A stretch of 64,000 bases of DNA from Porticoccaceae bacterium. GTDB taxonomy: Bacteria; Pseudomonadota; Gammaproteobacteria; Pseudomonadales; Porticoccaceae. Every line of letters starts with the position of its first letter. Position 1 is the first letter of the stretch. The notes under the pieces are model-generated. The model searched no databases. It was given only the letters and a program-made list of their open reading frames with translations, and was not told the DNA's origin. Shown piece by piece: positions 1-64,000 of the stretch. Where the stretch lies: NCBI GenBank assembly GCA_021773435.1, contig JAJFKC010000038.1:1-64000 (forward strand), read 5' to 3'. Position numbers and translations under genes: made by a program.

Positions 1-497
1 CCAACGGGATGAATGGTCATGTTCGCTGGTTAACACCAATCGGACCGCGCGTTCGCGTATTTCTTTTGAATATCCAGGTCGTCTGTTCATTAGCCAATCC
101 TCTCAAGAAAATTAGCCTCCGACAATACCGGGGCGATTCAATATTGAGGAAAAATACCCACCCGATACGTGTCGAAGAGTCGTTTCTTTTATTGTCTGTA
201 TGTTTAAGAATGACTGGCCGACCTATTCAAAATAATTTATGGATATAGCGCCAGGAAATAGTTCCAGGAGACTAAAAATATCTCCTGTAGGGTTTGATAT
301 GCTCACCGCTTTATATCATCTAAGTAATGAATTAGCTGTTTCTCAGCTTCTTCTCTGGTGGCGAATGGGCCAATATTTTCTCCCTCCCTTGTTAAAAAAT
401 ACCACTGGCTATCTATGCAATTTATCCGACCTGTTCGGAAATAGACATCTGTTTCAGAATCCTTTTCTCGTTTCATCATTAAGATCCTCAGAAGGTT

Positions 498-539
498 TTA
501 AAAAAGCCAGCATGAAAAGCATTTTTGTTTTTCATGCTG
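498..539 (-). terminator. Rho-independent terminator of the CzcCBA-like operon
   Basis: Perfect 11-bp inverted repeat CAGCATGAAAA (508-518)/TTTTCATGCTG (529-539), followed on the minus strand by a T-run; lies just past the czcA-like stop. Confidence 0.8.
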
Positions 540-618
540 CACAGATTTAATAATCTAAATTGACGATTCCCCCAAAACACACAGTGTAGGTGCTGTAGGT
601 GCTGTAGGGGCGTCTCGG

Positions 619-3600
619 TTAACTCCGCTTTTCGTAAGCTATCTGGTTGCTCAACCAGGCCCGAGAGAACCATGAATAAAGCACCGGGATGACCAGCAGC
701 GTTAACAAGGTGCTGGAGACCAGCCCGCCGACCACGACAGTGGCTAATGGGCGCTGAATTTCGGAGCCCACTCCGCTGGAGAGCAGCAGCGGGATGAGCC
801 CCAGCGCGGCGATCAGGGCGGTCATCAGCACAGGTCGCAGCCGCGACAGGGCACCGGCTTCAATGGCACTGTTGATGTCTTCAATGCCAGCAGAACCAAC
901 GGTGCGCTGGTTGATCGATGTCACCATCACCACGCCGTTGAGTACCGCCACGCCAAACAGCGCAATAAACCCGATAGAACCCGGCACCGATAAATACTGC
1001 CCCGACAGCCACAGCGCGATGACACCACCGATCAGCGCCAGCGGCACATTGATCATTATCAGCGCGGCTTGCCCCAATGAACCAAAGGCAAAATAAAGCA
1101 GCAGGAAAATCAGCGCCAGCGAGATCGGTACCACGATCATCAACCGAGCCTGGGCCCGTTGCTGGTTCTCATATTGCCCGCCATAGACCACGCTGTAGCC
1201 GGTCGGCAGGTCGATCTCGCTGTTGATCCTGGTTTTGAGTTCATCCACCAGGCTGCCCATGTCGCGGCCTTCGACATTGGACTGAATCACCACGCGCCGC
1301 TGCACATCGTCGCGGCGAATTTGTGGCGGGCCGGATTCAATGGCAACGCTGGCAACATCACCCAGCCTCACCCAGGCGCCATTAGGTGCTTCGATCAACA
1401 AATCGCGGATGGCACTGGCACTCTGGCGAGCGGCTTTGTTCAGCCGAACGTAGATATCGTAGCGCTCATTGCCGTTAATGATCTGACCGGCGGATGCGCC
1501 GCCGATGCCATCGGCAACCAGGGCGATAATCTCCTCAACCGCCATGCCATAACGGGCCAGTGCCTCCCGGTCTGGCCGCACCACCAGCTGGGCCTCACCG
1601 GCGATTTGCTCCATGGAGACGCCGCGGGTGCCCTCGACCTGTTTAACCAGCTTTTCGATCTCCTGGCCCTTGGTGGTTAATACGGCCAAGTCGGGGCCGA
1701 ACAGCTTGATCGCCAGCTGGGCTTTAACACCCGACAGTAATTCATCAACCCGGGTGGCAATGGGTTGTGAAAACGACAGCAGCAAGCCCGGATGAACAGA
1801 CAGCTTTTGCTCCATCAATGCCTGGAGTGCGTAGCGGTCGGCGGCGCTGGTCCATTCAGAGACCGGTTTTAGGCCCACATAAATTTCGATATTAGAGACC
1901 GGCTCCGGATCACCGCCGACCTCGGCTCGCCCAATTAGGCTCAGAGCATAGGTGACTTCGGGAAATTCCATGAGAATGGCTTCCAGCTTAGGCGCCAGAT
2001 TGACCGAGGTTTCCAGGCTCGATGACGGCGCCAGGGTGATACGGATATTGAGTGTGCCCTCTTCGAGTTCTGGCACAAACTCGGTGCCCAGCTGGGTCAT
2101 AATGACCATGGCCACCGCAAACAGGCCTGCGGCGGTGGCAATAACCGCTCCGCGGCGCTTCAGGGCCATTTTCAATGACTGGCGATAGAGCCGAGTAATC
2201 GGTTTTAACACCGGGCTTTCCCGGTGTCGCGGTGCCCGGGTAAAGGCAAAACTGGCCAAGGCCGGAATCACCACCAAGGCCACCAGCAGGGAGGCCAGCA
2301 TGGCCGCCACAATGGAAATCGCCATGGGCTGAAACAGCTTGCCTTCGACCCCTTGCAGCGCGAACAGGGGCGCAAACACCACTACAATAATCATCACCGC
2401 AAAAAATACCGGGCTGGCAATTTCGCGGGCCGCCTCTTGAATGCGCAGACCCATTCCAGCCTGAGGATGATCCTGTTGTGCGGTTCGGTGGCCACTAGCA
2501 TCCGCTTCAAGATGTTTATCGGCGTGGTCCGGGTCAGGTTGGGTGAGGTGGGAAAAAATGTTTTCCATCATCACCACCGAGCCATCAACCATCATACCGA
2601 TGGCAATTGCCAGCCCCCCCAGCGACATCAAATTGGCCGACACCCCCCAATAGGCCATGGCGGTCAGTGCCATGCCGATCGACAGCGGAATCGACAACAG
2701 CACCAACAAGGTGGCGCGCAGGTTCATCAAAAACACCAGCAAGATGACAATAATTAAAACAAAGGCCTCCAGCAGCGCTTTGGTGACAGTGGTCACGGCT
2801 TTACCGATTAGGTCTGCTTGATCGTAATAAGGTTGCAGACTCACCCCATCGGGCAGGGCTTGCGCGATCAGGGGCAGGCGCTCATAAATGCCTTCAATCG
2901 CGGCATTGGTATTGGCCCCTTTGCGCTTGAAGACAATACCGGCCAGCACCTCGCCACGGGGCAGTGGTTTGCCCTCGGGGTCACGGCTGGTCATGGTCAC
3001 CGCGCCCTGGCGAATTTCGCTGCCCAGCTCTAACCGGGCCAGGTCTTTGACTTTGACTACCACGCCATCGACCTCTTTAACCGGAATATTCCCCAGGTCG
3101 GTGAGGCCGTTGGCACCGCTGCGCACCCAACCCACTGCGCGTAACACCAGTTGTTCGGCACCGCGATTAATGTACCAACCCCCGGCGTTGCGGTTATTGG
3201 CCTCAATGGCGGCGCTGACCTCGGCCGCCGACAGATGGTAACTGAGCAGACGGGCTGGGTCTAATTGCACCTGGTACTGGCGCACTTCGCCACCAAATGA
3301 CAACACATCGGTAACCCCCCCGACCGGCAGCAGCAGCAGTTTCACCACCCAGTCGTTAAGGCTGCGTAACTGCATGGTGTTGACCTCGCTGCCCGGCTCG
3401 GCCAGCAGCACATACTGAAACACCATGCCCAGCCCGGAGGTATTGATGCCCATTTCCGGGGTGCCGACACCGTCGGGAATATCTTCCCGGGCCGCTTGCA
3501 GCTGTTCAAAAACCAGCTGCCGGGCAAAGTAAATATCGGTGCCTTCCTTAAAAACCACCGAGATTACCGACAGGCCGGTTTTGGAAATTGAGCGCACCTG

Positions 3601-3840
3601 CTCCACATCGGGCAGTGAGTACATTACCGCCTCAATCGGAAAGGTAATCAGCTGTTCCACCTCTTCGGCCGCCAGCCCCGGGGCCTCGGTATTAACCTGC
3701 ACCTGCACGTTGGTGACATCTGGAAAAGCATCCAGGTTTAACTGTTTTATCGACATCAGCGAGCCGACCAACACCGCCACCAGGCCTAAAATCACCAACA
3801 ATCGGTTACGAACCGACCAATCCACCATTGAATTCAACAT
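619..3840 (-). CDS. CzcA/CusA-family heavy-metal efflux RND permease
   Basis: 1073 aa; N-terminus MVDWSVRNRLLVILGL, TM4 motif AIGMMVDGSVVMMEN, duplicated RND architecture. Confidence 0.95.
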   Translation of the reverse strand: MLNSMVDWSVRNRLLVILGLVAVLVGSLMSIKQLNLDAFPDVTNVQVQVNTEAPGLAAEEVEQLITFPIEAVMYSLPDVEQVRSISKTGLSVISVVFKEGTDIYFARQLVFEQLQAAREDIPDGVGTPEMGINTSGLGMVFQYVLLAEPGSEVNTMQLRSLNDWVVKLLLLPVGGVTDVLSFGGEVRQYQVQLDPARLLSYHLSAAEVSAAIEANNRNAGGWYINRGAEQLVLRAVGWVRSGANGLTDLGNIPVKEVDGVVVKVKDLARLELGSEIRQGAVTMTSRDPEGKPLPRGEVLAGIVFKRKGANTNAAIEGIYERLPLIAQALPDGVSLQPYYDQADLIGKAVTTVTKALLEAFVLIIVILLVFLMNLRATLLVLLSIPLSIGMALTAMAYWGVSANLMSLGGLAIAIGMMVDGSVVMMENIFSHLTQPDPDHADKHLEADASGHRTAQQDHPQAGMGLRIQEAAREIASPVFFAVMIIVVVFAPLFALQGVEGKLFQPMAISIVAAMLASLLVALVVIPALASFAFTRAPRHRESPVLKPITRLYRQSLKMALKRRGAVIATAAGLFAVAMVIMTQLGTEFVPELEEGTLNIRITLAPSSSLETSVNLAPKLEAILMEFPEVTYALSLIGRAEVGGDPEPVSNIEIYVGLKPVSEWTSAADRYALQALMEQKLSVHPGLLLSFSQPIATRVDELLSGVKAQLAIKLFGPDLAVLTTKGQEIEKLVKQVEGTRGVSMEQIAGEAQLVVRPDREALARYGMAVEEIIALVADGIGGASAGQIINGNERYDIYVRLNKAARQSASAIRDLLIEAPNGAWVRLGDVASVAIESGPPQIRRDDVQRRVVIQSNVEGRDMGSLVDELKTRINSEIDLPTGYSVVYGGQYENQQRAQARLMIVVPISLALIFLLLYFAFGSLGQAALIMINVPLALIGGVIALWLSGQYLSVPGSIGFIALFGVAVLNGVVMVTSINQRTVGSAGIEDINSAIEAGALSRLRPVLMTALIAALGLIPLLLSSGVGSEIQRPLATVVVGGLVSSTLLTLLVIPVLYSWFSRAWLSNQIAYEKRS

Positions 3841-3860
3841 GGTTTTCTCTCCTCAATGGT

Positions 3861-5087
3861 TTAGTGGTTATGAATATCGAAGCCGCTTTTGGCGAGTTCG
3901 GCAGCGAGGAAAAAGGCCCCTTCGGTGGCCACGACCGTGCCTTCGACAAGCCCCGCAATCGGTACCAGGCCCGCGCGGACCGGCTCTCGCTTAATCGGGG
4001 TCTGATTAAAATGGTTCGCTTTAAACTCGACAAACACTGTCCAGTTGCCAGCGTCATCTTGCATCAGCGCCGACTCGGGGACCGCCAGGGTCGGTTGGCC
4101 AGCAGCCTCGCCTAAAGCCATCACCACCTGCACGAATTCACCCGGATGATGGTGCTCATTGTCCAGCGTAACGCCGATGCGTACCGGCACCGTGCGCGTC
4201 TGCTCATTAAGCAGGTGGTGTTTTTGAATCACCACACCATCGTGCCAGTGATCACCCATGTTGATTCGGGCGCTGCCATCAATTTGAATATGCCGGGCCT
4301 GTTCCGGTGACAGGTTAGCCTCGATCCAGATCTGACCTTCATCGGCAATTAAGAACAGGCTTTGACCGGCCTCAATGCGTTGGCCGAGACGAAAATCGTC
4401 CCGTAACACGGTGCCCGCTACCGGGGCATTAAGCGCAAATTGACCCAGCGAACCAGTCTGTTTCCGGCGGCTTATCGCTTCGATTTGCGGCTCGTCAAGA
4501 CCATAGGCGCTGAGCTTGAGCCGCGCCTGCTGGTAGGCCACCTCCGCTTCGGTATAGCGTTTGGCACCGACAGTGGCCTGGCCCAGCTTGCGCACCCGCA
4601 GCCATTCGGCGGCGCTCACCCGCAGCTCCCCCTGGGCATCAGCAACCGCGACACTGGCCAGCATTACCAACGGCTGGCCCACCACCACTGCGTCGCCGAG
4701 CCGGGCATGGCGTTTGACAACCACCGCATCCACCAGGGGGGTCACCTCAGCGCTGCGATATTGGTCGAGCTGAACTTCACCGGGCGCGTTAATAAACTCA
4801 GATAACTGGGTTTTAGTGAGTTTGGTGACCTTAATGCCGGCAATGATTCGGGATGCGTCCGTCAGTTCAACGACCCCCGCTGCCTCCTCGTCCGCTTCAT
4901 GACCGCCTTCTTCGTGATCGTCATGGTCATCATGGTCGACGTTAGTACTGGCGTTATGCTCATCGTGCTCATCGTGCATGTCTGCTACGTGTTGATCTGA
5001 GCCTGGCTCTGTTGTTTGCGTTTGTGCACTTGCTGGAAGGCTACACAGTGAGACCGTGAGCACGAGTAATGTGTTGATAAGTTTCAT
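3861..5087 (-). CDS. HME-RND periplasmic adaptor (CzcB-like) with His-rich N-terminus
   Basis: Signal peptide, His/Asp-rich segment DMHDEHDEHN...DHDDHDDHEEGGHE, membrane-fusion protein domains; adjacent to the permease. Confidence 0.93.
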   Translation of the reverse strand: MKLINTLLVLTVSLCSLPASAQTQTTEPGSDQHVADMHDEHDEHNASTNVDHDDHDDHEEGGHEADEEAAGVVELTDASRIIAGIKVTKLTKTQLSEFINAPGEVQLDQYRSAEVTPLVDAVVVKRHARLGDAVVVGQPLVMLASVAVADAQGELRVSAAEWLRVRKLGQATVGAKRYTEAEVAYQQARLKLSAYGLDEPQIEAISRRKQTGSLGQFALNAPVAGTVLRDDFRLGQRIEAGQSLFLIADEGQIWIEANLSPEQARHIQIDGSARINMGDHWHDGVVIQKHHLLNEQTRTVPVRIGVTLDNEHHHPGEFVQVVMALGEAAGQPTLAVPESALMQDDAGNWTVFVEFKANHFNQTPIKREPVRAGLVPIAGLVEGTVVATEGAFFLAAELAKSGFDIHNH

Positions 5088-5149
5088 CAGAAAGTTCCTT
5101 AAAATTTAGTTGCGATGACAGCGGCTATTTGCCGCGCTGCTGGCGCAGT

Positions 5150-6442
5150 TCAAAGCGTGTTGGTGCCGCTGCGATCATTGCCTAGCCATTGATCCACTTG
5201 CGCAGCTGCGGCCAGTCGTTCAAACCAGGCTTGCCAAAGGCTCAGGCGTAAGGTCAGTGCATTGTCACGGCTGTCGATGGTTTGACCAATTTGCACCAGA
5301 TACTCGGTGGTGCTGAGGTCATTGGCCTCCCACAAGTGACGCAGCTGGTCGCCCTGCTGACGCAGATTAGCCTGACCAATTTGTTGCCACAGCTGCCAGG
5401 CGCTTAGGGAAATTTGGTAGCGCTGTGAGGCATTAATCAGGCGTGAGCGTGCCCGTTGGCGCAGGTCGTCGGCGAATTGTTGCGCCTGGCGATATTGCGC
5501 GGAAGCCGCCGCCACTTCATGACTAAAACGATTACGCACCGGTAGTGGAATAGACAAACTCAAACCCACCAGGCTCTCGCCATCTTCGTCGCCACCGGTC
5601 AAACTGAGCGTTGGGTCCAGACCTTGCTCGCGCTTTTTCAAGGTCACCATCGCGTTGGCTGAATCAACGCGACGCTGCGCCGTTTGCAGCGCGGGCAAGG
5701 CCGCCAATAGCGCCGCTGGACTATCCTCAGCTGGCAATGTAGGTAGCGCTGTATCGAGCGTTGGCCAGGGCGCGCTACCACCCATGGCAATCAGGTTCTC
5801 AACTTGTTGGCGAGTATCCGCAAGCGCCGTAGCCGTGGTTGCACGCTGGATATTGGCATCGGCAAACACCAGTGTGGCCAGGTTGTATTCAACTTGTGAT
5901 AAATCGCCGGCGTCAAAACGCTGTGTTGCCAACTCGGCGAACTGCTGCATTAGCGCAACTCGCTCAGTCGCCAGCCCATCCCTTTCTACGCCGGTTTGAT
6001 AAGCAGCCAGCGCTGCCAATAATTGCGTGGTGACGCGCTGGCGCACCCGCTGGTAGTCGGCCTTCACCGCCAGGTAATCGGCCGCCGCAACCGCCGTGCG
6101 GGCTGAACGTTTGCCCCCCCAGTCAAGTGTCTGGCTAATACCCAGCGTACGGGTATTGACGTCGGTGTTTTCGCCGCCAATCTCCAGCTCGGGGTTGTAA
6201 AGCGGGCGCGCGGCAGCGGCCTTAAAGGCGCTGCTGGCAGACACTGCCGAGCTGGCGGCAAGCACCTGTGGATTGGCCGCTACCGCTGAACGAACAAATT
6301 GAATTAATTCTGAATTATCCGTTGGCCTTAGCCAGGCGGAGTTATTCGATATCGCGGGGCTGTCCGCCAACGCGGACAAGGATGTCATCGACAGGCTTAG
6401 CCCGGCGACCAACAGGGTGGCAATCAGTTTCCGTGTGTACAT
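5150..6442 (-). CDS. TolC-family outer membrane factor (CzcC-like)
   Basis: 430 aa with signal peptide and OEP-type helical repeats; same operon. Confidence 0.92.
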   Translation of the reverse strand: MYTRKLIATLLVAGLSLSMTSLSALADSPAISNNSAWLRPTDNSELIQFVRSAVAANPQVLAASSAVSASSAFKAAAARPLYNPELEIGGENTDVNTRTLGISQTLDWGGKRSARTAVAAADYLAVKADYQRVRQRVTTQLLAALAAYQTGVERDGLATERVALMQQFAELATQRFDAGDLSQVEYNLATLVFADANIQRATTATALADTRQQVENLIAMGGSAPWPTLDTALPTLPAEDSPAALLAALPALQTAQRRVDSANAMVTLKKREQGLDPTLSLTGGDEDGESLVGLSLSIPLPVRNRFSHEVAAASAQYRQAQQFADDLRQRARSRLINASQRYQISLSAWQLWQQIGQANLRQQGDQLRHLWEANDLSTTEYLVQIGQTIDSRDNALTLRLSLWQAWFERLAAAAQVDQWLGNDRSGTNTL

Positions 6443-6567
6443 AAATCAAATTCCGATGTCATTAAAAAGACCACAGGTCGCGCTTGTAACTGACCTTTAT
6501 CGAAAACGACGAGGCGCAAAACGACGAGGCGCAAACGCGCTACTGCGTGATGATGCTCAGAAAGGAT

Positions 6568-6900
6568 TTATGCGTTGGGAGGCGGAGTTGGTGGTGCCTG
6601 TGCAGAATTGGTGATATTAAGGCTGTAAAGAGAAAATCGTTGTTGGTCAATATCAAGGAAATGTAGCGCGATAATTTCATCGCTGATACAGCTGGCAGAG
6701 GCATGGTGACAATGCTGGCAATGACCGTTATCACCGTCAATATCTATTGATGAAATGTCATCGATGTCGGCAGCGAGCTGAGTAGAATCACTATCATGGG
6801 GATGCTCACCCGCCACTGAATCCATAGCACCTTCCACCCCCACAAAAAGTAGCGATAGGATAAAGAGGCAGGAGATCAAACGACGAGTCATGGGCTTCAC
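6568..6900 (-). CDS. Small exported His/Cys-containing protein upstream of the RND operon
   Basis: Signal peptide, GHCQHCHHASASC motif, proline-rich C-terminus. Confidence 0.6.
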   Translation of the reverse strand: MKPMTRRLISCLFILSLLFVGVEGAMDSVAGEHPHDSDSTQLAADIDDISSIDIDGDNGHCQHCHHASASCISDEIIALHFLDIDQQRFSLYSLNITNSAQAPPTPPPNA

Positions 6901-6924
6901 TCTATAACATTTCCAAACTGCTGC

Positions 6925-7791
6925 CTATGATTTTAATTGCAGGATACGTCGTCCACCGTTCAATACGATGGCGACAATTACCAGGCCAATGATCAGATCG
7001 GGGTAGTGTGATCCCGTTACCGCGACCAGCATGCCCGCCAAAATTACGCCGATGTTGGCGATGACATCATTGGCAGAGAAGATCCAGCTGGCTTTCATAT
7101 GTGCGCCATCATCTTTACTTTTGGCAATGAGCAGCAGGCATGTGGTGTTGGCGATCAAGGCAACAACACCGAAGCTCATCATCAAGATTGAAACGGGTTC
7201 GCTGCCGAATACAAATCGCCGTATGACCTCACTTAACGCAAGGAGAGCCAGCAGCACCTGTAGCCATCCGGAAAAATGTGCTGCTCGAAGTTTCAGGGCG
7301 GTACTGTGACCGACGGCATAGAGAGCCACGCCATAGACAGCCGCATCGGCAAACATATCCAGGGAATCTGCAATCAGCCCAGTTGATTGTGCCAGCCAGC
7401 CGACAAACAACTCAATAACAAACATGACGGCGTTAATACCCAATAACCACTTAAGAATAATACTGTGCCTGAGATCGGTCGCATTTGCAGTTGCGCTAAG
7501 CTGCGTAAAAGTGTCTGGATCAATCTCGTGGGTGTGCTCGAGTTTAGCGCCCAGACCAAGGGATTCTATGCGGGCTTGTATCTCCTCGAAATTATCATGA
7601 TGAAACACCTTTAATTTGCGATTGGGTGTGTCGAATTGCAGGGCGAGGTTTTGTTCAAGCCCATCCAGGGACATTCGAATCAACTGCTCCTCCGCAGGAC
7701 AGTCCATACTGGCAACCAGGAACTGACTGACATAGGTATTTGTATGCTGCAATGGCTTACTGACTGTCGTTTTATCTATCATTTTTTCCAC
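6925..7791 (-). CDS. Cation diffusion facilitator-like transporter with an N-terminal HMA-like region
   Basis: DMFADAAVYGVALYAVG (CDF TM motif) and ASMDCPAEEQLIRMSLDGL (HMA-like loop). Confidence 0.85.
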   Translation of the reverse strand: MEKMIDKTTVSKPLQHTNTYVSQFLVASMDCPAEEQLIRMSLDGLEQNLALQFDTPNRKLKVFHHDNFEEIQARIESLGLGAKLEHTHEIDPDTFTQLSATANATDLRHSIILKWLLGINAVMFVIELFVGWLAQSTGLIADSLDMFADAAVYGVALYAVGHSTALKLRAAHFSGWLQVLLALLALSEVIRRFVFGSEPVSILMMSFGVVALIANTTCLLLIAKSKDDGAHMKASWIFSANDVIANIGVILAGMLVAVTGSHYPDLIIGLVIVAIVLNGGRRILQLKS

Positions 7792-8013
7792 AGGTTTTTC
7801 TGTGTTTTACCCGGAGCAGGACAGAATAATGGGGCATCGTCGAGACGATGTATGTAGTTTAGATTGAGGAGGTATGGAATCTATAGCTGCCAAACGCCTA
7901 CCAGTGCCTGGTTGATACCACCCAGAAGATACCCACTGCAAAAAAGTCGAGAAAAAAAGCTTGTTGACGGAAACGCATGTTCAAGTTATCCAAGATCAAT
8001 CTATACAAGATGA

Positions 8014-8028
8014 TGAGAATGATTCTCA
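8014..8028. promoter_or_regulatory. Fur-box-like palindrome
   Basis: TGAGAATgATTCTCA, perfect 7-1-7 palindrome close to TGATAATNATTATCA. Confidence 0.45.
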
Positions 8029-8225
8029 ATCATAATCTCTATAGCAGCAATAGAGTCAACACCAAATGGATTTCTACCAACTTAACAGTCGTTACCTTAG
8101 CTGCGCTGAGGGTGGACGTGGATCAATACTGTAGAGCGATTGAGTTGAGTCCAGATACTATTCGTTGTAGTGGTGGCATGTTGAGTATCGCTTATGCTAA
8201 AAATGAATGCGGGTACTTAATATAG

Positions 8226-8310
8226 ATAGCTCCAACCATGGTGCCGGTTGATATCTTGAACAATACTGCCCATCATCGAACCGTGTCCGTTGTCCATCAT
8301 TGTATTTACC
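8226..8310 (-). pseudogene. Truncated copy of the SHOCT-protein 5' end
   Basis: Minus-strand MMDNGHGSMMGSIVQDI... resembles MDMMNNGHSSMMGGMW at 15102-15386, including upstream bases (ttacctcgct vs ttcacctcgttt). Confidence 0.6.
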
Positions 8311-8662
8311 TCGCTTTATCCCACTTTTCAGATTTTCACTGTACTTCGACGTTCGCGGATTCAGTCAATTCACATTGGGTTTTAATGTTCGGACGACAAC
8401 TGTCACCTAAAAGCGGACGGTCGATTATTTCTTCGCTGGTGAAATATTGGTCACGACGCAACGCCAATGAGTCTCCTGCGAGCGACAGTTGTCGCCAAAG
8501 AGCAGTCATTCATTTCTGGAACAAAGAGATTGGGATCATGCCTAGATTTTTATCTTGCACCAAGTGTTATATCTTCGCCTGTTCTATCAAGTAAGTCGAT
8601 CAAATCCTCGTCCTTTACCAGTGCATATTGCCCAGCGCCATTGCTTGCAAATACGCTTCTCG

Positions 8663-10075
8663 TTAACTATGTACTTTTCGCCAGGCGCGAACAATCGAGC
8701 CGCCCAAACGCTCGATATCGTCTGTATCCGTGAATTGAGAAATGATCGAAACACGCAGTATTTTCTGCCCTTTCCACTCAGCACCGGCGACAAAGGAAGT
8801 ATTCTCTTTTGCTATCTCATCAATGACTGCAGCCGTTAAATAGTTACGTTTTTTAAGCGTGGCATCCCCGCCAAATGCTATAGCAAGCTGATTGAGAACT
8901 ACCTCATTGAGAACGGTAACGCCCGCCTCGCCAGACAGATACTCCTGTAAATGCCGTGCGCAACGACAATGGCGCAACACCATCTCCTCAATGCCATTGC
9001 GTCCAAGTGCTTGAATGACGGCCCAGGCGGCAAAGCCTCTCGCCCGACGGGAGAGTTCTGGGCAATACTGGGAGGGCGAGCGGCTTTCACTTGGGGCGAC
9101 GTTGAGATAACTGGCGGATGTATCCATTGTCCGTCGATGGGCCTCGCAATTTTTTATGATGGCAAAACCGGAATCATAAGGTATCTGCAGCCATTTATGA
9201 CCATCGACCGACCAGGAATCCGCTTCTTCAATGCCCTCACATAAATGGCGAAGGGCTGGAACAGCCCTCGCCCAGAGTCCAAAGGCACCGTCCACATGAC
9301 ACCAGGCTCCATGCGCCCTGGTAATCCTGATGATATCCGTGAAGGAATCAAAATCGCCGGAATTAATATGGCCAGCCTGACAGACAACAATTTTCGGGCC
9401 AGAAAATCCTTTTAAAGCGGCGTCGAGGGAAGCAGGAATCATACATCCTTGCTCATCGACACTGATTTTTGCCACGTTGCTTTCGCCGAAACCCAAAAAT
9501 CTAAGTCCAGAAAAGATCGTGGCATGTGCTTCTTCGCCGACAAAGACTTTTATCTCCGGGGCATCGAATATCCCGTTGTGTTCAAGATCAAAACCGATGC
9601 GACGCAAAAGCTCCGAGCGCGCTGCCGCAAGGCAGATAGCACTCGCCATCGTTGCCCCGGTGGTAAATCCGATTGAACTCATCCGCGGTAGATCAAGAAG
9701 TTCTAGCAGCCAACCAGCAACAATATCCTCCGCAACCGCTGCCGCTGGAGCGGTATCAAAAATGGCTGCATTTTGGCCCCAGGCAGTCACCATCCATTCA
9801 GCCGCAACACCGACCGGATGGGACGCACCCATCACCCAGCCAAAAAAGTTTGGCTTTGTATTGCCAACCAAACCTTTTTCAGCGGCCATTGCCAGGGAAC
9901 CGATCACCTCTAGTCCATCGCGCCCCTCCTCAGGCAGACCAACATCAAAAAGCGCTTTGAGTTCCTGTACTGACGCTGTGGGACGCGATAGCAAGTTATC
10001 GTCGCCCTCGCGATAGGATACTGCCCGTTCCATAGCACGCTCGGCCAGAACCTTGAATGAATATTTATTGGTCAT
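8663..10075 (-). CDS. Pyridoxal-dependent (group II) decarboxylase / aromatic-L-amino-acid decarboxylase family
   Basis: 470 aa; HVDGAFGLWARAVP and SVDGHKWLQIPYDSG (PLP lysine motif). Confidence 0.9.
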   Translation of the reverse strand: MTNKYSFKVLAERAMERAVSYREGDDNLLSRPTASVQELKALFDVGLPEEGRDGLEVIGSLAMAAEKGLVGNTKPNFFGWVMGASHPVGVAAEWMVTAWGQNAAIFDTAPAAAVAEDIVAGWLLELLDLPRMSSIGFTTGATMASAICLAAARSELLRRIGFDLEHNGIFDAPEIKVFVGEEAHATIFSGLRFLGFGESNVAKISVDEQGCMIPASLDAALKGFSGPKIVVCQAGHINSGDFDSFTDIIRITRAHGAWCHVDGAFGLWARAVPALRHLCEGIEEADSWSVDGHKWLQIPYDSGFAIIKNCEAHRRTMDTSASYLNVAPSESRSPSQYCPELSRRARGFAAWAVIQALGRNGIEEMVLRHCRCARHLQEYLSGEAGVTVLNEVVLNQLAIAFGGDATLKKRNYLTAAVIDEIAKENTSFVAGAEWKGQKILRVSIISQFTDTDDIERLGGSIVRAWRKVHS

Positions 10076-10298
10076 TAGGGGTTTTCCTGTAGATCAAACT
10101 GCAATAAACCAAAACGTTGGTATTAACGACGCCGCTTTCGATGAAAGTAGAAGATATCTAATGTCGTGTCTTTCCAGAGCGTGACATCATTAGGGACAAA
10201 GAACTCTCGTAGGCGCGGTGCATTAATTTGCTCGATAATTTCTGTAACGACCATCCTCTTCTCGACTACTCTTTTTTGACAACGACTTAGTCAGGAGC

Positions 10299-10961
10299 TC
10301 AAGCGATGCCACTTTCCACTGGTAGCCCTGCGCTTTTCCATTCAGGATAACCGTCTTGCAAGCGTCTAACCTGAAACCCCTTGCTGCGTAACAGTTCCAC
10401 CGCATCAAAAGCCAGCACACAATACGGTCCACGACAGTAAGCAACGATCTCCTGTTTTGGATCGAGATCAGCAAGGTGTTTCTTTAACTCAACGACGGGA
10501 ACATTGACAGCGCCGGGAAGATGACCCGCCGCAAATTCAGCGCGAGGCCGAACATCCAGGACGGTGACTAAACCCTCTTTTGCACGTTGCATCAATTCAT
10601 CCCGGGGAATAGGTTCCATACTGTCTTTGCTACTGAGATAGGTATTAACTAACTGATTCACCTCAACCAAATGCCGCTCAGCTACGTTTCTCAGACTAAC
10701 GACCAATGCGAGCACATCTTCGCCATTGAGGCTGTAGAAAACACGTTGACCTTCCTTACGCGGGGTCACCAACCCAGCATGGCGTAACTGCTGTAGGTGA
10801 TGAGAGGTATTGGCGACGCTCAAGCCCATCACTTTGGCCAGGTCTTCTACCGAATATTCGCACTGAGCCAGAAACTCCAGCATCTCCAGCCGGTTACCAC
10901 TCGCCATCGCCTTGGCAATTTGAGCGAATTGTTCGAACAGGTTTTTTTTGAACGTACTCAT
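10299..10961 (-). CDS. ArsR-family regulator fused to a rhodanese domain
   Basis: N-terminal winged HTH (LAKVMGLSVANTSHHLQQLRHAGLV), C-terminal rhodanese active loop YCRGPYC. Confidence 0.93.
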   Translation of the reverse strand: MSTFKKNLFEQFAQIAKAMASGNRLEMLEFLAQCEYSVEDLAKVMGLSVANTSHHLQQLRHAGLVTPRKEGQRVFYSLNGEDVLALVVSLRNVAERHLVEVNQLVNTYLSSKDSMEPIPRDELMQRAKEGLVTVLDVRPRAEFAAGHLPGAVNVPVVELKKHLADLDPKQEIVAYCRGPYCVLAFDAVELLRSKGFQVRRLQDGYPEWKSAGLPVESGIA

Positions 10962-10992
10962 GCTTGACCATTGATTAAGTGGAAATTAATTT

Positions 10993-11057
10993 TATTCAAG
11001 TAATCATTTGAATACAATAACAAGATGCGCTACAGTATTCAAATGATTACTTGAATA
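10993..11057. promoter_or_regulatory. Divergent operator region, perfect 23-bp inverted repeat
   Basis: TATTCAAGTAATCATTTGAATAC (10993-11015) and its exact reverse complement (11035-11057), between the arsR-rhodanese start and the divergent operon. Confidence 0.85.
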
Positions 11058-11076
11058 TCCTGTGAGGCCTATCAAA

Positions 11077-11940
11077 ATGTCATTCTCAGAATTTATTACC
11101 CAGCATGAGATAAGCGTTCGCCTAAGCTTCTTTTTCGGCGTATTCGGACTGATGGCGCTGTGGGAAATCGTTGCGCCACGCCGTTCGCTGAAAATTTCCA
11201 GGGCGGTGCGCTGGACCAACAATCTCGGACTGGTGTTTCTCAACAGCTTCGTTCTGCGACTAATTTTTCCCGCCGCCGCCGTAGGTGTGGCGGTCTTTGC
11301 TGTCGAAAATAACTGGGGGCTACTCAACTATTTTGAGGTGCCATTCCCACTGGCCGTGGTGCTCTCGGTGGTGGCCATGGACTTCGTCGTCTATCTGCAA
11401 CATCTGCTGGTGCATGCAGCACCTACTCTGTGGCGCTTGCACCGGGTACACCATGCCGATCTGGATTATGACGTCACCACCGGTGCTCGCTTTCATCCCA
11501 TCGAAATCGTCCTTTCGATGCTCATCAAGTTCGCCACCATTGTGGTATTGGGTCCGCCGGTAGTTGCGGTAGTCATTTTCGAAGTAATACTGAATGCTCT
11601 GGCTATGTTTAACCATGGCAATGCGCGCTTGCCGTTGGTACTGGACCGCGTGCTGCGCTTCATCATCGTCACCCCGGATATGCATCGCGTGCATCACTCG
11701 GTAGAAGATAACGAAGCCAACAGCAACTTCGGTTTTAACCTGTCCATCTGGGATCGAATTTTCGGGACTTATATCGATCAACCCCGCGATGGTCACGAAG
11801 GTATGACTATTGGTATCCACCACTACCATGACCCAAAGCAGGTCGCCTGGTTACCAGGTATGTTGGCCCTGCCTTTTGTCGGCAAAATAACGGGCTACGC
11901 CATCAATCGTCGCGAGTGGAGTAAACCTGATGACCAATAA
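11077..11940 (+). CDS. Sterol desaturase / fatty acid hydroxylase family membrane protein
   Basis: Histidine boxes HLLVH, HRVHH, HRVHHS; ATG at 11077 (MSFSEF). Confidence 0.9.
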   Translation: MSFSEFITQHEISVRLSFFFGVFGLMALWEIVAPRRSLKISRAVRWTNNLGLVFLNSFVLRLIFPAAAVGVAVFAVENNWGLLNYFEVPFPLAVVLSVVAMDFVVYLQHLLVHAAPTLWRLHRVHHADLDYDVTTGARFHPIEIVLSMLIKFATIVVLGPPVVAVVIFEVILNALAMFNHGNARLPLVLDRVLRFIIVTPDMHRVHHSVEDNEANSNFGFNLSIWDRIFGTYIDQPRDGHEGMTIGIHHYHDPKQVAWLPGMLALPFVGKITGYAINRREWSKPDDQ

Positions 11941-12910
11941 CATCGTGCGCTTGATCTTACTGATGGCGGTGATCGCGGGTATCGCCGTAGTCATCGTCTA
12001 CCGTGAGTCCTTTGATGTTAGCGTGCTGGAAACCTGGGTAAACAATGCTGGCCTCATCGGCCCTGTCGTGTTCATGCTCATCTACGCTATAGGCACGGTG
12101 TTGTTTCTGCCCGGCTCGGTTCTTACGCTTGCTGGCGGCGCCTTATTTGGGCCATTTTGGGGTATCTTCTACAGCCTCACCGGCGCCACTATCGGTGCCA
12201 CGCTCGCCTTTCTCCTCGCACGCTATCTCGCTTCCGACTGGGTTGAGCAAAAGACCGGTGGCCGTCTGAAACAACTCAAAGAAGGCGTCGAAGGCGAGGG
12301 CTGGCGCTTCGTAGCCTTCGTACGTCTGGTTCCAGTTTTCCCCTTTAATCTGCTCAATTACGCACTGGGGCTAACGCGCATAAAGCTATCCCATTACATC
12401 ATCGCATCGTATGTGTGCATGCTGCCCGGGGCCATCGCCTATACCTATTTGGGGTATGCCGGGCGGGAGGCTGTGGGTGGGGGCGGAGGCCTGATTGAAA
12501 AAGGCTTGTTGGCCCTGGCCTTGTTAGCCCTTGTCACCTTTCTACCCCGTTTAATCGGCCGTCTACGGCAAAAACCGATGATCGATAGTTCAACGCTGAA
12601 GCAACGGTTGGATGACGGTGAAGATATCCTGGTACTGGATGTCCGCAGCACCGATGATTTCGTCGGTGAACAGGGACATGTTATCGGTGCATCGAATATC
12701 CCTCTGGAGGAGTTATCAGAGCGCCTGACTGAACTGGGTGCTTACGAGGAGCGGCCAATCATTCTCGTCTGCCGTAGCGATCGGCGTTCGAGTGAGGCCG
12801 CACAACTGCTGGCGCGACAGGGATTTGCGGATGTGCACGTCGCCAGAGGCGGCATGACAGCGTGGAATACCAACGGCTTTAAAGTCGAACAACAAGGTGA
12901 TAGCTCATGA
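11930..12910 (+). CDS. TVP38/TMEM64 (DedA-like) membrane protein fused to a rhodanese domain
   Basis: SNARE-assoc motif GALFGPFWGIFYSLTGATIGATLAFLLARY; C-terminal rhodanese VLDVRSTDDF...VCRSDRRS. Confidence 0.93.
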   Translation: MTNNIVRLILLMAVIAGIAVVIVYRESFDVSVLETWVNNAGLIGPVVFMLIYAIGTVLFLPGSVLTLAGGALFGPFWGIFYSLTGATIGATLAFLLARYLASDWVEQKTGGRLKQLKEGVEGEGWRFVAFVRLVPVFPFNLLNYALGLTRIKLSHYIIASYVCMLPGAIAYTYLGYAGREAVGGGGGLIEKGLLALALLALVTFLPRLIGRLRQKPMIDSSTLKQRLDDGEDILVLDVRSTDDFVGEQGHVIGASNIPLEELSERLTELGAYEERPIILVCRSDRRSSEAAQLLARQGFADVHVARGGMTAWNTNGFKVEQQGDSS

Positions 12911-13257
12911 AATTCCTCATTATCCTAAACGATGCACCCTACGGCACTGAACGCAGTTACAACGGCCTGCGTTTAGCTAAAAGTCTGATCAAAGATAAGC
13001 CTGACGGCGATCTGACCATATTCTTAATGGCCGATGCAGTAACCTGCGCAAAAAAAGATCAGCATCCACCGGGCGGTTACTACAATATTGAATTGATGTT
13101 AAAAGCTGTTCTATGTCACGGCAAAGTATTGCTGTGCGGTAGCTGCATGGATGCGCGGGGCTTAACTGAGGGAGAACTCATCGACGGTGCGCGGCGTGGT
13201 GACATGGAGACGCTCTCAAAAGCTACCTATGATGCTGATAAGGTGCTAGTTTTTTAA
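12907..13257 (+). CDS. DsrE/DsrF-like sulfur relay family protein
   Basis: MKFLIILNDAPYGTERSYNGLRLA..., LLCGSCMDARG; overlaps the upstream stop by 4 bp. Confidence 0.85.
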   Translation: MKFLIILNDAPYGTERSYNGLRLAKSLIKDKPDGDLTIFLMADAVTCAKKDQHPPGGYYNIELMLKAVLCHGKVLLCGSCMDARGLTEGELIDGARRGDMETLSKATYDADKVLVF

Positions 13258-13273
13258 GCAGGGGGATGCTGCG

Positions 13274-13507
13274 ATGTTACACAATGCAGGCGATTTTGGC
13301 TGGGGAATGGGCATCGGGTGGGTATTGATGCTGCTGTTCTGGGGTTTGATCATCCTCGGCTTCGTGGCGTTGGTGAAGTGGCTACGGTCTTCGTCAGGCC
13401 GCGAAACCGGGCAAAAAACCGCGCTTGATATCCTCGATGATCGCTACGCACGAGGCGAGATCGATAGCGAAGAGTATCAGCGCAAAAAAGTTGACCTGAA
13501 CAGATAA
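13274..13507 (+). CDS. SHOCT-domain small membrane protein
   Basis: TM helix followed by [26 protein letters not shown]. Confidence 0.85.
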
Positions 13508-13536
13508 TAAGCCTACGTCCATCAATAGAGTTTGCC

Positions 13537-13794
13537 ATGAATCTTCCTGTCTACCTCGACTACAACGCCACCACACCGGTTGACTCTCGGGTGGCGGATG
13601 CCATGGAACCTTATTTACGCGAACATTTTGGCAACCCGTCCTCCTCTCATGTTTACGGTCACCGCGCCCACGAGGCGATTGAGCGAGCCCGAGAACAGGT
13701 GGCCGCTTTGATCGGCGCACAAGCTGACGAGATTGTCTTTACCGGTTGCGCCACCGAAGCCAACAAAGCCAACAAAGCGAGACACCATCCATAA
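13537..13794 (+). pseudogene. 3'-truncated NifS/IscS-type cysteine desulfurase
   Basis: [19 protein letters not shown]...[12 protein letters not shown] is canonical, then homology stops at [13 protein letters not shown]-Lys and Cys-loop halves absent. Confidence 0.85.
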
Positions 13795-13935
13795 GTGGAC
13801 AGGAAGTAAGGACACGTCAGTCCCCCAACGTTGGGGGGTATATAAGTTTAGAAAAAGAGAAATTGATCAATGGATTGAAACTGGTAGCGCTAAGGGGTAC
13901 ACGACGAATCTGTCGGACCAAGGCCTCGATTAAAC
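13794..13935 (+). pseudogene. Fragment of an excisionase-type HTH (HTH_17-like) protein
   Basis: RWGVYKFRKREIDQWIETGSAKG resembles the C-terminal part of an HTH_17 domain; no intact start. Confidence 0.4.
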
Positions 13936-14056
13936 CACTGACCTTCGATCACAGTATTACCACCGATGAGAACCTGCAGGCATATGCATCACCGATGTTG
14001 AGTGACTCAATGGTTGGCTGATAATTTTGCCTTGTCATCCTTCAAAAAGAGACCGA

Positions 14057-14165
14057 CTAGAAAGGGTTGTGTCTGCCCTCACCGAAAAACAGAGCATCAA
14101 TCACTGCGCATTCGGGCACATCTTTGCCACTACATGAGCGGATGGTACCGCTAAGGGCCTCTTCG
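14057..14165 (-). pseudogene. C-terminal fragment of a mercury-type MerR
   Basis: Minus-strand RTEEALSGTIRSCSGKDVPECAVIDALFFGEGRHNPF* aligns with RIEEALSATVLSCSGEDVPECPVIDALFFGVINA* of the intact merR at 25367-25774. Confidence 0.8.
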
Positions 14166-14181
14166 GTACGTGAGGTGATGC

Positions 14182-14198
14182 GGGGGGGGGGGGGGGGG
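14182..14198. repeat. Homopolymer G tract (17 G)
   Basis: Direct reading: gatgc(G)17ttg. Confidence 0.9.
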
Positions 14199-14445
14199 TT
14201 GTTTTAAAACGGATTTTTGGACACGCGAATTAAGTTGGCCCACAAGATTTTCTTCATTACATACGGCGCAAAGTTTTTGGTAGATCAACTGCCCGCGCGC
14301 AACCTGTTTGGGGTCATGAGATTTTGCCTCTCCAGCAACGGGATACTATTCAGCAACCCTACCATCAACATTAAAGAGAGAGGTTCTATCCCAAACGAAT
14401 GTTTATGTCTTTGCGCTTGAATATTAATCGACATAGGATATCCCT

Positions 14446-15105
14446 CTACTTTGCATGTTTTTGTAAAAACCCAAGAATTGTTTCAATGGTCTCCTCATCA
14501 GGAACAGGTTTATCCATCGACCTCATGTTTTGCTTCATGCGCTGAACAACGGCGGGCCACTCCTTGACTGTGTGTTGTTTGGGGTCGGGCAGTGTATGGC
14601 ACTGTGAGCAAGTTTTATCAAATGATTGACCAGCAAGTGAGTTCAAATCTTCGTATTGAGATCTGTCGATAGGCTTCTGAGCCTGTTTTTGCAGATAGGC
14701 AACTAACGCCTCTAACTCCCTCTCCGTAGGCGCGTCGATATCGTGCATCATTCCCATCATGCTACGATCGCTCATCATCTGCATACGTTGGTTCATACGT
14801 TCAACGACTGATGGCCATGCTTGTGCCGAGTGCATACCGGGGCTGGGAAGGTCATGACACTGGGTACAATACTGTGCAAGAAGTTTTGCACCGTTCGATT
14901 GTGGATCGGGAAGCTCTTTTGGCTCGATACCAGGCGGCAATTGAGCGCCCATCATTTCTTTCATCATTCCTTTCATGCCATCCCGATCCATCATCCCGCC
15001 CATCATTTTTCCCATAGAGCTGCATGATCCAGTCGTTGTCGTTAACCCGACCACCCCAGTCAATAACAAGACAGAACCAATGATCAAGTTGCGATAGGGA
15101 CTCAT
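14446..15105 (-). CDS. Exported diheme cytochrome c-like protein
   Basis: Two CxxCH motifs (CTQCH, CSQCH) in repeated modules; Met-rich N-terminal region. Confidence 0.8.
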   Translation of the reverse strand: MSPYRNLIIGSVLLLTGVVGLTTTTGSCSSMGKMMGGMMDRDGMKGMMKEMMGAQLPPGIEPKELPDPQSNGAKLLAQYCTQCHDLPSPGMHSAQAWPSVVERMNQRMQMMSDRSMMGMMHDIDAPTERELEALVAYLQKQAQKPIDRSQYEDLNSLAGQSFDKTCSQCHTLPDPKQHTVKEWPAVVQRMKQNMRSMDKPVPDEETIETILGFLQKHAK

Positions 15106-15386
15106 GACTCGATCTCCTTCTTCATCTGCTCGAAAGTTTCCTGGTCAATCTCACCTTTGGCATAACGTTTCTTCAGAATATCTAGCGCTGATTCTTCGCT
15201 GATTCCAGAGCCGTTTTTATTCCGGTTGCGCTCCAAGAACCACTTAGTAATAAAGGCCACCCCGGCAATAATCAAAACCCAGAACAGAATTGAAAAAAAC
15301 CACATGCCGCCCATCATCGAACTGTGTCCGTTATTCATCATATCCATCATGGTGTTCACCTCGTTTTTAGTACCTCTTAGAAACAA
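15102..15386 (-). CDS. SHOCT-domain membrane protein
   Basis: TM helix plus ALDILKKRYAKGEIDQETFEQMKKEI; 4-bp overlap with the cytochrome gene. Confidence 0.85.
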   Translation of the reverse strand: MFLRGTKNEVNTMMDMMNNGHSSMMGGMWFFSILFWVLIIAGVAFITKWFLERNRNKNGSGISEESALDILKKRYAKGEIDQETFEQMKKEIES

Positions 15387-15423
15387 TTTCTATAAAAAAG
15401 TAGGTAATAGTTTCTAAGGTACT
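15369..15423. promoter_or_regulatory. Imperfect inverted repeat upstream of the SHOCT gene
   Basis: AGTACCtcTTAGAAAC (15369-15384) / GTTTCTAAGGTACT (15410-15423). Confidence 0.5.
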
Positions 15424-15490
15424 TATCCAGTTTTTCAGGGTTAAGGTATAAGAAAAGGTGACGTTCTGCCGAACGCGACCTTCAGGCTTA

Positions 15491-15799
15491 TCACTGTGCT
15501 TCGATGTCTGTAATCACGTAGCGTTTGTCTCGCGTTTCGATAAAATCGAAGTCCACTTTGTCGCCTACCTCGACCTCATCCAGTAGCTCCACATCGTCCA
15601 CCGGAAAGAACATTTTCATACCCATCCAGCCAATACTTTTGATGGGGCCGTGTTTGATCTCAATCTTTTTGGCTTTACTATCGACGGCGGTGACTGTGCC
15701 GACACCATGATGGGTTTGGTTGGTGGCACTCGCTGGCAACGCTGTGATGCTTAGTACTAGAGCCGTTATTGGTACGGCGATCATTGTTTTCAGTTTCAT
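15491..15799 (-). CDS. CusF-like periplasmic copper-binding protein
   Basis: Signal peptide and GVGTVTAVDSKAKKIEIKHGPIKSIGWMGMKMFFPV (W/M metal-site pattern). Confidence 0.88.
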   Translation of the reverse strand: MKLKTMIAVPITALVLSITALPASATNQTHHGVGTVTAVDSKAKKIEIKHGPIKSIGWMGMKMFFPVDDVELLDEVEVGDKVDFDFIETRDKRYVITDIEAQ

Positions 15800-15895
15800 T
15801 GTTTGGCTCCTCTTTGTTGACTTAAAAGTTTCGCAATTTCGTAGGTTGGGGCAAACGGTTTTTCGAACCCCAGCCTACATTTTTATGAGTATGTA

Positions 15896-18800
15896 TCATG
15901 TCATCTCTCGGTCCTCCCTCTGCCGTTTATTGCTATTGCGCAACGACCGTCCTTTCCAGATGGCGAAGATGGCAGGAAACAAGATCAAGACGGTGATGAG
16001 CGCAGAGGCAATACCCCCCACCATGGGTGCGGCGACGCGCTTCATCACATCTGCACCCGTACCATCGCTCCAGAGGATGGGAATCAAGCCCAACAGCAAT
16101 GCCAAACCGGTCATGAGCATGGGGCGGATTCGTCGTCCAGCCCCTTCGGTGATCACCTCTAGCAGGTCTTGCTGTGTTTGTAAGCGACCATCGTCCTGAC
16201 GTTGGCGGTAGACCATGCCCAAATACAGCATCATCAGTACACCCATCTCCGCATCCAGTCCGGCCAGCGCAATCATGCCGACCCACACCGCGACACTGAG
16301 GTTGTAACCTAGCAAGGCAAGTAACCACACTGCGCCAATCAAAGAGAAAGGCACTGCCAGCAGAATGATGAGAGACTCCACTACAGATTTGCGATTGATG
16401 AACAACATGAAGAAGACGATGAACAGGGTCAATGGCACTGCGACCATGAGCTTGGCCTTGGCCCGTTCGAAGTATTTGAACTGGCCCGCCCAGTCGAGGC
16501 GATAACCGGCGGGTACGTCGGCCTGTTCCGCTACCACCTGTTTGGCCGCGGCCACATAATCGGCGATGCCGATCTTGTCGTTAACATCGACAAAGACGTA
16601 ACCCACCAGTTGGCCATTTTCGTTGCGCAACATGGGTGGCCCGGTGCGGAAGTTCAGCTCGGCCAGTTGCGCCAGGGGGATTTGTGCGCCAGTCGGTGTC
16701 GGTACCAACACCCGTTTCAGTGCTTGCGGATCATCACGAAAATCACGAGCGTAACGCAGATTGATACCGTAACGCTCTCGTCCCTCCACGGTTTCGGAAA
16801 CAGTCATACCGCCCACCGCAACCATGATCACGTCTTCTATATCGGCAATCGTCAGACCATAGCGGGCGATCTTTTTTCGGTCGATATCGAAGTCGAGAAA
16901 ATAGCCACCACTGATGCGCTCGGCAAAAGCGCTACGGGTATAGGGCGCGGTACGTTCGTCGACCTGCAAGGCCTGCTCAATACGGATGCCGGTGGCTTCC
17001 ACGGTATCCAGATCATCACCAAACACTTTGATACCCAACGTTGAGCGAATACCAGTAGCTAACATCTCAGTGCGGGTCTGGATCGGCATCCACCAGACAT
17101 TGGGCATACCGGGGTAACGCAGTTGCTCATCCATCTCAGCAAGCAGATTCTCCCAGGTGACGCCCTCACGCCACTGCTCTTTTGGCTTGAAGGTGACGAC
17201 AATCTCGGCCATTGAGAGCGGGGCCGGATCGGTGGGGCTGGTGGAGCGCCCCATCTTGCCAAACACCCGCTCGACTTCCGGGAAGGCTTTCAACTCCTTA
17301 TCCATCGCGTGCAACACCTTGCCTGCCTCGGTGATGGACATACCCGGTACCGCCGTCGGCATATAAAGAACCGTGCCTTCGTTCAGTGGCGGCATGAACT
17401 CGTTACCCAGCTCCATGAATACCGGCACCGTGGCCACCAGCGCGGTGACAGCACCGCCTACCACCCACCAGCGTAGCTTCACTGCCAGGCGCACAATGGG
17501 CGTATAGACCGCCACCAAAGCACGATTGATCCAGCTCTTATCACCACGAATTTTACCGCGAATCAGCAACACGGCTAAGGCCGGGGTGAAGGTGATCGCC
17601 AATAACGCGGCAAAGCCCATGGAGTAGGTTTTGCTGAATGCCAGTGGTTTGAACATGCGACCTTCCGAGCCCTCCAACGCGAACACGGGTAAAAAAGAGA
17701 CGGTGATGATTAGCAACGAGAAAAAGATGCTCGGCCCCACCTCTTGCATCGCATGGATGATCACATCGGTGCGACTGCCCATCTGATTTCGTTCGGCCCA
17801 CTCTTCCAATCGTTTATGGATGTTTTCGATCATCACAATAGAGGCATCCACCATTGCGCCAATGGCCACCGCGATACCACCCAAAGACATGATGTTCGCC
17901 GTCAGGTTTTGTTCTGACATCGGGATAAACGACAGCAAAATCGCCACCGGCAAAGTCAGAATGGCAATCAGCGCCGAACGAAAGTGCAGCAGGAAGACCA
18001 TGATGATGAGCGAAACCACAATCATCTCTTCGGTGAGAGTATGTTTCAGCGTGTCGATGGCCTGATCGATCAGCTCTGAGCGGTCATAGACGGTGATGAT
18101 TTCTACGCCTTCTGGCAATGCTGCCTGCGCTTCAGTCAGGCGCTGCTTGACCCGTTCGATAACCCCCAACGCATCTTCGCCATAGCGCATCACCACCGTG
18201 CCGCCAACCACTTCGCCTTCACCATCCAGCTCGGCGACACCCCGGCGCATGGCTGGCCCGAGGCTCACCTGCGCGACATCTTTCAACAGAATAGGAACAC
18301 CACGCTTGCCAACACCGATGGCGATCTCTTCGATATCACCTTTGCCCTCGATATAACCCCGGCCACGAATGAACTGCTCATGGCCTGCAATTTCCAGCAC
18401 CCGTCCACCGATGTCGTTATTGGAACGGCGTACCGCTTCGGCGACCTTTTTCAGCGGAATGCCGTAAGCTGCCAGCTTGTTCGGATCGAGCCGGATCTGA
18501 TACTCCTTGACGAAGCCACCCACCGAGGCCACCTCTGCTACGCCCTCGACTGACTCCAGCCAATAACGCAGTTTAAAATCCTGCAAGCTGCGCAACTCCG
18601 CCAGGTTATGGCTGCCGGACTTGTCCACCAAGGCATATTGAAACACCCAGCCCACGCCCGTGGCATCGGGGCCGAGGGTGGGTTGCACCGCTTCTGGCAG
18701 CTTGCCTTGCGCAGAATTGAGATATTCCAGCACCCGCGAACGTGCCCAGTACATATCGGTGCCTTCGTCAAAGATGACGTAGACAAAAGAGAGACCCATG

Positions 18801-19093
18801 TAACTCTGGCCTCGCACCGACTGTACCTTCGGTGCCGCTAACAGAGTGGTAGTGAGCGGATAGGTAATCTGATCCTCGACTAAATCAGGACTGCGCCCCG
18901 GCCACTCGGTGTAGATAATGACCTGCACATCGGAGAGATCGGGGATGGCATCCAGCGGCGTATCAAGCAGGGCTTTGTATCCCCAAAAAGTCGCCGCGAT
19001 CACGATAAGCAGCGTCAATAACTGGTTTCGTGCGCAGTAGTTGATGAGCCATTCAATGGGGCCATGGTTTGATGTATCGGGAGCATTTACCAT
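15896..19093 (-). CDS. cusA: CusA-type Cu/Ag HME-RND permease
   Basis: 1065 aa; AIGAMVDASIVMIENIHKRLEEW (HME4-like TM4 motif). Confidence 0.94.
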   Translation of the reverse strand: MVNAPDTSNHGPIEWLINYCARNQLLTLLIVIAATFWGYKALLDTPLDAIPDLSDVQVIIYTEWPGRSPDLVEDQITYPLTTTLLAAPKVQSVRGQSYMGLSFVYVIFDEGTDMYWARSRVLEYLNSAQGKLPEAVQPTLGPDATGVGWVFQYALVDKSGSHNLAELRSLQDFKLRYWLESVEGVAEVASVGGFVKEYQIRLDPNKLAAYGIPLKKVAEAVRRSNNDIGGRVLEIAGHEQFIRGRGYIEGKGDIEEIAIGVGKRGVPILLKDVAQVSLGPAMRRGVAELDGEGEVVGGTVVMRYGEDALGVIERVKQRLTEAQAALPEGVEIITVYDRSELIDQAIDTLKHTLTEEMIVVSLIIMVFLLHFRSALIAILTLPVAILLSFIPMSEQNLTANIMSLGGIAVAIGAMVDASIVMIENIHKRLEEWAERNQMGSRTDVIIHAMQEVGPSIFFSLLIITVSFLPVFALEGSEGRMFKPLAFSKTYSMGFAALLAITFTPALAVLLIRGKIRGDKSWINRALVAVYTPIVRLAVKLRWWVVGGAVTALVATVPVFMELGNEFMPPLNEGTVLYMPTAVPGMSITEAGKVLHAMDKELKAFPEVERVFGKMGRSTSPTDPAPLSMAEIVVTFKPKEQWREGVTWENLLAEMDEQLRYPGMPNVWWMPIQTRTEMLATGIRSTLGIKVFGDDLDTVEATGIRIEQALQVDERTAPYTRSAFAERISGGYFLDFDIDRKKIARYGLTIADIEDVIMVAVGGMTVSETVEGRERYGINLRYARDFRDDPQALKRVLVPTPTGAQIPLAQLAELNFRTGPPMLRNENGQLVGYVFVDVNDKIGIADYVAAAKQVVAEQADVPAGYRLDWAGQFKYFERAKAKLMVAVPLTLFIVFFMLFINRKSVVESLIILLAVPFSLIGAVWLLALLGYNLSVAVWVGMIALAGLDAEMGVLMMLYLGMVYRQRQDDGRLQTQQDLLEVITEGAGRRIRPMLMTGLALLLGLIPILWSDGTGADVMKRVAAPMVGGIASALITVLILFPAIFAIWKGRSLRNSNKRQREDREMT

Positions 19094-20520
19094 GATTCCA
19101 CCCCCGCTTTCAGCTTGCTCTCAGCGGCAATAAGAAAGTTGCCCGAGGTGACCACCGTGTCACCGGCTTCCAAGCCCTCCAATACTTCGATCCACTTGCG
19201 ATTGCGCAGGCCGGTTTTGATCTTGCGTGGTGCCAGGCGGCCATCGCCCAGGTCAAGAAAGACCACGCGGCTCTGACCTGAATAAAGTACGGCTGATTCC
19301 GGTACCACCAGACGCTTGCCAAGCTTTGCTTTGAGATGGACGTGGGCGTACATGGCAGGGCGCAGAAAGCCGTCGCTATTATCGAGCACCACACGAACAC
19401 GGGCCGTATGGGTGTCGCCTTCCATAAAGGGGTAGATGAAATCGACCCTGGCCGGGTATTCACGATCCTGCAACTCGGGCAGCACCACTTTGGCCATCAT
19501 TCCTACCTTAATCAGCGGCAACTCATAATCATAGACCTGCGCCTCAACCCACACGCGGGAGAGATCAGCGATACGCAATAGACGCTGGCCCGCTTTGAAA
19601 GCCGTGCCTTCGACGATTTTTTTGTCGATCACCACACCGCTGGCCGGAGCGAGTATGGCGACGTACTCCTGTGCCCTGCCGCGTTTTTCCAACGCATCGA
19701 TCTGGGCATCACTGATATCCCATAAAAGCAAACGACGACGCGCTGCAGCTAAGCGATGTTTGCCTTCTTTTGCTGAAGTACGGCGCAATACCTCCAGATA
19801 TTCTTCCTGCGCGCTCAACAGTTCGGGGCTGTAAACGGTGAATAGCGGCTCACCTTTTTTCGCTGGTTTGCCGACAGCGTTGGCGGTCAGTTCGCCGATC
19901 CAGCCGCTAAACTTCAGCGCCAAGTCACTCAAACGGGTTTCGTCATAGGTAACGCTGCCAACCGCACGGGTCGTAATACGCAACTTCTTCTGCTTGACCC
20001 GACCGGTGGTAATGCCAATTAATTGGCGGCGCGCTGGATCTACCCGCACAGTGCCGGGGACATCGGCACTCCCTCCAAAACCAGCGCTGGCACAGGTGGC
20101 GCAACGTAGGCCCTTGCGGCCCGTGGCCAAATCGAAGGTGATACTGCCTTTTCCCGCATCGGCTTCGATCTCAATGGTCAGTGGCCATTCGCCGCCCATG
20201 GAAGGCTGAAATGTACCTTCGTACTGACCAACTTCGGTCTCGTTCATCTCCGCCGGCGCGTACATGGCAGGCATGCTGCCCATGGAAGGCATGACGGCCA
20301 CAACTTTGAGCGCTGCACCGCCCAAGGGCTGCCCGGTTTTATCCTGCACCCAGATGGTTACTTTATTTTTACCTACCCTGGGCACCTCTGGATTAAGCTC
20401 GGCCCGTACCTTGAATGGGCCAGCTTCATGAAAATCGGCAGAGTTCATTTCAGCGATGGCTGGACTAGCCATAGTGATGAATAGAAATATAAACAGTGTT
20501 TTTAGAATGTTTGGTTTCAT
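19087..20520 (-). CDS. cusB: CusB-like periplasmic adaptor with an N-terminal FixH/YtkA-like domain
   Basis: N-terminal FKVRAELNPEVPRVGKNKVTIWVQD... Ig-like segment followed by an MFP adaptor; overlaps cusA. Confidence 0.88.
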   Translation of the reverse strand: MKPNILKTLFIFLFITMASPAIAEMNSADFHEAGPFKVRAELNPEVPRVGKNKVTIWVQDKTGQPLGGAALKVVAVMPSMGSMPAMYAPAEMNETEVGQYEGTFQPSMGGEWPLTIEIEADAGKGSITFDLATGRKGLRCATCASAGFGGSADVPGTVRVDPARRQLIGITTGRVKQKKLRITTRAVGSVTYDETRLSDLALKFSGWIGELTANAVGKPAKKGEPLFTVYSPELLSAQEEYLEVLRRTSAKEGKHRLAAARRRLLLWDISDAQIDALEKRGRAQEYVAILAPASGVVIDKKIVEGTAFKAGQRLLRIADLSRVWVEAQVYDYELPLIKVGMMAKVVLPELQDREYPARVDFIYPFMEGDTHTARVRVVLDNSDGFLRPAMYAHVHLKAKLGKRLVVPESAVLYSGQSRVVFLDLGDGRLAPRKIKTGLRNRKWIEVLEGLEAGDTVVTSGNFLIAAESKLKAGVESW

Positions 20521-21833
20521 AAGTCGTTACTCCTTGAAAGTACGCCCCTAAATTGAGTACCCAGGGTCCCACCCACAACATGTTCCAACGCCGCCAAACG
20601 TCGGTGGTAATCCGCCCGTGCCTGCTCTCGCTGCAATCGGGTCTGCATTACGTTTTTTTCAGCACCAATCAAATCAAGAAAATTACCGCTGCCTGCCTCG
20701 TAGTCAGACTGGGCGGCTTGCAGGTTCTCCTCGGCAAGGGGCAGCAACCGGTTTTGGTAAAGTCTCAAGACGTGCTCACTTTCGCGCACCTTTTCCACTG
20801 CTAGCTGCACCTCACCCATAAGCTGCGATACTTTAGCTCGTTGCTGCGAATCGAGACGCAGGATCATGGCGCGCGCCTCATCCTTTGCAGCACGACGTTT
20901 TCCCTGGAGTGGGATATTGATTGACGCACCCACGGTGAAACGCTTCTCGCTCTGATTCCAGAGGGTGTTGTACCCTGCGTTGAGGGTAATGTCGGGGTAG
21001 TCGTTGTGCTTGGCCAATCTTTCTCTGTAACGACTGGCTTGAATTCGAGCAACCAGAGCTCGCAATTCTGGGTGATGTTCGAGTGCCAACTTTCGTAGCT
21101 GTTCCACTGCAGGCAGGGGAATGGTCTGCGGTAGCGCTGCAGGGCGGGGCAGTGGCTGGTCGGGAAGACGTTGCAACAACGTGTTGATGTTCGCCATAAC
21201 ATCACGGCGCTGACGTTCCAACACGATGTCGCGGTGTTCCAGCAGTACCTGCTCCACTTCGGCATGCAAGGCATCTTGCCTGGAGGCACGCCCCGTCGAA
21301 TATTTGATCTCGGCGATATTCTGAAACTCCTGTAACAACGACTTGTTGATGCCATTAATACGAATAGCGGCATGGACAAAATACCAGTCGGCGTAGGCTG
21401 TCTTGGCTGTCTCAGTAAGTTTCAACCGCGCCTGTTCGATACCCACAAAAGCGGCATTGGCCTCAGCGCGAGCGACATCACCACGCAATTCACGTTTACC
21501 CGGCCAGGGCAGGCGTTGTGACAGAGAGAATTTTTGACCAAAGTCCAGGCCATCAGCACCTGCTGATCGAGGTGCGGCACTGTATGAAAGCATGGGATCG
21601 TCAAATGAATTAGCCTGCTCGATACGTGCCTTCGCGGCCTGCCAGGTTGCTTGCATGGTAGGAATGTCGGGGTTACGTGCCAGCACAGCCGCTACCAGAG
21701 TTGTTGAAGTCAGTGACGCTTGGTTAGCGAACGAAATATCATCCTCGAGGGCCATCAGTGGCTGGCAAATAACCGCCAACCACAGCAAAGCAATTCCCAA
21801 ACGGGAACGCCTACAATCATTCTTGTTATACAT
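20517..21833 (-). CDS. TolC-family outer membrane factor (CusC-like)
   Basis: OEP-type repeats; 4-bp overlap with the adaptor gene. Confidence 0.9.
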   Translation of the reverse strand: MYNKNDCRRSRLGIALLWLAVICQPLMALEDDISFANQASLTSTTLVAAVLARNPDIPTMQATWQAAKARIEQANSFDDPMLSYSAAPRSAGADGLDFGQKFSLSQRLPWPGKRELRGDVARAEANAAFVGIEQARLKLTETAKTAYADWYFVHAAIRINGINKSLLQEFQNIAEIKYSTGRASRQDALHAEVEQVLLEHRDIVLERQRRDVMANINTLLQRLPDQPLPRPAALPQTIPLPAVEQLRKLALEHHPELRALVARIQASRYRERLAKHNDYPDITLNAGYNTLWNQSEKRFTVGASINIPLQGKRRAAKDEARAMILRLDSQQRAKVSQLMGEVQLAVEKVRESEHVLRLYQNRLLPLAEENLQAAQSDYEAGSGNFLDLIGAEKNVMQTRLQREQARADYHRRLAALEHVVGGTLGTQFRGVLSRSNDL

Positions 21834-21967
21834 AAAACACCTTCGTTGTGAATTGAAATCAGGTCGGCTTGTAAGGCTCGCGTACGATAGCTGCGCGCGA
21901 ATTAAACCCGGACGAAAATCAGCGCTCTGCGCTTTTCTTTAAGCGCGGAGTGCAAACAAAGGTGTGA

Positions 21968-22402
21968 TCAAATACGGAAGCGGCTGGTCAGCAGATAGAC
22001 CGGTTTATCAGGAAGCAGAAGAAAAGAGCGAAAGACAAAAGCAACGGCGGGGCTTGGCGGAATGATATTGGGAAAATGAAACGAAACCGGTATGGGCGGC
22101 GGCTGTGGCGCATCGAGCATAACCACTTGTTGGGCGTGGAAACTGGGATGGGGGGCTACCTCGGAAGACTGATAGGAAATTTCACAGCAGCCATTGGCCA
22201 TCGTACCGGACTGATCCTGACAGGTAGCATCCATCGCGCAGCCCATCATGCCCATATCGCCTGGCTCGTCACAGCAGCAAACCACCTGCGGCTTACCGTC
22301 ACCCATCAATTCGCAGGCATACAAAGTCTGGAACTGCGTCAGCGGCCCCATGAGCAGTAGCAGCGCGACAATAAGTCGACGAATGGATGGAATTCTTATC
22401 AT
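21968..22402 (-). CDS. Small exported Cys/Met-rich protein
   Basis: Signal peptide, VVCCCDEPGDMGMMGCAMDATCQD, proline-rich tail. Confidence 0.65.
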   Translation of the reverse strand: MIRIPSIRRLIVALLLLMGPLTQFQTLYACELMGDGKPQVVCCCDEPGDMGMMGCAMDATCQDQSGTMANGCCEISYQSSEVAPHPSFHAQQVVMLDAPQPPPIPVSFHFPNIIPPSPAVAFVFRSFLLLPDKPVYLLTSRFRI

Positions 22403-22481
22403 TTTTCTATGCTATCGGCAGTCAATTGAATAGGCAACTTTCTATCTGAGTCATTCCGGTCGAACTGGTTCTCGTATTCAC

Positions 22482-23438
22482 TTATTTTTTGCCCGGCCGC
22501 CATTTCTGAATCTGGTGATTGGCGTAGTCAGCCACAAACACTGTGCCATCACTCGCAACTGCTACGGCAATGGTAGTATGGGTTGGCCCTTTAGAGGGGA
22601 TGCCAAAGGTATTGAGAAATTCTCCGTCCGGTTTGAACTTCTGCACTCGGTCGTTATAGAAATCCGCAACAAATATATTGCCTTGTGAGCCAATACTGAT
22701 ACCGGTCACGGTGGCAAACCAGCCGTTAAACGAACCAAAGATATTCATCGCCAGAGGGCCTCCCCATTTATGGGAGAAATCACCGTTGGAGCTGAAAACT
22801 TGAACCCGATCATTGTAACCATCGGCGATATAAAAGGTTCCATTGGCGGTAACCGCAACATCGGTGGGGTAGTTAAACTCACCTGCCCAGACGCCCGTTT
22901 CGCCAAGTGTTCCCCATTGGCGAATAAAACCGCCGTTCGCATCTAACTGCTGCACGCGCTGATTATAGAAATCAGCTACAAAGAGATCGCCATTGTTTGC
23001 CACAGCAACACCACCTGGCGCATTGAACTCACCCGGCCCCGCACCCGGCTTGCCTATAGCGCGAAGAAACTGGCCTTGCAGCGTGTAGACCTGAATCCGC
23101 TCATTGAAGTAGTCCGCCACATAGAGTTCACCGTTGGCAACTGTCAGATTCATAGGGCGGCCAAGCTGACCTGCTTCGTCACCTGGTTCACCAAACATGT
23201 GTTTGAAGTTACCGCCAAAATCGAACACTTGAATACGAGCATTGCGTGAGTCGCTGACAAACACTTCTGATACTGACACGGCGATGCCAGTGGGCTCGTT
23301 GAATCGTCCCGGGGCATCACCTTTACCACCCCAGGTTTTTACCAGCTGATAAGGCGGCTCTTTGACACGGGGAAACCAGGCGTATGATGACAACAACAGT
23401 GTGCTCACCATCACGACAAACAGCGTTAGTCGAACCAT
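22482..23438 (-). CDS. NHL-repeat beta-propeller protein, exported or membrane-anchored
   Basis: Repeated FNxPxGVAVxxxGxxFVADxxNxRVQ units after an N-terminal hydrophobic segment. Confidence 0.9.
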   Translation of the reverse strand: MVRLTLFVVMVSTLLLSSYAWFPRVKEPPYQLVKTWGGKGDAPGRFNEPTGIAVSVSEVFVSDSRNARIQVFDFGGNFKHMFGEPGDEAGQLGRPMNLTVANGELYVADYFNERIQVYTLQGQFLRAIGKPGAGPGEFNAPGGVAVANNGDLFVADFYNQRVQQLDANGGFIRQWGTLGETGVWAGEFNYPTDVAVTANGTFYIADGYNDRVQVFSSNGDFSHKWGGPLAMNIFGSFNGWFATVTGISIGSQGNIFVADFYNDRVQKFKPDGEFLNTFGIPSKGPTHTTIAVAVASDGTVFVADYANHQIQKWRPGKK

Positions 23439-23466
23439 CTATTCGTTCTCCGGTCAGTCGTTCCCG

Positions 23467-24369
23467 TTAGTCGTTTAAGCGCACGCTGAGGGTGAAAATA
23501 AAATCCTGTTTCAGTGCATTACCGTTGAGGTTTTGCATCACCGGCAGTTGTAGTGCAACCTCTGTTATTGCGCGTTGTGTTACGTATTGAAGAGTGGGAG
23601 CGAGATAAAGTGTAGTACCCCCTGAATTAGGGTCTTTCTGTCCATTGTTGCGATTCTTACCCTGCCAAACCCCATTGCTTTCAACACCGGCATTGAAAAA
23701 GTGGGGCAGCCCATCCGTTGGGCCACCTATCCAGACACGTCGGTGATAGGAGAGGTCGAGTCGTGCTTCGTCGCCCCGTTCAAAATTATTGGCTGCGTTA
23801 TTGAACTTGTAACTGGCCGAAACTGCCCACTCTTTTTCTAGCGACTGCGCGGTGGCGACAACACCAATGAGCGGGTTCCATGCGCCTGAGCCAAGCTGCA
23901 ATGAACCGGGCAGACGACCGAACCTGTCCTGCTCATCGTCTGTGCCCGTCGGCATTTCAATGCCAGCAAAGGGTGCAATTCGAACAGTGCTCCCCAGCTG
24001 GTCTTTACTATATGCGGCATATCGCACCATTGTTGTTATGTCACCCAGGCCTTTGACATTGCGTTTGCTTCGGCCCGACGGCATATCGAGTTCCATGGTT
24101 TTATCTAGCAACGGCACAATGCCAAAGAGCGTCCAACGGGGTGTCACTCCCCAAACTCCAACGATGGGCAATGCTTTGACCGTTAGTTCACGGCTCATGG
24201 GGCCAGGGTCATCCGTCGCACTGAGATATTTGGCCTGCACCCGCACCACGCCTTCACCTTTGCTGACGGGTAGCGCAGTGTTGAAAGTGACAGGCGCCGC
24301 GGAGAGCTGAAAGGTGGCACTAAAAAGCAGCGGGGCGCACAAACATCCGGCCAAAAACGTTTGCCTCAT
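23467..24369 (-). CDS. Outer-membrane beta-barrel transporter-like protein
   Basis: Signal peptide, alternating beta-strand pattern, C-terminal FIFTLSVRLND. Confidence 0.65.
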   Translation of the reverse strand: MRQTFLAGCLCAPLLFSATFQLSAAPVTFNTALPVSKGEGVVRVQAKYLSATDDPGPMSRELTVKALPIVGVWGVTPRWTLFGIVPLLDKTMELDMPSGRSKRNVKGLGDITTMVRYAAYSKDQLGSTVRIAPFAGIEMPTGTDDEQDRFGRLPGSLQLGSGAWNPLIGVVATAQSLEKEWAVSASYKFNNAANNFERGDEARLDLSYHRRVWIGGPTDGLPHFFNAGVESNGVWQGKNRNNGQKDPNSGGTTLYLAPTLQYVTQRAITEVALQLPVMQNLNGNALKQDFIFTLSVRLND

Positions 24370-24680
24370 AACGGTTGTTCACTCATCGAACGCAGCGTGA
24401 ATCCAGCATCATGCACGAGCTGTTTCAACCGCGCTTCGGTCAATGTCACACCCTCTTCGACTTTGACGATCAGCAAACCTTTTTCCAGATCAACCGTCAC
24501 TGACTCCACTCCTTCGGTGCGTATTAACATCTTTTCGATACCGTAGGCACAGAAGGGGCAGGAGAGACCATCCACCCGCAGCTTGTATTGAGTGCCAGCG
24601 GCAAGGAGTGGGGCGCTCCAGAGTAGCGTCATAATCATTAATAAAATCGTTTTTCTCATACCTGTTCTCCTAACTTTCAC
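24366..24680 (-). CDS. Exported heavy-metal-associated (HMA) domain protein
   Basis: Signal peptide plus VDGLSCPFCAYGIEKML; 4-bp overlap with the downstream gene. Confidence 0.85.
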   Translation of the reverse strand: MKVRRTGMRKTILLMIMTLLWSAPLLAAGTQYKLRVDGLSCPFCAYGIEKMLIRTEGVESVTVDLEKGLLIVKVEEGVTLTEARLKQLVHDAGFTLRSMSEQPL

Positions 24681-24883
24681 AGTCTACAAATGCCACTCGA
24701 ACTCTACTTTGGCCCGATAGTCAGATTCGCCTGTTGTCAGTCGAATCATTTGGGATAGAAAACTGCACAGGTATTAGTAATTTGTCCTGACTAACCGGGA
24801 GGAGGTATTAAACATAATCGGCGCTGCCAGAGCTGTATAGCGGTGTAAAAGCCACTTCGTTATGAACCGGAATAAACGTCTCT

Positions 24884-25294
24884 TCATCCGGCATCCCCAT
24901 ACAGATGTTTGAGGATGCTGCATTCGCTTAATGGCTTGCCCTTTCCGGGACAGAATTCAGATAATTCTCCCAAGGCGATTTTTATCTCAATCAAATCAGC
25001 AATGCGTTTTTCGATCTCGGTTATCTTTTGTTGTGTTTTTTCACGGATATCTCCGCAATCTTTTTCTGGTAATTCGCTTAACCCTAGCAACTCTTTAATT
25101 TCTTCCAAAGTAAAACCAAGACTTTGCGTCTTTCGAATGAAACGCAGGCGTTTAACACTGCCTTGATCGTAAACCCGATACCCTGAGTTCGTGCGTTCAA
25201 GAGGGGAAATCAAGCCTTTGCGCTCGTAATATCGGACGGTATCAATGTTAACGTCGCAGGCTTTTGCCAATGTGCCAATTTTTATTGTATTCAT
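24884..25294 (-). CDS. MerR-family metal-responsive regulator (CueR/ZntR-like)
   Basis: MNTIKIGTLAKACDVNIDTVRYYERKGLI; C-terminal FCPGKGKPLSECSILKHL metal loop. Confidence 0.9.
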   Translation of the reverse strand: MNTIKIGTLAKACDVNIDTVRYYERKGLISPLERTNSGYRVYDQGSVKRLRFIRKTQSLGFTLEEIKELLGLSELPEKDCGDIREKTQQKITEIEKRIADLIEIKIALGELSEFCPGKGKPLSECSILKHLYGDAG

Positions 25295-25311
25295 AATCCA
25301 CTCCATTTTTA

Positions 25312-25344
25312 GATCATAAACCCTGGACTATAGTCTAGAGTCAA
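25312..25344 (-). promoter_or_regulatory. MerR-type promoter/operator of the minus-strand merR
   Basis: Minus strand TTGACT-N20-TATGAT with near-dyad CTAGACTATAGTCCAG in a long spacer. Confidence 0.65.
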
Positions 25345-25366
25345 GCTTATGGAGCGTGGATTGTTA

Positions 25367-25774
25367 TTAAGCGTTGATCACACCGAAAAACAGCGCATCT
25401 ATCACCGGGCATTCGGGCACATCTTCACCACTACATGAGAGCACGGTCGCACTCAGGGCCTCTTCGATACGTCTCAGATCCTGTATCTTCTGATGGACCG
25501 TCTCGAGGTGTTGTTTAGCCAGTTTCGACACCTCGTTGCAGGAGACAACTTTTCTGTCCACCAGGTTGAGGAGGCTCTTTAAGTTATCTATCCCGAAACC
25601 AAGTTCGCGCCCACGCATAATGAATCTTAGTCGGCGCTCGTGGGTTTCGTTATATTGGCGATACCCGGCCGCTGAACGTGCTGGCTCAGGCATAAGGCCA
25701 GTTTTCTCGTAATAGCGAATGGTCTCAAGGTTACAGCCGGTTTTTTTAGCCAGCTTTCCACGCGTTATGCTCAT
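25367..25774 (-). CDS. merR: Mercury resistance regulator MerR
   Basis: HTH GKLAKKTGCNLETIRYYEKTGLM; three Cys in MerR pattern (SCNEV; CSGEDVPEC); divergent from merTP. Confidence 0.93.
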   Translation of the reverse strand: MSITRGKLAKKTGCNLETIRYYEKTGLMPEPARSAAGYRQYNETHERRLRFIMRGRELGFGIDNLKSLLNLVDRKVVSCNEVSKLAKQHLETVHQKIQDLRRIEEALSATVLSCSGEDVPECPVIDALFFGVINA

Positions 25775-25808
25775 CTACACTCGTATCCAAATTAATCGAA
25801 ATGACTGC

Positions 25809-25839
25809 TTGACCCTGTAGACGATACAGGGTTTACCTT
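25809..25839 (+). promoter_or_regulatory. mer operator/promoter
   Basis: TTGACC at 25809; perfect dyad ACCCTGTA-gacga-TACAGGGT (25812-25832) in a ~19-bp spacer. Confidence 0.7.
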
Positions 25840-25874
25840 GGCTATGTTGCTGTAAATTTGCAAGGAACACCCCA

Positions 25875-26288
25875 ATGGCTGAAACAGATAGCGAGTCCGA
25901 TCAAAGTAGAGGCAAGTGGCTGGCGGCGGCGGGGGTCTCGGCTGCGCTTGTCGCCTCTTCTTGCTGTGTTGTGCCGCTCGTTTTGGTAACCCTTGGCATC
26001 GGCGGTGCCTGGATGGGCAACCTGACGGCCCTGGAATCCTACGAGCCTTATTTCATCTCTGTCACGGTGGCATTTCTGGGCACCGGTTTTTGGACTGTGT
26101 ATTTCAAACCGAAAAAGCAATGCGACGAGGGCAGTTATTGCGCACGCCCTGCTTCTGCGCTTATGACCAGGACGACGCTCTGGGTGGCCACATTACTGGT
26201 AGTTCTGTCCGCCACTGTCAATCTTTGGGCACCACTTTTTTATTATTTGGGCACCACTTTTTTATTAGGCGATTATCAACTTTATTAG
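25875..26288 (+). CDS. merT: Mercuric transport protein MerT, C-terminally altered
   Basis: ASSCCVVPLVLVTLGIGGAWMGNLTALE; MerT motifs; tail changed by a 22-bp duplication. Confidence 0.94.
   Translation: MAETDSESDQSRGKWLAAAGVSAALVASSCCVVPLVLVTLGIGGAWMGNLTALESYEPYFISVTVAFLGTGFWTVYFKPKKQCDEGSYCARPASALMTRTTLWVATLLVVLSATVNLWAPLFYYLGTTFLLGDYQLY
26224..26267 (+). repeat. Perfect 22-bp tandem duplication in merT
   Basis: TTTGGGCACCACTTTTTTATTA x2 (26224-26245, 26246-26267). Confidence 0.95.
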
Positions 26289-26300
26289 GAAATTTATAGC

Positions 26301-26642
26301 ATGAAAAAAATTGTATTATTCGTTTGTGCCCTAGGCCTTATTACCACCCTGTCGATGACTGGACTCAACATTACGCCCGCTGCTGCTTCGCCTCAACCCG
26401 TAAGTGCAAGCGTATCTGCATCGGCTCAAGAGACGTCTACATTTTCGATCGAAAAAATGACCTGTGCCGCTTGCCCAATCACCGTGCGTAAAGCGATGGA
26501 GCGCGTCGACGGCGTTGCCAAGGTGACTGTTGATTTCAATAAGAAGACGGCAGCCGTTATCTACGATCCGCATGTTACAACAATCGACCAAATTAGCGAC
26601 GCATCTACCAATGCTGGCTATCCCGCGACTCTACAGCTTTAG
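26301..26642 (+). CDS. merP: Periplasmic mercury-binding protein MerP
   Basis: Signal peptide and IEKMTCAACPITVRKAMERVDGV. Confidence 0.95.
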   Translation: MKKIVLFVCALGLITTLSMTGLNITPAAASPQPVSASVSASAQETSTFSIEKMTCAACPITVRKAMERVDGVAKVTVDFNKKTAAVIYDPHVTTIDQISDASTNAGYPATLQL

Positions 26643-26680
26643 CAAGTCAAGCACGATGACCCAATAACGCAAAACCAGAA

Positions 26681-26715
26681 AACCGGATAACCGGATAACC
26701 GGATAACCGGATAAC
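26681..26715 (+). repeat. 8-bp tandem repeat AACCGGAT x4.4 abutting the merC start
   Basis: Direct reading: aaccggataaccggataaccggataaccggataac, ATG at 26717. Confidence 0.95.
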
Positions 26716-26716
26716 T

Positions 26717-27136
26717 ATGAATAATCTATTGAGTCTTTTTGCCCGTATTGGTGATAAAACAGGTTCACTGGGCGCAGTCGTTTCTGCTATGGGTTGTGCC
26801 ATGTGTTTCCCGGCCATCGCCAGTTTAGGGGCCGCTGTGGGGATGGGCTTTCTCAGTCAATGGGAAGGCTTATTTGTTAATACCCTGCTGCCCTTTTTTG
26901 CATGGCTTACGCTCGTATTGAATGCCTTGAGTTGGTTCAGCCACAAACAATGGTTGCGTAGTTTAGTCGGTATGACTGGCCCGGTTTTATTGCTGGTTTC
27001 GCTATATCCCCTCTTTCAGTATGGCTGGAGCAGCTATGTCACCTATTCGGCCCTGGGCCTGATGGTGGCTGTATCCCTTTGGGATATATTCTCGCCGGTC
27101 AACAAGCAATGTGACGATGAAACCTGTGAAGTATGA
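26717..27136 (+). CDS. merC: Mercury transporter MerC
   Basis: GCAMCFPAIASLGAAVGMGFLSQWEG. Confidence 0.92.
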   Translation: MNNLLSLFARIGDKTGSLGAVVSAMGCAMCFPAIASLGAAVGMGFLSQWEGLFVNTLLPFFAWLTLVLNALSWFSHKQWLRSLVGMTGPVLLLVSLYPLFQYGWSSYVTYSALGLMVAVSLWDIFSPVNKQCDDETCEV

Positions 27137-27178
27137 AAACCGAAGAGTGATCATCCTGGGCAATTATAGGGCGCAAAA

Positions 27179-28874
<1,696 letters not shown>

Positions 28875-29038
28875 TCGCTCATCGATGAGGGTTTATCCGT
28901 ATCAACTCGCATGTGTTCAGACCTGTTTGACTATCAAACGTTTCTTATTGGCACCGGTCGTTTACCCGAGAACATTGCACCCATAGAGGGCTTGATATTA
29001 CGCTGACTCAACATGTAACGGCCTTATGGCTAACTCAT

Positions 29039-29224
29039 TCATCGCACTCGCCGTCTTGATTCTATCCACTGAATAATCGCACTTTCGTACCAACCAACAG
29101 CGCGAGCACCTGTTAATTGTATTTGTTTTGGGAATTTCCCCTTAGCCATTTCTGAATAAATCGTCGAGCGGGAAAGCCCAGTCATGGCCTTGACCTCATT
29201 AAGTCTCAATACTTTATATTTCAT
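29039..29224 (-). CDS. AlpA-family phage/island transcriptional regulator
   Basis: VLRLNEVKAMTGLSRSTIYSEMAKGKFPKQIQLTGARAVGWYESAIIQWIE. Confidence 0.88.
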   Translation of the reverse strand: MKYKVLRLNEVKAMTGLSRSTIYSEMAKGKFPKQIQLTGARAVGWYESAIIQWIESRRRVR

Positions 29225-30151
29225 CTGTTCGCACCCCGAGTTTCTTATGGCCTATCAATACTATCCGGGCGCGATGAAAGGACAACGTAAAACCCTTTCC
29301 GGCCCCGACTGACTTCCAGGCTAGGCGCTTTTACTGGTTCCAGTGGAACCAATGCCAATTGTTATTCAGGTTTCTACGTGTATTTTATTTTTGGTAAGTG
29401 TTTGTGACCAACCACAGGCTCGTAGCCTGACAGGGTTCGCTTGCGCGAAAAGGCCAAGGGACACGACTCCCATTCAACCTGACATGCCTCAATCGTAGGC
29501 AACGCAGCTTTTCTTCTTTTGAAGAAGGCACTACGTGATCCAATTGGCTCTAAGAGCCGCCCTTTGTGGTGAACTATCACCTCCTTTATAGCTTATGCGG
29601 CACCAATAGCCCGCTGAGTTAGAAAATACCGTATCAATTACGGACGTATAAGATGGCTGATTCCTCTGCCGATTTTGGACAGCAAATGCCGCCCCGAAAG
29701 ATGGACATAGCACCCTGTTTTTAAGATGGGTTAACGACCATTGGGCCGGTGCGCTATTAATAACCCGCAAGCGCTTTGTCGTTTTTGCTATGAAAGCATA
29801 GCGAGGACGACCCCTCTGCCACATTTCCGCTGTGGCCTGCGGATAGATTTGTTTATCACACTGGTATGGCCAGTATAGTTAGACCGAACTCGCACTGAAC
29901 TCAGTAATCCTTCTATGAGCGGTAGTCGTTCGGGGCTCCGCAGCCCTCGTCACTACCCCGCTGCGCTCGCTAGTGACGAGGTTTTCATACGGAAAGAACA
30001 CCACGTCCGGCAAGCAGTCTTCATAATCGCTTAAGAAAACAGGGGCTTTGAGAAATACTTACACTCAAGCCACTCCAACATTACCCTAATTGGCTAGTTT
30101 TGCTTTCATAACGCATAGCATGCTTGCGTATATTTAACAGCTACACTAAAA

Positions 30152-30172
30152 TGTATACCTATTAAATATACA
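30152..30172. promoter_or_regulatory. Inverted repeat upstream of the DUF1778-GNAT pair, possible autoregulatory operator
   Basis: TGTATA-N9-TATACA. Confidence 0.45.
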
Positions 30173-30178
30173 GAGAGG

Positions 30179-30451
30179 TTGATCGCCATGGCTAAAACCG
30201 CCCCCATCAATATGCGTGTCGAACCCAGCCAGCATGCCCTGCTGACCAAAGCAGCTCAAGTACTACATAAGGATAGAAGCGTTTTTATTCTGGATGTTGC
30301 CTGCCGGGAAGCCCAAAATGTGCTGCTCGACCAGCGCTTTTTCCAACTGGGCGACGATGCATTTGCTGCCTTTGACACCGCGCTGGAAGTACCTCTGCCC
30401 AACAATGCCAAACTGAAATCACTGCTGGCCAAGCCCTCCCCATGGGAATAA
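30179..30451 (+). CDS. DUF1778-family (TacA-like) antitoxin
   Basis: PINMRVEPSQHALLTKAAQVLHKDRSVFILDVACREA; overlaps the downstream GNAT gene. Confidence 0.9.
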   Translation: MIAMAKTAPINMRVEPSQHALLTKAAQVLHKDRSVFILDVACREAQNVLLDQRFFQLGDDAFAAFDTALEVPLPNNAKLKSLLAKPSPWE

Positions 30452-30936
30452 CTGCCCCGCCGGTTGCCTTAACTGACAACCACGAGGTCTCGGAGTTTAA
30501 CTGCGGCAATGACACCCTTAATGACTGGCTCATAAAACGCAGTCTAAAAAACCAAAGAAGTGGTGCTAGTCGTACATTTGTTATCTGCCAGAATGACCAG
30601 GTGGTTGGATACTATGCGCTCGCTAGCGGCGCTGTGGAACGCATGATCTCACCTAAACCTATCGCCCGAAATATGCCGGAGCCGATCCCTGTGATGGTAC
30701 TAGGGCGGTTGGCTATAGACACTCGAATGCAAGGACAAAAATTAGGGGCAGCATTGTTGAAAGATGCCTTGCTGCGCACTCTTTTCGTATCAAAGAATGT
30801 CGGTATTCGCGCGATCCTGGTACATGCCATATCAGAAGATGCTAAACGGTTTTATCTCGGCTATGGGTTCCAGGTTTCTCCTATTGACCCTATGACCTTG
30901 ATGCTACCTACCCGACATATTGAAGGGCTTTTGTAA
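30442..30936 (+). CDS. GNAT-family (TacT-like) toxin
   Basis: FVICQNDQVVGYYALASGAV...RLAIDTRMQGQKLGAALLKDALLRT. Confidence 0.9.
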   Translation: MGITAPPVALTDNHEVSEFNCGNDTLNDWLIKRSLKNQRSGASRTFVICQNDQVVGYYALASGAVERMISPKPIARNMPEPIPVMVLGRLAIDTRMQGQKLGAALLKDALLRTLFVSKNVGIRAILVHAISEDAKRFYLGYGFQVSPIDPMTLMLPTRHIEGLL

Positions 30937-30997
30937 TACAGGAAGTAATACTCTAGAAACTGACAGAATGCTAATTATCCGCAAATCAGGTAGTTAG

Positions 30998-31040
30998 GCG
31001 GCAGGTTCGATTCCCGCCGCCCCACCAATAAACAACCCTC
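30998..31040 (+). repeat. ssrA 3'-end-like att repeat, copy 1
   Basis: GCGGCAGGTTCGATTCCCGCCGCCCCACCAATAAACAACCCTC: T-arm and CCA end. Confidence 0.75.
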
Positions 31041-31067
31041 GCCACGATAGTGGTGGGGGTTTTTTAT
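31036..31067 (+). terminator. Rho-independent terminator following ssrA tail copy 1
   Basis: CCCTCGCCAC-GATA-GTGGTGGGGG then TTTTTT. Confidence 0.75.
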
Positions 31068-31195
31068 TGGCTGAACTGCAGATTTGAACACATTTGCGCA
31101 CGCGTGGCGCACAGGACGTGCGTCTGTCGCGAAGGGCAGGAGAAGGTGAGACCGAAAAGGTCGAGAAGCTGGCCTGGGCCATGGCCGAGAGCGAC

Positions 31196-31231
31196 CCGAT
31201 TCCCACCGCCTCCACCAATAAACAACCCTCC
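31196..31231 (+). repeat. ssrA 3'-end-like att repeat, copy 2
   Basis: CCGATTCCCACCGCCTCCACCAATAAACAACCCTC. Confidence 0.7.
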
Positions 31232-31325
31232 TCATAACCCAAAAATTCGGCGGCCTTAAGTACGGTAAAATGAAATAAACGTGAGAGTAGCCTGGTGGAC
31301 TATCGGCTACTCGGTGAAGCCTATC

Positions 31326-31412
31326 ATTCATATAAACGACAATATAATTTCAATTAGACGAAAGTAAACTTTCATTTGGACGAATGGTAATTTACACTTG
31401 GCCGAACGATCC
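31326..31412 (+). repeat. Array of four contiguous ~22-bp iterons
   Basis: attcatataaacgacaatataa / tttcaattagacgaaagtaaac / tttcatttggacgaatggtaat / ttacacttggccgaacgatcc, no spacers. Confidence 0.7.
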
Positions 31413-31437
31413 CCAGCCCCAATAAGCAATAAATATT

Positions 31438-32709
31438 ATGGCTAACGCCCTGTACCAACGATTTACACAAGAGATATTACACGAGGCACTACAAGACACG
31501 CCCGTGGTGCTTATCCATGGTTCTCGCCAGTGCGGAAAAACGACACTTGCTCATTCGGTTGGCGGGAAACTGGGATACCACTACATCACCTTTGATGATG
31601 ACAATCAGCTACAAGCAGCCAAAGCCGATCCCATCGGTTTTGTACAAGGCCTGCCAGAACATACTATTCTTGACGAAATTCAGCGCACGCCAGAACTGTT
31701 CACCGCCATTAAAGCCAGCGTCGATCAAAACCGCAAACCTGGCCGTTTTATCCTCACCGGCTCTGCCAATGTGCTGTTACTTCCGAAGCTCGCCGACTCC
31801 CTGGCGGGACGTATGGAAATTATTCATTTACGGCCACTCGCCCAGGCAGAAATTACCGGGCTTAAGCCCACCTTCTTTCAACAATTATTCAGCGCTGATT
31901 TTAGCGCAGCAACAAGCAAACAGAAGTACCTACGATTAGGTGAATCACTAGCTAAGCTAATTTGCATGGGCGGTTACCCCGCAGCCATTGCTCGCAACAA
32001 TGAAAAACGTCGCAATGCCTGGTACCGAGATTACATCACCACCATTATCCAACGGGACGTACAGGATATAGCCAGTATTCGTAACCTGGATACGTTGCCG
32101 AAGCTACTCACCTTAGCAGCAAGCCAAACTGCACGGCTATTTAATGCGGCCGATTTAGCCTCTCCCTTTTCGATTAGCCGCCCAACGATTCGAGAATACT
32201 TAACCGTGTTGGAACAAATATTTTTAATCGAACAACTACAGCCTTGGCATAGCAATCGACTTAGCCGATTAATAAAAACCCCTAAAATGCACCTGACCGA
32301 TACTGGACTGGCCTGCTCGCTGATGGGTGTCAACAGCCAAACTCTTTGGCAAGATAAAACGCTATTAGGCCAATTATTGGAAACCTTTATCTACCAGGAG
32401 ATAAGAAAACATGCCGACTGGCACGATGAAGAATTAAAGTTCTACCACTTCCGCAATAAAGATAAGGTAGAAGTAGACATTATTATCGAACAGAGTCGAC
32501 AAATAGCGGGGATAGAAATTAAAGCCGCCGCGTCCGTGACACAAAGCGACTTTAAAGGCTTAAACAAACTAAAAGATGCCTGCAGTGAACAATTTGCCGC
32601 AGGCGTGGTGTTTTATGATGGCGAAACCATCTTACCCTTTGGTGAAAAACTATTTGCAGTGCCGATTAGCTTACTAAGCCCCAAAACACCAGAAGCTAAG
32701 GAGAAATAA
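31438..32709 (+). CDS. AAA+ ATPase with DUF4143 domain
   Basis: Walker A GSRQCGKTT, ILDEIQRTPELF, FILTGSAN; C-terminal DUF4143-type region. Confidence 0.92.
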   Translation: MANALYQRFTQEILHEALQDTPVVLIHGSRQCGKTTLAHSVGGKLGYHYITFDDDNQLQAAKADPIGFVQGLPEHTILDEIQRTPELFTAIKASVDQNRKPGRFILTGSANVLLLPKLADSLAGRMEIIHLRPLAQAEITGLKPTFFQQLFSADFSAATSKQKYLRLGESLAKLICMGGYPAAIARNNEKRRNAWYRDYITTIIQRDVQDIASIRNLDTLPKLLTLAASQTARLFNAADLASPFSISRPTIREYLTVLEQIFLIEQLQPWHSNRLSRLIKTPKMHLTDTGLACSLMGVNSQTLWQDKTLLGQLLETFIYQEIRKHADWHDEELKFYHFRNKDKVEVDIIIEQSRQIAGIEIKAAASVTQSDFKGLNKLKDACSEQFAAGVVFYDGETILPFGEKLFAVPISLLSPKTPEAKEK

Positions 32710-32724
32710 GCACCCCCGCGGAAC

Positions 32725-32775
32725 ACAGAACAACTGAAACTGCTGGAAAACAAGCTCTGGCGCGCTGCCGACAAT
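32725..32775 (+). pseudogene. N-terminal scrap of an HsdM-type methyltransferase
   Basis: TEQLKLLENKLWRAADN, no start codon. Confidence 0.5.
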
Positions 32776-32799
32776 AAATATTCCCTGACCGTACCAAAA

Positions 32800-33113
32800 A
32801 TCATTAACGAACACGACAACTACGCACTCGCCGCTTAATAACCGGTAGATTGCCATCTGACTGGAGCCGTGCTTATGCATCCAGCGCTTCATCTACTCAG
32901 GGGTCAAACCCAGGGTAGCGGCGAAGCACTCAGGTGTCATAGCTCATAAGATCGTGTTGAAGCTCGTCCGGGGCGGATGCCCTAAAACTTAACCGGAATC
33001 GCCATTTCATTCGCCCCGTTGGCCGGGTTTTGAAAGGTTAAATTAAAAGGCCTAACTAAGCATGTAGAGCCGATAGCAGCGGACTGACGGACGCGGGTTC
33101 GATTCCCGCCGCC
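32800..33113 (+). ncRNA. ssrA: 5'-truncated tmRNA (ssrA) copy
   Basis: Tag reading frame AAC GAA CAC GAC AAC TAC GCA CTC GCC GCT TAA TAA (NEHDNYALAA**), ...CTAAAACTTAACC..., CTAAGCATGTAGAGCCGATAGC, T-arm GACGCGGGTTCGATTCCCGC. Confidence 0.8.
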
Positions 33114-33196
33114 CCAATAAACAGCCATCACGCCACCCGGCTTTTATACTACCTCGCTATCTGTGGATGACTTTAAAAACGGAAACCGCTCCACCC

Positions 33197-33346
33197 ATGT
33201 TTGAACAAACCTTCAAAAACATCGACGACGTTCTTCACAAAGATACGGGCTGCTCCAGCGAGCTGGACTACACTGAACAAACTTCCTGGATGCTATTTCT
33301 CAAATACCTCGATGATTTAGAGCCACGCCCCAAAAAATCACTATAA
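33197..33346 (+). pseudogene. Type I restriction-modification HsdM N-terminal fragment
   Basis: MFEQTFKNIDDVLHKDTGCSSELDYTEQTSWMLFLKYLDDLEPRPKKSL*. Confidence 0.85.
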
Positions 33347-33380
33347 AGCTTAGCGATGGCAAAAAGCGCTGAGATCAAAG

Positions 33381-33803
33381 CTAGTCGTTGAGACCAAGAT
33401 CGCCGAGGATGTCCATGCAAATTATGCGCTTCTGGAATTTCCAGCCGTCGCCCTGCTTGACCAACTCATCCTGATAGCGACCAGCCAGTGAATTGACTAT
33501 GCCTCCGTCGCCATCGGCGCGAACCACGATAATATAGCTATTCGCCGTAGCAGTAGCGCCGTCTACCTTAACCATGGCATTCATGGTGCAGTGTTTGCGC
33601 GGCGGCACGTCGCCCCCAACAGCAGCGACAATAAAGGCTTTGATTTCAGCTCGCCCCTGACAGGTAGCTAAATCGCCAGCCAGCAGTGTCGCGTCTTCAA
33701 CAAATAAATTAGCCCATTCATCGTATTCACCGTCGTCGACGTGGAAACAATAGGCTGATAAGAGATCACGGATGGCTTCTTTGTCTTCCAGAACTGATGT
33801 CAT
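33381..33803 (-). CDS. SnoaL-like/NTF2-fold polyketide cyclase family protein
   Basis: DKEAIRDLLSAYCFHVDDGEYDEWANLFVEDATL. Confidence 0.88.
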   Translation of the reverse strand: MTSVLEDKEAIRDLLSAYCFHVDDGEYDEWANLFVEDATLLAGDLATCQGRAEIKAFIVAAVGGDVPPRKHCTMNAMVKVDGATATANSYIIVVRADGDGGIVNSLAGRYQDELVKQGDGWKFQKRIICMDILGDLGLND

Positions 33804-34100
33804 GGCTGGCTCCTCTCCGTCGGAGACGGATTCTTTAGTCGGTTAGGCTGTGTATTTCACTTTACAAACAGAATAGGTGAGCATTTCAAATGAGGCAAGA
33901 ACAGGCATATTTTTAAACCCTTTTATCAGCCGCTTATCCTCTACCAGATTGATAATTAATTAGTGTTCGACCTGGGAACAGTCATGGGCAGATGTCGACT
34001 TTACGGAAAACGGCGTCTATATTTTAAAGCTCAGGATTTTAAACATACGCAGCTCTAATCATTGATGCTGAACAAATAACAAACAACAGGAACCAAAGCC

Positions 34101-34856
34101 GTGGCCAAATTCGAGGATTACCGTGACCGCTATAAGACCATCAACATGGAGCGGCGGGATGGCATATTGCAAATAACCTTCCATTCCAAAGGTGAGTCTC
34201 TGCGTTGGGGGGCGCTGCCACACACCGAGTTCGGAGAATGCTTCGCCGACATTGGCAGTGACCGGGATAACAAGGTCATCATCATGACCGGTACCGGTGA
34301 TGACTTTAATGCGGATTTCCAACCGGCTACCGGTGGCACCAGGATCCGACCCAAATCGTGGGATCGTATCTATTTCGACGGCAAGAAGCTGCTGACGACT
34401 TTGATGGATATCGAAGTGCCAATGATCGCAGCAGTCAATGGCCCGGCCATCGTCCATGCGGAGCTGGCAGTGCTTTGTGACATTGTGCTCGCCGCAGAGC
34501 ATGCGGTGTTTTCCGACGCGCCTCATTTTGCTAACGGCCTGGTACCTGGCGATGGTGTCCATGTGATTTGGCCGCTGGTACTCGGCCCTAATCGCGGTCG
34601 CTATTTTTTACTCACCGGTCAGGAGCTTTCCGCCCAGCAAGCCCTGGACTGGGGGGTGGTCAACGAAGTACTGCCCCGTGAAAAGCTTTTAGAGCGAGCC
34701 TGGCAACTGGCCGAGCAGATCGCCGAAAAGCCTCCTCTAACACTGCGTTATGCTCGTGTTGCCATGACCCAAAAAATCAAACGGGCCTTGCTGGATGGTC
34801 TTGGCTACGGCCTCGCGCTGGAAGGTTTAGGCGCGGGAGAACACTGGCCGACATGA
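34101..34856 (+). CDS. Enoyl-CoA hydratase/isomerase family protein
   Basis: Crotonase fold; [35 protein letters not shown]. Confidence 0.92.
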
Positions 34857-34921
34857 GCTGAGATGAAACGGTGTTAGCTGATCAAAAACTAAAGTTTTTC
34901 AACAAATTACAAGGCAGAATA

Positions 34922-35683
34922 ATGGCAAAATTTGAGGATTACGCCGACAAATACCAATATGTGAAGATGGAACGCCACGACGGTATTTTGCAATTAACCT
35001 TCCACACCGACGGCGGGCCAATGATCTGGGGCGGCGGGCCCCATCAGGAAATGGGCAATGTTTTTGCCGATATCGGTAGCGATCACGAGAACCGGATCAT
35101 CATTGTCACCGGCACAGGTGAAAGCTTTATCGATGTGCTGGATACCGGCAAGCTGGACAAAATCCCGTCACGGATATTCAGCCGCATTTATTCCGAGGGC
35201 AAAACCCTGCTGATGAACTTGCTCAATATCGAAGTGCCGATGATTGCCGCCATTAACGGCCCGGCGACTGTTCATGCTGAGCTGGGTGTATTGTGCGATA
35301 TCGTGCTCGCTGCTGAGCATGCGACCTTTGCCGATGCACCGCATTTTACCGACGGCATTGTCCCCGGCGATGGCGTCCATCTGGTCTGGCCGCTGCTGCT
35401 TGGCCCCAACCGCGGGCGTTACTTTCTGCTTACCGGCCAGCATTTGTCGGCACAGGAAGCTCTCGACCTCGGTGTGGTCAACGAAGTGCTACCCAAAGAC
35501 GAGTTGCTGGAACGCGCCTGGGATCTGGCTCGGCTATTAGCCGCCAAGCCACCGCTGACCCTTAAATACACCCGTGTGTTACTGACTCAACAACTCAAGC
35601 GCATGATGCTAGATGATCTCGGCTACGGCCTGGCTCTCGAAGGTCTAGCTGCAAGCGATTATTGGCCAGGAAAGGATGAATAG
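34922..35683 (+). CDS. Enoyl-CoA hydratase/isomerase family protein, tandem paralog
   Basis: Closely similar to the upstream gene throughout. Confidence 0.92.
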   Translation: MAKFEDYADKYQYVKMERHDGILQLTFHTDGGPMIWGGGPHQEMGNVFADIGSDHENRIIIVTGTGESFIDVLDTGKLDKIPSRIFSRIYSEGKTLLMNLLNIEVPMIAAINGPATVHAELGVLCDIVLAAEHATFADAPHFTDGIVPGDGVHLVWPLLLGPNRGRYFLLTGQHLSAQEALDLGVVNEVLPKDELLERAWDLARLLAAKPPLTLKYTRVLLTQQLKRMMLDDLGYGLALEGLAASDYWPGKDE

Positions 35684-35741
35684 ACGTGAATACCCGGTTA
35701 GGTGCTAGCACCCAGACCTAACCGCTAACATCGCCGGCTAA

Positions 35742-36692
35742 CTAGGCGCTGGCACTGTCCAGGGTATTCATAGCCTGGTCAGACAAGCTCAGCTCAACAG
35801 ACTTCGCGACATCGGCCCATTGCTCAAGGCTGGTGGCACTGACTATTGGTGCAGTAATACCCGGCTTCGCGATTAACCATGCCAATGCAACCTGTGTGGG
35901 CGTTGCAGCCAGATCACCAGCGACCTGATCCAGCGCATCGAGTATTTTCATACCCCGATCATCCAGTTTTGATTTGACCATGCCGCCACGCTGTTTGCCT
36001 TCAAGGTCGGCTGCCTTGCGATATTTACCTGTAAGGAAACCAGCGGCCAGCGCAAAGTAGGGAATCACCCCGAGGCCGTTATCTACACAGGTTTTCTCCA
36101 GGGAGGATTCATAATCAGCGCGATCATAGAGATTGTATTGAGGTTGCAGGCTTTCGAAGCGCGCAAATCCTTTGTCCGCCGAAACTTGCAGTGCTTCGGT
36201 GAGCCGTTCAGCACTATAGTTGGAGGCACCGATTGCGCGGATTTTGCCTTCTTTAATCAAGTCAGTGTAGGTCGATAGCGTTTCTTCCAACGGCGTTTTT
36301 TTATCATCCATATGGGCCTGATAAAGGTCGATATAGTCGGTGCCAAGACGTTTGAGCGAGGCATCCACCGAGCGCGTAATATGACCCCGGGAAAGCCCTT
36401 TCGCATCTGGCCCCATCTCCATGCCACATTTGGTGGCAATAAGCAGTTTGTCTCGCTGACCACCACGGGCCAGCCACTTGCCGATCAAGTCTTCAGATTC
36501 CCCGCCTTTATGGCCGGGCACCCAGGACGAATAGACATCGGCGCTATCGACCATGTTTAGCCCAGAATCAATAAACGCATCCAGCAAGCTGAGCGAGGTC
36601 GCCTCATCTGCAGTCCAGTTAAAAACGTTGCCGCCAAATACCAGCGGCCCCACTTCCATACCAGTGCCGCCCAGTTCTTTGTAAGTTGTCAT
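35742..36692 (-). CDS. Aldo/keto reductase
   Basis: NMVDSADVYSSW, KRLGTDYIDLYQAHMDD, IGASNYSAERL. Confidence 0.95.
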   Translation of the reverse strand: MTTYKELGGTGMEVGPLVFGGNVFNWTADEATSLSLLDAFIDSGLNMVDSADVYSSWVPGHKGGESEDLIGKWLARGGQRDKLLIATKCGMEMGPDAKGLSRGHITRSVDASLKRLGTDYIDLYQAHMDDKKTPLEETLSTYTDLIKEGKIRAIGASNYSAERLTEALQVSADKGFARFESLQPQYNLYDRADYESSLEKTCVDNGLGVIPYFALAAGFLTGKYRKAADLEGKQRGGMVKSKLDDRGMKILDALDQVAGDLAATPTQVALAWLIAKPGITAPIVSATSLEQWADVAKSVELSLSDQAMNTLDSASA

Positions 36693-36783
36693 GCGTTGTC
36701 TCCTCGTTAGCGCCTCCGGCAGGTATTACCTGGCCAGGCTATAAAATAATTGGTTTCCGACGATCTGACTGAGCGAAGTTGCT

Positions 36784-37659
36784 TTAGACAGTCAGCTTGA
36801 TTCTGGCCGGTGCCACCGGAAGGCCCGCGACATCCACAGATATTTTGTATACACCGCCGTGCCGCTGATCCGAACCCAAATCCTCTGACCCGGTGACCAT
36901 GTATAGAGATTTCCGATCACTGCCACCAAAGCAGACACTGGTACACATGCCTTCGGTTTTAATCAGCTTGGTCAGCTTGCCTCTCTCATCGTAGACGCCG
37001 ACACCGGCATTGCGTCCGGCCTGGGCTAACCAGAGACGGCCATCTTCGGAGATGACCAGACCATCCGGGGTGCCGGTCTCGGCTTTGACAAATAACTGTT
37101 TTTCGCCCAATGAACCGTCATCATTCACCTGATAACAAAATACCGATTTCCTGCCAGAGTCTGAGTGGTACAGAACTTTGCGATCCGGAGAAAAGCCCAG
37201 ACCGTTGGTCAATTGCACGTCTCTTGCTACCACTCGTGCGCTGCCATCGAGGTCAATCAGGTACAAATCGCCAGGTTGAGGTTCGCGCTTACCCTGTGAA
37301 CTCACGTCTTCAAATACGGTACTGGTACCGAGGGAGCCTGCGTAAATCCGACCCGCGGCATCGGTGGTGATATCGTTGTAGCCGAGATTGCCTTCGGCCT
37401 CGTTTCGGTCGAGTATTATTTGGGTGTCGCCACCATCGAAGGGTTTAAAAGCGATATTGCGTCCAGACACCACCAGCCCACCGGCTTCATGGATCGCCAT
37501 GCCGCCAATGCCTTTGCGATGCTCGAATATCTGAGTGATAGCGCCGGATTTATTCAAGGCGAAAACTCCACCAAATACGACATCGCTAAAAATAAGTCCG
37601 CGCTCGTCGTCCCAAACTGGGCCTTCAATCAGGCCATAGCCATCCGCCAGCTTTTCCAT
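36784..37659 (-). CDS. SMP-30/gluconolactonase/LRE family protein
   Basis: AEGPVW-type N-terminus (LIEGPVWDDERGLIFSDV), TNGLGFSPDRKVLYHSDS. Confidence 0.93.
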   Translation of the reverse strand: MEKLADGYGLIEGPVWDDERGLIFSDVVFGGVFALNKSGAITQIFEHRKGIGGMAIHEAGGLVVSGRNIAFKPFDGGDTQIILDRNEAEGNLGYNDITTDAAGRIYAGSLGTSTVFEDVSSQGKREPQPGDLYLIDLDGSARVVARDVQLTNGLGFSPDRKVLYHSDSGRKSVFCYQVNDDGSLGEKQLFVKAETGTPDGLVISEDGRLWLAQAGRNAGVGVYDERGKLTKLIKTEGMCTSVCFGGSDRKSLYMVTGSEDLGSDQRHGGVYKISVDVAGLPVAPARIKLTV

Positions 37660-37837
37660 TAGTTACCCCTTCGATCATTTAAAATGTGTTGGCAAGTTTT
37701 ACTTGATGATAGTTCGATTATGCCGCGCTTACTATATTTAGTAAGGTCGGCCACAAACTAATGAGGCTGGCTGGGCTGAATCTACTGGGCTGAACTCGCT
37801 GAGCTTAACTTGCAGCGCTGGACTTGTTGAAATAAGA

Positions 37838-38572
37838 CTAAAGAACGCTGGGATGCTTTGCCCACCACGCCTGAGAAAGGCTTTCCGCCTGCTCGAACTG
37901 ATCGGCAGACATAGCCAGAGAAACCAGCTCATGGGCCTCGGCAGCTCCTTTCACGCCTGCAACCGAAGCCAGATTAAGCCAAAAATAAGCCTGCACTAAA
38001 TTTATCGGCGCACCTGCTCCATAGCTGTACATCCTGCCCAGCATAAGTTGTGCTTTGCCATGGCCCTGATCGGCCGCTTTGCGATGCCATTCCAGCCCTT
38101 GCGCATAATCGCGGTGAACCACCAGACCGAGGGTATACATCATACCCACCATGTATTGACCCTTTGCGTGCCCCTGGTCTGCAGCCTTTCGATACCAGTT
38201 AAATGCCTGCTCCTTATTTCGGGGAATACCGAGGCCTTTGGCGTAGCTCCAGCCCAGCTTGAACACCGCCTCCGCATAACCCTGTTCAGCGGCTTTTCGA
38301 TACCACTTTAGTGCCTCAACGTAGTTTTGTGACACACCCTTGCCCTGAGCGTATAAATCGCCAAGGGCGTGTTGGGCCACACGGTCTCCCCGCTCAGCCA
38401 ATGGTAAATAATTGTTATAGGCCGTTGAGGTTTTGGTCCTTTGATGAATATTCTGGGCAGTCTCACTAGAAGCTATAGCTGGTCGCATCGAGAATGCCAC
38501 CAGGATCAAAAGAGCTATATTCAGCCTGGCAGTGGCCCCTGAAACTAGCATTTGAGCAGAACCATTTGGCAT
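37838..38572 (-). CDS. Sel1-repeat protein
   Basis: Repeats such as ALKWYRKAAEQGYAEAVFKLGWSYAKGLG. Confidence 0.93.
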   Translation of the reverse strand: MPNGSAQMLVSGATARLNIALLILVAFSMRPAIASSETAQNIHQRTKTSTAYNNYLPLAERGDRVAQHALGDLYAQGKGVSQNYVEALKWYRKAAEQGYAEAVFKLGWSYAKGLGIPRNKEQAFNWYRKAADQGHAKGQYMVGMMYTLGLVVHRDYAQGLEWHRKAADQGHGKAQLMLGRMYSYGAGAPINLVQAYFWLNLASVAGVKGAAEAHELVSLAMSADQFEQAESLSQAWWAKHPSVL

Positions 38573-38751
38573 CTAATAAGTATTTATTCTGCTAAGCATT
38601 GCGATAGATTACTCATGGCCCGTACGAGCGTCACATACCACGCGCCAGGCATACGTCACGCGGAATCTCCCCATCTGCAAAGAATAATTTTGTTCGAGAG
38701 CCATTCTCGAGAGCCACTACGTTGACGCCAAACCTTAGACTCACTGCAAGC

Positions 38752-39219
38752 TTATTGAGCTTCCAGTAAATCCGATATTGCTCGAAGTTTTGCAGGGTAG
38801 CTGGCCAATAACAGACGGCACTTTTCACCGAACTCGTATATAACATCGGAACCCGTACCCTGATCATTGTTCTGTTCCCGGAGCATGGTTTTAGCACGCA
38901 GCATTAGCTCATCGTACTTTACCCGGGTAGAAATACCCACGGTTTGGTATAAATCGTCAGCCGTCTGCAAAAGGGAGGCTGAATTCCCGGAAACAAACTG
39001 GACGGTCTCTCTCGGAACATTCGGGTTATTTTTCAATCCGCCGGCGGTGTATTGATAGTAGACTCCGCATTCGAAAATAGAGTCGGCGAAACCAATAAGC
39101 TGTTTTGCCTTGCTATCTAGGCCCCCTTCTATAGCAAGTCCCGGAGAACTATTGGAGAACATAACGATTAGCAAAAAACATATAAATTCTTCAAGCTTCC
39201 TCGACCTATTCATTTTCAT
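38752..39219 (-). CDS. Exported hypothetical protein
   Basis: 155 aa with N-terminal signal-like segment. Confidence 0.6.
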   Translation of the reverse strand: MKMNRSRKLEEFICFLLIVMFSNSSPGLAIEGGLDSKAKQLIGFADSIFECGVYYQYTAGGLKNNPNVPRETVQFVSGNSASLLQTADDLYQTVGISTRVKYDELMLRAKTMLREQNNDQGTGSDVIYEFGEKCRLLLASYPAKLRAISDLLEAQ

Positions 39220-39240
39220 TCTTCGACCTATTCATTTTCA
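39201..39240. repeat. 22-bp tandem duplication over the start of the hypothetical gene
   Basis: tcgacctattcattttcattct followed by tcgacctattcattttca. Confidence 0.9.
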
Positions 39241-39417
39241 CAGGTGTCCCCTGTTGTCTTCTTTATAAACAATCTATAGACAAAGAGTAAACGTCGCAAC
39301 TGCAACGAGATCCTGGCAAGATAGTTAATAAATTACATGCTTGCATTCCGAACGAAATAGCCATTGACGCTCTGGGGTACGGAGGGCAATATTCGCGTCC
39401 TATTTCAGATTTAGTAG

Positions 39418-40635
39418 TTGTTACTCCCTATGTCCTTATCAAAGAGAGCGGTTCGCAGAGCAAAGGCCGGTAAGATGGTGAGGAAAATGTATGACAGTGA
39501 TGACCTGTATCTGAAAATCTCCCCAAGTGGACGTAAGCGATGGCGACTGAAATATGATTTTGACGGTATATCGGTAAGACTGCCTCTCGGTACATACCCG
39601 GATGTTTCCTTGAAAGACGCGCGAAATTCGCGCGAGGAAGCTCGTAAACTGCTCGCTGAGGGAATCGATCCGGCCAAAAAACGCGATGCGAAACTGCCGG
39701 AGAAAAAACCAGAAATAATTAAGCAGGCTGCAAACAGCTTTGAAATCGTCACAGAAGAATGGTTCGCCAAACATTCGATGAACTGGTCAGCAAGTTATGG
39801 TGACCAGATTATGCGGCGCATGGAGCGAGAAATCTTCCCGATGATAGGCGATAAGGCCATCGCAGATATTAGCTCTACACAGTTGTCGGAAGCGATCCAC
39901 CAAATTGAACAAAGGGGTGCATTGACAACCGCGCAGAGGGCATTAGCCGATTGCGGGAAAATATTTGTTTACGCTGTCGCCACCGGACAGGTAGAAAGCA
40001 ACCCGTGCAGTGACCTACGTAGCTTGCTATCCCCCGATAAGAAGAAAAAGTCAAATTCAGCCATATCCGAACCTAAGCGGGTCGCTGAAATGCTACGCGC
40101 ACTGGATAGTTATAACGGCGCGCTACCTGTACGTTGTGCGCTCCGTTTGGCGCCATTGGTATTTGTGCGCCCGAAAGAATTACGTGACGCGCAATGGGAG
40201 GATATCAATTTAGACACGGAGGAATGGCGCTACATTGTCACCAAAACTGACAGCCAGCATATTGTCCCCCTGGCCAGTCAGGCTGTTACTATTTTAAAAG
40301 AACTGAAACTCCAAACCGGAGATGGTCGCTATGTTTTTTCTAGCGCGAAAAACACCAATGGTGATAAACCCATGGGTGACAATGCCATAGGAGCCGCCAT
40401 GCGGCGCGTCGGGATAGGTAAGGATGATATGAGTGGCCACGGTTTTCGGGTGATGGCACGAACGCTCCTAAATGAGGAGCTCCGCTTTCGACCGGACTTC
40501 ATTAACCATCAGCTCGCACATCTTGTCCGTGATTCAAATGGTTACGCGTACAAAAGTGCTGACCACTTGCCCGAGCGGCGCAAGATGATGCAGGAATGGG
40601 CGGACTATCTAGACAAACTGAAAGCCACGACCTAG
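39418..40635 (+). CDS. Tyrosine-type integrase (DUF4102 N-terminal type)
   Basis: DDLYLKISPSGRKRWRLKYDFDG; catalytic pattern RLAPLVFVRPKEL ... GHGFRVMART ... HLVRDSNGYAY. Confidence 0.92.
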   Translation: MLLPMSLSKRAVRRAKAGKMVRKMYDSDDLYLKISPSGRKRWRLKYDFDGISVRLPLGTYPDVSLKDARNSREEARKLLAEGIDPAKKRDAKLPEKKPEIIKQAANSFEIVTEEWFAKHSMNWSASYGDQIMRRMEREIFPMIGDKAIADISSTQLSEAIHQIEQRGALTTAQRALADCGKIFVYAVATGQVESNPCSDLRSLLSPDKKKKSNSAISEPKRVAEMLRALDSYNGALPVRCALRLAPLVFVRPKELRDAQWEDINLDTEEWRYIVTKTDSQHIVPLASQAVTILKELKLQTGDGRYVFSSAKNTNGDKPMGDNAIGAAMRRVGIGKDDMSGHGFRVMARTLLNEELRFRPDFINHQLAHLVRDSNGYAYKSADHLPERRKMMQEWADYLDKLKATT

Positions 40636-40654
40636 ACAAACTGAAAACCACGGC
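40609..40654 (+). repeat. 23-bp tandem duplication at the integrase 3' end
   Basis: CTAGACAAACTGAAAGCCACGAC / CTAGACAAACTGAAAACCACGGC. Confidence 0.9.
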
Positions 40655-41053
40655 GTAAATAATTCTTATGCGCTATTTTTATAACTCGTTTTTTAATAAC
40701 CCAAAGCCGTCGATTCAAACACTACAGGCTATAGAACAAATAGAATGGTTTACCTCCCACCCAACAGATAAACATCTGAGGCTGCAAACACCATTGTGTT
40801 AACAATACGAGGGTACCCGCCACCACACTCCACCCAGTTTCGCTGTACCAGGCACCACGCACCACGCACTCTATATTGCCCCACGTAACGCCCTCGCTAA
40901 TAAATTAGCCAGTTTGCAAAAAGAATAGTAGCCACAATTATTAATATAGCTCTTGATCTAAAAATTCGCGGCCACATTTGCACAACCTTGACCCTAGTAC
41001 CTGGCACCAGGTACCTTGTCCCTGGTTCTTGAACTCCCGGTTGAAAAACCAGG

Positions 41054-41443
41054 CTATGCGCGTTTTGGCGATATCTGAACCAGCATCCCGTTAGCTGATT
41101 TTGGATGAATATAAACCTGCGGAGTGCCAACGCCAATCAATTTTACGCCCTTGTCCTGAAGCTGTTTAACCATCGCATCAACATCGTCCACCTCCAGGGC
41201 CATCGTGTGCAAGCCTTCGCCGCGGGACTCCAGCGCTCGGCCCACAGCCGATTCGTTATCAGTAGGCGACACCAGCTCAATAAAGCCTCCAGTATCCAGT
41301 TGGAAAAAGGCTTGTTTGATACCCAGGACTTCAGATTCAGCCGTGCGTTCTAACTCCATACCAAATTTGTCCCGCCAGGTTTCAATACTTGTATCGATAT
41401 CTTTTACCCGAATAACCAGATGATCTACACCTTTAAATGCCAT
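41054..41443 (-). CDS. VOC-family (glyoxalase-like) protein
   Basis: VDHLVIRVKDIDTSIETWRDKFGMEL...HTMALEVDDVDAMV. Confidence 0.92.
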   Translation of the reverse strand: MAFKGVDHLVIRVKDIDTSIETWRDKFGMELERTAESEVLGIKQAFFQLDTGGFIELVSPTDNESAVGRALESRGEGLHTMALEVDDVDAMVKQLQDKGVKLIGVGTPQVYIHPKSANGMLVQISPKRA

Positions 41444-41503
41444 GATAATTTCCTCTTTTATTTAGTTATGTGCTACTTGCCTGAACACCAAAAAGCTAAG
41501 TTA

Positions 41504-42715
41504 CTAAAAAACCTGGCGCCCAATAATGCCACTATCAGCTAGTTTGAGTATTTCCTCAGGGGAAAGACCTAGTAACTCACCGTAAACAGATTCGTTATGC
41601 TCACCCAATTTTGGCGGCAATCGCGCCTCTATGGCTTCGCCTGTGGCGATATTGAGCGGTGAGTTCATCAGTGTTACTTCGCCCATCACCGGATGATCAA
41701 TATCCCGCAACATGCCCCGGTCGTGCAAGTGCTGATCTTGCAGCACCTCTTCAACATCACGCACCACGGCACTGGGAACGCCTACAGCCTGTAGCGTTTC
41801 AAGCACAGCCGTTTTGCTGTGCTGACGCGTCCACGCGGTAACAATGTTGTCGACCTCTACCATGTGCTGGGCACGCCCGTCCCGGGTTTTCAGGTCTTCA
41901 TTATCGAGCAAATCAAGCCGACCTATGGCCTTGAGTAAGCTTCGCCAATGACCATCGCGAACGCAAATAATGGACACGTGACCATCATTTGCCTCATAAA
42001 CATTATAGGGAGCCAGGGTTAGCGCGGCATGGCGATTATCGGTGCGCTCCTGCACTTTCCGGCCGTGGTAATAATAGGCCCCGAACACCGAGGCCAGGGT
42101 CGGCAACACCGTATCCTGCATGGCCATATCGATGATCGCGCCCCGATCGGTTTTATCCCGCTCAAATAGCTTAGTCACTACAGCGGCATACAGGTGGACA
42201 CCACCGAAGAAATCACACAATGCCACACCAGCCCTTAAGGGTGGCGAATCCGCAAAGCCAGTCACACTCATGATGCCCGACATGGCCTGAACAGTTAAAT
42301 CCATGGCCAGATAATCGCGGTGTAAGCCGCTGCGACCATATCCCGACCCTGCGGCATAGATAAGTCGCGGATTTACCTCCAGCAATATATCTGCCGATAA
42401 ACCTAAATTTTCCATGGTGTCTGGGGCATAATTTTCCAGCACAACATCGGCTTTTTTGACCAGTTGCTTGAACATATCGCGCCCTTTATCTGACTTTAGA
42501 TCAAGGGAAATCGATTCCTTATTCTGATTTAACATCATAAAAGGATAGGCTGCCGAACTAGTTTCAGATGGGCCACGGAGTGTCTCGCCTTTAAGCGACT
42601 CCACCTTGATAACCCGTGCTCCAGCCATGGCCATCAAAAAGGTGGCGTAGGGACCATTGTAGATTTGGCCGAGATCCAGCACAGTAATACCTGTAAGACT
42701 TGCGCTCTCGGTCAT
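41504..42715 (-). CDS. CaiB/BaiF family CoA-transferase
   Basis: GITVLDLGQIYNGPYATFLMAMAGARVIKVE; start MTESASL at 42715. Confidence 0.94.
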   Translation of the reverse strand: MTESASLTGITVLDLGQIYNGPYATFLMAMAGARVIKVESLKGETLRGPSETSSAAYPFMMLNQNKESISLDLKSDKGRDMFKQLVKKADVVLENYAPDTMENLGLSADILLEVNPRLIYAAGSGYGRSGLHRDYLAMDLTVQAMSGIMSVTGFADSPPLRAGVALCDFFGGVHLYAAVVTKLFERDKTDRGAIIDMAMQDTVLPTLASVFGAYYYHGRKVQERTDNRHAALTLAPYNVYEANDGHVSIICVRDGHWRSLLKAIGRLDLLDNEDLKTRDGRAQHMVEVDNIVTAWTRQHSKTAVLETLQAVGVPSAVVRDVEEVLQDQHLHDRGMLRDIDHPVMGEVTLMNSPLNIATGEAIEARLPPKLGEHNESVYGELLGLSPEEILKLADSGIIGRQVF

Positions 42716-42884
42716 GCTTATTTCCTGAAGATAGTCGAATAACAATATGGGCCAATAGTAGCACTTGTCGAGCTTAGATCTTAAACACGCGGTCAGGGAC
42801 TCAGAATCCCGTTGAACGTGATTTGGCGACAAGCTGTCATTGAGTTTATGCTGGAACAATTACTAGAAAAATAACTGAAAAATA

Positions 42885-43787
42885 ATGTGCGAGATGAACT
42901 TTCATCTGAAGCCAAGCCTGCTCATCGCTTTATGCTTGCTGCTTTCGAGCTGTGATCGCACCCAGTTTTTCTATGATCGTGCCGACTGGTTGATCCGCTA
43001 CAAAATAGATCATTATCTCGACCTGGATGCCCCTCAAAAACGCGTTATAAAACAAGACGTTGAGCAATTGCTAGGTTGGCACCGGCGCACCCAGTTAACC
43101 TGCTATGCCGAACTCATTGATGAATTTGAAAGCCGCGCCCGGAACGCGACAACAGTCGCTGACCTGCATTGGCTGGAGGCTAAATTCAGTGATCATTATT
43201 ATGCCGCTATCGACAATATTATCGAACCTACAGCGGTCGTTCTCAGTGAGCTGGATACAAAGCAAATCAACCACTTCGAAAAACGTTTAGCGAAAGATCG
43301 TTCCGAACTCAGAGATGAACTTGAACGAAACCCAGATCAAAGGCAAAAACGCAAAACTAAAAAGACCCTGACTGGCATTAAAAAATGGTTTGGCAGCCTG
43401 CCCAGCACTCAAAAAGCATGGATAACAAAACGTAGCGAAGAATTGCCCGACGCTTACGGCCCGTGGCTGGAAAACAGAACGCAACGTGACCGCGCGCTGA
43501 TTAAATTATTGCGCTCACAACCCACTCCGCAAATGATCGGCAGGCTTATCATGCCTTTGTGGATCGACGCCGGAGCATCAATGTCGAGCGAGACCAACGC
43601 GCTAATTGAAGAATTGAAGAGGCAAAGCCGATCGATGGCCGTTGAGTTCTACGCTTCGACAAGCCCAAAACAGAAAGCACATTTCTGGAAGCGTTTGCAG
43701 GAATATCGAAACGATTTCATCCAACTTGCCAGTGCCGACGGGGCTGCGCAGTGCGCTTCGACTGAAGGACTGGCAAGCTCAAGATAG
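42885..43787 (+). CDS. DUF6279-like lipoprotein
   Basis: Lipobox-like LLLSSCDRTQFFYDRADWLIRYKIDHYLDL. Confidence 0.75.
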   Translation: MCEMNFHLKPSLLIALCLLLSSCDRTQFFYDRADWLIRYKIDHYLDLDAPQKRVIKQDVEQLLGWHRRTQLTCYAELIDEFESRARNATTVADLHWLEAKFSDHYYAAIDNIIEPTAVVLSELDTKQINHFEKRLAKDRSELRDELERNPDQRQKRKTKKTLTGIKKWFGSLPSTQKAWITKRSEELPDAYGPWLENRTQRDRALIKLLRSQPTPQMIGRLIMPLWIDAGASMSSETNALIEELKRQSRSMAVEFYASTSPKQKAHFWKRLQEYRNDFIQLASADGAAQCASTEGLASSR

Positions 43788-43898
43788 GCCTCCGATTAGC
43801 TTATCTCGAATAGAAAGCGCTTAGGCGAATACCTACCTTAGTTTCCAGTTATGCTTAAATAGTCTGGAAACCACTCCCCGAACGTTCAATGACGTAAT

Positions 43899-44771
43899 GT
43901 GAATAACATGACAACATCGGATAAAAACCAAAAAGCCCGGATCAAAGTAAAAGCTCAAACCCACGCAGAAGAAATTACTCAGCAAGGCTACACCGTGGTA
44001 CGTGATGCCATTGCCCCAGAGCTAGTATCGGAATTGAAAGATACCCTGGCCAGGTTTGAAGATCAGCAGAAAATGACCTTTAGCAACAACGACTTTGAGG
44101 GCTTCAAAACTGCGCGCATCTTTAACCTGCTCAATTACGACCAGATATTCGCACAAATCCCCATTCACCCTAATTTGCTGCCGGTAGGCGAGGCTATTCT
44201 CGACCAGGGGCTTTTACTCTCATCGATATCCGCAATCGCCATGCACCCCGGCGAGTCAGTCCAACCGATTCACGCCGATACCCAACTGCTAAACCTTACG
44301 CGGCCACACGTGTCTATTTCTATTGCCTGCATGGTGGCCCTTTCGGATTACACCGCAAATAATGGTGCTACTCGCATCATCCCTGGCAGTCATTTATTGC
44401 CCGACAACCCCGAGTACGGCGCCGAATTTCCTGACGCGATTCCGGTGGAATTTAAGGCCGGTAGCGCGCTATTTTTTGACAGCCAACTCTGGCATGGTGG
44501 TGGAGCTAACAATACCAGCGAGTCGAGAATCGGCGTGGTGTTCGCCTATTGCGCAGGCTGGACTCGCCCCCAGGAAAATCTCCTACTCGGCCTCAGCAGG
44601 GAACGGGTGCAAACCCTACCCCGACGCCTGCAGGAATTATTGGGCTACAGTATCTACAAAGGCCAATGGGGCCATATCGAAAGACAAGACCCCATTGAAC
44701 TGATTGGCTCAACCCCCGGCAAAGGCATGGTCTGGGATGCCAGCGAGCGGCAGAAGAATAGTCGGAAATAA
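43899..44771 (+). CDS. Phytanoyl-CoA dioxygenase family protein
   Basis: HADTQLLNL ... GATRIIPGSHLLPD ... LWHGGGANNTSESRIGV. Confidence 0.9.
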   Translation: MNNMTTSDKNQKARIKVKAQTHAEEITQQGYTVVRDAIAPELVSELKDTLARFEDQQKMTFSNNDFEGFKTARIFNLLNYDQIFAQIPIHPNLLPVGEAILDQGLLLSSISAIAMHPGESVQPIHADTQLLNLTRPHVSISIACMVALSDYTANNGATRIIPGSHLLPDNPEYGAEFPDAIPVEFKAGSALFFDSQLWHGGGANNTSESRIGVVFAYCAGWTRPQENLLLGLSRERVQTLPRRLQELLGYSIYKGQWGHIERQDPIELIGSTPGKGMVWDASERQKNSRK

Positions 44772-44936
44772 ATATCTGAATACTGCCTCAGCACCTGAGT
44801 TCCGCAGCTTCCACATCCACCCTGATCCAAAACATAACCCTATCGGCTTTCAATTTATCGGTATTGCCATAGCGCCTATCGATAATCAACAGGCGGGCAT
44901 GGTAGCCTAGCGGCCCTAAATTAACTGGAGCTCACC

Positions 44937-46163
44937 ATGAGTGAAGCTAACCCAAAGACCGCTATGCTTGAGGGCGTGCGCGTACTTGATTTTACACAGT
45001 ATGTGGCTGGACCAACCGTAACGCGCATGATGGCCGAGTTAGGTGCTGAGATCATCAAGGTCGAACAGGCACCAGGGGGAGATCCGTCTCGGCAAATACC
45101 CGTGTTTAAAAATCGTCGTAGCGTTTATTACATCCAGCACAACCGCGGCAAGCAAAGCCTTTGTGTCGACTTTTCTAAGCCAGAAACTATCGACCTGCTG
45201 CACGACCTGGTTAAGACCGTCGATATCGTTGTGGAAAATTACGGCCCCAATGTCATGAAAAAACGCGGGCTGGATTATGAGGCACTGAACAAGATTCATC
45301 CCGAACTTATCATGCTGTCGATTTCGGCGTTTGGGCGGACTGGGCCCCTGTCCGATAAAGTCGGCTTCGATCTGATCGCCCAGGCATTTTCTGGACTGAT
45401 GCACATGACTGGCGAACCCGACCGACCACCACAATTTGTCAATATGGCTATCGCAGATGTTAACGCCGGCGTACACGGTTTTGCCTCGCTGGGCTACGCG
45501 CTATTTCACCGGGATCGCACCGGACGCGGACAATACATTGATATCGCCATGGTCGACGCCCTCTATCATATGCACGAGGCCAATGTGCAATTCTGTGCCA
45601 ACGCCAAATCGGAATTTAATCCCATTCGCTGCGGCACTCACAATAAAGGCCTTGCGCCTTATGGAGTGTTCAAAGGAGCCGAAGGCTGGATCGCAATTCT
45701 CGCTGGAGATTTGCAATGGGCCGGCCTGCCCCGAGCCATGGGGCGGGAAGATTTAATCGACGACCCGCGATTCGCTGAAACTCGCGCTCGCGCCAAACAC
45801 TCGGAAGAATTAGTTGAGTTGGTCGAGGCGTGGATGGCTACTCAGAAAGACGACCAGACAATTCTCGACGCACTCGGCGAACAACGCGTACCCTGTGCGC
45901 CAGTTTTATCCGTGCGAGACACCATTAATCATCCCCATTTTATTGCTCGCAATATGGTCCGCACACTGCCCGAAAATGGTCTTGACGAGGACATCACTAT
46001 TCCCGGGTTCCCCATTAAGTTTTCTGAAAACGCCGAGCTACCGGAACTGATGACCTCATCTCGGGGTGAAGATAACAGCAAGGTACTCAAGGCCGCACTG
46101 GGCTATGACGATGAGCAAATAAAAAGCTTGTTGGATCAAGGTGTTATTCAGGCGGCATCCTAA
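44937..46163 (+). CDS. CaiB/BaiF family CoA-transferase
   Basis: GVRVLDFTQYVAGPTVTRMMAELGAEIIKVEQAPGGDPSR. Confidence 0.95.
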   Translation: MSEANPKTAMLEGVRVLDFTQYVAGPTVTRMMAELGAEIIKVEQAPGGDPSRQIPVFKNRRSVYYIQHNRGKQSLCVDFSKPETIDLLHDLVKTVDIVVENYGPNVMKKRGLDYEALNKIHPELIMLSISAFGRTGPLSDKVGFDLIAQAFSGLMHMTGEPDRPPQFVNMAIADVNAGVHGFASLGYALFHRDRTGRGQYIDIAMVDALYHMHEANVQFCANAKSEFNPIRCGTHNKGLAPYGVFKGAEGWIAILAGDLQWAGLPRAMGREDLIDDPRFAETRARAKHSEELVELVEAWMATQKDDQTILDALGEQRVPCAPVLSVRDTINHPHFIARNMVRTLPENGLDEDITIPGFPIKFSENAELPELMTSSRGEDNSKVLKAALGYDDEQIKSLLDQGVIQAAS

Positions 46164-46256
46164 TTCGTTGCGCTGACGTGTACCCGGAAAATGGAACACA
46201 CTGCAAATAATCTAATTCCAAAGACAACCATCTATGAAAATTAAAAGGAGATACCT

Positions 46257-47168
46257 ATGAGCATTTCATTCGACGGACGAGTCGCTGTAGTCACCGGTGC
46301 GGGTTCCGGTCTGGGCCGAAGCCACGCCAGATACTTCGCTGCTAATGGTGCGAAAGTGGTGGTTAATGATCTCGGCGGCACCGTTGCAGGCACCGGCGGG
46401 TCGAGCAAAGCTGCCGATGAGGTGGTCAAGGAAATCACCGATGCTGGTGGTGTGGCGGTCGCAAACTACGACAGCGTCGCTACCGAAGAGGGCGGGACCA
46501 ATATTATTAAAACCGGCGTCGACAATTTCGGCAAAGTCGATATCTTAATCAACAACGCCGGTAACGTGCGCGACAAAAGCTTTGCCAAAATGGATTTGAA
46601 AGACTTCACCGCCTTGATGGATGTACATTTAATGGGCGCGGTATATTGCACCAAGGCCGCCTGGCCTTCGATGCTGGAAAATCGCTTTGGCCGAATTGTG
46701 ATGACGTCTTCTGCCGCCGGTCTCTATGGTACTCACGGCCATACCAATTATTCCAGCGCCAAAATCTCACTAATCGGCTTTATGAATGCCTTAAAGCAGG
46801 AAGGCACCTCAAAAAATGTGCTGGTCAACTCCGTCGCCCCGATGGCGCTGACCCGCATGACCGAAGAAGTCATGTCGCCGAAACTCGCTCCCAAAATGAA
46901 GCCAGAATATGTCACCGCGCTGGTCGCCTGGCTGTGCTCGGAGGAGAGCACGCTGGCTGGAGAAATTATTGAGGCGGGTATGGGTTATTACAGCAAAGTG
47001 CAAATAATTGAAGCACCGGGCTATATTTTCAAAGGCGACGACGTACCCACACCGGAGCAAATTCGTGACAGTTGGGACAAAATTAGCGACATGACCGGCG
47101 CACTACCTTATCCCGGCGCTGATGATGTTATTCGTGCTGTATTTGGCAAACTTAAAGCTAACAGTTAA
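46257..47168 (+). CDS. SDR-family dehydrogenase (MFE-2 type 3-hydroxyacyl-CoA dehydrogenase-like)
   Basis: VVTGAGSGLGRSHARYFAANGAKVVVNDLGG; YSSAKISLIG. Confidence 0.94.
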   Translation: MSISFDGRVAVVTGAGSGLGRSHARYFAANGAKVVVNDLGGTVAGTGGSSKAADEVVKEITDAGGVAVANYDSVATEEGGTNIIKTGVDNFGKVDILINNAGNVRDKSFAKMDLKDFTALMDVHLMGAVYCTKAAWPSMLENRFGRIVMTSSAAGLYGTHGHTNYSSAKISLIGFMNALKQEGTSKNVLVNSVAPMALTRMTEEVMSPKLAPKMKPEYVTALVAWLCSEESTLAGEIIEAGMGYYSKVQIIEAPGYIFKGDDVPTPEQIRDSWDKISDMTGALPYPGADDVIRAVFGKLKANS

Positions 47169-47177
47169 TCGAACTGT

Positions 47178-47216
47178 CCATCTAGCAAGCGCAGGCGTTT
47201 GACGCTTGCTAGATGG
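47178..47216. other. Strong intergenic hairpin (14-bp perfect stem)
   Basis: CCATCTAGCAAGCG-caggcgtttga-CGCTTGCTAGATGG. Confidence 0.85.
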
Positions 47217-47264
47217 TCCCGTAAAGCTTTTAATTCCACGCTAAAACTCAAGTTATTATTGCCC

Positions 47265-47804
47265 ATGCCTCGTCGACTCAATCTCTCCATTCTTGGTAGT
47301 TATTCTGCCAATGATATCGAGCATGGGCTCGCCTATGAACTTGGGGTCGGTCTTGCGGAACTCGGTTTCAATATTATCTCCGGCGGCCAGGAAGGTGTGA
47401 TGTTGAGCTTATGCAAGGCAATACATAATCATCGGAGTGACGGTTACAATAGCGCTTATATTGTCGGCATTCTGCCCAACAACAGTTTCGATGATGCTAA
47501 CCAATACCTTGATCTGGCCATTCCCGTCGGCGCACCACATTTACAAAATGCGACCGTGCCACTATCGGCCGATATTGTCATTGCAATCGGCGGTGCGGCG
47601 GGCACCCTGTCCGAGCTCGCTTTGGCCTGGCAGTTTAAAAAGCCTATCGCACTGCTCGGTACCGAGGGCTGGTCTGGGAAACTGGGTGGCCAAAGGTTAG
47701 ACACAAGGCGAGAGGAAGAGTTAACACATTTTCAGACCGTAGAGGGTTTGCTCGTCTGGGTCGATAAAACCAAAAGAGAAATCGATACTAAAAATACCGC
47801 ATAA
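47265..47804 (+). CDS. LOG/TIGR00725-like Rossmann family protein
   Basis: LSILGSYSANDIEHGLAYELGVGLAELGFNIISGGQEGVM ... IAIGGAAGTLSELALAW. Confidence 0.8.
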   Translation: MPRRLNLSILGSYSANDIEHGLAYELGVGLAELGFNIISGGQEGVMLSLCKAIHNHRSDGYNSAYIVGILPNNSFDDANQYLDLAIPVGAPHLQNATVPLSADIVIAIGGAAGTLSELALAWQFKKPIALLGTEGWSGKLGGQRLDTRREEELTHFQTVEGLLVWVDKTKREIDTKNTA

Positions 47805-47886
47805 ATTGTAATAACCAAAAAGTACAGGCTCAAATTAGGCGACCGATGGAATCTCACCACAAGGACAGGCCAGATCAACAAACAAT

Positions 47887-48606
47887 ATGACCTTAGTTTT
47901 TGAAGAACTCGACCACCAGGCAACCCCATTGGGCGACATCAGCCTGCGGCGGCGCGCTGAACCCCGTCTGAACGGTGAAATTCTATATGAAGTAAAGCTG
48001 GGCGACGAATTTTTAATGTCCAGCCTGTTTACTGCTGCCGAAATTGAACTGGCGCACCTCGGGCTTGCCCAGCTGAACGGTGACAATCTGGATGTAATCG
48101 TCGGCGGCCTGGGCCTTGGCTATACCGCCCTCGCAGCATTAGAGAATCCCGCAGTAAAACGTCTCACCGTTATCGAAATACTACAACCAGTGATTGACTG
48201 GCATCTGCACGGCCTTGTACCTGTTGGCCCTCAACTCAATGCCGATCGCCGCTGTGAACTCAGACAGGCAGACTTTTTTGCCGTCGCCATTAATCCAGAT
48301 TGCGGCTTTCATTCCGAACAACCCAGTCGGCAAGTGGATGCGGTATTGCTCGATATCGACCACGCACCAAATCACTGGCTGAATCCGCACAACAGCAGCT
48401 TTTATACAGAGGCGTCGCTACGGATATTGCACAGCAACATTTTGCCGGGAGGGGTCTTCGGGTTGTGGTCTAACGAACTACCATCAGAACAATTTACCGA
48501 TATGCTGGAAGCAGTTTTTCGACGGGTTGAAACCCATATCGTCAACTTCCCCAACCCTTATACCGATAGACAATCAAGTAATAGCGTGTACCTGGCAACT
48601 GTATAA
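47887..48606 (+). CDS. Spermidine synthase-like methyltransferase-fold protein
   Basis: VIVGGLGLGYTALAALE...LTVIEILQPVIDWH. Confidence 0.8.
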   Translation: MTLVFEELDHQATPLGDISLRRRAEPRLNGEILYEVKLGDEFLMSSLFTAAEIELAHLGLAQLNGDNLDVIVGGLGLGYTALAALENPAVKRLTVIEILQPVIDWHLHGLVPVGPQLNADRRCELRQADFFAVAINPDCGFHSEQPSRQVDAVLLDIDHAPNHWLNPHNSSFYTEASLRILHSNILPGGVFGLWSNELPSEQFTDMLEAVFRRVETHIVNFPNPYTDRQSSNSVYLATV

Positions 48607-48702
48607 ACGTCTTTAATTTAGTCACAACAGTTCAGTGATAATAAGTCAGTCACCATAAGTCATTCACCACGCTGCTAGAAATTCACGGCTGCTGCTACCA
48701 AT

Positions 48703-50070
48703 CTATCGACGAAAGGCATCACCGGTACGCAAATTGCGCTGTACCTCTGCCTCTAAAGCAGCATATACCCCGGCCTTGCGGGCATAGACTGGCCACTCAC
48801 GCACCACCGCTAATATCTGATCAATAATCTGTCCAGCCTCACGCCTAAAGTTAGTAATTAGCGTGCCCACAGCCAGCAAGTCATCCAAAATGAAATCGTC
48901 ACGTTTACCGTTCAAGGTTAACTGATGGGAGGCCACCCAGGGTGAGCCTTTTTTGTAACTGTAGGCAATATCGAAAGCGGGAGACAAGCGCCAAAGGGGG
49001 TTCATCTGCCCATCATTTAACTCACCTAAACCATCCAGCAGAAAACCAAAATTCTTGGTGTGATCATCGTGATTACGCGCAACCACGTTAAACACCATGC
49101 GGCGAAAAATCTCGACGGCATCCATCCGTGGCAGCTTTAATTGCCGGGCCACGGCGAGCAGCTGCTCATAACTGTAAGCACCAGGCTTTTTGTAATCAGC
49201 ATGATCCATAGCGCACAGCGACACGTAATGCAGCTTTCGGTTACCGACCCGCTCAAAGCGCCGGGTCATAAAGTGAGCGCGGCCGCTTTCAATCAACAAT
49301 TCTGAGGGAGAAATATTAATTCCCACATCGACAGCCATCAGATAATAAGCGTATTCCATGCGACCGAAACCCTGAGGATCACCGAAGCTTTCGCTGTCAG
49401 TTTTATGTTCTTCAACGCCATCAAACTTCAGAAGGTAATGCTCAAAGCCTTCGGGGGCATCCACCTGACCGGAACGAATCTGGGAGCGATCAGCATTCAC
49501 CGCTACTACCGCCTTGGCCCGGGCACCACCGGCTGAGGTACCCACCTGCAAAATCGCCTGCATAGCCTCGTGGTTTTGTTTGGTCATATCCGCGCCAACC
49601 CGTCGTTGCAAATGAACCCTTTCGTCCAACACCGTTTGCGCCATAGCTACCAGCGAATCCATGGCCAGGTCACCGGTCTCTTTAACGCCTCGATCAAAAG
49701 CGGGCAGAAACTCCAGAGCACCCATGCCCCGTTTACCGGTATAGAGAAGGCGCTCCACGGGTGTAAAAGAATAGGCATCACGGCCAGTTCTCGCCAGCCA
49801 GGCGTTGATGACTGCGTTGCCAAAGTCATCCGGCAATGTGTCGGCAAACACCGCTGGCAGGCCACGATAAGTAGCGGTATTTAAGCCGGGAAATTGATAT
49901 TTCGTGGCCGCCACAGGCATGTGCAAAGGGGCAATTTCCAGACCTGATTCACGTCCCTGTTTACGCCATTCGGCTGAGAATTCAAAAGTGCTCAGACCAC
50001 TGCCTGGTTCATAGGCGAGCGCCCCCACCTGCTTACCCCACAACCGGACTTCAGCCAGGTTTTCCATCAT
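48703..50070 (-). CDS. HipA-family serine/threonine kinase toxin
   Basis: HYLLKFDGV, HFMTRRFERVG, NVVARNHDDHTKNFGFLLD, PAFDIAYSY. Confidence 0.93.
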   Translation of the reverse strand: MMENLAEVRLWGKQVGALAYEPGSGLSTFEFSAEWRKQGRESGLEIAPLHMPVAATKYQFPGLNTATYRGLPAVFADTLPDDFGNAVINAWLARTGRDAYSFTPVERLLYTGKRGMGALEFLPAFDRGVKETGDLAMDSLVAMAQTVLDERVHLQRRVGADMTKQNHEAMQAILQVGTSAGGARAKAVVAVNADRSQIRSGQVDAPEGFEHYLLKFDGVEEHKTDSESFGDPQGFGRMEYAYYLMAVDVGINISPSELLIESGRAHFMTRRFERVGNRKLHYVSLCAMDHADYKKPGAYSYEQLLAVARQLKLPRMDAVEIFRRMVFNVVARNHDDHTKNFGFLLDGLGELNDGQMNPLWRLSPAFDIAYSYKKGSPWVASHQLTLNGKRDDFILDDLLAVGTLITNFRREAGQIIDQILAVVREWPVYARKAGVYAALEAEVQRNLRTGDAFRR

Positions 50071-50106
50071 TAATTTAAAAGCACGTCGAGTGTTTAAGTG
50101 TCGGCA

Positions 50107-50511
50107 TTACCAGTCCATCTCTTCAGGTTTATCCTTTGCAGATTTACCGCTAATTCCAGCACCGCTACCGCTAACAGCGCTACGACCAGAAGCAGAACCA
50201 GTAGCGCTAACCACTCGCTTACCCGTCGCCCGTTTGCGCTGCTTGCCTTTCATTTTCAGTTGTTCAATAGGACTAAACACGGTTTCTGGTACAAAGTTTT
50301 CGAGCAAATCCAGCTGATCTAAGGCCCGGAGTACCGCAATTACATTGGTAAACTTACCCTGACCAGCAACTAGCTTTGCATAACTGACCCGCGATAAACC
50401 CACTGCATCGGCCACTTGCTGCTGGGTCAAATTCCGCTCAAGGCGTAGCTGCTCAAGACGCTGGCCTATCTCAGCGGCCACCGCCAAGTCTGTCATCGAA
50501 GAATATTTCAT
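50107..50511 (-). CDS. HipB-like XRE antitoxin with Ser/Gly/Lys-rich C-terminal tail
   Basis: HTH RLERNLTQQQVADAVGLSRVSYAKLVAGQGKFTN; directly upstream of hipA. Confidence 0.88.
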   Translation of the reverse strand: MKYSSMTDLAVAAEIGQRLEQLRLERNLTQQQVADAVGLSRVSYAKLVAGQGKFTNVIAVLRALDQLDLLENFVPETVFSPIEQLKMKGKQRKRATGKRVVSATGSASGRSAVSGSGAGISGKSAKDKPEEMDW

Positions 50512-50701
50512 AATGATTATATTTCTATATTTAAAATGCCAAATAAGAATTAAAGACAATATTTATTTGCTTTAAACATCAAACCAAGTCAAGGTTATAC
50601 CTATAATAATATAATATCAATATTTCTTATCATATAATTCTATTTAACAATTAAAGATAATATATCTTTTCATTAAATTATTTACGCCTAAGTCCCGGTT
50701 T

Positions 50702-51250
50702 TTATTCATACTGCTGATCTGGGCTACTCACCTCAGCATATACTTCGACGCTGCTATCCTTCTTAAGCAATAACACTTGATAGGCCATAAAACGGTCGTC
50801 CATCTCCATACCGGGGCTACCCATAGGCATGGCAGGCACTGCCAGACCTCGAGCATCAACCGGTGGCGCAGCGAGAAATTCACGGATGTATCTGGCCGGA
50901 ACATGCCCTTCAAATATATAACCCTGTTCAGACACCGACGTGTGGCACGACTGGTACTCCGGTTCGATGCCCTGCTCTTTCTTAAACTGATTAAAATCGG
51001 TCGGGTGATGAGTGGTCAACGAAAAACCCCTTTCCTCGGCATGCTCCACCCATTTGCCACAACAACCACAGGTCGGACTTTTGTACACATCCATAACAAT
51101 ATTCTTGTCAGCATGAATTGCGATATTTTCAGTCACTTGAAGCTCCGCATCACCACCTTCCTGTGTCGCCACTGACTCATCGCGTTGCTCTGAACAAGCC
51201 ATCATCGACAACACCAATACGCTGAATAAAACCTTTTGAACTCTAGTCAT
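50702..51250 (-). CDS. DUF411 metal-binding lipoprotein
   Basis: VYKSPTCGCCGKWVEHAEERGF and EYQSCHTS; lipobox MMACS. Confidence 0.92.
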   Translation of the reverse strand: MTRVQKVLFSVLVLSMMACSEQRDESVATQEGGDAELQVTENIAIHADKNIVMDVYKSPTCGCCGKWVEHAEERGFSLTTHHPTDFNQFKKEQGIEPEYQSCHTSVSEQGYIFEGHVPARYIREFLAAPPVDARGLAVPAMPMGSPGMEMDDRFMAYQVLLLKKDSSVEVYAEVSSPDQQYE

Positions 51251-51486
51251 TTTTGATTGATCTCCTAAACGACGCCTGATCTCGCCACAAGTAAACTCGT
51301 CGTAAGTAAATAAGCCATATATTCCACCAGGCTCAGCCATAAAAACTATAACGAAACTCAAATATTAATAACAACGCCTGTTTTTCTTTATTGCTAACAG
51401 ACTGATTTATATCTAACTAATCTGTCTTCGACAAGGAGATGGTATGCTGTGCACTTCACCCCATAGATCAGCATAAGCGAGCGCCA

Positions 51487-51690
51487 ATGGCTAAAACCAA
51501 TTATTCCTACGAGAAACGACAACGAGACCTCGCAAAGAAAAAGAAAAAAGAAGAAAAACGCCTGAAAAAACAGAGTCGCACTGCTGGGCCTGAAGAAGTT
51601 AGCGCTGAGGAAAACGCCGAGGCACCCACGAGCGCTGCTGAAGCAGGTGAACTGGACACCGCTGTTGACGAACGACAAACTGACGAATAA
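51487..51690 (+). CDS. Small Lys-rich hypothetical protein
   Basis: MAKTNYSYEKRQRDLAKKKKKEEKRLKK, conserved-looking start. Confidence 0.65.
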   Translation: MAKTNYSYEKRQRDLAKKKKKEEKRLKKQSRTAGPEEVSAEENAEAPTSAAEAGELDTAVDERQTDE

Positions 51691-51708
51691 GACCAATCAA
51701 TTAGAAAA

Positions 51709-52389
51709 CTAAGCCTGACACACTATCGCCAGCCAGGGTTGTTGAGTGCGCGGCTTACCCTCAGGGCGATAATAGTGGTCAAGCATACTAAAGCCCGCAC
51801 GCTCTAGACATCTCTTGCTTGCCTCGAACTCCATGTAATGGCCATAGCGCTCTCGCTGCCAGCCCTCTGCTTCACCCCGTGGATTAGACATAAACAAAAT
51901 ACCTCCTACCCGCAAAGCTCGGTGACATTCTCTTAGCACTCGGGGCAGCTCCTGACCCGGCACATGAAATAACGAGGCATTGGCAAATATCCCATCAAAG
52001 CTGCGCTTTCCCAGATCAAGACTCAAAAACTGCTGATGCAACACTGGGCAACCGCTGTGCTGGCGTGCCATCGCACAAAAAGCCTGGCTGCCATCCAGAC
52101 CCGTTGGCCGATGACCCTGCTCTTTAAAGGTATACAGATCGCGGCCCGGCCCACAACCAAAATCAAGAATATCTAGCGCCCTGTTGTTATCAAAATTCGC
52201 AGATAGCGCCTGCAAAAATGCTCTGATATTTTGACTGACATCATGATCGCGAGTGCCCAGCCAGAAAGACTCGGCATTCCTGTCGTAATGCCCCAAGGTA
52301 ACGCGCTCTATTTCATCCAGACTTTCCCGGTCGATACGCTTCTTATCCAGACTGGCTTCACCCCATTTCGTCGAAGCTTCGACGTGCAC
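51709..52389 (-). CDS. Class I SAM-dependent methyltransferase
   Basis: LDILDFGCGPGRDLYTFKEQGHRPTGLDGS. Confidence 0.92.
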   Translation of the reverse strand: MHVEASTKWGEASLDKKRIDRESLDEIERVTLGHYDRNAESFWLGTRDHDVSQNIRAFLQALSANFDNNRALDILDFGCGPGRDLYTFKEQGHRPTGLDGSQAFCAMARQHSGCPVLHQQFLSLDLGKRSFDGIFANASLFHVPGQELPRVLRECHRALRVGGILFMSNPRGEAEGWQRERYGHYMEFEASKRCLERAGFSMLDHYYRPEGKPRTQQPWLAIVCQA

Positions 52390-52464
52390 TAAGCCATCGA
52401 AGCAGAACTATTCACTATTTTTATTACACTGGCGATCAGGTTTTCCGGTAACTGCCTGACTGGA

Positions 52465-54732
52465 CTAATGGCTCAGATGAAAATTCGGCGGCTCGCGATC
52501 CTGACCCATAATCGCTAGGTCGGCGGCCAGACAACAGGCGCAGGTCGGACAGAAGTACTCAATAAGCTCAACGGGCTCGTCCAGCCGTCTACGAATGACG
52601 ATTTCCGCTTGCTCAAAACAATCCGCAAGGCTACGACGAACAGCGGGGGCGCAACGCTTCCAGTCCTGAATGTCCTCGCACAAAGTTGTATGGCAATGGC
52701 TACAGATCATCTGTTTGCTGGTTCGCAAGACGCCTTCTGTACCGGTACTTCCAGAAATATCGGCAAGGCTGCCCTGCTTTTCTGGCACCAATGCCAGGCG
52801 GCGAGCATCACGACATGCCCATGTAGCGCCTTCATCAAGGGCGTAGGGCTCGCCACTACCGCCTAGCACCACAGCCCCATATAGATGTTCTGCCGCCGCA
52901 ACTGACACCAGATCATTGTTCAAATCATCGGCAATCTCTTCGACAGGACGTAGAAACGGATCGCCCAAACCACCACCGCCGGAAGCCACACCCAGGAAAA
53001 CATCACTATCGCTTAAATGGACATTGGTGGTATTGGCTCGCAACGAGGGGTCTTCATCACCCGTCAGGAGATCACGATTCTTCGGTAGTTGCCCGGCCTC
53101 AATCACCTCATGGACATTGGTATCTCGCAATACCCAACTGGTACATAAACTGCCCGGATAACCACCGGCAAAACCTTTACCGGGTATTTCTGGTGCAGTA
53201 AGAAAAGTCTGCCCGACCAACTTTGCGCCTTCACGCAGCATAAAGGCGGCATCCATGCCCATGCCACCTCGGTAGCGCCCAGCACCACCCGAGTTAATCT
53301 TGATACGCCGCCATAGCAGCAACACAGGATCGCTCAATTCATAAACCTCGACATCGGCCCAGTTTAGAGACAGCGTCGCCTGCAATCCGTAGTTGTCCTG
53401 CCCGTCCCCAATGGATTGCGCGCCACCGCCAACCCCGACGCCGGAATCCAGCGGCAGAAATACTGAGGGATCACCATTTTTATTTTCGCCATACCAAACC
53501 GACGGCGCCAGAGCACCTGAAGCGAGACCCGAAACACGACCGCGCACGACCTCTGATTCAGATAATGAACAGGCGGCGACAATCGCTTCCTGCACCATAC
53601 GGCCGACGCGAACACCGCCCGATGCATGGGCCATGGTCACCGGCGCGGGGACTATCGGATTGGTAATTGTGCCTGGCTCACCACGATCAATTTCGATACA
53701 ACGCCAAAAACCCTCATTAATGGGCACATCGGGCGCCAACTGACAAACGATAGGTGAAATCACATTACCTTCGAGACCACCCTGAGCTGCATTAACAAAG
53801 GCTGGCACCTGGGGACAACCGGAAAATGCAAAGTGCAATTTGCGATCTCGAACGGTCATATCGCAATACATGGGAAACAGATCTGGACTGCCGGTACCGT
53901 CGTACTCTACCCATTCATAAGTGCGGTAAGTACCCTCGGGTAGCTGACTAATTCGATCAGCAAAGGCCTTTTCTGTGAGACTGATATTGTAATCAGAGTA
54001 GGCTCGGAGTCGGTCATAGCCATATTCATCGATCATCTCCCGATAACGCCTTGAGCCGGTATTACAAGCCGCAATCAAACTGCGAATATCGCTAATTAAA
54101 GACAGCGGCACACGCACGTTATTGCTGATAAAGCCAACCCATTCCTTGTCAAGAATGCCGTTAATGGCAACCCGCGTACCGGGAAAACGCAGCGCCTCGG
54201 AATACACATCTCGAGCATTGGGCGCAAAACCACTGATGGCAGAGCCACCGACATCACTCATATGGGCATTAGAAAAACACCAGCCCACCAGCTTTTCTGC
54301 ACCATCAACATCATGGAAGATCGGCATAATAATGCCGACATCGCCCTGATGCGCAGCACCCATGGTGTGCGGATCATTACAGATAAATGCATCGCCGGGA
54401 TTCACATCGTGGGGGTAGCGCGCTTTGGCCAGCGCGCGCACGCCCAGGCGAGAAGTGGCAAGATGATATAGCAGGTAGCCAACTACACCGACCTGATTAC
54501 AGTCGGCATCAAATAAAATAGTCGAGAAATCCTTTGATTCAGTCAGCACCGCAGAGCCTGAGGTGCGCAGCAGAACCACACTCATTTCCCGCGCGATATT
54601 ATCGAATGATGAACGGATCACCTCTGCAGTAATCGGGTCAAAGCCCTCATTTTCGCCAACACTACTTTGCTTAGCACTAGCGCCGATACTCGCCTGCTGC
54701 TCAGACCTCAACCGCAAATTTTCAATTGCCAT
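52465..54732 (-). CDS. Hydantoinase B/oxoprolinase family protein with C-terminal Cys-rich, acetone-carboxylase-gamma-like segment
   Basis: DPITAEVIRSSFDNIAREMSVVLLRTSGS...DPHTMGAAHQGDVGII; C-terminal CSHCHTTLC ... YFCPTCACCL. Confidence 0.9.
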   Translation of the reverse strand: MAIENLRLRSEQQASIGASAKQSSVGENEGFDPITAEVIRSSFDNIAREMSVVLLRTSGSAVLTESKDFSTILFDADCNQVGVVGYLLYHLATSRLGVRALAKARYPHDVNPGDAFICNDPHTMGAAHQGDVGIIMPIFHDVDGAEKLVGWCFSNAHMSDVGGSAISGFAPNARDVYSEALRFPGTRVAINGILDKEWVGFISNNVRVPLSLISDIRSLIAACNTGSRRYREMIDEYGYDRLRAYSDYNISLTEKAFADRISQLPEGTYRTYEWVEYDGTGSPDLFPMYCDMTVRDRKLHFAFSGCPQVPAFVNAAQGGLEGNVISPIVCQLAPDVPINEGFWRCIEIDRGEPGTITNPIVPAPVTMAHASGGVRVGRMVQEAIVAACSLSESEVVRGRVSGLASGALAPSVWYGENKNGDPSVFLPLDSGVGVGGGAQSIGDGQDNYGLQATLSLNWADVEVYELSDPVLLLWRRIKINSGGAGRYRGGMGMDAAFMLREGAKLVGQTFLTAPEIPGKGFAGGYPGSLCTSWVLRDTNVHEVIEAGQLPKNRDLLTGDEDPSLRANTTNVHLSDSDVFLGVASGGGGLGDPFLRPVEEIADDLNNDLVSVAAAEHLYGAVVLGGSGEPYALDEGATWACRDARRLALVPEKQGSLADISGSTGTEGVLRTSKQMICSHCHTTLCEDIQDWKRCAPAVRRSLADCFEQAEIVIRRRLDEPVELIEYFCPTCACCLAADLAIMGQDREPPNFHLSH

Positions 54733-54777
54733 CGTCTTCCCCCTCAATCAGTAAACCCGCCTAACTGAATTTATTTG

Positions 54778-54805
54778 ATTAGCCATTAGCCATTAGCCAT
54801 TAGCC
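54778..54805. repeat. 7-bp tandem repeat ATTAGCC x4
   Basis: Direct reading. Confidence 0.95.
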
Positions 54806-54936
54806 AAAATTGTATATTTTTATCGCCTTAGCCTAACTGAATCACTCATCATTACAAGCGGCGCCCAGGCCGCACTCAGTTTGGCAACCGGATTTTTTCA
54901 CGTACACTGGGGCCAAAATCAAAACAAGAGCTGACC

Positions 54937-55173
54937 ATGACCTACAACCCCAAAATTGCCGAAGAGCTGAATATTCTAGCTCGCTATAATCTGACTACGA
55001 CTCAGGAAGGTCTAAAAATTCACAGCTCCTCAGCCAAGTCTGAAGTGATCGCTGCAGCCCAACGGCTATATGATAAAGGCCTGACCTCTCAGGCGGATGG
55101 CGGCTACCTGACCGAACTGGGTAGACAGGCAGCCCAGCATGCACAGGATTTATTATTGATTATGCGTAACTAG
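54937..55173 (+). CDS. TIGR02647-like small protein
   Basis: MTYNPKIAEELNILARYNLTTTQEGLKIHSSS. Confidence 0.8.
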   Translation: MTYNPKIAEELNILARYNLTTTQEGLKIHSSSAKSEVIAAAQRLYDKGLTSQADGGYLTELGRQAAQHAQDLLLIMRN

Positions 55174-55296
55174 CGAGTAATCAGCATGTTGGGTATTTAC
55201 AAATATACAGGGCACTAACAGGGCACTAACAATCAACGATCCAGGAAACAGATAAGCCCCTACCTCGGCAATTTATAATAACTAAAAAAAACCCCC

Positions 55297-56604
55297 ATGG
55301 AAGCACAGGCACTCGAACAGACTTTGCCACGAAAGATCAGCCGTCGCTTGATCCCTATATTAATTGCCGCCTACGTCATGGCGCACCTCGACCGTATCAA
55401 CGTCAGCTTTGCAGCCCTGACCATGAACCAGGAGCTGAACTTTAGCGCTTCGATCTACGGCCTGGGTGCCAGCCTGTTTTTCCTCGGCTATCTGCTTTTC
55501 GAAATACCCAGCAATCTATTACTGCAATGCTTTGGCGCGCGTCGCCTAATCACGATCATCATGGTGATATGGGGCCTACTCTCCGCCAGCCTGGCGCTGA
55601 TCAACTCGGTGTCGTCATTTTATATCCTGCGGTTCTTATTAGGCATTGCTGAATCCGGCCTCTATCCGGGAGTCATGCTTTATATTACCTATTGGTACGC
55701 ACCCCGGCATCGCGCCAATGCGGTTGCCTTGTTTGCCCTGGCAATTGTAATCGGCGGGCTAATCGGCGGGCCCGCCTCGGGCATAATTCTGGATAGCATG
55801 GACGGTGTCGCCGGACTATCTGGTTGGCGCTGGTTGTTTATTATTGAAGGCCTGCCAACGGTCCTGCTGGCCTTGTTGGTCTGGTGGCAGCTGGAAGATC
55901 ATCCCCAACAAGCACGCTGGCTGTCTAACTCTGAAAAAACCTGGTTGCAGGATAATCTGCCGCCCGCTGAAACATCTCATCCATCCTGGCGACAAAGCCT
56001 GGGGCAAATGCGTGAGGCCCGAATTTGGCTGCTGGGATTGATTTACATGCTTTATGTCGGCGCGCTATCCGGCGTGCTGCTGTGGGCACCAAAGATCCTG
56101 CAATTTCGCTTACCCGAGCTAGATAACACCAATATTGGTTGGCTGATCGGTCTTAGCTACCTACCATTTGCGGTGGGCATGATCGGCTGGGGCCGACGTT
56201 CTGATCGACTGGCTGAGCGCTATAAGCATGTCATGCTCGCGTTGACTCTCGGTGCAGTCGGGACGCTTATGCTGGTTAAGGCATCTACCCTGACGACCAA
56301 TATTATCGCCTTAATTTTAGTTATGGCTGGCACTGGCGGTGTACTGAGCACGGTGTGGGGTCTCATCACCGAGGTACTGGGCCAACGCCTGGCGGCGGTG
56401 GGCATCGCCCTGGTCAATTCCGCTGGCGCATTGGGTAGCTTTATTACCGTCACGCTGCTGGGAATATTGCGCGATGCAAGCGGCAACTATGTTGATGGTC
56501 TGGGTTTGTTGGTGGTCAGCATGATTCTGGCCATTGTCGCAGTGCATATTTGTTGGCGGTGCTATGGTCGCAATTCCGGTTACAACGCGACAACGTCCAA
56601 ATAA
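55297..56604 (+). CDS. MFS transporter (anion:cation symporter/phthalate permease type)
   Basis: YVMAHLDRINVSFAALTMNQEL...GIAESGLYPGVMLYITYWY. Confidence 0.93.
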   Translation: MEAQALEQTLPRKISRRLIPILIAAYVMAHLDRINVSFAALTMNQELNFSASIYGLGASLFFLGYLLFEIPSNLLLQCFGARRLITIIMVIWGLLSASLALINSVSSFYILRFLLGIAESGLYPGVMLYITYWYAPRHRANAVALFALAIVIGGLIGGPASGIILDSMDGVAGLSGWRWLFIIEGLPTVLLALLVWWQLEDHPQQARWLSNSEKTWLQDNLPPAETSHPSWRQSLGQMREARIWLLGLIYMLYVGALSGVLLWAPKILQFRLPELDNTNIGWLIGLSYLPFAVGMIGWGRRSDRLAERYKHVMLALTLGAVGTLMLVKASTLTTNIIALILVMAGTGGVLSTVWGLITEVLGQRLAAVGIALVNSAGALGSFITVTLLGILRDASGNYVDGLGLLVVSMILAIVAVHICWRCYGRNSGYNATTSK

Positions 56605-56680
56605 GTAATTCTTGATTCGGGCATCCAATTAGTGAAATTCAAACTAATGCTACTCATCGAGTTCAAGGTTACCTCAACAT

Positions 56681-58099
56681 ATGGATAACTCTTCAAACAG
56701 AGAGGCTTCAAGCATAGAGCCTTCCGAGCAAGACCCTACTTCCACGCCGCCATCAAAATCCTGTAAGTATTATATGCTGGGTATTTTGACCCTGGTCTAC
56801 ACCTTGAATTTTGTCGACCGGCAGATTCTATCGGTTTTGCAGGAGCCAATCAGGGCCGAGTTTGATTTAAATGATACGCAGCTGGGTTTGCTCCAGGGTA
56901 TTACTTTCGCGCTGTTTTACGTGACTGTTGGCATCCCCATTGCCCGATGGGCCGATGTCGGCAATCGTCGAAATATTGTTTCACTCGCAGTCGGGACGTG
57001 GAGCTTAATGACCTCCTTTACCGGCTTTGCTCAAAATTTTGTCCAACTTCTACTGATAAGAATCGGTGTCGGTGTCGGTGAGTCCGGTGGCAGCCCGCCA
57101 GCGCACTCCATGATTTCAGATTTATTCAAGCCCAGTGAGAGAGCCAGGGCCTTAGCTATTTATTCTACCGGTGTCAGCTTAGGCATCTTCCTCGCCTATG
57201 TATTTGGCGGCTGGGTCAGCGACAACTACGGATGGCGAACGGTTTTTATTGTCCTGGGCATACCGGGCGTCATCGTCGCCTTCGTGGTTCGCTACACCTT
57301 TATTGAACCGGAACGCGGCTTCCATGATGGCGACAGAGACAGCGATGGAGCCTTAGCAAAACCACCGCCGGTGATGGACGTTATCCATTTTCTCGGTAGC
57401 AGAAAATCTTTTTTACATCTTTCCATGGGCTCGGCCTTGCATGCCTTTGTCGGTTATGGAATCGCGGCATTTTTAGTGTCGTTCTATGTGCGCAGCTACC
57501 AGATACCCCACGACAATATTAGCCAAATCACGCTGCCGATTGGCTTCATTATTGGTATAGCGGGTCTCATAGGAAACTTCGGTGGCGGCTACCTGGCCGA
57601 TCGTCTGGGCTTAAGCGACAAGCGTTGGTATTTATGGGTGCCAGCGATATCCACCCTGCTCGCCATACCCTTTGCTTTTGCTGCCTTCCTGGTAGACAGC
57701 CTTCACCTGTCGATGGCCCTGTACGCCATCCCCCTGATGTTGGGCACTATGTACCTGGGTCCGGTAATTGCGGTCGCCCACAGCCTGGTGAGACCCAATA
57801 TGAGAGCCCTCACCTCAGCCATCCTGTTTTTTATATTAAATTTAATTGGTCTGGGCTTAGGGCCGACCCTGCTCGGCATGACCAGTGATCTGCTGAAGCC
57901 CCACTTTGGCAGCGAATCCCTTAGATATGCCATGTTAATCGCCTTTCTTGGCTATGCCTGGAGCGCAGCGCATTATTTTATGGCGGCAAACTATCTAAGG
58001 GCAGATTTGGACAGGGCTTCCAGCGAATTGACCGATGATGACAGGAAGGCCTCCATCGTTCGCAAGCTTACTCGGCTAGTTGGGTTTGGGCGCAACTAA
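56681..58099 (+). CDS. MFS transporter (spinster type)
   Basis: TLNFVDRQILSVLQEPIRAEFDLNDTQLGLL...GVGVGESGGSPPAHSMISD. Confidence 0.93.
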   Translation: MDNSSNREASSIEPSEQDPTSTPPSKSCKYYMLGILTLVYTLNFVDRQILSVLQEPIRAEFDLNDTQLGLLQGITFALFYVTVGIPIARWADVGNRRNIVSLAVGTWSLMTSFTGFAQNFVQLLLIRIGVGVGESGGSPPAHSMISDLFKPSERARALAIYSTGVSLGIFLAYVFGGWVSDNYGWRTVFIVLGIPGVIVAFVVRYTFIEPERGFHDGDRDSDGALAKPPPVMDVIHFLGSRKSFLHLSMGSALHAFVGYGIAAFLVSFYVRSYQIPHDNISQITLPIGFIIGIAGLIGNFGGGYLADRLGLSDKRWYLWVPAISTLLAIPFAFAAFLVDSLHLSMALYAIPLMLGTMYLGPVIAVAHSLVRPNMRALTSAILFFILNLIGLGLGPTLLGMTSDLLKPHFGSESLRYAMLIAFLGYAWSAAHYFMAANYLRADLDRASSELTDDDRKASIVRKLTRLVGFGRN

Positions 58100-58386
58100 T
58101 AGATGTTGCTACTCAGTGCCAAATTCCAGAAAAACTGGATGGGCTAGGCTCCTACAAGCACTACTACTATTATCCCGAATTAATCATACCACTATCCCAA
58201 ATTAACAACACTACCATCCCGGGTTAGGCGCATCCGGGGTTACGCGAGGTTTTACGCCTCCACTGGGGGCAGGTGATCGAAGTGGCACAACATTCGCTTC
58301 TTTCAATGGCAAAACTATCGGTGTTTCTGTAATTCGTAAGCTTTTCAGCTTGGCCATCGGGCTTGTATCAGACAACTAAATCTTTC

Positions 58387-58417
58387 TTGACCCGTGTCTT
58401 AGACACAGGTTTATACT
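58387..58417 (+). promoter_or_regulatory. MerR-family promoter/operator
   Basis: TTGACC-N19-TATACT with perfect dyad GTGTCT-T-AGACAC (58394-58406). Confidence 0.8.
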
Positions 58418-58547
58418 CCAGACTTCTACACAGAGGCCCCGGTTAGAGTGCTTCAGGAATATGACATAAGGCCTGACACCGGTCCATGCTGGCATAGCGA
58501 AGCCGTCCTTACCTTATTGAGACAAGTTGTTTGTATAGGCTTATGAA

Positions 58548-58955
58548 ATGAGAGTAAAACAACTGGCCGATGCGATGGGCGTGACATCTGACACGGTTCG
58601 TTATTACACACGCGTTGGTATTTTGAACCCCAACCGGAATCCAGCCAATGGCTACAAGCAATATAGTCAACAGGACAAGAACCGTCTGCGCTTTGCTCTC
58701 CGTGCACGAGACCTGGGGTTTACCTTGGCTGATATTGTCCAGATTGTTACCCATGCCGGTCGCGGTGACTCACCATGCCCAATTGTCAGGCGATTGATAG
58801 AACAGCGTTTCGCCGACATTGAGGCGCGTTTTCAGGATACAGAACGTTTGTACGGGCGTATGCAAAAAGCGATGCAGGCATGGCAAGCCATGCCCGACGA
58901 GGAACCCAACGGCGAGATGATTTGTGCACTGATTGAACAGTGGGAAAAGCCGTAA
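58548..58955 (+). CDS. MerR-family regulator
   Basis: MRVKQLADAMGVTSDTVRYYTRVGILNPNRNPANGYKQY. Confidence 0.92.
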   Translation: MRVKQLADAMGVTSDTVRYYTRVGILNPNRNPANGYKQYSQQDKNRLRFALRARDLGFTLADIVQIVTHAGRGDSPCPIVRRLIEQRFADIEARFQDTERLYGRMQKAMQAWQAMPDEEPNGEMICALIEQWEKP

Positions 58956-59041
58956 TGACCCATCAGATCCCAGGCAACGGTATTTTCCCGTCGCCTTATG
59001 GCCTCTTCAATCGGTGAGTCTAAAGAATACGGGGAGAACAC

Positions 59042-59443
59042 ATGACAGGCGAACATAAACCAGGCATCCATGAAGGTTTTGTGCTTACCCGGCACATCGA
59101 TCTGGTTGACACTGACGACGTTGTCACCGCCGCCATTGTTGAAGTATTGGCCAACGAGGATTCAGTGGCTACCATTTCCCTAAAACCCGGCAGAAAAAAC
59201 ACCGGGCGGAAAAGACTGAATATTCACTATGATGCCTCGCTGACGAATATTGATCATATCGCGGAGCTTATCTGCTCCGGCGGTGGCCACATTGCCAGTA
59301 ATTGGCTGATGCGCAAACGACTGAGTTCGTATCGATTTACTGATCAAAATGCCTACGATAATGCGAAACATCAGCCAACTTGCTGCAATAAGATGCCACC
59401 AGGCGCAGGTACACCTCTTTCTGCCAGGCAGAAAAAACGATAG
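59042..59443 (+). CDS. Hypothetical protein, possibly HMA-like fold
   Basis: Between merR and copA, same strand; no clear CxxC in the predicted HMA loop. Confidence 0.5.
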
Positions 59444-59535
59444 GGCGCTTATTTAAACTGACCTTGTTTACTAAGCTATCTTTACCAAGCTTATGTTTAC
59501 GAGACCAGGCTCACCAACACACAGGGTGCAGGATC

Positions 59536-61836
59536 ATGGAACAGAAACCGGATAAGCACTGCGATCACGTTCCCGATGACAAACCCGAGCCCGAGGGCAA
59601 TAAAGCCATGACGCAGGAGCTGCTCATTGAAGGCGCAAGTTGTGGTAGCTGTGTTGCCAAAATAGAAGGCGCCCTCAAGCAAGTTGTCGGTGTCGATAAT
59701 GCGGAAATGAACTTTGCGCAACGTAGCGTTAGCGTCAGCGGTTACGCGTCGGCTGGTGCCCTGGTCAAGGCCGTAGAGGGTGCCGGTTATAACGCAAAAA
59801 TTAGCCAAAACGAATCCGATGAAGAGGTGCTGGAAGAAAAGGAACAAGCCGATCAGGTTTACTACCGGCGCTTGATGCGCGAAATGACCATTGCCCTGTC
59901 TCTGGGCATCCCGCTGATGATCTACGGCGTCCTGGGTGGCGCTATGACGGTAACGACCAACACCGAGCGGGTAGCCTGGCTGGCGGTTGGTCTGGCGACA
60001 CTCGGGGTGATGGTATTTTCCGGCAAGCACTTTTTTGTCGGCGCCTGGAAATCCCTGCTCAATCATAACGCCAACATGGACACCCTGATTGCTTTGGGTA
60101 CGGGCACCGCCTGGTTTTATTCCATGGTGGTGGTTTTCTTCCCCTCGGTGATTCCTGATATGGCCCGCCATGTTTATTTTGAGGCAACGGCGATGATCAT
60201 TGGCCTGATTGATCTGGGGCTTGCGCTGGAACTCAAAGCGCGGGGTAAGACCTCAGAAGCCATAAAGCGCTTGATCGGTTTACAGGTGAAGACCGCGAGA
60301 GTGATTCGCGATGGCGAAGAAATCGATATCGGCATTGAGCAAGTGCTCCTGAATGACCGGGTGCGCGTGCGACCGGGTGAGAAAATACCCGTCGATGGCG
60401 TGGTGCTTGAAGGGCACACAGCAGTGGATGAGTCCATGCTAACCGGAGAGCCGATGCCGGTAGAAAAGATTAAAGATGATCAGGTCGTAGGCGGCACCAT
60501 TAATAAAAGTGGCTCCGTTGTTTTTAAAGCGACGCGCATCGGCAAAGACACTGCCCTTGCGCAAATTATCGCCATGGTGAAACGGGCACAGAATTCAAAA
60601 CCACCGATTGGACGTCTGGCCGATGTCATTGCAGGGTATTTTGTGCCGGTGGTGATGATTATCGCGGTGACCAGCGCGCTGGTCTGGCTTAATTTTGGGC
60701 CGGCTCCAGCGGTGGCTTACGCGATCGTATCGGCCACCACGGTGCTAATTATTGCCTGCCCCTGCGCACTGGGGCTGGCGACGCCGATGTCAGTGATGGT
60801 TGGGGTTGGTAAAGCCGCCGAAGCCGGTGTGCTTATCCGTAATGGTGAAGCCCTACAGACCTCTTCAAAAATTACCGCAATGATTCTGGATAAAACCGGC
60901 ACCATCACCCTGGGTTCACCCAAGGTTACAAAGATTCACCTGGCCAATGCGACTGATGAAGACACTGTGCTACAGATGGCAGCGAGTCTTGAGGCTGGTT
61001 CGGAACACCCTTTGGCGCTATCGATAGTCGAGTCCGCGAAAGAACGTAAGCTGAACCTGGAGCCGGTTGAAAGTTTTAATGCCATTGCCGGCCACGGTGT
61101 GGAGGGGATGGTAGCGGGCAAACAGCTTTTATTCGGCAACGAAAAACTGATGCGGGAAAAAGGGATTGAGATTGCCAGTTATATCGATCCCGCCCAGGCC
61201 ATGGCTGAAGAGGCTCAAACTCCCATGTACCTGGCGGCAGATGGAAATCTCGCCGCACTCATCGCCGTAGCTGACCCCATTAAAGAGGATTCAATTTCGG
61301 CGATACAGCGACTGCAACGAAATAATATTCGTGTGGTGATGTTAACCGGCGATAACCGCGCGACGGCAAAAGCGGTGGCGGAAAAAGTCGGTATAAAAGA
61401 ATTTTTTGCAGAAGTACTACCGGAAGACAAAGCAAAAAAAGTCGCAGAATTGCAAATGCAAAATGAAATCGTCGGTATGACCGGCGACGGCATAAACGAT
61501 GCCCCGGCATTGGCATTGGCCAATGTCGGTTTTGCAATCGGCACCGGGACCGATGTGGCCATCGAAAGCGCCGATATCACCTTGATGCGCGGTTCCTTAC
61601 ATGGCCTTGCTGATGCCATCGCCGTGAGCAAGGCGACACTGCGTAATATCAAGCAGAACTTGTTTGGCGCGTTTATTTATAACGCGGCGGGCGTGCCTTT
61701 TGCAGCGGGCCTGCTGTATCCATTTTTTGGCCTGTTGCTCAGCCCGGTGATCGCTGGTGCGGCCATGGCTTTTTCTTCTCTGACCGTGGTGACTAACGCT
61801 AATCGTTTACGTTTGTTTAAAGCCGAGGAGCACTAA
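59536..61836 (+). CDS. copA: Cu(I)-type P1B ATPase with N-terminal HMA domain
   Basis: [46 protein letters not shown]. Confidence 0.95.
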
Positions 61837-61846
61837 GGGGCAGACT

Positions 61847-62200
61847 ATGATTCTTATTAACGTGTTTGGACTATTACTGATCGCCTTAATCATCTGGTGG
61901 TTCTGGCTTTACAAACCCGGTGAAGGCAGTGTCGGTGAAGGCAACATCGTGATAACCGTTGAAAACGGGATCTACCAGCCCTCGCGCCTGAAGGTGTCGG
62001 CGGGGCAGCCAACTACATTAACTTTTCTACGAAAAGATGCCTCGCCCTGTGCGGCAACAGTAATCTTTCCAGATTCAGAACTTAGTGAAGAATTGCCACT
62101 CAACAAGGCCAAAGCCATTGTATTGCCGCCAATGCCGCCGGGAGAACATCCCTTTACCTGCCAGATGCAGATGTACCGCGGTACTCTGGTCGTCAATTAA
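61847..62200 (+). CDS. Cupredoxin-domain membrane-anchored protein
   Basis: N-terminal TM then VITVENGIYQPSRLKVSAGQPTTLTFLRKDASPCAATVIFPD...PFTCQMQMYRG. Confidence 0.88.
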   Translation: MILINVFGLLLIALIIWWFWLYKPGEGSVGEGNIVITVENGIYQPSRLKVSAGQPTTLTFLRKDASPCAATVIFPDSELSEELPLNKAKAIVLPPMPPGEHPFTCQMQMYRGTLVVN

Positions 62201-62335
62201 ACACACTTAATACTTAAACTCAGCCAAGCAAAAACTGTTTAGATGAAAATTGTCTAGATAAAAAGCTATTTAGCTAAAAACTGAAACGGAGTCTGTCCGT
62301 TTTATTTAAGTAAACACTGTTTAAGGAGAAACCCC

Positions 62336-62563
62336 ATGGCTATAAACGCTAATAAATTCGCTATGTCCTCCGCTATTACTTTCGCCCTGCTCTGGGTGCT
62401 GTGCTCAATAATTGTTATTGCCCTCCCTCACCAGTCGATGAGCTTGATGGGTTCAATGATGCACGCCGATATGAGTGATTTACAGTGGAATACCCACTTT
62501 CCTGGTTTGCTCGCCGGGCTAGTCGCCTGGTCATTCGCGGGTGGGGTAACAGGGTGGCCTTGA
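62336..62563 (+). CDS. DUF5676-like membrane protein, C-terminally truncated
   Basis: NANKFAMSSAITFALLWVLCSIIVIALP...GLVAWSFAGGVTGWP*. Confidence 0.65.
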   Translation: MAINANKFAMSSAITFALLWVLCSIIVIALPHQSMSLMGSMMHADMSDLQWNTHFPGLLAGLVAWSFAGGVTGWP

Positions 62564-62793
62564 TTAGCGCCGTGGTTTATTTCTTGCTGATGGAACACCG
62601 ACAGCACCTGTTTCAGGCTTTGCCATTCCTGATTATTTTGCTCTGCCCTTTGATGCATGTTTTTATGCACGGAGGCCATGGCGGTCACCAGCATGGTGAT
62701 CATCCACGCGCCGATGATAGTAGTGATCAAGCTTATCGTCGGGGTTTCGAGGACGGCAAAAATCATCCGAATCAGGGTCCTCGAGGAGAATAA
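62554..62793 (+). CDS. DUF2933-like small membrane protein, N-terminally truncated, possible GTG start
   Basis: SAVVYFLLMEHRQHLFQALPFLIILLCPLMHVFMHGGHGGHQHG. Confidence 0.7.
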   Translation: MALISAVVYFLLMEHRQHLFQALPFLIILLCPLMHVFMHGGHGGHQHGDHPRADDSSDQAYRRGFEDGKNHPNQGPRGE

Positions 62794-62795
62794 CA

Positions 62796-63386
62796 ATGCA
62801 CGGTGAATCAGCTTATGGTCTTTGGACCCTGGTAATTCTTAATTCCGTCATTTTTATTTTCTTCGCGTTTAGTTTTGTTAAACCGAAAACCAAATCCGAT
62901 TGGCGCAGCCTGGGTGCATTTTCAGCATTTGTTGTGGCGCTATTTACAGAGATGTACGGATTTCCACTATCACTCTACTTTTTCTCGGGTTGGCTGGCAG
63001 AGCGATATCCAGACATAGATTTCCTGGCGCACAATAATGGCCATCTACTGCACACTATTTTGGGCTTTGAAGGCGATCCTCATTGGGATCCCCTGCATAT
63101 CGCCAGTAATATACTGATTGTCCTGGGGTTTTTTTACTTTCGGCGGCGTGGAGCATCCTGCACCGGGCACAACAAGCAAGCACCCTGGCCAGTGCGGGTT
63201 GGTACGCGCGCTGCCGGCATCCCCACTTTGGTATTGTTCCCCGTTTTGGCGGTGGTCTATATGCGCCTGGCAAAACGTGAAGAGCAAGTGGCACTTAAAG
63301 AATTCGGTGATATCTATCGCCGTTATATGGAATCCACGCCCGCATGGATTCCACGATTGACTACTGACACACAAAATCAAACCTAA
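62796..63386 (+). CDS. Isoprenylcysteine carboxyl methyltransferase (ICMT)-family membrane protein
   Basis: TEMYGFPLSLYFFSGWL ... RLAKREEQVALKEFGDIYRRYMESTPAWIPR. Confidence 0.88.
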   Translation: MHGESAYGLWTLVILNSVIFIFFAFSFVKPKTKSDWRSLGAFSAFVVALFTEMYGFPLSLYFFSGWLAERYPDIDFLAHNNGHLLHTILGFEGDPHWDPLHIASNILIVLGFFYFRRRGASCTGHNKQAPWPVRVGTRAAGIPTLVLFPVLAVVYMRLAKREEQVALKEFGDIYRRYMESTPAWIPRLTTDTQNQT

Positions 63387-63396
63387 GGAGATACAC

Positions 63397-63654
63397 ATGA
63401 AAAATATCGTAAAAGCACTGTTGGTAACAGCCATTTTGTCCGCGCCTACTTTCGCTGAAAATCATCACGGTCATGGCGACAGTGAAGACAAACCGGGTAT
63501 GGGTATGAAGATGGGCATGATGGACCACGAGCAAATGGCGGACAGAATGAAAATGATGGAAGGCCGCATGAATATGATGCAGATGATGATGGGACAAATG
63601 GTCGAGCATCAGGCCCAGGATAGAAAATCCAGACCCAGGCATATCAAAAGGTAA
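63397..63654 (+). CDS. Small exported Met/His-rich protein
   Basis: Signal peptide, then GMGMKMGMMDHEQMADRMKMMEGRMNMMQMMMGQM. Confidence 0.75.
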   Translation: MKNIVKALLVTAILSAPTFAENHHGHGDSEDKPGMGMKMGMMDHEQMADRMKMMEGRMNMMQMMMGQMVEHQAQDRKSRPRHIKR

Positions 63655-64000
63655 ACGTCAATTGCGTCTCTCTGGCACCTTTGTAAGAGACGCCAGGTTG
63701 GGAAAAACTGATGACTACGAATGAGTATTGCCCGGGTGTGGCAGCAGTTACAGCGAAGATCGATCAGCTATATGGCCAGCGTATCTTTTGACGAAAAACC
63801 CCTGTGTTGAACCTGACAGATAATAGATCAAAAATGTCTCCAGACAGAATCGAAGAGTTGGCCACCAAACAGGATTTTAGTATCCGCCATGACTGATAAA
63901 TATGCTTTAAAGAAAGTTATTACAGCATTGTCGATAAAGACTTCAAAGACAGTAGGCCACGCACCCCTAATCTGTCGAGAAGCCCGGCCCAGGGTGGGGA

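Follow-up and report, generated by a model that had tools for sequence, protein, structure and literature searches.

A 5′-truncated ssrA fragment in a Porticoccaceae genome is probably the displaced 3′ part of the host gene

Introduction

How does a genome come to carry the proteolysis tag and the 3′ part of a tmRNA gene (ssrA) with no 5′ half in front of them? The question is raised by a stretch of 64,000 nucleotides from a Porticoccaceae bacterium (positions 1–64000 of contig C32 of the source genome, G000), referred to here as the window. The initial annotation of this DNA took the piece for a decayed ssrA, truncated at its 5′ end by integrative-element activity, with an intact gene elsewhere in the genome, and suggested that its tag might instead act as a degron on an upstream protein. 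Here, we examine the fragment, its neighborhood and its counterparts in a survey of 112 Porticoccaceae genomes.

Results

The ssrA gene is cut at the tag

The tmRNA covariance model (Rfam RF00023, cmscan) matched the window once, at 32742–33110 (60.3 bits, E 4e-21), with model positions 1–20 deleted and the acceptor stem empty, and ARAGORN called no tmRNA at the fragment. An intact ssrA lies elsewhere in the same genome, at G000:C19:108380–108791 (196.9 bits, tag ANDDNYALAA), and its gene order is smpB, ssrA, a P4-type integrase (frameshifted in this assembly) and arsenic genes. The expectation of an intact gene elsewhere and of an integrative element was therefore correct. By BLAST within the genome, the window aligns with this gene over 32813–33113 at 94.4% identity. 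Homology to the intact gene begins abruptly at 32813, with none to its left, showing that the break falls exactly at the tag. The first 105 nt of the intact gene have no match anywhere in the 64-kb window, in agreement with the reported absence of the 5′ half. The locus contains the following features:

30179–30936, + strand: TacA-like antitoxin and GNAT toxin pair, just left of att1 (PF08681, E 3e-20; GNAT, E 5e-8)
31001–31027, + strand: att1, ssrA 3′ end from the T arm to ACCA, also without the T discussed below (aligned ends, BLAST)
31034–31061, + strand: rho-independent terminator of the ssrA type, after att1 (similar sequence behind intact ssrA in relatives)
31199–31217, + strand: att2, ssrA 3′ end with the T kept and the T arm decayed (aligned ends)
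31348–31406, + strand: three 15-bp direct repeats with 22-bp spacing (TTTCAATTAGACGAA type), upstream of the DUF4143 gene
31438–32709, + strand: DUF4143/AAA_14 ATPase gene, PADLOC candidate defence gene PDC-S01 (Pfam, E 7e-50 and 1e-27; PADLOC, E 4.8e-169)
32725–32812, + strand: HsdM-like N-terminal scrap (TEQLKLLENKLWRAADN...), without a start codon, joined to the fragment (motif; ORF list)
32813–33113, + strand: att3, 5′-truncated ssrA fragment (94.4% identity to intact ssrA; RF00023, 60.3 bits; clustering with its own host in the tree)
33110–33116, + strand: damaged acceptor 3′ strand CGCC-CCA, with the CCA lost and the T three bases before the discriminator missing (aligned ends)
33200–33346, + strand: truncated N-terminus of a second, different HsdM (PF12161, E 5e-5; PADLOC type I methyltransferase, E 1e-10)
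39418–40635, + strand: P4-type tyrosine integrase, intact (Pfam)

The fragment retains tag codons, stop codons, the pseudoknot region and the T arm, whereas the tmRNA 5′ half (acceptor 5′ strand, D loop and resume signal) is absent. As judged from these parts, and from the loss of CCA, it is predicted to make no working tmRNA. In a consensus fold drawn from intact relatives, 63 of 66 pairs are kept in the fragment, indicating that it is recent and displaced rather than decayed, as the initial annotation had it. Fragment and intact copy differ, the 3′ loss apart, at 17 informative sites, and five relatives match the fragment at 12 of them and the intact gene at 5, which fits a resident 3′ part that was displaced while the present one was supplied by an island.

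The well-kept pairing of the 3′ part would also suit a functional split or regulatory tmRNA with its missing 5′ half encoded elsewhere. We consider this highly improbable, because a complete ssrA exists in the genome, no second 5′ half of a split or permuted gene was found in the window, the tmRNA model otherwise hits nothing in the genome but tRNA genes, the CCA and the G–U partner are lost, and no promoter-like site lies upstream on the + strand. Separately, ARAGORN reported a tRNA-Ala (CGC) at 21029–21105 of the window, on the + strand within an outer-membrane efflux gene that runs on the minus strand; this is probably a false call.

The tag codons are probably passive remains

The tag had been read as NEHDNYALAA followed by two stop codons. 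The codons are as quoted, and DNYALAA with its stops, a tag frame ending in ALAA, occupies 32815–32841, but the part derived from ssrA is ACGACAACTACGCACTCGCC... only; 'NE' and the first base of the H codon are foreign upstream sequence. The HsdM-like reading of the upstream peptide draws on its motif and on a Pseudomonadales MAG (L142, HH_bin3) in which hsdM follows the DUF4143 gene, although 32725–32812 gave no significant profile match in Pfam or PADLOC. It is also true that the tag shares a frame with the DUF4143 stop codon, but not beyond chance: the frame match is a 1-in-3 event, and 33 open codons are expected in 14% of shuffles.

The shared frame and the intact YALAA are what would speak for a C-terminal ClpXP-type degron, added to the upstream protein by readthrough or fusion. 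Against this, a TAA at 32707 separates the tag frame from DUF4143, the 42-codon tag frame holds no ATG, GTG or TTG start in the ORF list, an open frame of such length is not unusual, and a relative described below (G029) has neither the shared frame nor the unmutated tag, which reads YAPAA there. We therefore give the degron almost no credence: the tag codons are passive remains, and their frame continuity with upstream DNA is chance.

The 3′ end carries the deletion of P4-type islands

Where the intact gene has CGCCTCCACCA, the 3′ end of the fragment reads CGCC-CCA-ATAAA; the T arm is present, and the 3′ acceptor strand has lost the T and three bases of ACCA. The initial annotation, comparing this end with that at 31001–31027 (its 'copy 1'), had noted a loss of three bases including CCA. 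This is borne out, but the T is gone as well, a known signature and not a random loss. In aligned ends, the small deletion three bases upstream of the discriminator, typical of damaged P4-type attachment sites, is found in the G029 fragment and, within the window, in att1 and att3; of the three window ends, att2 alone retains the T. Islander describes damage at the same position in certain islands (Hudson et al., 2015; PMC4383910). Excision of CP4So in Shewanella (PMC5148205) deprives tmRNA of this U, as does that of CP4-57 in E. coli, where tmRNA is inactivated (PMC10107115). Because the missing T is the one deleted in these excisions, island excision here could, by analogy, yield a tmRNA without the G–U pair.

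Array of ssrA ends and its cargo

Three ssrA 3′ ends lie within 2.1 kb of the window, and no integrase gene lies between them. The P4-type integrase at 39418–40635 has relatives directly behind ssrA in five genomes (G114, G012, G022, G040 and G051); we considered it as the fragment element's own integrase and rejected this, since no ssrA end lies near that gene. The intact ssrA and the window stand on different contigs (C19 and C32), which keeps any array spanning both, and the order of its parts, from being viewed in full; the fragment includes the 3′ end of the gene, though damaged. The metal-efflux (CusA/CzcA type) and MerR-type genes at 1–28900 of the window would fit as cargo of the island that bears the arsenic genes behind the C19 ssrA. 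On the other side of the fragment, two tandem enoyl-CoA hydratase-like genes (34101–34856 and 34871–35683) are 74% identical over 300 nt.

Between att2 and the fragment lies the DUF4143 gene, with the HsdM-like scrap after it. The same gene stands directly behind an intact ssrA in a Cellvibrio UBA7671 MAG (L127) and in L142, where hsdM and a probable hsdS follow; the candidate defence gene and adjoining type I restriction-modification (R-M) genes are recurring cargo of ssrA islands. DUF4143 is not, however, a general partner of ssrA fragments: outside the window, a fragment adjoins it only in G029, L127 and L142 having intact ssrA upstream, and the remaining DUF4143 loci gave no tmRNA match. 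Of 23 DUF4143 loci from many genera, 22 have such a 15-bp repeat array ahead of the gene, compared with 31 of 1380 random windows, and hence the repeats at 31348–31406 are probably a conserved operator.

Fragments in relatives probably arose from resident genes

ssrA is an integration hot spot in Porticoccaceae, many of the 112 genomes having an integrase right behind it. Distal copies of the ssrA 3′ end, 18–122 nt long and usually 18–47 nt, lie behind ssrA in many relatives. A parallel to the window is seen in G029, also of the Porticoccaceae, in which the same DUF4143 gene (89% amino-acid identity) abuts an ssrA fragment whose start lies within 3 nt of the window breakpoint, and a rep helicase gene then follows. 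The segment left of the fragment, which is the hsdM scrap in the window, differs between the two genomes. Their rep proteins are only about 67–68% identical, compared with 89% for DUF4143, which indicates that the DUF4143 segment probably moved between G000 and G029.

The fragments themselves resemble their own hosts. Identity to the intact ssrA of the same genome is 92% in G000 and 88% in G029, and that between the two fragments is 77%. In a maximum-likelihood tree of 35 rows, six of them fragments, the six fall in six separate places, four of which are forced by well-supported branches, and every one groups with the ssrA of its own host or close kin. The grouping makes separate origins from the resident ssrA genes the most likely history of the six. 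The same tree led us to reject one ancestral fragment travelling with an element, although gene conversion could mimic this pattern. The genome G036 carries an ssrA piece without both ends (C4:216284–216378, L165), 0.9 kb behind the intact ssrA and before rep. In G086 (C2 and C15) and G121 (C13), contigs break inside ssrA with two slightly different copies, which suggests further long ssrA repeats in those genomes.

Discussion

We consider it likely that the fragment is the displaced, distal 3′ part of the host ssrA, at the edge of an ssrA-targeting island of the P4-integrase kind and within an array of at least three ends. Integration of such an island would rebuild ssrA proximally with island-borne sequence, giving the intact C19 gene, and would shift the former 3′ part of the host gene to the island's distal end. 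On this view, C19 and the window would once have formed a single array; the left edge at the tag would stem from a crossover placed further upstream than the customary T-arm site, or from deletion at a later time, and we read the whole locus as an array of ssrA islands that has undergone deletions. The sequences establish that the fragment is truncated, that an integrase gene stands behind the intact copy, that several ends lie in series and that the characteristic T is missing; the tree points to independent, host-derived origins. Four observations weigh against a displaced end, namely the 301-nt length of the fragment, the lack of an integrase between the ends, the placement of C19 and C32 on separate contigs and the difference of the left segment between G000 and G029.

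The length and the left boundary are where explanations diverge. Because the fragment measures 301 nt and the usual copies 18–47 nt, a standard T-arm crossover alone is insufficient to produce it. The agreement of the boundary in two genera favours a crossover at or near the tag, and the scattered boundaries of the other fragments favour a longer copy trimmed by deletion. If crossover took place in the tag region, the two host-specific fragments of different genera, their starts no more than 3 nt apart, would mark where it occurred; on balance, we find this unlikely.

A second, once complete ssrA, arising as a tandem or segmental duplicate, could instead have lost its 5′ quarter through a deletion bringing a type I R-M gene up against the tag region. 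This would require no integrase crossover inside ssrA and would account for the varied left edges of the relatives' fragments (G119, G036 and G102) and for the G036 piece; the hsdM scraps flanking the fragment show that deletions happened here, a genome of another family in the order (G043) has three full-length tmRNA-model matches, and duplication with gene conversion is compatible with the 12 of 17 site pattern. However, the family genomes searched showed no complete second copy, and the left edges in G000 and G029 lie within 3 nt of one another, a coincidence that separate deletions would seldom produce. We regard such a duplicate as quite unlikely, and retain the displaced host 3′ part as the preferred origin.

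The displaced tDNA and tmRNA fragments catalogued by Islander (Hudson et al., 2015; PMC4383910) provide the nearest precedent: they share with our locus an intact target accompanied in one genome by a 3′ fragment, an integrase directly behind the intact gene, several tandem ends and damage three bases upstream of the discriminator. The window fragment differs in running to about 300 nt from the tag, whereas Porticoccaceae ends are mostly 18–122 nt. In CP4-57 (PMC10107115) and CP4So (PMC5148205), a P4-type integrase likewise adjoins ssrA and the same T is affected; their excision was shown experimentally, while our locus is known from sequence and its C19 integrase is frameshifted in this assembly, and the cargo here consists of metal resistance, a defence candidate and R-M scraps. 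The ssrA islands of Dehalococcoides (PMC3146451) are also tandem and bordered by repeats of the ssrA 3′ end, some without an integration module of their own, but have 20-bp repeats and a serine recombinase. Set against these systems, the fragment is an ordinary kind of island scar, unusual only in its length and in starting exactly at the tag-coding sequence.

The locus also carries a warning for annotation, in that covariance-model matches above the gathering score may be gene scraps and not tmRNA genes. It extends to Porticoccaceae the T-deletion signature by which tmRNA is switched off on excision in E. coli and Shewanella, and it presents ssrA as a repeated landing site in this family for cargo such as a candidate defence ATPase and remains of type I R-M genes.
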